Assembly: GCA_903904005.1 (NCBI GenBank)
Contig: CAIVAR010000016.1
Coordinates: 1 to 42,983, forward strand
Source: an uncultured Anaeromyxobacter sp.
Lineage (GTDB): Bacteria > Myxococcota > Myxococcia > Myxococcales > Anaeromyxobacteraceae
DNA: 42,983 nucleotides
Direction: 5' to 3'
Shown one piece after another: positions 1 through 42,983 of this stretch. The stretch's first letter is position 1. Every line of letters starts with the position of its first letter. A program made the position numbers and the translations under genes. The notes beneath the pieces were generated by a model, which was not told the origin of the DNA, did no database searches, and saw nothing but the letters and a program-made list of their open reading frames with translations.

Positions 1-708
1 GCCGTGGCCACCTGCCCCGAGGTCGTCCTGGAAGGGGTCTCCACCCACTTCGCCGACATCGAGGACACCACCGACCACGGCTTCGCCGAGGCGCAGCAGG
101 CCAGGTTCACCGAGGGTGTAGAAGCCATCTCCGCGGCCGGCGCCCATCCCACCGTGCGCCACACCGCCTGCTCGGCGGCGGCCATCCTCTTCCCGAAGAC
201 CCACTTCGAGCTGGCGCGCGTCGGCATCGGCCTCTACGGCCTGTGGCCGTCTCGGGAGACGCTGGTCTCGGCGCGGGAGCGGGGGCTCTCCGGGTTCGCG
301 CTGTCGCCGGTCATGACCTGGAAGGCGCTCGTGGCCCAGGTGAAGGACGTCCCGGCCGGCGGCTACGTGGGCTACGGACGCACCTGGCGCGCCCAGCGCC
401 GGACCCGCATCGCCGTGATCCCGGTCGGCTACTTCGAGGGCTACGCCCGCGCGCTCTCCTCCCGCGCCCACGTGCTGGTGCGCGGGCAGCGGGCGCCGGT
501 GCTGGGGCGCGTCTGCATGAACATGTTCATGGTGGACGTGACCGACGTCCCCGGCGCCGCGGCCGGCGACGCCGCCGTGCTCCTGGGCCGGGACGGCGAC
601 GAGGCGGTCACGGCCGAGGCGCTGGCCGGCTGGGCCGGCACCATCCACTACGAGATCACGACCCGGGTGAACCCGCTGCTCCCCCGCATCGCCGTCGGCG
701 GGCCCTGA
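1..708 (+). CDS. alr: alanine racemase, 3' part (5' truncated by window edge)
   Basis: This is the C-terminal two thirds of a PLP-dependent alanine racemase (L-Ala to D-Ala for peptidoglycan); the N-terminal part with the PLP lysine lies outside the window. The visible part shows the end of the TIM barrel (HTACSAAAI, then ARVGIGLYGLWPS) followed by the C-terminal beta domain with GYVGYGRTW, where the Tyr of the GYGRTW motif matches the second catalytic base, then VIPVGYFEGYAR and the conserved CMNMFMVDVTD. The reading frame is open from base 1, so the true start is upstream. It meets the minus-strand hydrolase tail to tail with one base between stop codons, leaving no room for a separate terminator. 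Confidence 0.95.
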   Translation, partial: AVATCPEVVLEGVSTHFADIEDTTDHGFAEAQQARFTEGVEAISAAGAHPTVRHTACSAAAILFPKTHFELARVGIGLYGLWPSRETLVSARERGLSGFALSPVMTWKALVAQVKDVPAGGYVGYGRTWRAQRRTRIAVIPVGYFEGYARALSSRAHVLVRGQRAPVLGRVCMNMFMVDVTDVPGAAAGDAAVLLGRDGDEAVTAEALAGWAGTIHYEITTRVNPLLPRIAVGGP

Positions 709-709
709 C

Positions 710-1270
710 CTACTTCACCCAGGGCGAAATGGCCTTGAACTCGGGCGTGGCCGACTGGTGGAGCAGGTCGAAGATGGCGGTCTCGGCGGTGGTCACCACG
801 GCGCCGGCCTGGCGGCACAGGTCGAGCCCGCGCACCCGGTGCTCCTCGGTGCGGCTCGACACCGCGTCGGCGCAGACCTGGACGTCGAAGCCCATGGCCA
901 CGAGGTCGCGGGTGGTCTGGAAGACGCAGACGTGGGTCTCCATCCCGGTGATCACCACCTGCTTCCTGCCCGTGGTCTCGAGGGTGCGCTGGAAGGCCGC
1001 ATCGGCCCCGCAGGAGAAGTGGACCTTCTCGAGGGGCGGGGAGGGGAGGAGCTCGAGGAGCTCGGGGATGGTGTGCCCGAGCCCCTTGGGATACTGCTCG
1101 GTGCAGAGCACCGGCAGGCCCAGCGTCTTCCCGCAGTGGATGAGGGCGCGCGCGTACTTCACGAGCCGTGCGAGGGTCTCCGGGGGCATGGCCGGGGTGA
1201 GCCGGTCCTGGACGTCGACGACCAGGATCACGGTGCGATCGCGGTGCAGCCTGGGGTGGGGCGCGGACAT
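710..1270 (-). CDS. isochorismatase-family cysteine hydrolase
   Basis: A 186-residue single-domain cysteine hydrolase of the isochorismatase/nicotinamidase fold. The catalytic triad is visible: Asp19 (VVDVQDRL), Lys82 (PLEKVHFS) and Cys115 (METHVCV), with the usual cis-peptide region just before the Cys. The length is normal for the short hydrolase subgroup (YcaC-like). The substrate cannot be read from the sequence; isochorismate itself is unlikely because no siderophore genes are nearby. The ATG is preceded by a good ribosome binding site (GGAGAAG). It lies 12 bases downstream of the thiamine-diphosphate enzyme on the same strand and is probably co-transcribed with it. Confidence 0.9.
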   Translation of the reverse strand: MSAPHPRLHRDRTVILVVDVQDRLTPAMPPETLARLVKYARALIHCGKTLGLPVLCTEQYPKGLGHTIPELLELLPSPPLEKVHFSCGADAAFQRTLETTGRKQVVITGMETHVCVFQTTRDLVAMGFDVQVCADAVSSRTEEHRVRGLDLCRQAGAVVTTAETAIFDLLHQSATPEFKAISPWVK

Positions 1271-1282
1271 GGTCTTCTCCGA

Positions 1283-2935
1283 TCAGACGGCGTAACCGGC
1301 GGCGCCGGACGCGGCGGCCGCCTCGGGGTCGATGGCGACGTCCACACAGTAGACGGTTCCGGACGCGAAGGCGCGATCGAGTGCGGCCGGGAGGTCGGCC
1401 GGGTCCTCGACGTGCTCCCCCTTGCCCCCGAAGGCCTCCACCACCTTGTCGTAGCGGGTGGAGGCGAGCCGGGTGGCCGGGCTCTTGTCCTCCCCGTACA
1501 TGTTTCGCTGCGGGATGAGGATCTGCCCCCAGGCCGCGTCGTTGCCGACCACGATCACCATGGGGAGCTTGAAGCGGACCGCGGTCTCGAAGTCGAAGCC
1601 GTTGAGGCCGAACGACCCGTCCCCCTGGATCACCATCACCGGCCGCTCCGGGGCGACGAGCTTCGCCGCCAGCGCGAAGGGGGCGCCCACGCCCAGGCAG
1701 CCGAGCGGCCCCGGGTCGAGCCAGCGCCCCGGGCGCGGAAGCTGGATGCTCTTCGCCGCCACGGCGACCACGTTCCCGCCGTCGGCCACGAAGGTGACGT
1801 CCCCGGCCCGCTGGGCGGCCCGGTCGATCTCCTTGCCCAGCCGGAAGTGGTGGATGGGGCGCTGGTCGCTCTGCTCGAAGTCGGCCTGCCGCTCCAGCTT
1901 GCGGGCCTCGCTCTTGCGCAGCCGCGCCCGCCACGACGCCGCGCCGGGAACCGTCCCCGCCCCGGCCTCGAACTGCTCGAGCACGCTGCGGGAGTCGCCC
2001 ACGATGCCCACCTCGATGGGGCGGTTGCGACCGATCTCGGCCGCCTCCACGTCGACCTGGACCACCCGCGCACCGGGAGCGAAGGTCGGCTCGCTGCCGT
2101 AGCCCACCCGGAAGTCGAGCGGCGTGCCCACCACGAAGACCACGTCGGCCTCGGCGAGCGCCTCCTTGCGGGTGTGCTGGAAGAACCCGGGGTGGCCGGG
2201 GGGCAGGCAGCCGCGCCCCATGCCGTTCAGGTAGACGGGAACGCCGGTGCGCGTGACGAACCGGTCGAGCGCCGCCGGCGCGTCGTCCCACCAGATGGAC
2301 GAACCGGCCAGCACCACGGGCCGTTCGGCAGCGGCGAGGAGCGCCAGCGCCTGGTCGACCTTGCGCGGGTCGCCGGGCGACCGGGCGTCGGTGCGGTAGC
2401 GGGTGAGGGAGTCGGCGACGGCCACATCGGCGCCGTTCGAGAGGACGTCCCAGGGGATCTCCAGGAAGACCGGTCCGGGCCGTCCCGCGCGCGCCACCCG
2501 GAAGGCCTTGGCGAGGTAGCTCGGGAGGAGTTCCGGCGAGGGGACCCGGTCGCTCCACTTGGTGATGCCCTGGAAGAGCTGGGTCTGCGGCATCTCCTGC
2601 AGCGAGCCGCGCCCCTGGTTGAACGTGGGGGCGGCGCCGCCGATGAGGAGGAGCGGGACGTTCGCCGCCCAGGCGTTGGCCACCCCGGTCACCGCGTCGG
2701 TGACCCCTGGGCCGGCGGTGACGATGGCCACCCCCATCCCGCGGGTGAGGCGCGCCCAGGCGTCGGCCGCGTGCGCCGCCGCCTGCTCGTGGCGGGTGTC
2801 GACGATGCGGATCCCCTCCTCCACGAGCCCCACGTAGATGGGCGCGATGTGGAGGCCGGAGAGGGTGAAGACCGTTCCCACCCCCTCCTTCTTCAACATC
2901 CGGGCGACGAGCTGACCACCGGTGAGCATGTCCAT
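1283..2935 (-). CDS. thiamine-diphosphate-dependent enzyme, acetolactate synthase / 2-hydroxyacyl-CoA lyase-like
   Basis: A 550-residue enzyme with the three-domain layout of the acetohydroxyacid synthase superfamily: N-terminal Pyr domain with the cofactor-activating Glu50 (DTRHEQAAAHAAD), central Rossmann-like domain, and C-terminal PP domain with the Mg/ThDP motif starting at GDG 438-440 and Asn465. The C-terminal stretch (EAFGGKG, then VDVAIDP) resembles 2-hydroxyacyl-CoA lyase and oxalyl-CoA decarboxylase more than biosynthetic acetolactate synthase, and no regulatory IlvN-type subunit follows. The reaction is probably C-C bond cleavage or ligation on a 2-keto or 2-hydroxyacyl substrate; the substrate is unknown. 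A TAGAAG hexamer sits 7 nt before the ATG, overlapping a weak AAGG ribosome binding site. The gene lies downstream of the ferredoxin but is separated from it by a terminator. Confidence 0.85.
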   Translation of the reverse strand: MDMLTGGQLVARMLKKEGVGTVFTLSGLHIAPIYVGLVEEGIRIVDTRHEQAAAHAADAWARLTRGMGVAIVTAGPGVTDAVTGVANAWAANVPLLLIGGAAPTFNQGRGSLQEMPQTQLFQGITKWSDRVPSPELLPSYLAKAFRVARAGRPGPVFLEIPWDVLSNGADVAVADSLTRYRTDARSPGDPRKVDQALALLAAAERPVVLAGSSIWWDDAPAALDRFVTRTGVPVYLNGMGRGCLPPGHPGFFQHTRKEALAEADVVFVVGTPLDFRVGYGSEPTFAPGARVVQVDVEAAEIGRNRPIEVGIVGDSRSVLEQFEAGAGTVPGAASWRARLRKSEARKLERQADFEQSDQRPIHHFRLGKEIDRAAQRAGDVTFVADGGNVVAVAAKSIQLPRPGRWLDPGPLGCLGVGAPFALAAKLVAPERPVMVIQGDGSFGLNGFDFETAVRFKLPMVIVVGNDAAWGQILIPQRNMYGEDKSPATRLASTRYDKVVEAFGGKGEHVEDPADLPAALDRAFASGTVYCVDVAIDPEAAAASGAAGYAV

Positions 2936-2962
2936 GACCTGCCTTCTAACGGCCCCGGGGCC

Positions 2963-3002
2963 CGAAAACGACGAACCCCGCGCGTCTCTCGACGGGCGGG
3001 GT
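2963..3002 (-). terminator. intrinsic terminator after the ferredoxin gene
   Basis: On the minus strand, bases 3002-2975 form a 12-bp stem with one C/C mismatch and a GAGA tetraloop (ACCCCGC..GTC pairing with GAC..GCGGGGT), followed by a T-rich tract ending in TTTT (2965-2968). It lies about 35 bases past the ferredoxin stop codon, so the ferredoxin is probably monocistronic. Confidence 0.75.
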
Positions 3003-3037
3003 CCGGGGTGCGGTTCGCGCCTCTGGGGCGCGGCGGC

Positions 3038-3343
3038 CTATCCCTTGCGGAAGCGGGACAGGTTCGCCGGCAGGTCGGCGAGGGCCGCGAAGGTCTTGTC
3101 GGCGTGGATCGCCGCGAGCTTCGCGTAGTTCTGCTCCTCGGTCTCCGGGCGGGCCGGATCCGGGATGCAGCAGTCGACCGGGCAGACCGCGGCGCAGGCC
3201 TCCTCGTCGTGGAATCCGACGCACTCGGTGCAGAGGTCCGGGTTGATGATGTAGATGTCATCCCCCTGGGTGATGGCGCCGTTGGGGCACTCGGGCTCGC
3301 ACGCGCCGCAGTTGATGCACTCCTCGGTGATGATGGTCGCCAT
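3038..3343 (-). CDS. dicluster 4Fe-4S ferredoxin (YfhL type)
   Basis: A 101-residue soluble electron carrier with two 4Fe-4S binding sites. Cluster I ligands are Cys9, Cys12, Cys15 and, in trans, a Cys from the second site; Cys19 (CEPECP) starts the second set. The second motif is CTEC-x8-CxxxCP with Cys38, Cys41, Cys50 and Cys54; the longer loop between Cys41 and Cys50 is typical of the YfhL/Alvin ferredoxin subgroup. Two further Cys (58, 59) follow. About 40 residues of helical C-terminal tail come after the clusters. The gene is flanked by a near-consensus promoter and an intrinsic terminator, so it is its own transcription unit. Its redox partner cannot be inferred here. Confidence 0.93.
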   Translation of the reverse strand: MATIITEECINCGACEPECPNGAITQGDDIYIINPDLCTECVGFHDEEACAAVCPVDCCIPDPARPETEEQNYAKLAAIHADKTFAALADLPANLSRFRKG

Positions 3344-3390
3344 GGCTCTCGTGTCTCCTGGAGGTGTCCCGATCCGGTCCGGGGGATGGG

Positions 3391-3419
3391 GTTATCCGAC
3401 GCCCCTGGGCCTTCGTCAA
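3391..3419 (-). promoter_or_regulatory. sigma-70-type promoter of the ferredoxin gene
   Basis: On the minus strand, TTGACG (3419-3414), a 17-base spacer and GATAAC (3396-3391). Predicted transcription start is near 3384, giving a leader of about 40 bases that contains AGGAGA and GAGAG before the ATG at 3343. It is one of the best consensus matches in the window. Confidence 0.7.
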
Positions 3420-3471
3420 GGGGCGGATCGACGCCGGATGCGGTATGGAGAAAGGACCAACCCGGTACCCA

Positions 3472-4083
3472 ATGGCGAAGCCCTACGACCCAAAGGATCG
3501 CTTCTTCCAGAAGGCAAAGGAGCAGGGATTCCGCGCCCGCTCCGCCTTCAAGATCGAGGAGATCCTGAAGCGCCACAAGCTGGTCGGCAAGGGGGGGTCG
3601 GTGCTCGACCTGGGGGCCGCCCCGGGCGGGTTCCTGCAGGTGCTCGCCGAGGTGGTCGGGCAGCACGGCGTGGCGGTGGGGGTGGACATCGTCGAGATCC
3701 GGCAGCTCGGCAAACCGTGGGTGAAGACCGCGGTGCTCGACCTGCTCGCGCCCGATGCCCTCGATCGGATCCGCGAACTGCACCGGGGCCGCTTCGACCT
3801 CGTCACGAGCGACATGGCGCCGAAGACCATCGGCGTGAAGATCACCGACGAGGCCCGGTCGCTCGAGCTCTCCCGGATGGCGCTCGCCGTGGCCTGCGAG
3901 ACCCTCAAGTTCGGCGGAGGGTTCGTCGTGAAGGTCTTCATGGGCGGCGACTTCCCCATCTTCCAGAAGGAGATGCGCGCCCACTTCGGCAAGGTCGACG
4001 TGGTTCGCCCCGAGGCCACGCGGGAGCGCAGCTTCGAGGTGTTCGTGGTGGGGCGCGGGTTCACAGCGCCGGCTACGAAGTAG
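3472..4083 (+). CDS. rlmE: 23S rRNA (uridine-2'-O-)-methyltransferase RlmE/FtsJ
   Basis: A 203-residue SAM-dependent methyltransferase that 2'-O-methylates U2552-equivalent in 23S rRNA on the 50S subunit. The SAM-binding motif I is VLDLGAAPGGF (44-54), and the catalytic K-D-K-E tetrad of the family is complete: Lys27 (RSAFKI), Asp114 (SDMAPKT), Lys154 (VVKVFMGG) and Glu189 (RSFEVF). The ATG at 3472 gives the normal family length; upstream in-frame starts (3364, 3445) would add residues without homology. A purine-rich GGAGAAAGG lies about 16 bases upstream, which is far for a ribosome binding site, so the ATG at 3445 remains possible. No ftsH follows, unlike E. coli. Confidence 0.94.
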   Translation: MAKPYDPKDRFFQKAKEQGFRARSAFKIEEILKRHKLVGKGGSVLDLGAAPGGFLQVLAEVVGQHGVAVGVDIVEIRQLGKPWVKTAVLDLLAPDALDRIRELHRGRFDLVTSDMAPKTIGVKITDEARSLELSRMALAVACETLKFGGGFVVKVFMGGDFPIFQKEMRAHFGKVDVVRPEATRERSFEVFVVGRGFTAPATK

Positions 4084-4620
4084 GCGGCGCAAGGCTCGCC
4101 GGCCCCGGGTACACCCTTCGTGTACCTGTCCATCACCTCGTCCCGCTCCCGCACCTCCCGCTTCACGCGGGCGGGCACCGAGGCCTTGCGCTTCTCCTGC
4201 TGCACGATGAGCAACTCCAGCGCCGCCCGGAGGACATCCTCGTCCGATGCGCCAGGCTGAACGTGCCCCTGCCCCGCCTTCGCCTTCTTCAGCAAGGCCA
4301 CGAACTCCGGCGAGACCGTGATGTGCATCCGGGTCTCGGTCGACGTCATCGGCTCCACCACGGTCCGCGCCTGCAGGGTCAGGGGCATCCCCCGATCGAG
4401 GTGGGTCCGATCCCGTCCAACCGGTTGGACGACTGAAGGCGCCGATTCCAGCGGCGCCAGGGGCGGGAAAGCGCCGGACCATTCGAGCACCCACCTGCCG
4501 GTACAACGCCTGGCCGTCGAACTCGGCAACGGCGAGAAGCAGATCGGCGAGCGCGGAGTTCTCCCGGCGGGCGAGCTCTGCGATGCGGAGGGACCATTCG
4601 CGTGCGTTCATGAGAGCCAT
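4084..4620 (-). pseudogene. decayed HNH endonuclease-family gene
   Basis: Fragments of one protein remain in order on the minus strand but in two frames. From the ATG at 4620: an N-terminal helix (AELARRENSALADLLLAVAEFD) typical of DUF222-like HNH proteins of myxobacteria, then what looks like a fused later segment (ARMVRRFPAPG). In a second frame, about 4400-4140: the conserved middle domain (TRMHITVSPEFVALLKKAK, then DEDVLRAALELLIVQQEKRK) and the start of the HNH domain (VKREVRERDE). This is joined directly to VMDRYTKG, which resembles the segment just after the HNH core in relatives. So the catalytic HNH core appears deleted, the front half has a second deletion, and a frameshift separates them. 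No functional product is expected. The family assignment is from memory of the motifs. Confidence 0.65.
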
Positions 4621-4660
4621 GTCTCATGGCCCGTAACCGGACCGGCCGGTACCCCGCGGT

Positions 4661-5914
4661 CTAACTTACCCGAAGCTTCGCGAAGTGGCGCTTGCCCACC
4701 TTCACGAGGTACTCGCCCGCGCCGAGCGGCGCCTGCGGGTCGGTGGCCCGCTCCCCGTTCACGGTGACGCCGCCCTGGGCGACGAGCCGCCGGGCCTCGC
4801 TGCGCGACGAGGCCAGCTTCGCGTCGGCGAGCGCCGCCACGAGCGGCAACGACGGCTGCCCGGCGAGCGACAGCGCCACCTCGGCCACGTCCTCCGGCGT
4901 CTCGCGCCGGGCGTGCACCTGCTCGAAGTGCTGCTCGGCCCCGCGCGCCGCGTCGGCCCCGTGGAAGCGCTCGACGATCTCCTTGGCGAGCGCCACCTTG
5001 GCGGCCTTGGGGTGGCCGGCCCGCAGGGCCGCGATCTCCGCGCTGGTCCGCGCCGAGAGCAACTCGTAGTAGCGCCACATGAGGTCGTCGGTGACCGACA
5101 TGAGCTTGCCGAACTGCTCCTCCGGAGCCTCGGCCACGCCCACGTAGTTGCCGAGCGACTTGGACATCTTGTCGCCGTCGATCTTCCCGGTGAGCGGGTC
5201 CTTCTTCGCGTCGAGCCCCTCCAGGATGGGGCCGGTGAGCACGACCTGCGGCACGAGCCCGTACTGGCTCATGAGGGCGCGCCCCACCAGCAGGTTGAAG
5301 AGCTGATCCGACGAGCCGAGCTCGATGTCGCACTTCAAGGCCACCGAGTCGTAGCCCTGCGCCAGCGGGTAGAGGAACTCGTGGATGCTGATGGGCGTGT
5401 TGCCGGTGTAGCGCTTCTTGAAGTCGTCCCGCTCCAGCATGCGGGCCACCGTGTGGCGGCTTGCCAGCCGCACCACGTCGGCGAAGCTCATGGGGCCGAG
5501 CCACTCGGAGTTGAAGCGGACCTCGGTCTCGGCCGGGTCCAGGATCTTGAAGACCTGCTTCTTGTAGGTCTCGGCGTTGGCGAGGATCTGCTCCCGGGTG
5601 AGGGGAGGGCGGGTGGCGTTGCGGCCGGTGGGGTCGCCGATCATCCCGGTGAAGTCGCCGATGAGGAAGATGACGGTGTGGCCGAACTGCTGGAAGCGGC
5701 GCATGCGGGAGATGAGCACCGTGTGGCCGAGGTGCAGGTCGGGGGCGGTGGGGTCGAAGCCCGCCTTCACCCGCATGGGCACGCCGGTGTCGTAGGCCTT
5801 CTGGAGCCGCTCGCGCAGCTCCTTCTCCACGTGCAGGTCCACCATCCCCCGCGTCACCTCGCGGAACTGTTCGTCGGGGGTCGCGCTCCTGAGCCTCGAG
5901 TGTCCCGGTGCCAT
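4661..5914 (-). CDS. tyrS: tyrosyl-tRNA synthetase
   Basis: A 417-residue class I aminoacyl-tRNA synthetase that charges tRNA-Tyr. The Rossmann-fold ATP site shows the HIGH variant HLGHT (61-65), a conserved [12 protein letters not shown] stretch (86-97), tyrosine-site residues around LAQGYDS and DIELGSSDQ, and KMSKS at 249-253. A C-terminal S4 RNA-binding domain occupies about 350-417 ([20 protein letters not shown]). The length and the KMSKS context ([15 protein letters not shown]) fit the TyrZ-type subgroup rather than E. coli TyrS. The ATG lies 2 bases after the stop of the upstream phosphodiesterase gene, so translation is probably coupled. Confidence 0.96.
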
Positions 5915-5916
5915 CG

Positions 5917-6711
5917 TCACTGCTCCTCGTCCCGCTCCTGGACCCGCTCGATGGAGCGGGCCTTCCCGGTCACCTCGTCGATGTCGACGAGCGCCCCCTG
6001 CACCCACACGTCCCGCTTCGCCGGCTCGAACGGCACCGGCCGGGCGGTGAGGAAGCGCTCGAGCACGAGCTCCTTCTTCACGCCGATGACCGAGTCCCAC
6101 GGGCCGCACATCCCCACGTCGGTGATGAAGGCCGTACCCCCGGTGAGCACGCGCTGGTCGGCGGTCTGGACGTGGGTGTGGGTTCCGAGGACCGCGGAGA
6201 CGCGGCCGTCGAGGTACCAGCCCATGGCGTTCTTCTCGCTGGTGGCGTCGCAGTGCATGTCGACGAGGATGCAGGTACATCCCTGCCCCTTCAGCTCGGC
6301 CACCAGCCGGTCGGCGGCGCGGAAGGGGTCGTCGAGGTCCTTCATGAAGACCCGCCCCTCCAGGTTGAGGACGCCGAGCTTCTTGCCGCCCGGGGTCTCG
6401 ACCACGGCGTGACCCCGCCCCGGCGCGCCCTGCGGATAGTTGGCCGGACGGAGCAGCTTCGATCCCTTCATCTCGAGGTAGGGGACGATGTCCCGCTTCG
6501 ACCAGATGTGGTTGCCGCTGGTGAGCAGGTCGACCTCGGCGGCGAGCAGCTCGTCGGCCGTCTCCGGCGTCACGCCCATGCCGTTCGACGAGTTCTCGGC
6601 GTTCGCGACCACGACGTCGATGGCGTGGCGGGTGATGAGGCGCGGAACGATGCGCTTCACGGCCAGGCGGCCGGGCTTTCCGAAGACGTCGCCGAGGAAG
6701 AGGAGTTTCAA
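5917..6711 (-). CDS. YmdB-family metallophosphoesterase (TIGR00282 type)
   Basis: A 264-residue calcineurin-like phosphoesterase of the YmdB family. Metal and active-site residues are visible in order: Asp8 ([11 protein letters not shown]), the NAENSSNG motif, [16 protein letters not shown] and [10 protein letters not shown], plus TDVGMCGP near the C-terminus. Characterised members (Bacillus YmdB) are 2',3'-cyclic nucleotide phosphodiesterases that influence RNase activity and developmental decisions. The gene sits between fau and tyrS, touching tyrS and 34 bases from fau, and probably forms one operon with them. The full-length family match supports the ATG at 6711, although the exact in vivo substrate is unknown. 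Confidence 0.92.
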
Positions 6712-6745
6712 GGGGGCGAGATCTCGTCACGCGACGGCGAAAGTG

Positions 6746-7369
6746 TCAACCGGGCGTGCTCCCCGGGTGCGTGCTCACCGGGATCCCCGCCGGCGCGAGG
6801 ACGCGCGTCTCGGTCACCACCGCGTCGAGCGGCACGTCGTGGGGCTCGGTGGGGACGCGGTCGACGAGCTGCGCCTCGAAGGCGAGCCCGATGCGCGCCG
6901 CGCCGGGCCGGAGCAGGACCAGGGTGGCGTCGTAGTGCCCCCGTCCGCGCCCGAGCCGGCGACCCGTGGGATCGAAGGCCAGCCCCGGAACGACGACGAG
7001 ATCGAGGACGTCGATCGGCAGCCCCGGGGCCGAGGGCGGTGCCTCGAGGACCCGCGCCGGTCCGGGGACGAGCTCGGCCGGCGCGCAGCAGGCGAACTCC
7101 AGGGCGCGGCCGGAGGTGGAGATGCGTGGCCAGGCGACCCGCTTGCCGGCGGCGAGGGCCAGCCGGGCCAGTTCCCAGGTGTCGACCTCCGACCCCGTGG
7201 AAGGGTAGAGGGCCACGGTGCGGGCGGCCGCCCAGGCGGGGAGCGCGGCCAACCTGGAGGCGATGGCCCGGGATGCGGCCTCCCGGGCCGCAGGGGCGAG
7301 GCCGGAGCGGGCGGCGCGCATGCGCTCCCGAAGGGTGTCCTTCGCCGCGCTGTCGGACGAGGTGTTCAC
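6746..7369 (-). CDS. fau: 5-formyltetrahydrofolate cyclo-ligase
   Basis: A 207-residue ATP-dependent enzyme converting 5-formyl-THF to 5,10-methenyl-THF. The family landmarks are present: N-terminal helix KDTLRERMRAARSGL, LYPSTGSEVDT, the central PGLAFDPTGRRLGRGRGHYD (about 125-145), which carries the ATP/Mg site, and the C-terminal EPHDVPLDAVVTE. The start is GTG at 7369, one base after an 8-base T-tract that ends the 6S RNA, with only a GGGGGG run as a possible ribosome binding site; an ATG 16 codons in would lose the first helix. The ssrS-fau order is the same as the ssrS-ygfA order known from many Proteobacteria. Confidence 0.93.
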   Translation of the reverse strand: MNTSSDSAAKDTLRERMRAARSGLAPAAREAASRAIASRLAALPAWAAARTVALYPSTGSEVDTWELARLALAAGKRVAWPRISTSGRALEFACCAPAELVPGPARVLEAPPSAPGLPIDVLDLVVVPGLAFDPTGRRLGRGRGHYDATLVLLRPGAARIGLAFEAQLVDRVPTEPHDVPLDAVVTETRVLAPAGIPVSTHPGSTPG

Positions 7370-7370
7370 G

Positions 7371-7400
7371 AAAAAAAAGCCCCCCGCGAAGGCCGTGTGG
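7371..7400 (-). terminator. 6S RNA 3' end and intrinsic terminator-like T-tract
   Basis: On the minus strand a GGGGGGC run (7385-7379) is followed by eight T (7378-7371). The G-run can pair locally with GCC (a short GCC-UUCG-type hairpin) or at long range with GCCCCC at 7560-7565, the outer closing helix of the 6S RNA. The fau start codon (GTG, 7369-7367) begins one base after the T-tract, so readthrough is needed to express fau from the 6S promoter. Confidence 0.6.
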
Positions 7401-7567
7401 ATTGGTTGCTTGGACCTGTATTGCTACAGGTGGGGCACTTCGAAGCACCGCTCGTAGGCTCCTCCCTTGCTACGTGGGAGCTTGCACATGACCGGCGCCG
7501 GGTGCTCCTCTTTGTTCAGAGTCGGCCCAAACGACGCGAATCCATTCACGAACCCAGCAGGGGGCAG
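7379..7567 (-). ncRNA. ssrS: 6S RNA
   Basis: A non-coding segment immediately upstream of fau, about 190 nt long, close to the 184 nt of E. coli 6S RNA, which binds sigma-70 RNA polymerase by mimicking an open promoter. Minus-strand landmarks are the 5' GGTTCGTGAA element, GGGCCGACTCTGAA (compare the CTGAGCCGATA region in E. coli), and the apical GTGCAAGCTCCC / GGGAGGAGCCTACGAGC stretch, which resembles GAGCATGCTCGG / CCGAGAAGCC. Outer ends pair as GCCCCC (7560-7565) with GGGGGC (7379-7384), and UGCU (7556-7559) with AGCA (7407-7410). There is no coding potential. Assigned from conserved words, synteny and length; a covariance-model search was not possible. Confidence 0.85.
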
Positions 7568-7589
7568 ATCGAGGCATTGAAAGAGCGAT

Positions 7590-7613
7590 AACCTCTCGAA
7601 ATCACGAGAAGTT
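7590..7613 (-). other. perfect 9-bp hairpin in the 6S RNA 5' leader
   Basis: On the minus strand AACTTCTCG pairs with CGAGAGGTT (one T/G pair) around a 6-base loop, TGATTT. It lies between the predicted 6S promoter and the mature 6S RNA. It could be a processing signal of the 6S precursor, or the weak terminator of the upstream oligopeptidase gene (the sequence after it, ATCGCTCTTTC, is only mildly T-rich). Confidence 0.6.
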
Positions 7614-7623
7614 TGATGGGTGG

Positions 7624-7652
7624 ATCGTAGGTCTCGGCGAGGCCGCTGTCAA
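7624..7652 (-). promoter_or_regulatory. near-consensus sigma-70 promoter of the 6S RNA gene
   Basis: On the minus strand TTGACA (7652-7647), spacer of exactly 17 bases, and TACGAT (7629-7624). The -35 hexamer is a perfect consensus. Predicted start near 7617, about 50 bases upstream of the mature 6S 5' end, implying a longer precursor. Confidence 0.75.
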
Positions 7653-7685
7653 GCGATTGCGCCCCGTTTCCGGAGGTGCCCGTAG

Positions 7686-9809
7686 CTACTTGGTGATTCC
7701 GACCTGGGAGAGCATCCAGGCCACCTCGAAAGCCCGGTCCCGGAGCGCGTCGTAGCGCCCGCTCGCCCCGCCGTGCCCGGCCGGATCGAGCTTGATCTTG
7801 AGCAGCAGCGGGTTCGCGTCGGTCTTGAGCGTGCGGAGCTTCGCCACGTACTTGGCCGGCTCCCAGTACATGACCTGGCTGTCGTTGAAGCTGGTCGTGA
7901 TCAGGATGGCCGGATGGGCCCTGGCGGCGAGGTTGTCGTACGGGCTGTACGACCGCATGTAGTCGAAGGCCGGTTTCTCGCCGGGGTTGCCCCATTCCAG
8001 GTATTCACCGACGGTCAGCGGCAGGCTCGCGTCCATCATGGTGTTCATCACGTCCACGAAGGGCACCGCCGCGTGCACGGCCCGGAAGAGGTCGGGGCGC
8101 TCGTTGACCACCGCGCCCATGAGGAGGCCGCCGGCGCTCCCGCCCTCGATGACCAGCCGGTCGGGGGAGGTCCAGCCGTCCTTCACGAGGAAGGAGGCCA
8201 CGTCGACGAAGTCGTGGAAGGTGTTCTTCTTCTTCATCAGCATGCCGTCGTCGTGCCAGGCCTCCCCCATCTCGTCGCCGCCGCGGACGTGGGCGAGGGC
8301 GTAGACCACGCCCCGGTCGAGCACCGAGATCATCGGCCGGTTGAACCCGGCCGGCATGCCGTAGCCGTAGGAGCCGTACCCGTAGAGCCAGAGCGGGGCC
8401 TTCCCGTCGAGCGCCACGTCCTTGCGGCGGACCACGGAGACCGGAACCTTCGTGCCGTCGCGGGCGGTGGCCCAGAGCCGGGCCGAGACGTAGCGGGACG
8501 GGTCGTACCCGCCCAGCACCTCGTCCTGCTTCAGGAGCTTCCGGGTCCCGGTCGCGAGGTCCACGTCGAAGACCGACCGGGGCGTGGCCATGCTCTGGTA
8601 GCTGAACCGGAAGGTGCCGGTGTCGAACTCCTGGCCGCCCTGCACCGTCGCCGCGTAGACCGGATCGGGGAAGGCGATCTCCCCCCAGGTCTTCCCGAAG
8701 TCGAAGACGCGGAAGCGGGGAAGGCCGGCCTCCTGGGTCGCCGCCACGAGGAAGCCCCGGAACGGCCTCACGTCCACGATCTTCTCCCCGGGACGCGCGT
8801 CCAGGAACGGCTTCCAGTTGCGCGTCCTCGGGTCCTTCACCGGAGCGGTCACGACCCGGAAGTCCTTCGCCCCGTCGTTCGTGCGGATGTAGAGGAGGCC
8901 GTCCCGGTGCTCGACGTCGTACTTGAGCCCCTTGCGGCGGGGCACCACCACCCGCGGCGGGCTGGCCGGGCGCCGCGCGTCGACGAGCCGGGTCTCCCAG
9001 GTGTCGGTGGAGCGGGACGAGACGTCCAGGTAGCGCTGGTCCTGGGTGCGCCCCACGTGGACGCTGAAGAGCGGATCCACCTCCGCGTGGACCTTCACCG
9101 GCTTGCCGCCGGGCCGGAGGCGCCACACGGTGTCGGAGCGCTTCGTCACCTCGTCCTCGGTCGAGTAGAGGATGGTCCGGGAGTCGCTCGCCCATTCGGC
9201 GGACGTGACCCGGCGGGCGAGCGGCCCGGTCACCACCCCCGTCGCCAGGTCCTTCAGGAAGAGGTCGTACTGGCGGAAGCCGGTGTCGTCGGTCGAGAAG
9301 AGCAGGCGTTTCCCGTCGTCGCTCACCTTGAAGGCGCCGAGCGAGATGAAGGGCTTCCCCTTCGCCAGCTCGTTCAGGTCGAGGAGGATCTCCTCCTTCG
9401 CCGTCTCGCCGCAGGATCCGTCCTTCTCCACCGGGCGTCGGGCCAGGATCGGATACTGGAGCCCCTCCACGGTGCGCCCCACGTAGCAGAAGGCCGCGCG
9501 CCGCTGCGGCACCGACAGATCGGTCTGCTTCACCCGCGCGAGCATCTCGTCGTAGAGCGCCGCGGCGAAGCCCTCGATGGGAGCCGTCAGGGCCTTCGTG
9601 TACGCGTTCTCGGCCTCGAGGTACTTGCGGACCTCGGGGTTCTCCTTCTCCCGCAGCCAGTACCACGGGTCGTTCACCGGCTCGCCGTGCCAGGTCTGGA
9701 CGTGGTCCTTGCGGGGCGCGACGGGCGCCGAGGGGGCGTCGTCGGCGGCGGGGGCGGAGAGGGGGATCACGGCGAGGAATGCGGCGATCGGGAGGATGGA
9801 AGGGTTCAC
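7686..9809 (-). CDS. prolyl oligopeptidase family serine peptidase (oligopeptidase B-like), exported
   Basis: A 707-residue S9A peptidase that cleaves short peptides, in oligopeptidase B enzymes after basic residues. The N-terminal stretch (ILPIAAFLAVIPLSAPA, then ADDAP) reads as a signal peptide, so the enzyme probably works in the periplasm or outside. Next come the N-terminal cap (RKDHVQTWHGEPVNDPWYW), the seven-bladed beta-propeller (about 90-450), and the alpha/beta-hydrolase domain. Ser558 (GGSAGG), Asp643 (SFNDSQV) and His679 (AGHGGASG) form the triad. The GTG start gives the signal peptide its natural length; no Shine-Dalgarno is visible, and TAGACG lies 7 nt upstream. The n-region lacks positive charges, so secretion is likely but not certain. 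Confidence 0.9.
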   Translation of the reverse strand: MNPSILPIAAFLAVIPLSAPAADDAPSAPVAPRKDHVQTWHGEPVNDPWYWLREKENPEVRKYLEAENAYTKALTAPIEGFAAALYDEMLARVKQTDLSVPQRRAAFCYVGRTVEGLQYPILARRPVEKDGSCGETAKEEILLDLNELAKGKPFISLGAFKVSDDGKRLLFSTDDTGFRQYDLFLKDLATGVVTGPLARRVTSAEWASDSRTILYSTEDEVTKRSDTVWRLRPGGKPVKVHAEVDPLFSVHVGRTQDQRYLDVSSRSTDTWETRLVDARRPASPPRVVVPRRKGLKYDVEHRDGLLYIRTNDGAKDFRVVTAPVKDPRTRNWKPFLDARPGEKIVDVRPFRGFLVAATQEAGLPRFRVFDFGKTWGEIAFPDPVYAATVQGGQEFDTGTFRFSYQSMATPRSVFDVDLATGTRKLLKQDEVLGGYDPSRYVSARLWATARDGTKVPVSVVRRKDVALDGKAPLWLYGYGSYGYGMPAGFNRPMISVLDRGVVYALAHVRGGDEMGEAWHDDGMLMKKKNTFHDFVDVASFLVKDGWTSPDRLVIEGGSAGGLLMGAVVNERPDLFRAVHAAVPFVDVMNTMMDASLPLTVGEYLEWGNPGEKPAFDYMRSYSPYDNLAARAHPAILITTSFNDSQVMYWEPAKYVAKLRTLKTDANPLLLKIKLDPAGHGGASGRYDALRDRAFEVAWMLSQVGITK

Positions 9810-9870
9810 GGACGGTCGTCTAACCCGGCGATCCGGCCCGCGCTCGCCCGGGCCACCGGATCGGGCCGCC

Positions 9871-11013
9871 TCACGGCGCGGACAGCGCGTCCCGGATCCG
9901 CCGGACGACCCCCGGCAGGACCCGGAGCACGTGCTCCACGTCGGCGTCCGTGCTGCTCCAGCCGAGCGAGAGGCGCAGCGTGGCCCGCGCCTCGTCGACC
10001 GTGAGTCCCATCGCAGAGAGCACATGGGACGGGGTCGTGGAGCCGGAGGTGCAGGCCGCCCCGGCGCTGGCGCAGATCCCCTCGAGGTCGAGGGACATGA
10101 GCATCGCCTCGCCGTCGGAGCCGGGGAAGGTGACGGAGAGTGTGTTGGGGAGCCGGTCGGCGCCGAGGCCGTTCACGCGTGCATCCGGGAGGGAAGCGAG
10201 GAGCCCCGCCTCGAGCCGGTCGCGCAGCCGCGCCATCCGGTCCGCCTCGGCGGGAAGCCCGGCGACGGCCGCCGCGAGCGCCGCACCCATGCCGGCGATG
10301 CCGGGAAGGTTCTCGGTGCCGGCACGCCGCCCCCGCTCCTGGTGCCCGCCGGCCACCGGCTCGAGCCGGACCCCGGGTGCGATCCAGAGCGCGCCGGCGC
10401 CGCGCGGACCGCCGAACTTCTGGGCGGTGACGGCGACGAGGTCGGCCCGCAGGGAGGGGAGTTCGACCGGGATCTTCCCGGCCGCCTGGACCGCGTCGCA
10501 GAGGAGGAGGGCGCCCGCGCCATGCGCCAGGTCGGCCACGGCCGCCACCGGCTGGAGGACGCCGGTCTCGTTGTTGGCGAGCATGCAGCAGACGAGCGCC
10601 GTCTCCGGCCCCACCGCCCGCTCCAGGGCGGCGAGGTCCACGACGCCGCGCCGGTCGACCGGCACCACCGTGAGCGGCGTCCCGTGCCGGGCGAGTTCCC
10701 GCGCCAGGTCGAGGACGCAGGGGTGCTCCACGGCGGTGACGACGAGCCCGACGCGCCCCGCCTGCGCCGCCCCCAGCGCGCCGCGGATGGCCAGCGTCGC
10801 CGACTCGGTGGCACCCGAGGTGAAGACGAGATCGCGGGGGTGGACCCCGAGGGACGAGGAGGCCCGGCCGCGGGCGTCGTCGAGCAGGGCCCGGGCCGCG
10901 CGCCCCTCCGAATGGACCGAGGAAGGGTTCCCGGAGGCCTCGAGCGCCGCCATCACGGCCGCCTTCGCCTCCGGGCGGACCGGCGTGACGGCGTTGTGGT
11001 CGAGGTAGGTCAC
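9871..11013 (-). CDS. cysteine desulfurase (IscS/NifS family)
   Basis: A 380-residue PLP enzyme that takes sulfur from cysteine for Fe-S clusters or tRNA thiolation. It starts with the family hallmark TYLDHNAVTPVRPEA, and shows SGATESATLAIRG, His97 (VEHPCV), LCDAVQAAGK, the PLP Lys199 (TAQKFGGPRGAG) and the sulfur-accepting Cys321 in CASAGAACTSGSTTPSHVL, the short IscS-like loop. There is no iscU or other Fe-S assembly gene beside it, so it may serve tRNA modification. The GTG start overlaps the stop of the upstream DHH gene as GTGA, which indicates translational coupling. Confidence 0.95.
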   Translation of the reverse strand: MTYLDHNAVTPVRPEAKAAVMAALEASGNPSSVHSEGRAARALLDDARGRASSSLGVHPRDLVFTSGATESATLAIRGALGAAQAGRVGLVVTAVEHPCVLDLARELARHGTPLTVVPVDRRGVVDLAALERAVGPETALVCCMLANNETGVLQPVAAVADLAHGAGALLLCDAVQAAGKIPVELPSLRADLVAVTAQKFGGPRGAGALWIAPGVRLEPVAGGHQERGRRAGTENLPGIAGMGAALAAAVAGLPAEADRMARLRDRLEAGLLASLPDARVNGLGADRLPNTLSVTFPGSDGEAMLMSLDLEGICASAGAACTSGSTTPSHVLSAMGLTVDEARATLRLSLGWSSTDADVEHVLRVLPGVVRRIRDALSAP

Positions 11014-12119
11014 ACCAGCCGCCGCGGGCGCGCGCCCTCGGCGTCGAACTCGCGCAGGAAGCAGCGGAACACCCGGCGGAGCATGCGCCGCCGCGCCGTG
11101 GGGGCGATCCCCTTCAGCGGGAGGCACGCCCCGGCCATGGAGCCGTGGCCGCCGGCCGTCCCGCCCTCCTGCTCGATGACCTCGCGGATCATCTTGCCGG
11201 CGTTCATCCGCCGGTCGCGGGTGCGCACAGAGAAGTAGAGGCTGCCGCGGTACTCCCCCACCGCGAGCGACCACTTCACGTCCCCCATGGAGAGGAAGCG
11301 GTCGGCCACCTCGGCCACCAGGTCCGGGTAGTAGACCTTGCCCAGATCGCAGACCACCGAGTCCCCGTGGACGCGGGCCTTCTCCACCGCCTTGTGGAAG
11401 AGGCGGAAGTAGTCCTCGGGCAGGCGCGGGCGCTCGATCTGGGAGAGCGCCTGGGTGTCGGCCTTGGGGAAGAGCCAGAGGTACGCCTCGACGTCCTGGG
11501 GCGTGGTCTCCCGCTCGAGGTCCCGGGTGTCCGACTTGATCCCGTAGAAGAGGGCGGTGGCGATGGCGGGGGGAACGTCGAGCCCGCTGGCGCGCAGGTA
11601 GTCGGTGACCACGGTGGAGGTGGCGCCGGTGTCGCGACCGACGTCGGAGACCACCGCGAGCTTCGTCTCGGGCCGCTCCGGGTGGTGGTCGATGACCACG
11701 TCGGGGAAGTGGGCGGCCGGCAGCGAGTGGTTCCCCTGCTCGGGCTGGGTGTCGACCATGGCGATGAGGTCGTACTCGCCGAAGACCACCCGGGAGAGCG
11801 GGACCACGGGCAGCCGCAGCACCTTCACGAGTGCCCGGTTCTCGGCCCGACCCACGATCCCGCCGTAGGCCACCACCGCCTCGACGCCGGCCATCTGCTC
11901 GAGCAGCCAGGCGAGCGCGACACCCGAGGCGATCGAGTCCGGATCCGGGTTGTCGTGGGTGAGGATGATGGCGCGCCGGTGGCCGCGCGCGAAGGCGACG
12001 AGCTTGTCGAGCCGATCCCGCACCTCGCTCCGCGATCCGCCGCCGAGGCGGACCCGCGTACGCGATCGGGTGCGCGCACCGGACGCGCGCCGGCGGTGGT
12101 TGGCCTCGACGCGGGTCAT
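11010..12119 (-). CDS. DHH/DHHA1 family phosphoesterase (NrnA/RecJ-like)
   Basis: A 369-residue manganese-dependent phosphoesterase. After a basic, Arg-rich N-terminal extension of about 40 residues come the DHH motifs: LTHDNPDPDSIAS (metal site I), AMVDTQPEQ (II), VIDHHPERP (III, the name-giving DHH) and FYGIKSDTRD (IV). The C-terminal DHHA1 domain carries the substrate motif GGHGSMAGACLP. Members act as oligoribonuclease/pAp phosphatase or cyclic-dinucleotide phosphodiesterases; which applies here is open. The ATG overlaps the nfo stop codon by 4 bases (ATGA), so nfo, this gene and the desulfurase form a coupled run. Confidence 0.9.
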   Translation of the reverse strand: MTRVEANHRRRASGARTRSRTRVRLGGGSRSEVRDRLDKLVAFARGHRRAIILTHDNPDPDSIASGVALAWLLEQMAGVEAVVAYGGIVGRAENRALVKVLRLPVVPLSRVVFGEYDLIAMVDTQPEQGNHSLPAAHFPDVVIDHHPERPETKLAVVSDVGRDTGATSTVVTDYLRASGLDVPPAIATALFYGIKSDTRDLERETTPQDVEAYLWLFPKADTQALSQIERPRLPEDYFRLFHKAVEKARVHGDSVVCDLGKVYYPDLVAEVADRFLSMGDVKWSLAVGEYRGSLYFSVRTRDRRMNAGKMIREVIEQEGGTAGGHGSMAGACLPLKGIAPTARRRMLRRVFRCFLREFDAEGARPRRLV

Positions 12120-12940
12120 CGGCGCATCGACCGCAGCACGTCGAGGTTCTCGCGGAACCGCATCTCGGTCTCGAGGAAGCCCGGGAGGGACTCGAAGCGG
12201 GGGTCGTTCACGAGGAGCCGGAAGGGCTCCCGCCCCAGCGCGCCCTCGCCGATGTGCTCGTGCCGGTCGACCCGGCAGCCGAGCGGCTTCTTGCAGTCGT
12301 TCAGGTGGAACGCCTTCAGGTGCTCGAGCCCGATCACCTCGTCGAATGCCCGGAACGTGCTCGCGTAGCCCTCCGGGGTCGAGAGGTCGTAGCCGGCCGC
12401 GAAGGCGTGGCAGGTGTCGAAGCAGACCCCCACGCGACGCCGGGCCGCGCCGGGGACGGCCTCGCGGATGGCGGCCACCTGCTCGAACCGCCAGCCCAGG
12501 GACTTCCCCTGTCCGGCCGTGATCTCGACGAGGAGGCGCGCCTTGCCCTTCACGGCGTCGATGGCCCGCTCCATTCCCTCGGCGACGAGCTTCACCGCCC
12601 CGTCGACGTCGGCGTTGCTGCCGGGGTGGAACACCAGGAAGGAGATGCCGAGCTGCTCGCAGCGACCCAGTTCGTCGGCGAGTGCCCCCCACGACTTCAC
12701 GCGGAGCTCGGGGTCGGCCGCGGCGTGGTTCGCGAGGTAGATCGAGTGGGCCGCCGACGGCATGCCGGTCCGCCGGGCCTCGGAGCGGAAGCGCTCCACC
12801 TCCTCGTCCTCGATGGGCTTCGAGGCCCAGCCGCGGGGGTTGCGGACGAAGATCTGGATAGCCTGGGCCGTGTCCAACTCGGCCCGTTCGAATGCGCGGG
12901 AGACTCCGCCGGCGATTCCCTCGTGGGCGCCCAGGATCAT
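12116..12940 (-). CDS. nfo: endonuclease IV (AP endonuclease)
   Basis: A 274-residue TIM-barrel AP endonuclease using three zinc ions for base-excision repair. Metal ligands appear in the usual order: GAHEGIAGG at the N-terminus, AHSIYLAN, LVFHPGSN, a Glu in LLVEITAGQG, GVCFDTCHAFAAGYD, FHLNDCKKPLGCRVDRHEHIGEG, and the final Glu in FLETE (most relatives have ETP). The ATG at 12940 (MILGAHEG) is preferred to the upstream in-frame start at 12979, because it gives the normal N-terminus and has a TATGAG hexamer 9 nt upstream. It is the first gene of the nfo-DHH-desulfurase run. Confidence 0.93.
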   Translation of the reverse strand: MILGAHEGIAGGVSRAFERAELDTAQAIQIFVRNPRGWASKPIEDEEVERFRSEARRTGMPSAAHSIYLANHAAADPELRVKSWGALADELGRCEQLGISFLVFHPGSNADVDGAVKLVAEGMERAIDAVKGKARLLVEITAGQGKSLGWRFEQVAAIREAVPGAARRRVGVCFDTCHAFAAGYDLSTPEGYASTFRAFDEVIGLEHLKAFHLNDCKKPLGCRVDRHEHIGEGALGREPFRLLVNDPRFESLPGFLETEMRFRENLDVLRSMRR

Positions 12941-13009
12941 GGCGCGCACCTCATACACCAACGACCCTGTCGCCGCCACGGAGCCCGAGGGCTCGACCCG
13001 CGGGGGGGC

Positions 13010-13780
13010 CTACCGGGCCGAGCGACGCGACCGGCTGGGCGGCGCCTCGGCGAAATGCTTCTCGGCGTGTCCGAGGGAGTTGTCCATGGCCTCGAGCATG
13101 AGGTCGCGGAGCACCGCCTCCGGCATCTTGAAGGAATCGTAGTAGCGCTGCCGGTCGATGGAGTGGATCACGCAGGGCAGGAAGCCGGCCCGGATCAGGT
13201 AGAGATTCGCGAGCAGTCTCGCGACCTTCCCCGACCCGTCGGTGTACGGGTAGGCCTGCATGAAGCCGTGCTGGACCCGGGCCGCCTGCACCACCGGGTG
13301 GGACTTCTTGAACTCGGCGGCGTCGGTGCCCTCGACCACCTTGGCGAGCATGCCGGCGATCCGCGGCGGCTGGGGAATCTCGTGGAAGTAGGCCCGGTGG
13401 AGGGGCATGTCCTTGCGGAGTTCGGACGGGCCCTTGCTCTGGATGCACTTGTAGAGCGTCTCGTGGATCTTCTTCACGAGCGTCAGGGTCACGCGGCTCT
13501 TCTTCGCACCGGCCTCGGAACGGATGAGGTCGATGGCCGCCTTGTGGTTGCGGACCTCCTGGAGCACCCCGATGACCAGGGCGTCGGCGACCGGCTGCGG
13601 CGTGGCGAGCCCGGCGACCAGCTCCTGGACGGTGTAGACGACGCCTTCCAGGGCGTTCTCGTGGTACATCCAGGAAAGTTCGTACTTCTGCAGAAAATCC
13701 CCTGCGAGATCGGGATCTTCCTGCATCCGTTCGTTCAAGTCCTGGGTGCGATCGTCGAGGTCGAGGTAACGGGTCCGCAT
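13010..13780 (-). CDS. Fic-fold protein with degenerate catalytic motif
   Basis: A 256-residue protein with the Fic core. The expected HPFxDGNGRxxR motif reads YPYTDGSGKVAR (177-188): the catalytic His is Tyr177, Asn is Ser183 and Arg is Lys185, while Asp181, Gly182, Gly184 and the distal Arg188 remain. Downstream LLANLYLIRAGFLP fits the helix after the motif. The N-terminal ENALEGVVYTVQEL (41-54) sits where Fic proteins carry the inhibitory S/TxxxE(G/N) helix, with Glu45 and Gly46 kept. AMP transfer by the usual mechanism is therefore not expected; a binding role or other chemistry is possible. The tail is basic (SRSRRSAR). No antitoxin gene is adjacent. The upstream region is unusually AT-rich. 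Confidence 0.85.
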   Translation of the reverse strand: MRTRYLDLDDRTQDLNERMQEDPDLAGDFLQKYELSWMYHENALEGVVYTVQELVAGLATPQPVADALVIGVLQEVRNHKAAIDLIRSEAGAKKSRVTLTLVKKIHETLYKCIQSKGPSELRKDMPLHRAYFHEIPQPPRIAGMLAKVVEGTDAAEFKKSHPVVQAARVQHGFMQAYPYTDGSGKVARLLANLYLIRAGFLPCVIHSIDRQRYYDSFKMPEAVLRDLMLEAMDNSLGHAEKHFAEAPPSRSRRSAR

Positions 13781-13934
13781 CTCGGTTTGACTCCGCTCAA
13801 GTATTGATAAACACGAAAACTTTTTAATATCCGGGCTCGTGGATCTAACCGGCCAATCGGCCGTCGCAAGGGCGAACGCGCAGCGGGCCGGGCTATTCCC
13901 GGGTGCCGGTGAGACCTCCCGGTGACGGGCAGCG
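13781..13934. other. gene-free spacer with an AT-rich island
   Basis: This 154-base gap separates ilvE (its stop at 13935) from the Fic-fold gene. Bases about 13797-13832 form the most AT-rich stretch in the window (TTTTTAATAT, TATTGATAAA on the plus strand) and probably hold the Fic gene promoter, though I cannot fit a convincing -35/-10 pair. The rest is GC-rich, with a short CCGGG/CCCGG hairpin and no T-tract. Confidence 0.5.
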
Positions 13935-15137
13935 TTAGCGGCGCCTGCGGGGCGCGGCGGACCGGGCGGGCTTCGCCCTCGCCTTCGCCCTGGGCTTTGC
14001 CTTGGGCTTCGCCTTGGGCTTCGCCTTGGCCTTCGGCTTCGCCGTGGATTCGAGCCGCCGGGCGAGGAACAGCCATCCCTCCGGCGCCGGGCGCTTGCCG
14101 CGCTGGATGCCGGTGACGGCCTCGTAGACCTTGCGGGTGTGCGGGCCGATGTGGCCGTCGCCGACGCGGAGCTCGGTGGCGTCGTCGAAGACGTAGCTGC
14201 CCACCGCCGAGACCACCGCCGCCGTGCCGAACCCCCCGGCCTCGGTGACCGCTCCCGACCGGACGTCGTCGAGGAACTGCTCGACCGGGACCCGGGCCTG
14301 CTTCGCCTCGACGCCGAGGTGGCGCGCCCCGAGCTCGAGGACCGACTCGGAGGTGATCGAGCGCAGGATGGTCTCGGTGAAGGTGGGTATGACGAGCTCG
14401 CCCTTGCGGGTGACGTGGAAGTGGTTCATCGCCCCCGCCTCCTCGACGTACGTGTCGGTCACGTCGAGGAAGAGGACCTGGCTGGCGCCGTGCTCGTGGG
14501 CCACGTGGCCGGCCATGAGGGAGGCCGCGTAGTTCCCGCCGGTCTTGAAGGCGCCGGTGCCGCCGGGGGCGGCGCGGTGGAAGCGGCGGGTGACGAGCAG
14601 CTTCACCGGCTCGCGGAACCCCGCCGGATAGTAGGGGCCGCTCGGCGAGAGGAACACGCAGAAGGTGTAGCGCGAGCTCGGCTTCACCCCGAGCGAATCC
14701 TGGGTCCCGAAGACGAAGGGGCGGATGTAGAGCGAGGCCCCCTCCTGGTGCGGCGCCCAGAGCCGGTCGACGTCGATGAGGGAGAGGATGGCCTGGACCT
14801 GGTCGTCCTCGGGGATGGGCGGGATGAGCACGCCGGCCCCGGACCGGTTCAGCCGGGCCGCGTTCTTGTCGATGCGGAAGGCGTGGATCTCGCCGTCCTC
14901 GTGGAGGAAGGCCTTGGCCCCCTCGAAGATCTCCTGGGCGTAGTGGAGCGCCACCGCGCCGGGGGCGAGCGAGAGCGGGCCGTACGGGACGATGCGCGGG
15001 TCGACCCACTGGCCGTCCACGTATTCCATGAGGAACATGTGGTCGGTCCGCAGCTGCCCGAAGGGAAGCGGGGCGTCGGGGCGGAACGGTTGCTGGCGGC
15101 GCGCCGAGCGCGGCTTCAGCTGGTAGCGGATGTCCAT
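13935..15137 (-). CDS. ilvE: branched-chain amino acid aminotransferase with basic C-terminal tail
   Basis: A 400-residue fold-type IV PLP aminotransferase that makes Leu, Ile and Val from their keto acids with glutamate. Family landmarks: ALHYAQEIFEGAKAF (65-77), FRIDKNAARLNRS, YIRPFVFG, the PLP Lys198 in GAFKTGGNYAAS, EAGAMNHFHV, and the cofactor-phosphate region SITSESVLELG. It is the longer, eukaryote-like subgroup. The catalytic domain ends near 362; the last 35-38 residues are a repetitive Lys/Ala/Pro/Arg tail (AKPKAKAKPKAKPKAK) ending in RRRR, which is not part of the enzyme fold and resembles histone H1 tails. The ATG is preceded by a GGAGG-like site and, further up, TATGGA (15165-15170) as a possible -10. 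Confidence 0.95.
   Translation of the reverse strand: MDIRYQLKPRSARRQQPFRPDAPLPFGQLRTDHMFLMEYVDGQWVDPRIVPYGPLSLAPGAVALHYAQEIFEGAKAFLHEDGEIHAFRIDKNAARLNRSGAGVLIPPIPEDDQVQAILSLIDVDRLWAPHQEGASLYIRPFVFGTQDSLGVKPSSRYTFCVFLSPSGPYYPAGFREPVKLLVTRRFHRAAPGGTGAFKTGGNYAASLMAGHVAHEHGASQVLFLDVTDTYVEEAGAMNHFHVTRKGELVIPTFTETILRSITSESVLELGARHLGVEAKQARVPVEQFLDDVRSGAVTEAGGFGTAAVVSAVGSYVFDDATELRVGDGHIGPHTRKVYEAVTGIQRGKRPAPEGWLFLARRLESTAKPKAKAKPKAKPKAKPRAKARAKPARSAAPRRRR
13971..14044. repeat. imperfect 12-bp repeats encoding the IlvE basic tail
   Basis: Plus-strand unit gccttgggcttc and close variants repeat about six times; on the coding (minus) strand each encodes a Lys-Pro-Lys-Ala-type block. Such short in-frame repeats can expand or contract by slippage and change tail length without frameshift. 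Confidence 0.75.
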
Positions 15138-15199
15138 GGCGGAGGCCTCCCGGGCCGGCTCCCATCCATAACGGCGCCGCGGCGGGAAGGGAAGTCCCG

Positions 15200-18100
15200 C
15201 TACGAGGTCACGACCTCGAGGAAGGCGGCGCGCACCGCGTCGGTCACCTGCCCGTACTCGGCGAGGAGGCGTGCCCCCGGATCCTCGCCGTGGTAGCCGA
15301 GCCGGCGGGCCAGCTGGGCGAGCGCGTGCCCCCCGGCGGGGAGGTAGTCGATCCCGTAGTCGTGGACGATCCGCATCCGGGTGGCCAGCCGGCGGTGGAA
15401 CTCGTAGCCGCGGGCCAGCGCCGCGAAGGTCCCGTCGCGCAGCAGGCCGGCCTCGCGGAGCCGGCGCAGGGCCACCGGAGTCGACGGGGAGCGGATGGAC
15501 GGGTGCGCGTGGCCGTGGGCCAGCTGCAGGTACTGGACGGCGAACTCGACGTCGACGATGCCGCCCCGCCCGACCTTGGGATTCTTGCCCTTGGTCGACT
15601 CCTTGCCGATCTCGCTCTCCATCCGTTCCCGCATGCGCCGGACCTCGACGGCGAGCGTGGCCGGGTCGCCGGGGACGCCGAAGAGCACCGGGTCGAGGAC
15701 GTCCCGGCGGATGCGCCCGTAGAGGGCATCGTCGCCGGCCGCCAGCCGGGCCCGGAGCAGCGCCTGGCGCTCCCAGAGCTGGCTGTGGGTCTGGGGGCTG
15801 TCGGCGCGGGCCAGGTGGTAGCGGGCGAAGCCCTGGTCGCTCGTCACCAGCGCGCCCTGGTTCCCGGAGGGGCGCAGCCGGGTGTCGATCTTGTAGAGGA
15901 GCCCCTCGCGCAGCGGCATCTGGAGGAACGAGAGGAAGCGCTCGGCCAGCCGGGCGTAGAGGATGTGGGCCGGGGTCTGCCCGGGCGCGTCGATCACCCC
16001 GGGCTCGGTGGCGGGGTAGAGGAAGATGAGGTCGAGGTCGGAGTGGTAACCGAGCTCGCGCCCGCCGAGCTTGCCGAGCGCCATCACGGTGAGCCGCCCC
16101 GGCGGCATCCGCCCCTTGGCGCGAGCCTCCTCCTCGGCCAGGTCGAGCGCCACGCCGAGGAGCGCCTCGGCCAGGTCGGAGAGCTGCTCGGCGACGCTCG
16201 ACAGGCCGATGCTCCCGGCGATGTCGTGCATGGCGATGCGCAGCACCTCCTCGTTCTTCACCCGCCGCAGCTCGGCCAGCTTCCGCTCCATCGCCTCGTC
16301 GATCGGGGTCTCCGGCGGGACGGTGGAGAGGCGGGCGACGATCTCGGTGCGGAAGGTGGCGAGGTCCTTCGCCAGCACGATCTGGTCGTCGCGCAGCAGC
16401 TGGTCGACGAGCTCGGGGTGGCGCAGGAAGCGCTTGGAGAGGAAGTCGGAGGTGCCGAAGAGGGAGACGAGCTGGCGGGAGACGCGCGGCGAGTCGCGCA
16501 GGATGCGGAAGTAGGGCTCCGGGGCCTTGAGGGCCGCGGCGAACTCGGAGAGGTGGGCGATGGCCTGGCCCGGGTCGGGCGTGGCCACCACCTCGACGAG
16601 AAGCGCCACGGCCGCCGCCGGGTCGCCCATGCGGGAGAACGGGGTGGCACGCCGCGCCAGCGCGTCGAGCGCCGCCACGGCCTGATCCGGGTTGTCGAAT
16701 CCGCGGCGCAGTGCGATCTCTCGCCGCCGCACCGGCTCCACCTGCTGGTCGGCGAGCAGCGCCAGCTCGGGGTCGAGCGGCGCCGCGCCGGCCGGGGTCC
16801 CGAGCAGGCCGGAGAAGAGGGACGCCACCCGCTCGCGGTGGCCGGCCAGGGCCGCCTCGAACTTCTCGACGTCGGCGTAGCCCATCGACCGCGCCAGGCG
16901 GAGCCGCTCGTCGGGAGGGGGGAGCCGGTGGGTCTGTCGGCCGTCGACCATCTGGACCCGGTGCTCGGCGCGCCGCAGGAAGAGGTAGGCGTCGGAGATG
17001 GCGTCGCGATCGCGCGCCTGCACGATCCCGGCGAAGAGCAGCCGGTCGAGGGCGCGCAGGACGGCGCGCTCCCGGATCCCGGGGTCGCGCAGCTTGCCCC
17101 CGTGCAGGAGCTGGAGCGCCGAGACGAAGAACTCGGCCTCGCGGATCCCGCCGCGGCCGAGCTTCAGGTCGTCCTTGCCCTCGGCGCCGGCGCGGGCGTC
17201 GATGCGGGCCTTCATGGCCTGGATCTCCGCGATGATCCCCAGGTCGAGCGACCGGCGCCAGATGAACGACTCGAGCTGGCCGAGCAGCTCCTCGCCCACC
17301 GACAGGTCGCCGGCGCCGGGGCGCGCCTTCACGAGGGCGTTGCGCTCCCAGGAGCGGCCGAAGGACTGGTAGTAGAGCTCGGCGGCCCGCACGCTGTTCA
17401 CGATGGGTCCGCTGCGCCCGTCGGGGCGAAGGTTCAGGTCGACCCGGAACACCATCCCGTCCTCGGTGACCTTGGCGAGGCTCTCGGTGACGAGCTCGGC
17501 CAGCCGGGCGAAGTAGGCGAAGTGGGTGAGGGGCCGCTCGCCGGTGGTCGTGCCGTCCGGTCCGTAGACGAAGATGAGGTCGATGTCCGACGAGAAGTTG
17601 AGCTCGCGCGCGCCCAGCTTGCCCATGGCGATGGCGCAGAAACCCGTGCCCGGCGGAAGTTCGCCCATCCCCTCGGGCGCGCCGTGCCGCGCGCGGAGCC
17701 TCCGGTCGTGGAAGACGATGGAGACGTGGAGGGCCGAGGTGGCGAGCGAGGAGAGGGCCCCGGTGACCTCGTCGACCCGGGCGCGCCGCAGGTCGCGCAG
17801 CGCGATGCGGACCACCTCGCGCGCCGCGAACCGGCGCAGCAGCCGGTGCAGCCCGTCGACGTCCTCCGGATCGAGCCGCCGGGCGGCCCGGCCCAGGGTG
17901 GCCCGCATGGAGGACTCGGGGCGTTCCCGGCGCACCCAGGGAGACCGCGCCGCGCGCAGGAGGAGGCGGGGATCGCGCGCCAGGGCCTGCGTGGCGAGAC
18001 GGGACGACCCGGTCAGGAGGACGAGCGCCTCGACGAGGTCGCGCCCCCGGGGGAGGTCGGCGGCGTCGACGAAGCGCTCGACGCCGGTGAGCGCGAGGTC

Positions 18101-18259
18101 GGGATCGGGGGCGAGCCGGCAGAGCTCGGCCACCTCTCCCACGCGCTCCCCGAGCCTCCGTCCCAGGCGGGCGAGCCGCTCCGGCGCGTCGGCGGCCCGG
18201 AACGGGGCCGGCGCGACTCCCAGTCCGGGGACGAGCGCTTCGCCGGGCACGCGGGTCAA
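15200..18259 (-). CDS. glnE: bifunctional glutamine synthetase adenylyltransferase/deadenylase
   Basis: A 1019-residue GlnE that adenylylates and deadenylylates glutamine synthetase in response to PII and glutamine. Both nucleotidyltransferase domains are intact: N-terminal deadenylase motif AMGKLGARELNFSSDIDLIF and C-terminal adenylylase motif ALGKLGGRELGYHSDLDLIF, each with the paired Asp residues. The linker with ARPGAGD and the C-terminal KNPKVGRGGIVDVEFAVQ stretch are as in E. coli. The start is TTG at 18259, 3 bases after the SDR stop, or GTG at 18250; neither has a clear ribosome binding site. No glnA or glnB is within this window. Confidence 0.95.
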   Translation of the reverse strand: MTRVPGEALVPGLGVAPAPFRAADAPERLARLGRRLGERVGEVAELCRLAPDPDLALTGVERFVDAADLPRGRDLVEALVLLTGSSRLATQALARDPRLLLRAARSPWVRRERPESSMRATLGRAARRLDPEDVDGLHRLLRRFAAREVVRIALRDLRRARVDEVTGALSSLATSALHVSIVFHDRRLRARHGAPEGMGELPPGTGFCAIAMGKLGARELNFSSDIDLIFVYGPDGTTTGERPLTHFAYFARLAELVTESLAKVTEDGMVFRVDLNLRPDGRSGPIVNSVRAAELYYQSFGRSWERNALVKARPGAGDLSVGEELLGQLESFIWRRSLDLGIIAEIQAMKARIDARAGAEGKDDLKLGRGGIREAEFFVSALQLLHGGKLRDPGIRERAVLRALDRLLFAGIVQARDRDAISDAYLFLRRAEHRVQMVDGRQTHRLPPPDERLRLARSMGYADVEKFEAALAGHRERVASLFSGLLGTPAGAAPLDPELALLADQQVEPVRRREIALRRGFDNPDQAVAALDALARRATPFSRMGDPAAAVALLVEVVATPDPGQAIAHLSEFAAALKAPEPYFRILRDSPRVSRQLVSLFGTSDFLSKRFLRHPELVDQLLRDDQIVLAKDLATFRTEIVARLSTVPPETPIDEAMERKLAELRRVKNEEVLRIAMHDIAGSIGLSSVAEQLSDLAEALLGVALDLAEEEARAKGRMPPGRLTVMALGKLGGRELGYHSDLDLIFLYPATEPGVIDAPGQTPAHILYARLAERFLSFLQMPLREGLLYKIDTRLRPSGNQGALVTSDQGFARYHLARADSPQTHSQLWERQALLRARLAAGDDALYGRIRRDVLDPVLFGVPGDPATLAVEVRRMRERMESEIGKESTKGKNPKVGRGGIVDVEFAVQYLQLAHGHAHPSIRSPSTPVALRRLREAGLLRDGTFAALARGYEFHRRLATRMRIVHDYGIDYLPAGGHALAQLARRLGYHGEDPGARLLAEYGQVTDAVRAAFLEVVTS

Positions 18260-18262
18260 GGG

Positions 18263-19021
18263 CTACCGGCGCTTCACCGCGAAGGGGGCGAACGCCTGCT
18301 GCTCGGGCATGAGCTCGAGCACGTTCACGTTCACGTGGGGCGGGCGGGTCACCACCCAGTGGATGGCGTCGGCGATGTCCGCGCCGACGAGGGGCGCGAC
18401 CCCCTGGTAGACGGTCTTCGCCTTCTCGGCGTCCCCGAACCGGACGAGCGAGAACTCGGTGTCGGCCATCCCCGGCTCGACGCAGGTCACCCGCACGCCG
18501 CTGCCCACCAGGTCGGCGCGCAGGTTGAGGGAGAACTGGTGCACGAAGGCCTTGGTGGCGCCGTAGACGTTCCCGCCCGGATACGGGTAGGTGCCGGCCA
18601 CCGAGCCCACGTTCACCACGTGCCCGCGACCGCGCTCGACCATGCCGGGGATCACCTGGCGCGTCACCACCACGAGCCCCCGGTTGTTGGTGTCGATCAT
18701 CTGCTCCCACTCGTCGAGGTTGGCCCGGTGGGCGGGCTCGAGCCCCAGGGCGAGCCCGGCGTTGTTCACGAGGACGTCGAGGCGGGCGAAGTCGGCCGGC
18801 AGGGTGGAGAGGGCCTTTTCCACCGCGGCGCGGTCGCGCACGTCGAGGGGGAGCGGATGGACGGAGGCGGTCGTGGAGAGGCGCCGGGCGAGCGCCTCGA
18901 GCCGGTCGGCGCGGCGCCCCGCGATGACGAGACGGACGCCGTCCCGGGCGAAGCGTTCGGCGGTGGCCTCGCCGAAGCCGGAGGTGGCGCCGGTGACGAG
19001 GACGGTCATGGGGGTGTTCAT
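18263..19021 (-). CDS. short-chain dehydrogenase/reductase, YdfG-like
   Basis: A 252-residue classical SDR. The NADP-binding motif is TGATSGFG (TGxxxGxG) with an Arg pair (AGRRADRLE) that favours NADPH; NNAG follows; the catalytic Ser-Tyr-Lys set is in VGSVAGTYPYPGGNVYGATKAF; and PGMADTEFSLVRF matches the YdfG subgroup, which oxidises 3-hydroxy acids such as L-allo-threonine or reduces malonic semialdehyde. No hydrophobic segments, so cytosolic. The ATG at 19021 is chosen because TAGAAT lies 7 nt upstream; an ATG at 19009 would also give an intact fold. glnE starts 3 bases after its stop. Confidence 0.92.
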   Translation of the reverse strand: MNTPMTVLVTGATSGFGEATAERFARDGVRLVIAGRRADRLEALARRLSTTASVHPLPLDVRDRAAVEKALSTLPADFARLDVLVNNAGLALGLEPAHRANLDEWEQMIDTNNRGLVVVTRQVIPGMVERGRGHVVNVGSVAGTYPYPGGNVYGATKAFVHQFSLNLRADLVGSGVRVTCVEPGMADTEFSLVRFGDAEKAKTVYQGVAPLVGADIADAIHWVVTRPPHVNVNVLELMPEQQAFAPFAVKRR

Positions 19022-19028
19022 GCCGGGC

Positions 19029-19034
19029 ATTCTA
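19029..19034 (-). promoter_or_regulatory. candidate -10 hexamer for a leaderless SDR transcript
   Basis: TAGAAT on the minus strand matches the -10 consensus at 5 of 6 positions and ends 7 nt before the ATG at 19021. No Shine-Dalgarno sequence lies between them, and no good -35 is visible. Confidence 0.4.
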
Positions 19035-19044
19035 CGCCAAGAGG

Positions 19045-20952
<1,908 letters not shown>

Positions 20953-21048
20953 GCGTTCCTGTGTCCTCCCACACGTTAGCAGGCCCACCGGGTTCCTCGC
21001 ATCCCCGGGGCTCGGGAGGGTCCCTCGTGGGATTCGTCACCTCGGTGC

Positions 21049-21078
21049 TTGACGTGCCGCCGGGGGAAGCCTTTCCTA
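21049..21078 (+). promoter_or_regulatory. weak candidate promoter of the DUF4912-GH57 unit
   Basis: TTGACG (21049-21054), an 18-base spacer and TTCCTA (21073-21078); the -10 is poor. If used, transcription would start at or within a few bases of the ATG at 21087, and no Shine-Dalgarno is present. Confidence 0.3.
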
Positions 21079-21086
21079 CGGGCACC

Positions 21087-22061
21087 ATGGCAACGAAGAA
21101 GTCGATCAGGAAGGCGCCGGCGAAGCCCGCGCCGAAGGCGTCCGGGAAGCCGCCGGCGAAGAAGGTCGCGAAGCCGGCGAAGGCGCCTGCCGCGAAGGCT
21201 CCGCCGGCCAAGGCGCCCGGGAAGTCCGCTCCCGCCACCAGGGCCCCGGACCGCAAGGCCGCGCCCGCCCGCGCCCCGCGGCGCAAGGGTCCGTCGCGCC
21301 CCCCGGCCGTCGAGGGGCTCGACCCGGCCGGCTACTTCGTCGCCCGCGTCGTCGGCGAGGACGCCGCTCGCCGGGCTCCGCACCCCATGACCGAGGGGGA
21401 GGAGCGGGAGGACCCGATGGCGCTCCGGGCCCTCGCCGAGGTGCCGGTCCCGGCCGACGACGAGGGTCTCGGCGATCTCCCCTGGAGCTACGGGGAGGAC
21501 GTGTTCGTGGGGTTGCCCCGCGATCCCCGCACCATGTTCTTCTACTGGGACCACTCCGCGGAGACCCGCAAGGCCGGGTTCGAGTGGCTCGATCGGCCCC
21601 GGGCCCAGCTTCGGGTCCTCGCGCTCCGCGGCGACGGCGAATGGGAGACCGTGCGGGTCGCCGAGTTCGCGCTCGAGGCGCGCGGGTTCTACGTCCACGA
21701 CCTCGAGCCAGGGCGCACCTACCGCGGCGTGATCGTGGCGGTCTCGACCGACGGCCGGGAGCGGATGGTGGGCCAGCCGTCCAACGAGGTGGCGCTCCCC
21801 TCGTCCGGTCCGTCGCCGGTGGTGGACGATCGCTACGCGACCATCCCCTGGGACCTCCCGCTCGACGGGACCCTGCGCGAGGCGCGCATCGGGGGCGTCT
21901 TCCCCGACGAGATCCGCGCCATGCTGGCACGGCTGTCCCGGGGCATGAAGCCCAAGGCCCCGGCCTGGGACGTCCGCTCCGAGCCGTCCGGCCCGTCCTC
22001 GCCCACCCGGGCCTGGGGCGGAGGGAAGCCGCGCGGCAAGGGCAAGAAGGGCGGGGCCTAG
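21087..22061 (+). CDS. DUF4912 protein with Lys/Ala/Pro-rich N-terminal tail
   Basis: A 324-residue protein of unknown function. The first 75 or so residues are a disordered, very basic Lys-Ala-Pro tail (AKPAPKASGKPPAKK type). A linker follows, then the DUF4912 domain (about 145-270): LPWSYGEDVFVGLPRDP, MFFYWDHS, AQLRVLALRG, GFYVHDLEPGRTYR, a beta-rich fold like the small sugar- or protein-binding modules. The C-terminus is again Gly/Lys-rich. It is one base from the glucan branching enzyme gene, so the two are surely co-translated, and a role in glycogen or other glucan handling is likely. The start ATG at 21087 opens the Lys-rich tail; longer reading adds nothing conserved. Confidence 0.85.
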   Translation: MATKKSIRKAPAKPAPKASGKPPAKKVAKPAKAPAAKAPPAKAPGKSAPATRAPDRKAAPARAPRRKGPSRPPAVEGLDPAGYFVARVVGEDAARRAPHPMTEGEEREDPMALRALAEVPVPADDEGLGDLPWSYGEDVFVGLPRDPRTMFFYWDHSAETRKAGFEWLDRPRAQLRVLALRGDGEWETVRVAEFALEARGFYVHDLEPGRTYRGVIVAVSTDGRERMVGQPSNEVALPSSGPSPVVDDRYATIPWDLPLDGTLREARIGGVFPDEIRAMLARLSRGMKPKAPAWDVRSEPSGPSSPTRAWGGGKPRGKGKKGGA

Positions 22062-22062
22062 C

Positions 22063-23664
22063 ATGCCTGCCCCGGTCCTCGGCTACCTCTCGCTCCACCT
22101 GCACGCGCACCTGCCGTTCGTGCGCCACCCGGAGCACCCGGAGTTCCTGGAGGAGGACTGGCTCTACGAGGCCATCACCGAGACCTACCTGCCGCTGCTG
22201 CGGATCTTCGACAAGCTCGACGAGGAGGGGATCCCCTTCCGGATCTCGATGACCATGTCGCCGCCGCTCGTGGCGATGCTCCGCGACGACCTGCTCGTCT
22301 CACGGTACTCCAAGCGGCTGGAGAAGCTCTGCGACCTCACCGACAAGGAGGTCAAGCGCACCCGGCACGACCCCACCTTCCACGGGCTGGCCCAGTACTA
22401 CCAGCACGAGTTCCGCGAGCTGCACGGGCTCTTCGAGGATCGCTACGACCGCGACCTGGTGGCCGCCTTCCGCCGGCTCGAGGACGCCGGCCGGCTCGAA
22501 CTCGTGACCTGCGGCGCCACCCACGGGTTCCTGCCGCTCATGCAGGACTACCCGGAGGCGGCGCGCGCGCAGATCGCCGTCGCCGCCGCCAGCCACCGCC
22601 GCCACTTCGGCCGGAGCCCGGCGGGGATCTGGCTCCCCGAGTGCGGCTACTACCCGGGCGTCGACGAGCTGCTCGCCGAGCAGGGGATCCGCTATTTCTT
22701 CACCGACACCCACGGCGTGGCCGACGCCACGCCCCGCCCCCGGCACGGGGCCTACGCGCCGCTCTTCACCCGCAGTGGACCGGCCGCCTTCGCCCGCGAC
22801 GCCGAGTCCTCCCAGCAGGTCTGGAGCTCGGAGCACGGCTACCCGGGTGACCCGGAGTACCGCGAGTTCTACCGGGACATCGGCTGGGACCTCGACTGGG
22901 AGTACATCAAGCCCTGGATCCAGTCGGACGGGAACCGCAAGAACGTCGGCATCAAGTACTTCCGGATCACCGGCAAGGGCGGGCACAAGGAGCCCTACGA
23001 TCCCTGGCGGGCCCGGGAGCGGGCCGCAGCCCACGCCGGGAACTTCATGTGGAACCGGGAGCGGCAGATCGAGCACCTGGCCGGCAACATGCCCGGGACG
23101 CGGCCCATGGTGGTCTCGCCCTACGATGCCGAGCTCTACGGCCACTGGTGGTACGAGGGGCCGCAGTTCATCGACTTCCTGGTCCGCAAGGTGGCTTTCG
23201 ACCAGAAGGTCTTCCGCCTGGCCACGCCCGGCGACTACCTGCGCGAGAATCCGGAGCAGCAGGTGGGGACCCCGCCGCTCTGCTCCTGGGGCGCCGGCGG
23301 CTACGCCGGGGTCTGGCTCGACGGGTCCAACGACTGGATCTACCGGCACCTCCACAAGGCGGCCGGGCGCATGATCGCGCTGGCCCGCGACTTCCCGGAG
23401 CCGGACGCGCTGGCCCGCCGCGCCCTGAACCAGGCGGCGCGCGAGCTGCTCCTGGCCCAATCCTCCGACTGGGCCTTCATCATGAAGACCGGCACCATGG
23501 TCGACTACGCCATCAAGCGCACCCGGGAGCACGTGCTGCGCTTCACCCGGCTGCACGACCAGATCCGCGGGGGCTCGATCGACGAGACCTGGCTCTCCCA
23601 GGTGGAGTCGCGCGACAACCTCTTCCCCGAGATCGATTACCGCACCTACAGCCCGGCCCTCTGA
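22063..23664 (+). CDS. GH57 1,4-alpha-glucan branching enzyme
   Basis: A 533-residue cytosolic GH57 enzyme that introduces alpha-1,6 branches into alpha-1,4-glucan. The five family motifs appear in order: HLHAHLPFV (12-20), a GATHGFLP stretch, the nucleophile Glu193 in WLPECGYYPG, YFFTDTHGV, and the acid/base Asp355 in SPYDAELYGHWWYEG. The two catalytic residues sit at almost the positions of the archaeal TK1436 enzyme. The C-terminal helical domain (WAFIMKTGTMVDYAIKRTREH) that shapes the acceptor site is present, which favours branching enzyme over plain amylase. It begins 1 base after the DUF4912 stop; no other glycogen gene is in the window. Confidence 0.93.
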   Translation: MPAPVLGYLSLHLHAHLPFVRHPEHPEFLEEDWLYEAITETYLPLLRIFDKLDEEGIPFRISMTMSPPLVAMLRDDLLVSRYSKRLEKLCDLTDKEVKRTRHDPTFHGLAQYYQHEFRELHGLFEDRYDRDLVAAFRRLEDAGRLELVTCGATHGFLPLMQDYPEAARAQIAVAAASHRRHFGRSPAGIWLPECGYYPGVDELLAEQGIRYFFTDTHGVADATPRPRHGAYAPLFTRSGPAAFARDAESSQQVWSSEHGYPGDPEYREFYRDIGWDLDWEYIKPWIQSDGNRKNVGIKYFRITGKGGHKEPYDPWRARERAAAHAGNFMWNRERQIEHLAGNMPGTRPMVVSPYDAELYGHWWYEGPQFIDFLVRKVAFDQKVFRLATPGDYLRENPEQQVGTPPLCSWGAGGYAGVWLDGSNDWIYRHLHKAAGRMIALARDFPEPDALARRALNQAARELLLAQSSDWAFIMKTGTMVDYAIKRTREHVLRFTRLHDQIRGGSIDETWLSQVESRDNLFPEIDYRTYSPAL

Positions 23665-23689
23665 GGGAACGGGCCCCCGCCGCGGTGCG

Positions 23690-23719
23690 TTGACCGGGAG
23701 GGCGCTCAGCGTCTAGCCT
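23690..23719 (+). promoter_or_regulatory. candidate promoter for lysS and the envelope gene run
   Basis: TTGACC (23690-23695), 18-base spacer, TAGCCT (23714-23719), leaving a leader of about 55 bases before the lysS ATG. The -35 is good, the -10 is weak. Confidence 0.4.
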
Positions 23720-23782
23720 GCGACCGCTCGACGCCCGGCCCGTCCAGGGGTCGAGTCCCACCCACCAGGGAAGGTGCATCCG

Positions 23783-25324
23783 ATGTCCGAGGAGCTGGGA
23801 GCCACCGAACGCGAGATCGTGGCGCAGCGGCTGAAGAAGGCCGAGCAGCTGCGGCAGCTCGGCGTGAACCCCTACGGGAACGGCCACGTCCCGGCCCACC
23901 TGGCCCGCGACCTCCACGCGCGCTACGGGGAGGCGCCCCCCGACGAGATCGGGCGGGACCCGGGCGACTGGTCGGTGGCCGGGCGCGTGATCGCGGTGCG
24001 CAGCTTCGGCAAGGCGGCCTTCCTCAAGGTCCGCGACCGCTCGGGCGAGATCCAGGTCTGGGTGAAGAAGGACCGGGTCGGCGAGCCGACCTTCGAGATC
24101 TTCAAGCTCCTCGACGTGGGGGACGTGATCGCGGCCCGCGGTCCGGCCACCCGCACCAAGACCGGTGAGCTCACCGTCGAGGCGGCCACCTTCACCATCC
24201 TCACCAAGGCGATCCGGCCGCTCCCCGAGAAGTGGCACGGCCTCGCCGACGTCGAGCAGCGCTACCGGCAGCGCTACCTCGACCTGGTGGCCACGCCCGG
24301 GGTGAAGGACACCTTCGAGAAGCGCGCCCGCATCGTCTCCACCATCCGGCGCTTCCTCGACGAGCGCGGCTACCTGGAGGTGGAGACCCCGACCCTCCAC
24401 AAGCCGGAGGAGGCCGGCGGCGCCGCGGCCCGCCCCTTCGAGACCCACCACAACGCGCTCGGGCTCGACCTCAAGCTGCGCATCGCCACCGAGCTCCACC
24501 TCAAGCGGCTCGTGGTGGGCGGACTGGAGCGGGTCTACGAGATCGGGCGCATCTGGCGCAACGAGGGGATCGATCGGCGCCACAACCCCGAGTTCACGAC
24601 CATCGAGTTCTACCAGGCCTACGCCACCCACGAGGACCTCATGGCCCTCACCGAGGCGCTCTTCCTCGAGCTGGCGACGAAGGTCACTGGTTCACCCAAG
24701 GTGACGTTCCAGGGCAAGGTCATCGACTTCACGCCGCCCTTCCCGCGCGTCTCCATGCTGGAGATGGGCGCCAGCGCGCTCGGGCTCTCGCCCGAGGACG
24801 CGCTCTCCGGCCGGGGGCTCTCCGAGGCCCTCTCCCGCGCGGCCACCCGCGAGGGGGACAGCGAGGATGCCTGGAAGCTCGAGAAGGCCTCGCGGGCCTC
24901 GCCGGGGGAGGCCATCGCGCTCGCCTTCGAGATCTTCTGCGAGCACGAGCTGCCCGTCGACCGCCCCGCCTTCGTGGTCGACTTCCCCATCGAGACGAGC
25001 CCGCTCTCCCGGCGCCGCGACGCGGACCCCCGCCTCGTCGACCGGTTCGAGATGTTCGTGGCCGGCATGGAGGTGGCCAACGCCTTCAGCGAGCTGAACG
25101 ACCCGGGCGACCAGCGGGCCCGCTTCGAGGCGCAGCTCACGGCCCGCGCCGCCGGGGACGAGGAGGCCATGCCCTTCGACGAGGACTTCGTCCGGGCCCT
25201 CGAGCACGGGATGCCGCCCACCGCCGGGGAGGGGATCGGCATCGACCGGGTGGCCATGCTGCTCACCGACTCACCCTCCATCCGCGACGTGATCCTGTTC
25301 CCGCTGCTCAAGCCGCGGGAGTGA
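23783..25324 (+). CDS. lysS: lysyl-tRNA synthetase, class II
   Basis: A 513-residue class IIb synthetase. The N-terminal OB-fold anticodon domain (about 55-155; [21 protein letters not shown]) is followed by the catalytic domain with motif 1 around [16 protein letters not shown], motif 2 [20 protein letters not shown], and motif 3 [21 protein letters not shown]. The ATG at 23783 has GGGAAGG at a good distance; the in-frame GTG 9 bases upstream is inside that site and is rejected. The stop codon overlaps the GTG start of the lolC-like gene (GTGA), so translation of lysS may feed the lipoprotein exporter genes. Confidence 0.96.
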
Positions 25325-27246
25325 CGGTGCCGCCGGTCTTCTCCTGGCGTTCCTTCGGGCTCTCGGCCGCCGCCGTGATCGGCGCGCCGGTGGTGGCCGG
25401 TCTCGGCCACGTCTTCCTGTCGGACCGGATGGGGCTGCCGGCCGGCACGGCCTCGGGGCTCGCCGTCGCCGCCGGGGCCGCCTGGGCGCTCGGGGGAGGG
25501 GCCGCCGCGGCGGTGGCCGGGCGCCGCATCGCCTTCTACGAGACGGTGGCCGCCTTCCTGCTCCTCCTGGCCCTCGCCCTCGGCCCGCTGGTCTTCCTGC
25601 TCCCCCTGCTGCGCGGCCTCCCGCTCGTGCTCCACGCCTGGCAGTACCAGGGGCAGGTGGTGCTCACCGCCGGGCTCCTCCTCGTGTGCGGGACGTCGGG
25701 GGCGCTCGCCTTCCTGGGCTCGACCGCCGCCTTCCTGCTCACCGGGTCGGGCCGGTTCGACCCGTCGATGGGCTGGGAGCTCTTCGTGGCTCGGAGCCAC
25801 CTGCGGCTCCACGCCCGGACCCTGGGGGCGCTCTTCCTCATCGTGGTCACCGGCGTCGTGCCCGGCCTCCTCGCCGGCATCGCCTGGTCGGCCTGGCAGG
25901 ACCGCAAGGCCCGCCGCGCCGCGGCGGCCGGCGAGCCCCACGATCGCCCCCGCCTCCCCGCCACCATGCTCATGACCCTCATCTCCATCGGCGGCGTGGC
26001 CACCGGGGTCTGGGCCCTCACCGTGGTGCTCTCGGTGATGAGCGGCTTCGAGCAGGACCTCAAGTCCAAGATCCTGGGGGCCCACGCGCACGGGGTGGTC
26101 CTCAAGTACGGACAGAACGACTTCACCGACTGGCGCGCCACGCAGGACCGGGTGCTCTCGGTGCCGGGCGTGGCCGCCTCCACCCCCTTCCTCTACGCCG
26201 AGGTGATGCTCTCGGCCGGGCAGAACCTGACCGGCTCCATCCTGAAGGGGGTCGACACCTCCACGCTGGGCAAGGTCACCGAGATCCCGCGCAGCCTGGA
26301 GGAGGGCAAGCTCGAGTGGCTGGACCGGCCCGCCGAGATCCCGCCGGCGCGGGCGCGCCAGGGGCTCAAGGAGGCGCTCGAGGGCGGCGGGGCGGGTGGG
26401 GCCGCCGCCGGGGTCGCCCCCGAGGTCGCACCCGAGGCCGCACCCGGGGAAAAGCTCCCCGGAATCCTGCTCGGCCGGGAGCTGGCCCGCGGGCTGCGGG
26501 TCGGGGTGGGGGACGTGGTCAACGTGGTCTCCCCGTTCGGCGACATCGGGCCGGCCGGCCCACAGCCGAAGAGCCGCCCCTTCCGCGTGGCCGGGCTCCT
26601 CTACAGCGGCTTCTACGAGTACGACGCCAAGTTCGCCTACCTCCAGCTGGCCGAGGCGCAGCGCTTCTTCGGCGCGGGCGACTCGGTGACCGGGCTGGAG
26701 CTCAAGGTGAAGGACGTGAACGCGGCCCGGCCGGTGATGCGCAAGGTCCTGGCCGCGCTGGAGGGCTACCCCTTCCGCACCAAGGACTGGGGAGAGATGA
26801 ACCGCAACCTCTTCTCGGCGCTCATGATGGAGCGGATCGCCATGGCCGTGATCCTGGGCTTCATCATGCTGGTGGCGAGCTTCATCGTGGTGGCGACGCT
26901 CGTCATGCTGGTGCTCGAGAAGACCCGCGAGATCGCGGTGCTCCGCTCCATGGGGGCCACCACCACGAGCATCATGAAGATCTTCGTGGCCGAGGGGCTC
27001 GCCATCGGCGTCGTGGGCACCGGGTTCGGGCTCCTCCTCGGGCTCGGCACCACCGCGCTCGTCTCCCGGGTGGGGATCCCGCTCGACCCGGAGGTCTACT
27101 ACATCAGCCACCTGCCGGTGCTCGTGGACGCGGGCGACTTCGCGCTGGTGGCGCTCGCCGCCGTCGCGCTCTCGTACCTCGCCACGATCTACCCGGCCAC
27201 GCGCGCCGCCCGGCTCGAGCCGGTCGAAGGGCTCCGGGGCGAGTGA
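25321..27246 (+). CDS. lipoprotein-releasing ABC transporter permease (LolC/E) with extra N-terminal membrane module
   Basis: A 641-residue inner-membrane permease that extracts lipoproteins for transfer to the outer membrane. The LolC/E core is clear: [35 protein letters not shown] (TM1 and periplasmic start), a large periplasmic domain (about 240-500), and the FtsX-like end ([20 protein letters not shown], then three TM helices). It is much longer than usual: the normal opening [10 protein letters not shown] appears only at about residue 150. Before it lie four hydrophobic segments (about 14-33, 42-66, 76-97, 113-140), and another (166-190) separates it from TM1. A low-complexity Gly/Ala/Pro insertion sits in the periplasmic domain. 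GTG start overlaps lysS (GTGA); GTG at 25327 is also possible. Confidence 0.9.
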
Positions 27247-27917
27247 TGGCCCCCCTGCTCGAGATCGAGGGGCTGTCCAAGGCCTACCTGACCGGCGGGC
27301 GCCGGCTCGAGGTGCTGCACGGGGTGAGCCTCACCATCGAGGCCGGGGAGATGGTGGCGCTCACCGGGCCGTCCGGGGCCGGGAAGAGCACATTCCTCCA
27401 CCTGGTGGGGGCGCTCGACGTCCCCACGGCCGGGCGGGTGGTCTTCGAGGGGCGCGACCTGGCCGCGCTCGACGACGGGGAGCGGGCCCGGTTCCGCAAC
27501 GATTCGGTGGGGTTCGTCTTCCAGAGCCACCACCTCCTGCCGGAGTTCACCGCCCTCGAGAACGCCATGATGCCGGGGCTGGTCCGGCGGCTCCCCCGGC
27601 CGGAGGCGCGCCGGCGGGCCGAGGAGAGCCTCGCCCGGGTGGGGCTCTCGGGACGGCTGTCGCACCGCCCCGGGGAGCTCTCGGGAGGGGAGCAGCAGCG
27701 GGTCGCGCTCGCCCGGGCGCTCGTCCTCCAGCCCCGCCTCCTTCTCGCCGACGAGCCCACCGGAAACCTGGATCCACAAACCGCCGAGGGCATCCACGAG
27801 TTGCTCCAGCAGCTGAACCGGGAGCTCGGGATCACCGGGGTCGTGGTGACCCACAACGAGAAGCTCGCCGAGTCGCTGGGACGCCGGGTCCGCCTGCTGG
27901 CAGGCCGGCTGGCCTAG
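27246..27917 (+). CDS. lolD: lipoprotein-releasing ABC transporter ATP-binding protein
   Basis: A 223-residue ATPase that powers lipoprotein release with the LolC-type permease. Walker [11 protein letters not shown]-loop ([17 protein letters not shown], characteristic of LolD), signature [15 protein letters not shown], Walker [13 protein letters not shown], and the switch His in VVTHN are all intact. Its ATG overlaps the permease stop by one base (TGATG), so the two subunits are made in step. Only one permease gene is present, so the transporter is probably a homodimer of the LolC/E hybrid type. Confidence 0.95.
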
Positions 27918-27937
27918 GGTCGCGAAAGGACAGCCAA

Positions 27938-30478
27938 TTGCCTTTGAGGTTTTCCCGGGCATGCACTAGATTCCGCGGCTTCGTGAGGAGCTCCCTCCCC
28001 ATCGTCGCGCTCGTGTGCCTGCTTGCCGGTCCGGCGGCTGCGCGCGCCCAGTCGGTTGCGCCCGCTCCGATCCAGCCGGCGCCGTCCGCGCCCGCCCTCG
28101 CGCCCGCGCCCGTCCCGTCCGCCGTCGCGCCCGGGGTCGCGCCTGCCGAGGCCGCCGAACCGGCACCCGAGCCGACCGGGCCCGTCGTCGGCGCCATCGA
28201 GGTGGAGGGCAACCGGCGCGTCGAGATCGACGCCGTCAAGGCGGCCATGACCACCAAGGTCGGCTCGCCGGTCGACGGCAAGTCCCTCCAGGCCGACGTC
28301 CGGGCCGTGATGAAGCTCGGCTACTTCTCCGACGTCGCCATCGAGGAGAAGGGCTCGCCCTCCCGCCCGACGCTGGTGGTGAAGGTGGTGGAGAAGCCCT
28401 CGGTCCAGGACTTCAAGATCGAGGGCAACGACGAGATCTCGGCCGACGACCTCAAGGAGGCGATCGAGGTCAAGCGTTACGCCATCCTCGACCTCACCAC
28501 CGTCCGCAAGACGGTGAAGAAGATCCAGGAGAAGTACACCGAGAAGGGCTTCTACCTGGCCGACGTCACCTTCCGGATGGAGGACCGCCCCGACAACCAG
28601 GTGGTGGTGGTCTTCGTGGTCAACGAGCGGGCCAAGGTCCAGGTCCGGCGCATCCACTTCCTGGGCAACGACAAGGTTCCCAAGGAGGAGATCCTCCCCT
28701 TCATGCAGACCCAGGAGGGGAGCTACCTCGCCTTCCTGTCGTCGGTGGGGACCTACAAGGAGGACGCCTTCACCCGCGACCTCCAGGCCATCCAGGCGGT
28801 CTACCTCGAGCGCGGCTACGTGAGCGCCAAGGTGGGCAAGCCCACCATCGCGCTCAGCCCGGACCGCACCAGCCTCTTCATCAGCATCCCCATCGAGGAA
28901 GGGGAGCAGTACACCGTCGGCAAGCTCGACTTCTCCGGCGAGCTGCTGGGGATGCGCCCCTTCCTGCCCCAGCTCCTGCAGTCGGCCGAGGGGCAGCTCT
29001 TCGTGCGCTCCAAGGTGGGCCACGACCTCTTCGCGGTGGCCGACTTCTACAAGGACATGGGCTACGCCTACGTCAACGTGAACCCGGTGACGGCCCTCGA
29101 TCCCAAGGCCCGCACCCTGGGGCTCACCTTCGACGTCCAGCCCGGCCAGAAGGTCTTCTTCGAGCGCATCGAGGTCCAGGGCAACCAGAAGACCCGCGAC
29201 AAGGTGGTGCGGCGCGAGCTGCGCATCTACGAGGGCGATCTCTACAGCGCCTCGGCCATCAAGATCTCGAAGCAGCGCATCACCGCGCTCGGCTACTTCG
29301 AGACCGTCGAGATCTCCACCAAGAAGGGGAGCGCCGAGGACCGCATCGTCGCGGTCGTCGAGGTGAAGGAGAAGGCCACCGGGACGTTCCAGATCGGGGC
29401 CGGGTTCTCCTCCTACGAGAACTTCATCCTCACCGCGCAGATCAGCCAGAACAACCTGTTCGGCTGGGGACAGACCCTGTCCCTCCAGGTGCAGTGGTCG
29501 TCGTTGCGGCAGCTCGGCCAGATCCAGTTCGTCGAGCCGTACTTCCTCGACACCAAGTGGACCTTCGCCTTCGACATCTACGCCAACGAGAACCTCTACG
29601 CCAACTTCACGCGTGGTGCGATCGGCGGCTCGCTCACCTGGGGCTACGAGCTGGCCGGCCTCTCGTGGTTCCTGCCCGGGCTCTCCAAGCTCGAGGACCT
29701 GCGCTTCTTCCTGACCTACACGCTGGAGCGCATCCGGGTCACCTCGTCCGTCCAGGACCTGCTGCTCTACAACCGCTTCCGGTCCGGCGTGACCAGCGCG
29801 GCGCGCTTCTCCATCGCCTGGGACCGGCGCGACAACCGGCTCTTCCCCACCCGCGGCTTCTACCTCTCCGCCTCCATCGACCTGGCCCCGCCCTTCCTGG
29901 CGCCGGCGGCGATCTTCGGCTCGCAGGTGAACCTCTTCTACCGGGAGACCATCGAGTTCCGCTTCTACCAGGAGATCTGGCAGGGGCTGACCGGCCGGTT
30001 CCGGCTGCTGGCCGGCGTGATCCGCGGCTGGGACGAGAACAACCCGGTCCCGGTGTCCGAGCTCTACTACGTCGGCGGCGTGAACACCGTCCGCGGCTAC
30101 CGGCTCTACTCCATCTCCCCGCTGGCGCCGGTGGGCTCGAGCACCAACCCCGACTCCGCCATGCGGCTGCTCCAGGTGGGCGGCAACAAGCAGCTGGTGA
30201 TGAACTTCGAGCTCGAGTACCCCATCGTCGAGAAGATGGGCATCCGGGCCGTGGTCTTCTTCGACATGGGCAACGCCTACTCGCCCGGTATCTACATCGA
30301 TCCCGCCGTTCCCCTCGGCCTCTACAAGGCGTGGGGCTTCGGCTTCCGGTGGTTCAGCCCCATCGGCCCGCTCCGCTTCGAGTGGGGATTCCCGCTGAAC
30401 CGCCGGGTTGACCCCGTGACCGGCGCCTACATCGACGCCCCCGTCGACTTCCAGTTCACCATCGGCAGCTTCTTCTGA
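27938..30478 (+). CDS. bamA: outer membrane protein assembly factor BamA
   Basis: An 846-residue Omp85-family insertase that folds beta-barrels into the outer membrane. A signal peptide (VALVCLLAGPAAARA) is followed by a Pro/Ala-rich linker of about 40 residues, which is not typical, then five POTRA domains (about 88-430; repeats such as VEGNRRVEIDAVKAAM, IEGNDEISADDLKEAI, FLGNDKVPKEEIL, VQGNQKTRDKVVRRELRIYEGD), and the 16-strand barrel ending in a terminal Phe. The barrel contains VRGY, the conserved L6 motif (NTVRGYRLYS). The TTG at 27938 has GAAAGGA 7 bases upstream; a GTG at 27983 follows a promoter-like pair and gives an equally good signal peptide. Confidence 0.93.
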   Translation: MPLRFSRACTRFRGFVRSSLPIVALVCLLAGPAAARAQSVAPAPIQPAPSAPALAPAPVPSAVAPGVAPAEAAEPAPEPTGPVVGAIEVEGNRRVEIDAVKAAMTTKVGSPVDGKSLQADVRAVMKLGYFSDVAIEEKGSPSRPTLVVKVVEKPSVQDFKIEGNDEISADDLKEAIEVKRYAILDLTTVRKTVKKIQEKYTEKGFYLADVTFRMEDRPDNQVVVVFVVNERAKVQVRRIHFLGNDKVPKEEILPFMQTQEGSYLAFLSSVGTYKEDAFTRDLQAIQAVYLERGYVSAKVGKPTIALSPDRTSLFISIPIEEGEQYTVGKLDFSGELLGMRPFLPQLLQSAEGQLFVRSKVGHDLFAVADFYKDMGYAYVNVNPVTALDPKARTLGLTFDVQPGQKVFFERIEVQGNQKTRDKVVRRELRIYEGDLYSASAIKISKQRITALGYFETVEISTKKGSAEDRIVAVVEVKEKATGTFQIGAGFSSYENFILTAQISQNNLFGWGQTLSLQVQWSSLRQLGQIQFVEPYFLDTKWTFAFDIYANENLYANFTRGAIGGSLTWGYELAGLSWFLPGLSKLEDLRFFLTYTLERIRVTSSVQDLLLYNRFRSGVTSAARFSIAWDRRDNRLFPTRGFYLSASIDLAPPFLAPAAIFGSQVNLFYRETIEFRFYQEIWQGLTGRFRLLAGVIRGWDENNPVPVSELYYVGGVNTVRGYRLYSISPLAPVGSSTNPDSAMRLLQVGGNKQLVMNFELEYPIVEKMGIRAVVFFDMGNAYSPGIYIDPAVPLGLYKAWGFGFRWFSPIGPLRFEWGFPLNRRVDPVTGAYIDAPVDFQFTIGSFF
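27944..27972 (+). promoter_or_regulatory. candidate internal promoter at the bamA 5' end
   Basis: TTGAGG (27944-27949), exactly 17 bases, TAGATT (27967-27972). It lies inside the longest bamA reading frame and 10 nt before the in-frame GTG at 27983, so it could produce a leaderless, shorter bamA message independent of lysS-lolCD. Confidence 0.5.
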
Positions 30479-30498
30479 CCGAAACAAGAGGAGAGATC

Positions 30499-31077
30499 AT
30501 GCGCAACGTCCCAGTCCTCGCCGCCATCGCGCTGGCGATCGCCGTTCCCCAGGCCTCCCGGGCCGCCGAGCTCAAGATCGGCTACGTCAACCTCCAGCAG
30601 GCCGTCAGCGAGGTCGACGAGGGCAAGGCCGCCCGCGACACGCTCAAGAAGGAGTTCGACGCCAAGCAGAAGACGCTCGACGACAAGCAGAACGAGCTGA
30701 AGCGGATGAAGGAGGACCTCGACAAGCAGATGGTCGTCATGTCCGACGACGCCAAGCGGGAGAAGGCCATCGAGTTCGAGCGCAAGGTCAACGAGCTGCA
30801 GCAGCTCTACGGGCAGATGCAGAAGGATCTGCAGGAGCGCGAGCGCGACATGATGAAGGTCATCTTCGACAAGATGGAGGCCGTCATCAAGGACATCGCC
30901 ACCGCCGAGGGCTACGGGTACGTCTTCGAGCAGCAGAACGCCGGGCTCATGGTGGCCCCGCAGTCGGCCAACATGACGCAGGAGCTCGTCCGGCGGTACA
31001 ACGCCAAGTACAAGGCGGGCGCCCCGGCCAAGAAGGCCGCTGCCCCGAAGGCCGCGCCGGCTCCCGCGACGAAGTAG
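30499..31077 (+). CDS. skp: periplasmic chaperone Skp/OmpH family
   Basis: A 192-residue exported protein that holds unfolded outer-membrane proteins on their way to BamA. Signal peptide (VLAAIALAIAVPQASRA), then the OmpH opening IGYVNLQQAVSEV, a long charged coiled coil (about 45-125, tentacle helices), and the closing strand GYGYVFEQQNAGLMVAP. The last 22 residues form a Lys/Ala/Pro tail (AGAPAKKAAAPKAAPAPATK), which is outside the Skp fold. The ribosome binding site AGGAGAG precedes the ATG. It sits 20 bases after bamA and 8 before lpxD, the usual bamA-skp-lpxD order. Confidence 0.94.
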   Translation: MRNVPVLAAIALAIAVPQASRAAELKIGYVNLQQAVSEVDEGKAARDTLKKEFDAKQKTLDDKQNELKRMKEDLDKQMVVMSDDAKREKAIEFERKVNELQQLYGQMQKDLQERERDMMKVIFDKMEAVIKDIATAEGYGYVFEQQNAGLMVAPQSANMTQELVRRYNAKYKAGAPAKKAAAPKAAPAPATK

Positions 31078-31085
31078 GAGGTTCC

Positions 31086-32132
31086 GTGCACTTCAGCCTC
31101 GCCGAGCTGGCGAATCGGGTCGGCGGTCGGGTCGAGGGGGACGGGTCCATCCGCATCGAGCGGGTCATGCCGCTCGAGGAGGCGGGCCCGTCCGACATCT
31201 CCTTCTTCTCGAACCGTAGATACGTGGCCGAGTTCGCGGCCACCCGCGCCGGGGCGGTCATCGTCGGCGAGGGGGAGCAGGTGGCCCCGGGGCGCACCGT
31301 CCTGCGTTCGGGCAACGCCTACCTGGCCTTCGCCCGGATCTCGACCCTCTTCCACCCGCCCCGCGAGTCGGTTCCGGAGATCTCGCCGCAGGCGGTGATC
31401 CTGGAGGGCGCGGTCGTCGACCCGAGCGCCGAGGTCCAGGCGCTCGCCTTCGTCGGCCGCGGCGCGACCATCGGGGCCCGGACCATCCTCTTCCCGGGGG
31501 TGGTGGTGGGGCACGGAGCGCGGGTCGGCGACGACTGCATCCTCCACCCCAACGTGGTGGTGGGCGACCGGTGCGTGGTGGGCAACCGCTGCATCCTGCA
31601 GCCGGGGGCGGTCCTGGGTGGCGACGGCTTCGGTTTCGCCTTCGACATGGAGGGGGACGGCTCGGGCCCGCGCCACGTGAAGGTGCCGCAGTCGGGGATC
31701 GCCGAGATCGAGGACGACGTCGAGCTGGGCGTCAACTCCTGTGTCGACCGGGCCACGCTGGGCCGGACCGTGGTCCGGCGGGGCGCCAAGATAGACAACC
31801 TGGTGCAGCTGGCCCACAACGTCGAGATCGGCCCGCTCTCCCTCATCGCCGCCCAGACCGGGATCTCCGGGTCGACCAAGGTCGGCATGGGCGTGGCCAT
31901 GGGGGGCCAGGTCGGCATCGTCGGCCATCTCTCCATCGGCGACGGGGCCCGGTTCGGGGCCAAGGCGGGGGTCCACAACGACGTGCCGGCGGGCGAGGTC
32001 TACTCCGGCTACCCGGCCGTGCCGCACCGGGACTGGCTGCGGGAATCGGCCGCGCTCCGGGCCCTTCCGGCGCTGGTGAAGCGGGTTCGGGAACTCGAGA
32101 AGACCATGAAGAAGCTCCAGGAGGAAAAATGA
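31086..32132 (+). CDS. lpxD: UDP-3-O-(3-hydroxyacyl)glucosamine N-acyltransferase
   Basis: A 348-residue lipid A enzyme that adds the second hydroxyacyl chain (N-linked). The N-terminal uridine-binding domain (about 1-95; FFSNRRYVAEF) is followed by the left-handed beta-helix of hexapeptide repeats (about 100-310), with catalytic His244 in LVQLAHNVEIG and GGDGFGFAFD before it. A C-terminal helix closes it ([15 protein letters not shown]). The start is GTG with GGAGG 5 bases upstream. Its stop overlaps the fabZ ATG by 4 bases (ATGA). Confidence 0.96.
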   Translation: MHFSLAELANRVGGRVEGDGSIRIERVMPLEEAGPSDISFFSNRRYVAEFAATRAGAVIVGEGEQVAPGRTVLRSGNAYLAFARISTLFHPPRESVPEISPQAVILEGAVVDPSAEVQALAFVGRGATIGARTILFPGVVVGHGARVGDDCILHPNVVVGDRCVVGNRCILQPGAVLGGDGFGFAFDMEGDGSGPRHVKVPQSGIAEIEDDVELGVNSCVDRATLGRTVVRRGAKIDNLVQLAHNVEIGPLSLIAAQTGISGSTKVGMGVAMGGQVGIVGHLSIGDGARFGAKAGVHNDVPAGEVYSGYPAVPHRDWLRESAALRALPALVKRVRELEKTMKKLQEEK

Positions 32133-32596
32133 GCGAGAAGCCCGGCATCCTCATGGACGTGAACGCCATCGAGGCCATCCTCCCGCACCGCTACCCGTTC
32201 CTGCTCGTCGACCGGGTCCTTTCGATGGACCCCGGGAAGAAGCTCGTGGCGGTGAAGTGCGTGACCGTGAACGAACCCTTCTTCGGCGGCCACTTCCCCG
32301 GCCACCCGGTCATGCCGGGCGTCCTCATCCTGGAGGCGCTGGCCCAGGCCGCCGGGCTGCTCGTCAAGGCCTCGATGACCGAGGACACGTCCAACAAGGT
32401 CACCTACCTCATGGCCATCGACAACGCGCGTTTCCGCAAGCCGGTGGTGCCCGGCGACCGGCTGGAACTCCACGTCGAGGTCGTGAGGCAGAAGGGTCCC
32501 ATCTGGAAGACGAGGGGGGTGGGCAAGGTCGACGGCGAGGTCGTCGCCGAGGCCGACTACATGGCCATGCTCGTCGACCGGACGAAGGGCAAGTAG
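32129..32596 (+). CDS. fabZ: 3-hydroxyacyl-ACP dehydratase FabZ
   Basis: A 155-residue hot-dog-fold dehydratase of fatty acid elongation. It competes with LpxA and LpxD for the 3-hydroxyacyl-ACP pool, which explains its place in the lipid A cluster. The catalytic pair is visible: His55 ([14 protein letters not shown]) and Glu69 ([11 protein letters not shown]); [14 protein letters not shown] at the N-terminus is the family signature. The ATG sits within the lpxD stop (ATGA), with AGGAGGAAAA just before it as a strong ribosome binding site. Confidence 0.96.
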
Positions 32597-32598
32597 CC

Positions 32599-33372
32599 AT
32601 GGCCATCCATCCCACCGCCATCGTCTCGTCCGGCGCCGAGCTCCACCCCAGCTGCGAGATCGGGCCCTACGCCATCATCGGCCCCAGGGTCCGCATGGGC
32701 CCGGGCAACACCGTGGGCGCGCACGCCGTCGTCGAGGGCAACACCACGCTCGGGACCGGCAACCGGATCTTCGCCCACGCCGTGGTGGGCGCGCCCCCGC
32801 AGGACCTCAAGTACCGCGGCGAGGACACCCGGCTCGAGATGGGCGACGGGAACATGGTCCGCGAGTTCGCCTCGGTCCACACCGGGACCGTCGGCGGCGG
32901 CGGGGTGACCCGTTTCGCCAACCAGTGCCTCATCATGGCGTCGGCCCACGTGGCCCACGACGTCCAGCTGGGCGACCGCTGCATCGTGGCCACCTTCTGC
33001 GCGCTGGCCGGCCATGTCGAGGCCGAGGACGGCGTCATCTTCGGCGGCGTCTCGGCGGTGCAGCAGTTCTCGCGCATCGGCCGGCTCGCCTACGTGGGCG
33101 GCATCACCGGCGTGAACATGGACGTGGCCCCCTACCTCATGGTCTCCGGCCCGCGCGGGGAGGTCATGGGCGTCAACCTCATCGGGCTGCAGCGCGCCGG
33201 CTTCACCGAGGAGCAGATCGGGCGCGTGAAGAACGCCTACAAGATCGTCTTCCGGTCCAAGCTGCCGCTCCAGGAGGCGCTGGCCCAGGTCCGCGCCGAG
33301 ATGGGCGGGCACCCCGAGATCGCACACTGGGTGAAGTTCATCGAGGGGTCCGAGCGGGGGATCATGCGGTAG
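32599..33372 (+). CDS. lpxA: UDP-N-acetylglucosamine O-acyltransferase
   Basis: A 257-residue cytosolic trimer-forming acyltransferase, the first step of lipid A synthesis. The left-handed beta-helix ([22 protein letters not shown] onward) leads to catalytic His120 in [11 protein letters not shown], followed by [13 protein letters not shown] and the C-terminal helical domain ([22 protein letters not shown]). The ATG is 2 bases after the fabZ stop. Its last base of the stop is shared with the GTG of the next gene, so all lipid A genes here are translationally linked. Confidence 0.96.
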
Positions 33373-34175
33373 TGGCCACCATCGGCCTCATCGCCGGCGG
33401 CGGACGCTTCCCCATCCTCTTCGCCGAGAGTGCGCGCCGCGCCGGCCACCGGGTGGTCGCGGCCGCCCACGTGAACCAGACCGATCCGGCCCTGGAGAAG
33501 GCGGTCGACGCCTGCACCTGGGTGAAGCTCGGACAGTTCGGCAAGGTCTTCGAGGTCCTGAAGGGGGCCGGCTGCACGCAGGTGGTGATGCTGGGCGGGA
33601 TCACCAAGGCCCGGTTCTTCCGGGACGCGTGGCTCGACGCCCTGGGCCTCCAGATCCTGGCCCGGCTCGCGGTGAAGACCGACGACAGCGTGCTGCGGGC
33701 CATCGCGGGGGCGCTCGAGGATCGCGGGCTTCCGGTGGGCGACCCCTCCCTCTTCCTGCAGGATCGGCTGGCCCGGGAGGGCGTGATGGGGAAGCGCGAG
33801 CCCACCGAGGAGCAGTGGGCCGATGCCCGCTACGGTCTCGAGCTGGCCCGCGCCATCGGGCGGCTCGACCTGGGGCAGACGGTGGTGGTGAAGGACCGGG
33901 TCGCCGTCGCGGTGGAGGCCCTCGAGGGCACCGACGCCTGCATCCGGCGCGGGGGCGAGCTGGCCAAGGAGGGGGCGGTCGTGGTGAAGGCGGTGAAGCC
34001 CACCCAGGACCGGCGCTTCGACCTGCCCGCGGTGGGGCCGGACACGGTCGACTCGATGAAGGAGTCGGGCTGCCAGGTCCTCGCCGTCGAGGCCGGGACC
34101 ACCCTGGTCATGGACCTCGACGAGATGGTCCGCCGGGCCGACAAGGCGAAGATCGCGCTCGTCGGGCTGCGCTGA
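33372..34175 (+). CDS. lpxI: UDP-2,3-diacylglucosamine pyrophosphatase LpxI (DUF1009)
   Basis: A 267-residue enzyme hydrolysing UDP-2,3-diacylglucosamine to lipid X and UMP, the alternative to LpxH found in alpha- and deltaproteobacterial lineages. The N-terminal Rossmann-like domain starts [20 protein letters not shown]. The C-terminal DUF1009 domain carries [44 protein letters not shown] and ends [14 protein letters not shown] start shares one base with the lpxA stop. lpxB, its usual downstream neighbour, is absent from this window. Confidence 0.93.
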
Positions 34176-34465
34176 TGCCCTGGCTCCGCGAGGTCCCGGG
34201 GGCGGTGCTCCTGGAGATCCTGGTCCAGCCGCGGGCGTCCCGGACCCGGGTCGTGGGCGTGCACGACGGCCGTCTCAAGGTGCAGCTGGCCGCGCCCCCC
34301 GTCGACGGGGAGGCGAACCAGGCCCTGGTCGACTTCCTGGCGGGGGCGCTCGGCGCGCGCCGGTCGGACGTGTCGATCGAGCGCGGCGACTCGGGCCGGC
34401 GGAAGACGGTGCGGGTGACGGGGGCGGGGGGCGCCGCGGTCCGGGCGGCGCTCCTTCCCGGGTAG
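34175..34465 (+). CDS. YggU/DUF167 family protein
   Basis: A 96-residue small protein of the UPF0235 family (E. coli YggU, human C15orf40); function unknown. The fold-defining residues are present: [32 protein letters not shown], then [10 protein letters not shown] and [16 protein letters not shown]. Its ATG shares one base with the lpxI stop (TGATG). It ends the envelope gene run; no hairpin terminator is apparent after it. Confidence 0.9.
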
Positions 34466-34714
34466 TGTTCCCGCCGGGTCGCGGGGGTCCTCCGCGGTGC
34501 CGGCGCCCCGTGGCCCGCCTCGTCGCTGGCCGCGCGGGTCCTCGCGGTCCGGGCTTGCTGCGGCCGGCTGGCGCCGACGACACCGGTCCCGAGCGAGACC
34601 GGATCGGCGCCCGCTGCGGAGGCGCGGCGCGCCGAGGCGTCCCGGGGCGCCTGGCGCACTGGCGGGCCCCGCGACGCGACCGGCCGTGGCGAGTCGGGGG
34701 ATGAAGCCCCGCCG

Positions 34715-34860
34715 GCCCGTCCCCCCCCCCCGCCGCCAAACGGAACCGGGGGACGCGCGGGAGCCGCCGCCCCCCCCCAACGGAACCGGGGGACGCGCGG
34801 GAGCCGCCGCCCCCCCCCAACGGAAACGGGGGTGCGCGGGAGTCGCCTTCCCCCGTCGCT
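34715..34860. repeat. 40-bp tandem repeat with poly-C/poly-G tracts
   Basis: Two perfect 40-base copies (34741-34780 and 34781-34820), opening CGGAACCGGGGGACGCGCGG and ending in a run of nine C. A diverged third copy follows (34821-34860). A partial copy with a run of 12 C precedes them (about 34719-34740). The complementary strand has repeated G-runs of 5 to 12, which could form G-quadruplexes. Copy number and C-run lengths are prone to slippage and to assembly error. Confidence 0.85.
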
Positions 34861-35085
34861 CCGCCAGCCGGCCAGGGGGCATGCCGCGACGAGCTGCCCG
34901 CAGGGGCGCCGGCCCGGGCGACTTCGCGAGCGGTGTGGTCCGGCGCCATGTGGCCGAGGCGACGCCCGGGCCCGAGGACGTGCTGCGAGGAGCGGCGTGC
35001 CCCGGTGGCCGGCGGCACCCTGGACGGGGTCCAAGGCCACCCCCGGGCGACCCCGCTCGGTGTAGCCCCTCCCGGGGCGTCGTGC

Positions 35086-35091
35086 TATGAA
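35086..35091 (+). promoter_or_regulatory. candidate -10 hexamer for a leaderless hemE transcript
   Basis: TATGAA ends 9 nt before the hemE ATG in otherwise GC-only sequence. There is no Shine-Dalgarno between (CCCCGCCCG), so transcription would start at or next to the ATG. Confidence 0.4.
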
Positions 35092-35100
35092 CCCCGCCCG

Positions 35101-36168
35101 ATGAGCCCGATCCAGAACGAGCCGACCCACCGCTTCCTGCGCGCCTGCCGCAACCTCCCCGTCGACCGCATCCCCGTCTGGATGATGCGCCAGGCCGGCA
35201 GGTACCAGCCCACCTACCGCGCGGTCCGGCAGAAGGTCGGCTTCCTCGAGCTCTGCCACTCCCCGGAGCTCATCGCCCAGGTCACCGCCTCCCCCATCGA
35301 CGAGTTCGGGTTCGACGCGGCCATCCTCTTCTCCGACATCCTCATCCACCTCCCCGCCATGGGGCTCGACCTCTCCTTCGAGAAGGGTGAGAAGGGCAAG
35401 GGGGACGGCGGGCCCAAGATCGCGAACCCGGTGCGCACCCGCGCCGACGTCGACGCACTCAAGATCCCCGACCCGGCCCGCGACCTCCCCTACGTCGCAG
35501 CCGGGATCCAGGCCATCCAGAAGACGCTGGCCGGACGGGTGCCGCTCATCGGCTTCGTCGGCGGCCCGTTCACCGTTGCGAGCTACGCGGTCGAGGGGGG
35601 CAGCCAGGGCTTCACGCGCCTGAAGACGCTCCTCTACACCGACCCGGCGGCGGCCCACGCCCTCTTCGAGAAGCTGACCCGGGCGGCCATCGTGCAGCTC
35701 CAGGCCCAGATCGAGGCCGGCGCCCAGGCCGTCCAGATCTTCGAGAGCTGGCTCGGCGAGCTGGGGCGCGAGGACCTCGAGGCCTACGTCTTCCCGTACC
35801 TGGCCCGCATCGCCGAGGCCGTCCGGCCGCTCGGCGTGCCCTCCATCCTCTTCTCCACCACCACGAGCACCCACATCGCCCCGATGGCGAAGCTCGGGTA
35901 CGACGTCCTCTCCGTCGACTGGCGCATCCCCATCGCCGAGGCCCGCGCCCTGGCGCCCGATCTCGCCATGCAGGGAAACCTCGACTCGATCCTGCTGCTC
36001 GGGCCGAAGGCGCTGCTCCTCGAGCGGACCCGCAAGCTCCTGGAAGAGGGGAGCCGCCGCCCCGGTTACGTCTTCAACCTCGGGCACGGCATCACCCCGC
36101 CCACCCCGCCGGAGAACGTCAAGGCGGTGGTGGATGCGGTCCACGCCTTCCCCGTCCCCCGGGGGTGA
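35101..36168 (+). CDS. hemE: uroporphyrinogen III decarboxylase
   Basis: A 355-residue cytosolic enzyme converting uroporphyrinogen III to coproporphyrinogen III. Both family signatures are intact: PVWMMRQAGRYQPTYR near the N-terminus, with the substrate-binding Arg residues, and GFVGGPFTVASYAVEGG in the middle; the catalytic Asp lies in FDAAILFSDIL, and the C-terminal NLGHGITPPTPPENV is typical. The ATG at 35101 gives the normal N-terminus. hemN starts 3 bases after its stop, and hemH follows, forming a compact late-haem operon. Confidence 0.97.
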   Translation: MSPIQNEPTHRFLRACRNLPVDRIPVWMMRQAGRYQPTYRAVRQKVGFLELCHSPELIAQVTASPIDEFGFDAAILFSDILIHLPAMGLDLSFEKGEKGKGDGGPKIANPVRTRADVDALKIPDPARDLPYVAAGIQAIQKTLAGRVPLIGFVGGPFTVASYAVEGGSQGFTRLKTLLYTDPAAAHALFEKLTRAAIVQLQAQIEAGAQAVQIFESWLGELGREDLEAYVFPYLARIAEAVRPLGVPSILFSTTTSTHIAPMAKLGYDVLSVDWRIPIAEARALAPDLAMQGNLDSILLLGPKALLLERTRKLLEEGSRRPGYVFNLGHGITPPTPPENVKAVVDAVHAFPVPRG

Positions 36169-36171
36169 GCC

Positions 36172-37554
36172 GTGATCTCCATCCCGTCGCCAGAGCTCAT
36201 CCAGAAGTACGACCGCCCCGGCCCGCGGTACACGAGCTACCCCACCGCGCCGGAGTGGACCGACGCCCTCGGTCCGGCGCAGTTCGCCGAGCACCTGGCC
36301 CGCGCCGACGGGGCGAAGGGACCGCTTTCGATCTACGTCCACCTCCCGTTCTGCCGGGAGATGTGCCGGTTCTGCGGGTGCAACGTGGTCGCCACCCACG
36401 ACCGGACGCGCGCCGACGCCTACCTCGACGTGCTCGAGAAGGAGGTCGCGCTGGTGGCGAAGCACCTCCCCAACCGGCGGACCTTCACGCAGCTCCACTG
36501 GGGCGGCGGCACGCCGACCTTCCTCGACGAGAAGCAACTCGCCCGCTGCCACGAGATCATCACCCGCCACTTCACGTTCGCGAAGGACGGGGAGAAGGCC
36601 GTGGAGATCGATCCGGCCATCACCACCCGCTCCCAGATCGACGCGCTGGCCGCCCTGGGCTTCAACCGCATCTCCATGGGCGTCCAGGACTTCGACCCCA
36701 AGGTGCAGGAGACGGTGGGGCGCATCCAGGGCGAGAAGGAGACCGCCGACCTGGTGGCGGCCGCCCGGGCCAACGGCTTCAAGGGCGTGAACCTCGACCT
36801 CATCTACGGGCTGCCCTACCAGACGCCCGAGACCTGGAAGCGAACGCTGGAGCGGATCCTCGCCATCCATCCCGACCGGCTGGCGGTGTTCGGCTTCGCC
36901 TACGTACCCTGGGTGAAGCCGCACCAGCGGCTCCTCCCCGAGGCGGCGCTGCCCAAGACCTCCGAGCGGGTGGCCCTCTTCTTCGACGCGGTGAAGACCT
37001 TCACCGGATCGGGGTACCGGCTCATCGGCCTCGACCACTTCGCCCTCGAGACCGACGAGATGGCCCGCGCCCAGGACGAGGGGGTGCTCACCCGCAACTT
37101 CCAGGGCTACACGGTGCGTCCCGCCGACGACACCATCGCCTTCGGCATGACCTCCATCTCCGACCTGGGCGGCGCCTACGCGCAGAATGCCCACCGGCTC
37201 AAGGACTGGGCCGAGAAGGTCGAGGCCGGCGTCCTCCCCGTGGTGAAGGGCGCGTCGGTGAACGACGACGACGTCATGCGCCGGCACGTCATCAACCGGG
37301 TGATGTGCCTCCTGCGCCTCGACCTCCGGGAGGTCACGGAGAAATTTGGCGCCGCGGCCCGGGCCGAGATCGAGGCCTGCATGAAGCCGGGGCTCCCGGA
37401 GCTCGTCTCCGACGGCCTCGTCACCTTCGACGGGGACGTGCTCCATGTCACCCCGGTGGGGCAGCTCCTGGTCCGCAACGTGGCGATGATGTTCGACGCC
37501 TACCTGCCCAGGCGCGCCGCCGACAAGAAGCAGACCTTCTCCCGGACGGTCTGA
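36172..37554 (+). CDS. hemN: oxygen-independent coproporphyrinogen III dehydrogenase
   Basis: A 460-residue radical SAM enzyme that oxidatively decarboxylates coproporphyrinogen III without oxygen. The 4Fe-4S/SAM motif CxxxCxxC is at Cys61, Cys65 and Cys68 (FCREMCRFCGCN), preceded by the opening YDRPGPRYTSYPTAPEW typical of true HemN rather than the HemW look-alike. GGGTPTFL (SAM binding) and LIYGLPYQT follow, and the C-terminal HemN domain carries RRHVINRVMC. The start is GTG, 3 bases after hemE. Its use fits a micro-aerobic or facultatively anaerobic organism. Confidence 0.96.
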   Translation: MISIPSPELIQKYDRPGPRYTSYPTAPEWTDALGPAQFAEHLARADGAKGPLSIYVHLPFCREMCRFCGCNVVATHDRTRADAYLDVLEKEVALVAKHLPNRRTFTQLHWGGGTPTFLDEKQLARCHEIITRHFTFAKDGEKAVEIDPAITTRSQIDALAALGFNRISMGVQDFDPKVQETVGRIQGEKETADLVAAARANGFKGVNLDLIYGLPYQTPETWKRTLERILAIHPDRLAVFGFAYVPWVKPHQRLLPEAALPKTSERVALFFDAVKTFTGSGYRLIGLDHFALETDEMARAQDEGVLTRNFQGYTVRPADDTIAFGMTSISDLGGAYAQNAHRLKDWAEKVEAGVLPVVKGASVNDDDVMRRHVINRVMCLLRLDLREVTEKFGAAARAEIEACMKPGLPELVSDGLVTFDGDVLHVTPVGQLLVRNVAMMFDAYLPRRAADKKQTFSRTV

Positions 37555-37555
37555 G

Positions 37556-38518
37556 ATGAAGACCGCCGTCTTCCTCATGAACCTGGGCGGGCCGCGGAAC
37601 CTCGCCGAGGTGGAGCCCTACCTCTACGAGCTCTTCGCCGATCCCCTGGTGGTGACCGCGCCGTTCGGGCCGTTCCGTCCGCTCTTCGCCAAGCTCATCA
37701 GCAAGCTGCGGGCCCCCTCCTCGGCGGAGAAGTACCAGCTCATCGGCGGGCGATCGCCGCTCGTCGAGGGCACCGAGGCACAGGCCCGCGCGCTCGAGGC
37801 CGCCCTCGGCCCGGACTTCACCGTCCACCTGGCCATGCGCTGCGGACACCCGAACACGCAGGAGGGGATCCGCGCGGCGCTCGCGGCGGGGGCCGAGCAG
37901 GCGGTGTCGCTGCCGCTCTATCCGCAGTTCGCGAACGCCACCACCACGAGCTCGCTTCGCGAGATGCGCCGCCTCTGGCCGCGCGAGAAGCCGCTCTTCG
38001 AGATCTGCAGCTACCCGGACAACCCCCGCTACCTCGAGGCCTCGGCGGCCACGCTTCGGGACGCCATCGCCAAGGTGAAGCCGGAGAACCGGAAGGATCT
38101 GCTGGTCGTCTTCAGCGCCCACGGGCTCCCCATGAGCCAGGTGCGCAAGGGCGATCCCTACCCGGGCGAGGTCGAGAAGAGCGCCCGGGGAACCGCCCTG
38201 CTCGCGGGCGTGAAGCAGTTCCAGGTCACCTACCAGAGCAAGGTCGGCCCGGCGAAGTGGCTGGGGCCGGACACCAGCGAGTGGCTGGCCGCCAACTCCC
38301 GGGGGCGCGCCGTGGTGACGCACCCCATCGCCTTCGTCTCGGAGCACCTCGAGACCCTCTACGACATGGACATGCTGGCGGCCGAGGCGGCCCGCGAGGG
38401 TGGGGCGCTCGAGTACCACCGCGCCGCCGCGGTCGGGGTTCACCCCGAGTTCATCGGGGCGCTCGCCGACGTGGTGCGGTTCACGCTGGAGCGGGCGGTT
38501 CCGTCCCCACGCGGGTAA
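37556..38518 (+). CDS. hemH: ferrochelatase
   Basis: A 320-residue class I ferrochelatase. Depending on the pathway it inserts iron into protoporphyrin IX or coproporphyrin III. The N-terminal VFLMNLGGPRNLAEVEPYL, the metal-binding His189 (VVFSAHGLP) and the later HPIAFVSEHLETLYDMD with the second acidic site are present. The ATG is one base after the hemN stop. No protoporphyrinogen or coproporphyrinogen oxidase (hemG/hemY) sits between, so that step must be encoded elsewhere. Its 3' end overlaps the convergent DUF4388 gene by 38 bases. Confidence 0.96.
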   Translation: MKTAVFLMNLGGPRNLAEVEPYLYELFADPLVVTAPFGPFRPLFAKLISKLRAPSSAEKYQLIGGRSPLVEGTEAQARALEAALGPDFTVHLAMRCGHPNTQEGIRAALAAGAEQAVSLPLYPQFANATTTSSLREMRRLWPREKPLFEICSYPDNPRYLEASAATLRDAIAKVKPENRKDLLVVFSAHGLPMSQVRKGDPYPGEVEKSARGTALLAGVKQFQVTYQSKVGPAKWLGPDTSEWLAANSRGRAVVTHPIAFVSEHLETLYDMDMLAAEAAREGGALEYHRAAAVGVHPEFIGALADVVRFTLERAVPSPRG

Positions 38519-39434
38519 CGGCTTCGGCGGTCGTGAGCTGGGCCCCCCCGGTCCGGAGCAGGAACCACAGGAGCGACGCCGGGCGACCCGGTCGACGGAG
38601 CAGCACGTCCACCGCCACGGTCCCGTCCATCGCCGCCACGGTCGAGGCGTCCTCCGGTCCGAGGGCGAGCTCCCGGACCAGCGATCCGGACGTGGCGGCG
38701 CATCGGGCCAGGCGTGGCCGGCAGCCCTCGAGCGACGCTGCGAACGAGGGCTCGTCGGCCGAGAGGCGGAGCCCGGCGAGGAGCGGCGCGAGGGCCGGAG
38801 CCCGCTCCCCGCGGACGTCGGCGGCGAAGTCGGACCCGGGGTGGAAGGCGAACGGCCCCTCGGTGCGGGCGCAGAGGGAGGCGAGCCCGCGTTCGAGACC
38901 GTCTCCCCCGGACGCACCCGCGAGCTGCACCGCCACCGGCGTGCCGCGCAGGAGGAAGATCCGGTCGGCCCCGGCAGGCCCATCGAGCGCGACGATGCCG
39001 TCGGCGCCCGCGCGCCAGAGGCGCGCCAGGAGGTCGGCGAGCGACCCGAAGGCGAGCTGCCCGCTCTCCACCGGCGGGCGGGCGAGCACGCGCGCGGTCC
39101 CCGGGGAAGGGGAGTCCGGATCCGCCACGACGGGGCGCGGGGCCGGAGCCCCGAGCTGGATCCGCAGGCGGCGCGCCATCTCGGCGAAGGGCTCGACCGG
39201 GGAGGCGAAGACGATGCCCGGTGTGCCCCGGCGCATCCGGATGATGAGCTCCTCCACGTCGGTGCGGGGAAGGCGGCGGCCGAGCACGGCGACCTGGGGA
39301 TCGAAGGCGGAGAAGGCCTCCCAGGCGGCCTCGGCGTCGGCGGCCACGGCCACGTCGAGCCCCTCGTCACCGAGGGCGCGTTCGAGTGATTCCCGGGAAG
39401 CTGGGTCCCCGTCCACGATGAGGATGCGCGCCAA
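38481..39434 (-). CDS. DUF4388 protein with degenerate receiver domain
   Basis: A 317-residue regulator-like protein. The N-terminal domain (1-115) looks like a response-regulator receiver (ARILIVDGDPASRESLERAL) but the phospho-acceptor position is Gly52 (QVAVLGRRLPRTDV) where active receivers have Asp, so it is unlikely to be phosphorylated. A DUF4388 domain follows (about 135-230: GSLADLLARLWRAGADGIVALDG, IFLLRGTPVAV), a module common in myxobacterial signalling proteins. The rest is Ala/Arg/Leu-rich and unrecognised. The TTG at 39434 is chosen because TACAAT ends 8 nt before it; a GTG at 39488 would overlap otsB. Its 3' end overlaps hemH by 38 bases. Confidence 0.82.
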   Translation of the reverse strand: MARILIVDGDPASRESLERALGDEGLDVAVAADAEAAWEAFSAFDPQVAVLGRRLPRTDVEELIIRMRRGTPGIVFASPVEPFAEMARRLRIQLGAPAPRPVVADPDSPSPGTARVLARPPVESGQLAFGSLADLLARLWRAGADGIVALDGPAGADRIFLLRGTPVAVQLAGASGGDGLERGLASLCARTEGPFAFHPGSDFAADVRGERAPALAPLLAGLRLSADEPSFAASLEGCRPRLARCAATSGSLVRELALGPEDASTVAAMDGTVAVDVLLRRPGRPASLLWFLLRTGGAQLTTAEAVTRVGTEPPAPA

Positions 39435-39442
39435 GCGTCGGG

Positions 39443-39452
39443 ATTGTACGTT
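39443..39452. promoter_or_regulatory. overlapping divergent -10 elements (DUF4388 gene / otsB)
   Basis: The 10-base core ATTGTACGTT contains TACAAT on the minus strand (39448-39443) and TACGTT on the plus strand (39447-39452), sharing two base pairs. Each ends exactly 8 nt before a start codon: TTG at 39434 (minus) and ATG at 39461 (plus). Neither gene has a Shine-Dalgarno in the gap, so both messages would be leaderless and the two promoters could not be occupied at once. Confidence 0.5.
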
Positions 39453-39460
39453 GATCCGGG

Positions 39461-40234
39461 ATGCGGAACGACTTCCTTGCCGGGGCACGGGCCCCCGTCC
39501 TCGCGGAACTGGCCGCGGCCCGCCTCCTCGTCGCCTTCGACTACGACGGCGTGCTCGCCCCGCTCGTCACCGCCCCCGACGGCCGGACCATGCGCCCCCG
39601 GACAGCCCGGCTCCTCGGGGAGCTCGCCCGCCGCTACCCGGTGGCGGTGGTATCCGGCCGCGCCTTCCGCGACCTCTCGCGCCTGGCGCCGGGCCGGGAC
39701 CTCCTTCGGGTGGGGAACCACGGCTTCGAGCTGGGGCGGGCGGTCGCCGTCCCGCGTGCGGTCCTCGCGCAGGTGGCCGGCTGGGAGCGGGAGATCGGGC
39801 GCCGGCTCGCCGGATTCCCGGGCTGGCACGTGGAGCACAAGCGCTCGACCCTCTCCATTCACTTCGGGATGGGGGAGGACTGGAGGCGGGTGGGGCGGGC
39901 GGTGGGGGCGGCCGCGCGGCACCTCCGCGGGGCGAGGCTCCTTCCGGGCAAGAAGGTCCTGAACGTCATCCCCGCGAGCTTCCCCACCAAGGGGGACGCC
40001 ATCCTGAGCATCCTGGCGCGGCGCAGGCTCGACGTGGCCCTCTTCCTGGGGGACGACCGGACCGACGAGGACGTCTTCCGGATCGGGGCGCCCCGGGTGG
40101 TCGGGGTGAGGGTGGGGGCGGGGAGGACGGAGGCCCGGTGGCGCTTGCGGTCCCAGGACGAGGTCGACGAGGTGCTCGAGCGGCTGCGGGTGTTGCGGCC
40201 GCTGAAGCGGCCGCTGCTGAAGGGGGCGCCGTGA
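39461..40234 (+). CDS. otsB: trehalose-6-phosphate phosphatase
   Basis: A 257-residue HAD-superfamily phosphatase that finishes trehalose synthesis. HAD motif I is FDYDGVLAPL with nucleophile Asp27 and acid/base Asp29; motif II VVSGR follows, the cap carries GNHGFELG and WHVEHKRSTLSIHF; NVIPASFPTKGDAI (motif III Lys) and FLGDDRTDEDVF (motif IV) complete it. The trehalose-phosphatase signature GNHG and KGxA-like spacing separate it from general HAD enzymes. No otsA is adjacent. Its stop overlaps the GTG of sixA by 4 bases (GTGA), so the two are coupled. Confidence 0.93.
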   Translation: MRNDFLAGARAPVLAELAAARLLVAFDYDGVLAPLVTAPDGRTMRPRTARLLGELARRYPVAVVSGRAFRDLSRLAPGRDLLRVGNHGFELGRAVAVPRAVLAQVAGWEREIGRRLAGFPGWHVEHKRSTLSIHFGMGEDWRRVGRAVGAAARHLRGARLLPGKKVLNVIPASFPTKGDAILSILARRRLDVALFLGDDRTDEDVFRIGAPRVVGVRVGAGRTEARWRLRSQDEVDEVLERLRVLRPLKRPLLKGAP

Positions 40235-40737
40235 GGCTCCTTCTCGTCCGGCACGGCCCAGCGGAGGACCGGGTGGCCTGGAGGGCGCTCGGGAAGGACG
40301 ACGGGTCGCGCCCTCTCACCGCCGAGGGTCGTGAACGGACCCGGGCCGCCCTGAAGGGGCTCTCCCGCGTGCTCGATCCGCCGGGGGTGATCGCCACGAG
40401 CCCGCTCGTGCGGGCCGTCGAGACCGCCGCGGAGCTGGCCCGCGCCTTCCGCTCCGGGGCCCCGGAGGTCCTCCCGGCAATCGCTCCGGGGGAGCCGCCC
40501 GTCGCGGTCACCTCCTGGCTCGCATCCTCCCGGCCGGTCGAGCTCGTCGCCCTGGTGGGGCACGAGCCCCAGCTGGGGCGGGTCGCCTGCTGGCTTCTCG
40601 CCCGGACGCCGGAGCCGTTCCTCGCACTCAAGAAGTCGGGCGCCTGCCTGCTCGATCTGGGCGATCGGCCCCGTGCCGGCGCCGCCCGCCTGGTCTGGAT
40701 GCTCGCCCCCGCCGAGCTTCGTCGCCTGGGCCGGTGA
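40231..40737 (+). CDS. sixA: phosphohistidine phosphatase SixA
   Basis: A 168-residue histidine phosphatase with the RHG motif at residues 7-9 (LLLVRHGPAEDR, catalytic His8), the second Arg in TSPLVRAVETA, and the second His in LVGHEPQLGR. It removes phosphate from His-phosphorylated proteins such as Hpt domains or PTS components. The length and the PLTAEGRERTR region fit SixA rather than a phosphoglycerate mutase. GTG start overlaps otsB (GTGA). Confidence 0.9.
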   Translation: MRLLLVRHGPAEDRVAWRALGKDDGSRPLTAEGRERTRAALKGLSRVLDPPGVIATSPLVRAVETAAELARAFRSGAPEVLPAIAPGEPPVAVTSWLASSRPVELVALVGHEPQLGRVACWLLARTPEPFLALKKSGACLLDLGDRPRAGAARLVWMLAPAELRRLGR

Positions 40738-40770
40738 CCGCGTCGGGGCGGCGCGGTAAGTAGAGACCCG

Positions 40771-42189
40771 ATGCGGCGCCCCCCCCCTCCCGCCATGCCC
40801 GGGCTCTTCGACCGGCCCCCGCCCCGGGTGCCCCACGTCCTCACGGTCGGGGAGCTGACCCGGCGGCTCAAGGGGGCCGTGGAGCCCGCCTTCCAGGACG
40901 TGTGGGTGGGCGGCGAGGTCGGCAACCTCCGCCGCCAGCAGAGCGGCCACCTCTACTTCGGGTTGAAGGACGCCGACGCCGCCATCGACGCGGTCATCTG
41001 GGCCTCGACGGCGCGAAAGGTGAAGTTCGACCTGCGCGACGGCACGGACGTGGTGGCGTGGGGGCGCATCGAGATCTACGCGCCCCGCGGCCGCTACCAG
41101 CTCGTGGTCCAGGAGATCGAGCCCCGTGGCGCGGGGGCGAGGGCGCTCGCCCTCGAGCAGCTCAAGGAGCGGCTCGCCGCCGACGGACTTCTCGATCCGT
41201 CGCGCAAGCGCCCCCTGCCGTTCCTTCCCGCGTGCATCGGCGTCGCGACCAGCACCTCCGGCGCCGCGCTGCAGGACTTCCTCCGGGTCGTCCGCCAGCG
41301 CTTCCCGGGAGCCCGGGTGGTGGTCGCCGGCTGCCGGGTCCAGGGGGACGGGGCCGCGGCCACGGTGATCGCGGCGCTCCGCCTGCTCGTCGACCACGGC
41401 GTCGACGTCGCGGTGGTGACCCGCGGCGGCGGCTCGGCCGACGACCTCTGGGAGTTCAACGACGAGCGGCTGGCCCGCTTCATCGCCGCTTGTCCGGTGC
41501 CGGTGGTGAGCGCCGTGGGGCACGAGGTCGACGTCACCGTCGCCGACCTGGTGGCCGACCTTCGGGCGGCGACGCCCACCCACGCCGCGGAGGTGGTGGT
41601 TCCGGTGAGGGACGACCTGGCCGCGATCCTCTCCGGCCTGCGCGGCCGGCTGGTCCGGGCGGAGACGGCGGCGGTCTCGGGGCGGCGCCGCGTGCTCCGG
41701 GCGCTCCGCGCCGAGCTCGTGGACCCCCGGCGCATCCTCTCCGACCAGCGCAGGCGGCTCGACGACACCCTCCACCGGGCGTCCACCGCGGCCTCCCTCC
41801 GCCTCCGGGGGGAGCGGTCGCGCCTGGTCTCGGCGGGCGAGACCCTCCGCCGCCGGGAGCCGCGGGCCCTCCTGCGCGAGCTCCGCCGGCGCCGCGACGC
41901 CGCCCGGGAGGGCCTGCGGGCCTGGAGCGCCGCCACCTTCCGGCGGGAGTCGCTCCGGCTCGAGCGGCTCTCCTCCCGGCTCGAGCCGGCCAACGTCGGG
42001 AAGATCCTGGCCCGGGGCTTCGCCCTCGCCTTGCGGGACGGCAGCCCGGTGCGGCGCAGCGCCGATGCTGCTCCTGGCGATCGCCTGAGGGTGGTCCTGG
42101 GGCAGGGATGGCTCGATACCCGCGTCGAGTCGCGGGACGCCCCGCCCGATCCGATCCCGGGGCTCCCCGGCGGGACCGAGGAGGCATAG
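40771..42189 (+). CDS. xseA: exodeoxyribonuclease VII large subunit
   Basis: A 472-residue subunit of the single-strand DNA exonuclease ExoVII. The OB-fold DNA-binding domain (about 22-120; [27 protein letters not shown]) is followed by the catalytic core with [40 protein letters not shown], and [30 protein letters not shown], then a long coiled coil (about 280-400) and a C-terminal strand segment ([11 protein letters not shown]). ATG at 40771 or 40795; TAAGTA 8 nt before 40771 supports the first. The xseA-xseB pair is followed by a receiver gene and ispA. Confidence 0.96.
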
Positions 42190-42192
42190 AGT

Positions 42193-42462
42193 ATGGCCGT
42201 GAGCCGCGAGAAGAAGACACCCGAGCCCGCCCCCGAGCCGTACGACCAGCTGGTCGAGCGGCTCGAGAAGCTGGTCGCCGAGCTGGAGGGCGGGACGCTC
42301 CCGCTCGAGAAGTCGCTCGAGACCTTCGCCGAGGGGGTCCGGCTGGCCCGGGAGGCCGGGCGCAAGCTAGACGAGGCGGAACGCCGCGTGGAGGAGCTGC
42401 TCCGGGCCGACGACGGCTCGGTGGCGGTCCGGCCGCTCGGCGAGGAAGGTGGGGGCGCATGA
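42193..42462 (+). CDS. xseB: exodeoxyribonuclease VII small subunit
   Basis: An 89-residue helical partner of XseA. The family core [50 protein letters not shown] is complete, and the tail is acidic and Gly-rich. ATG 3 bases after xseA. Its stop overlaps the next ATG by 4 bases (ATGA). Confidence 0.95.
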
Positions 42463-42842
42463 CCGAGCGGAAGCCGAAGGTGACCATCGTCGACGACGAC
42501 CGAGACACCCGCGAGATGCTCACGCTCGCGCTGGAGCTCGAGGGGTTCGAGGTGTCGCAGGCGGCCAACGGCCTGCGCCTCATCTCCGCCATGCACGTCG
42601 ACCGCCCCGACGTCATCCTGCTCGACGTCATGATGAGCTGGATCGACGGCTTCGAGCTCTGCCGGGCCATCAAGAAGAACCCCACCTTCGGCGACATCCC
42701 GGTCATCTTCATCACCGCCCGGAAGAGCCCCGAGGACGAGCGCACGGGCCGCGACGCGGGGGCCGCCGACTACTTCACCAAGCCGCTCGACGTCGACCGG
42801 CTCATCGAGCGGATCCGGGGGATGATCCCGGCCCGGAAGTGA
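42459..42842 (+). CDS. single-domain response regulator (receiver only)
   Basis: A 127-residue stand-alone receiver domain. All phosphorylation residues are present: the acidic cluster VDDDRD (11-16), phospho-acceptor Asp56 (VILLDVMM), Thr86 (FITARKS) and Lys108 (YFTKPLD). There is no output domain, so it acts through protein contacts or as a phosphate relay. The kinase is not in the window. The ATG is embedded in the xseB stop (ATGA), tying its translation to exonuclease VII. Confidence 0.93.
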
Positions 42843-42848
42843 TAGAAG
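42843..42848 (+). promoter_or_regulatory. candidate -10 hexamer before ispA
   Basis: TAGAAG ends 7 nt before the GTG at 42856, with no Shine-Dalgarno in the gap (CCTCCCC). The same hexamer at the same distance precedes the thiamine-diphosphate enzyme gene at 2935. Confidence 0.3.
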
Positions 42849-42855
42849 CCTCCCC

Positions 42856-42983
42856 GTGTCGACTTTCGCCTTCGAACCCTACCTCGCCGGCGTCGCCGCG
42901 CGCGTCGAGGCGGAGCTGCGGCAGGCCGCCGAGGCGGGCGCCCGGGGCGGGCCGGCCCGGCTCTGGGAGGCCATCTCCTACGC
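42856..42983 (+). CDS. ispA: polyprenyl synthetase (farnesyl diphosphate synthase), 5' part only
   Basis: Only the first 42 codons are visible, cut by the window end. STFAFEPYLAGVAARVEAELRQA, then GPARLWEAISYA, matches the N-terminal helices of IspA-type prenyltransferases, where LxEAMRYA leads to the GGKRLRP motif (outside the window). The order xseA-xseB-ispA is a widely conserved one and supports the call; dxs would be the expected next gene. GTG start. Confidence 0.75.
   Translation, partial: MSTFAFEPYLAGVAARVEAELRQAAEAGARGGPARLWEAISY

Follow-up and report, generated by a model that had tools for sequence, protein, structure and literature searches.

A TA-centred 10-bp core as a probable bidirectional promoter of divergent, near-leaderless receiver-DUF4388 and otsB-like genes in an Anaeromyxobacter genome

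The window, the whole stretch of 42,983 nucleotides that was analysed, comes from an uncultured Anaeromyxobacter sp. (source genome G000; 4.56 Mb, 186 contigs, 98% completeness). The gene order is hemE-hemN-hemH, a receiver-DUF4388 gene on the opposite strand, otsB, sixA, xseA and xseB, in which hemE, hemN and xseB were named by us from sequence and synteny. The divergent genes are separated by 26 bp between the minus-strand TTG at 39434 (CAA at 39432-39434) and the otsB ATG at 39461-39463, and both hexamers of the core ATTGTACGTT stop 8 nt short of their start codons. The 26-base gap, the shared core and the 8-nt distances on both sides, as given in a preliminary description of the locus, were exact when the sequence was reread. 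The features are listed below, G002 being a genome of the same genus.

37556..38518, plus strand: hemH, ferrochelatase; its 3' end shares 38 bp with that of the receiver gene, and it is a possible source of read-through into otsB
38481..39434, minus strand: receiver-DUF4388 gene with TTG start (Response_reg, 6.6e-8; DUF4388, 0.0023, below cut-off)
39435..39460: gap between both start codons, 26 bp, 24/26 bases identical in G002
39436, minus strand: predicted transcription start G, 7 bp beyond TACAAT by the usual spacing; 2-nt leader
39443..39448, minus strand: TACAAT, putative -10 element of the receiver-DUF4388 gene; TA[C/G]AAT lies 6-8 nt before GTG/TTG in 10/10 family genomes
39443..39452, both strands: shared 10-bp core ATTGTACGTT, of the form ANNNTANNNT; the central TA is common to both hexamers, and the core is identical in G002
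39447..39452, plus strand: TACGTT, proposed -10 element of otsB, 8 nt before ATG; same in G002
39459, plus strand: predicted transcription start G, 7 bp beyond TACGTT by the usual spacing; 2-nt leader
39461..40234, plus strand: otsB-like gene (Trehalose_PPase, PF02358, 5.2e-22)

In ATTGTACGTT, TANNNT was found on both strands with bases in common, which is the mark of a shared -10 bidirectional promoter. On both sides the 8-nt distance also agreed with the placement of TANNNT about 6-8 nt before the start codon that characterises leaderless genes. The scan of positions 38300-39700 revealed no two-hexamer sigma-70-like promoter, no -35 element on either side of the core, and no terminator-like site between hemH and otsB.

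The DUF4388 domain exceeded the cut-off in two orthologs of the receiver gene (G006 and G013). The position of the usual phosphoacceptor Asp, located by what we take to be the Asp motif of the receiver domain and aligned by eye, was Gly in G000 and G002 and Ala in G006 and G013; because of these replacements, the receiver is probably not a phosphorylation-driven regulator. As for otsB, OtsA (PF00982) was present in 19 of the 24 genomes of the family, and had no match in G000, G002 and G003. The trehalose-6-phosphate synthase that the OtsA-OtsB pathway needs was thus not found in G000, and TreS, sought in G000 only, had no match over the cut-off there. Because OtsA had no match in a genome that is 98% complete, the earlier assignment of this otsB-like phosphatase to trehalose synthesis is doubtful.

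The claim that the arrangement of the core is rare by itself was rejected. The bare pattern with 8-nt spacers on both sides occurred at two places in the 4.56-Mb genome and likewise at two in the reversed control, and the second place sits inside a 551-aa frame. Given one TANNNT, one more T is enough to turn an opposite strand that shares the TA into TANNNT. With spacers of 6-8 nt, our own sums were 104 forward matches vs 111 in the reversed control for the 24 genomes of the family, and 162 vs 190 for family f7 with its 12 genomes. Taken by itself, the pattern does not go beyond chance, and signal comes only from its position relative to genes; support has to come instead from conservation and from gene-flanked recurrence in related genomes. 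Within G000, two of eight sites with 6-8 nt spacers lay at divergent coding starts vs 1/18 controls in which the core TA was swapped to AT (p = 0.2; 19 control sites before a duplicate register was dropped, and one place, L135, fitting both real and control patterns).

Before 397 gene starts, called by a home-made caller in about 0.51 Mb of the genome, TANNNT was found 30 times at 4-11 nt vs 34 times over the 38 positions from 12 to 49 nt (p about 4e-7, the two studied genes left out). Because of this enrichment, start-proximal -10 elements are ordinary in this genome, and such a distance is a real promoter position here. TACGTT and TACAAT were mid-range when scored against 25 start-proximal hexamers of other genes, whose starts were called in the same home-made way.

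The conservation of the two halves was then compared among the 24 genomes of the family, 17 of which have an otsB ortholog at E <= 1e-60. Among these 17, the receiver gene stands between hemH and otsB, or adjoins otsB where the contig ends, in ten. In all ten, TACAAT or TAGAAT, always with CG ahead, lies 6, 7 or 8 nt before the GTG or TTG of the receiver gene. Since hexamer and distance are kept in 10/10 genomes, the minus half is well supported as a leaderless-type promoter of the receiver gene, with predicted start sites, as the preliminary description had proposed. The unusual TTG start gained support as well: in G002 this codon is GTG and no alternative start lies further upstream, for which reason an upstream GTG at 39488 was ruled out as the start of the receiver gene. 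The gap of G002 is again 26 bp with the same core. The coding ends beside it match as well as the gap does, with identical stretches of 26 and 22 bases, and thus the pair of G000 and G002 by itself is no proof of selection on the core. In the seven other otsB-bearing genomes, the receiver-DUF4388 gene is missing from its antisense place between hemH and otsB, and such patchiness points to loss or gain on several occasions.

The otsB half is weaker, as it rests on two genomes of one genus. In eight of the ten genomes with the receiver gene, otsB lies 78-96 bp away from it. In all eight of these long-spacer relatives, by our reading, otsB has its own -10-like element (TACACT, TAGACT, TATCAT or TATCGT) near the ATG. 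On the plus strand at the receiver core, TACGTT is present in G000 and G002, and TANNNT is found in one of the eight long-spacer relatives (G022). The minus half was thus kept in 10/10 genomes, and beyond G000 the plus half was seen in just two, G002 and, standing by itself, G022. Because long-spacer relatives give otsB a -10 of its own, shared use of the core looks derived in this genus. The preliminary description had looked to conservation of the core and both distances for confirmation, and to relatives with a longer spacer lacking the shared core for refutation. The core and both distances are kept in G002, while the longer-spacer relatives partly bear out the refutation: their otsB has a separate -10 (8/8), and the plus-strand TANNNT is found in 1/8.

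We consider it probable, with considerable reserve, that the 26-bp gap is a bidirectional promoter in which one TA-centred core serves as the -10 element on both strands for two near-leaderless genes. RNA polymerase would bind the core in either orientation and start about 7 bp beyond each hexamer, producing near-leaderless mRNAs of otsB (ATG) and receiver-DUF4388 (TTG). Since the hexamers share one TA and the starts would lie 7 bp beyond each end, the predicted starts are 23 bp apart. The promoter was probably the receiver gene's own ancestrally, and in this genus otsB would have come to adjoin it, the plus strand now reading TANNNT. We infer both that the plus half drives otsB and where exactly transcription begins. 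A truly leaderless state is doubtful for either gene, because the 7-bp spacing predicts a 2-nt leader for each. A U as the first base of a leaderless UUG would be unusual. In the available part of a report on P. acnes, UUG made up 3% of leaderless starts (PMC3848588).

Other explanations were weighed against this one. The core might drive receiver-DUF4388 only, with otsB read through from hemE-hemN-hemH across the antisense receiver gene as in a noncontiguous operon, in which a gene lies antisense within a run of same-strand genes. By gene order, the receiver gene does lie antisense within such a run. This explanation is a possible but rather unlikely one. Across the family, hemE-hemN-hemH-otsB-xseA follow one another in constant order; in G003, which has no receiver gene, just 6 nt separate the hemH stop from the start of otsB; and the scanned region held nothing terminator-like between hemH and otsB that would block read-through. 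However, the -10-like element belonging to otsB in 8/8 long-spacer relatives indicates that independent transcription is usual, and the plus hexamer stands where start-proximal hexamers of this genome normally do.

It is improbable that, beside a real minus -10, the plus TANNNT arose as a by-product of TA sharing and otsB uses an unrecognised promoter inside the receiver gene. The single further T that the plus hexamer requires makes such a by-product easy to obtain, and G022 has TACGTT on the plus strand although its otsB is 96 bp away with its own -10; nevertheless, no two-hexamer promoter-like site was found in 38300-39700. That neither hexamer is a promoter appears highly improbable: the two bare matches genome-wide only equal the control, but the minus hexamer and its distance are kept in 10/10 genomes across genera.

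A bidirectional promoter at this gap would need no switch, and both directions would fire independently at a low level. The preliminary description had speculated that polymerase exclusion makes the core a switch between the two genes, which is unsupported, E. coli promoters of this kind being too weak at the basal level. According to the available text of a 2026 paper (PMC12825309), opposed polymerases cannot bind at once, one direction was repressed when the opposite one was strongly activated, and the basal activity of five out of five tested E. coli bidirectional promoters was too low for polymerase competition. Since no basal competition was seen in those five, exclusive binding does not by itself make a switch.

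The pattern recurred beside genes in another family of the same order. In G051, 12 of 25 matches (27 before duplicate registers were dropped) lay exactly between divergent frames starting at the pattern's start codons, compared with 0/22 controls in which the core TA was swapped to AT (p = 0.0001); this genome was chosen post hoc, as its count was above control and its sites recurred. In five further genomes, namely those with every site listed, 17 of 49 sites were at divergent coding starts, so that the six genomes together gave 29/74. As TA-to-AT controls were made for G051 and G000 only, the 17/49 was compared with their pooled controls (1/40; p = 0.0001). Coding starts were judged by our own codon log-odds rule, which scores family E as negative in both genomes, and likewise two members of family G despite homology of both flanks. 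A first batch of 20 sites was chosen by eye, and its counts were not used; some of these loci recur in the full site lists.

When the proteins flanking the 74 sites were compared all-vs-all, both flanks were homologous in nine gene pairs, each shared by two to four genomes; single-flank links (L111/L195, L163/L198, L210/L161) were left out of this count. The conserved pairs include enolase/PilZ, exo-endo-phosphatase/GNAT, hydrolase/acyltransferase and metallopeptidase-like/DUF4388-DnaJ, and in two more pairs a methylpurine glycosylase or a CoxE-like protein makes up one side. In 10 chosen of 20 possible within-family site comparisons, 10/60 unspecified core positions differed vs 56/129 spacer positions (p = 0.0003); six core positions are unspecified, and the four fixed letters were left out since the pattern selects them. 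Spacers of the class are mostly 6-7 nt, which places the 8/8 of the receiver/otsB pair at the long end. In two genomes (L128:1501-1529, L107:2001-2029) the enolase/PilZ pair has ATGCTAGCAT, a perfect palindrome that lies 6-7 nt from either start codon and reads as an extended -10 on each strand (TGn motif).

The largest excess of pattern matches was seen in G042 (2.7 Mb, same order), with 117 vs 70 in the reversed control. Generality to an actinobacterium was rejected: the Brachybacterium genome behind L031 gave 4 matches vs 11 in the control, and only one match (L235) was clearly like a divergent pair by eye. There is about an even chance, in our judgement, that in conserved divergent pairs of one high-GC order, enolase/PilZ included, both near-leaderless genes have a TA-centred 10-bp core as their entire promoter, the 22-26 bp gap holding every signal for starting transcription and translation and evolving as one unit.

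If this is true, expression both ways would be set by about 10 bp without a leader, a ribosome site or a recognisable -35. Two literatures, on bidirectional promoters and on leaderless mRNAs, would be joined, and natural conserved pairs would suit single-base-change tests of polymerase competition and of leaderless initiation. It would also provide a rule for placing start codons, TTG included, in such genomes.

Shared -10 bidirectional promoters were reportedly introduced in a 2021 paper. Among titles and the starts of abstracts, we found no leaderless gene pairs sharing one -10, a matter that the 2021 paper may discuss. The core resembles the shared -10 bidirectional promoters of E. coli (PMC12825309) and Salmonella (PMC10268837), as portrayed in the available text, in its symmetrical -10 region read on both strands. 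The predicted 23 bp between starts also falls at a common distance, since the accessible portion of PMC12825309 gives 18 bp as the commonest and 10 and 23 as common too. Unlike in those systems, the start codons here follow about 2 nt after the predicted starts on both sides, and a leaderless setting is unmentioned in the term-searched text of both papers. As with leaderless genes (PMC3160421, PMC12340547; partial texts), a high-GC genome here has TANNNT near the start codon, and leaderless TANNNT genes were described for 8/33 delta-proteobacterial genomes in the former; unlike there, one core would serve two genes, and the distance from first T to start is 14 bp vs about 12. We read the gap as a probable bidirectional promoter with the shared -10 already known from those systems, here serving two near-leaderless genes.
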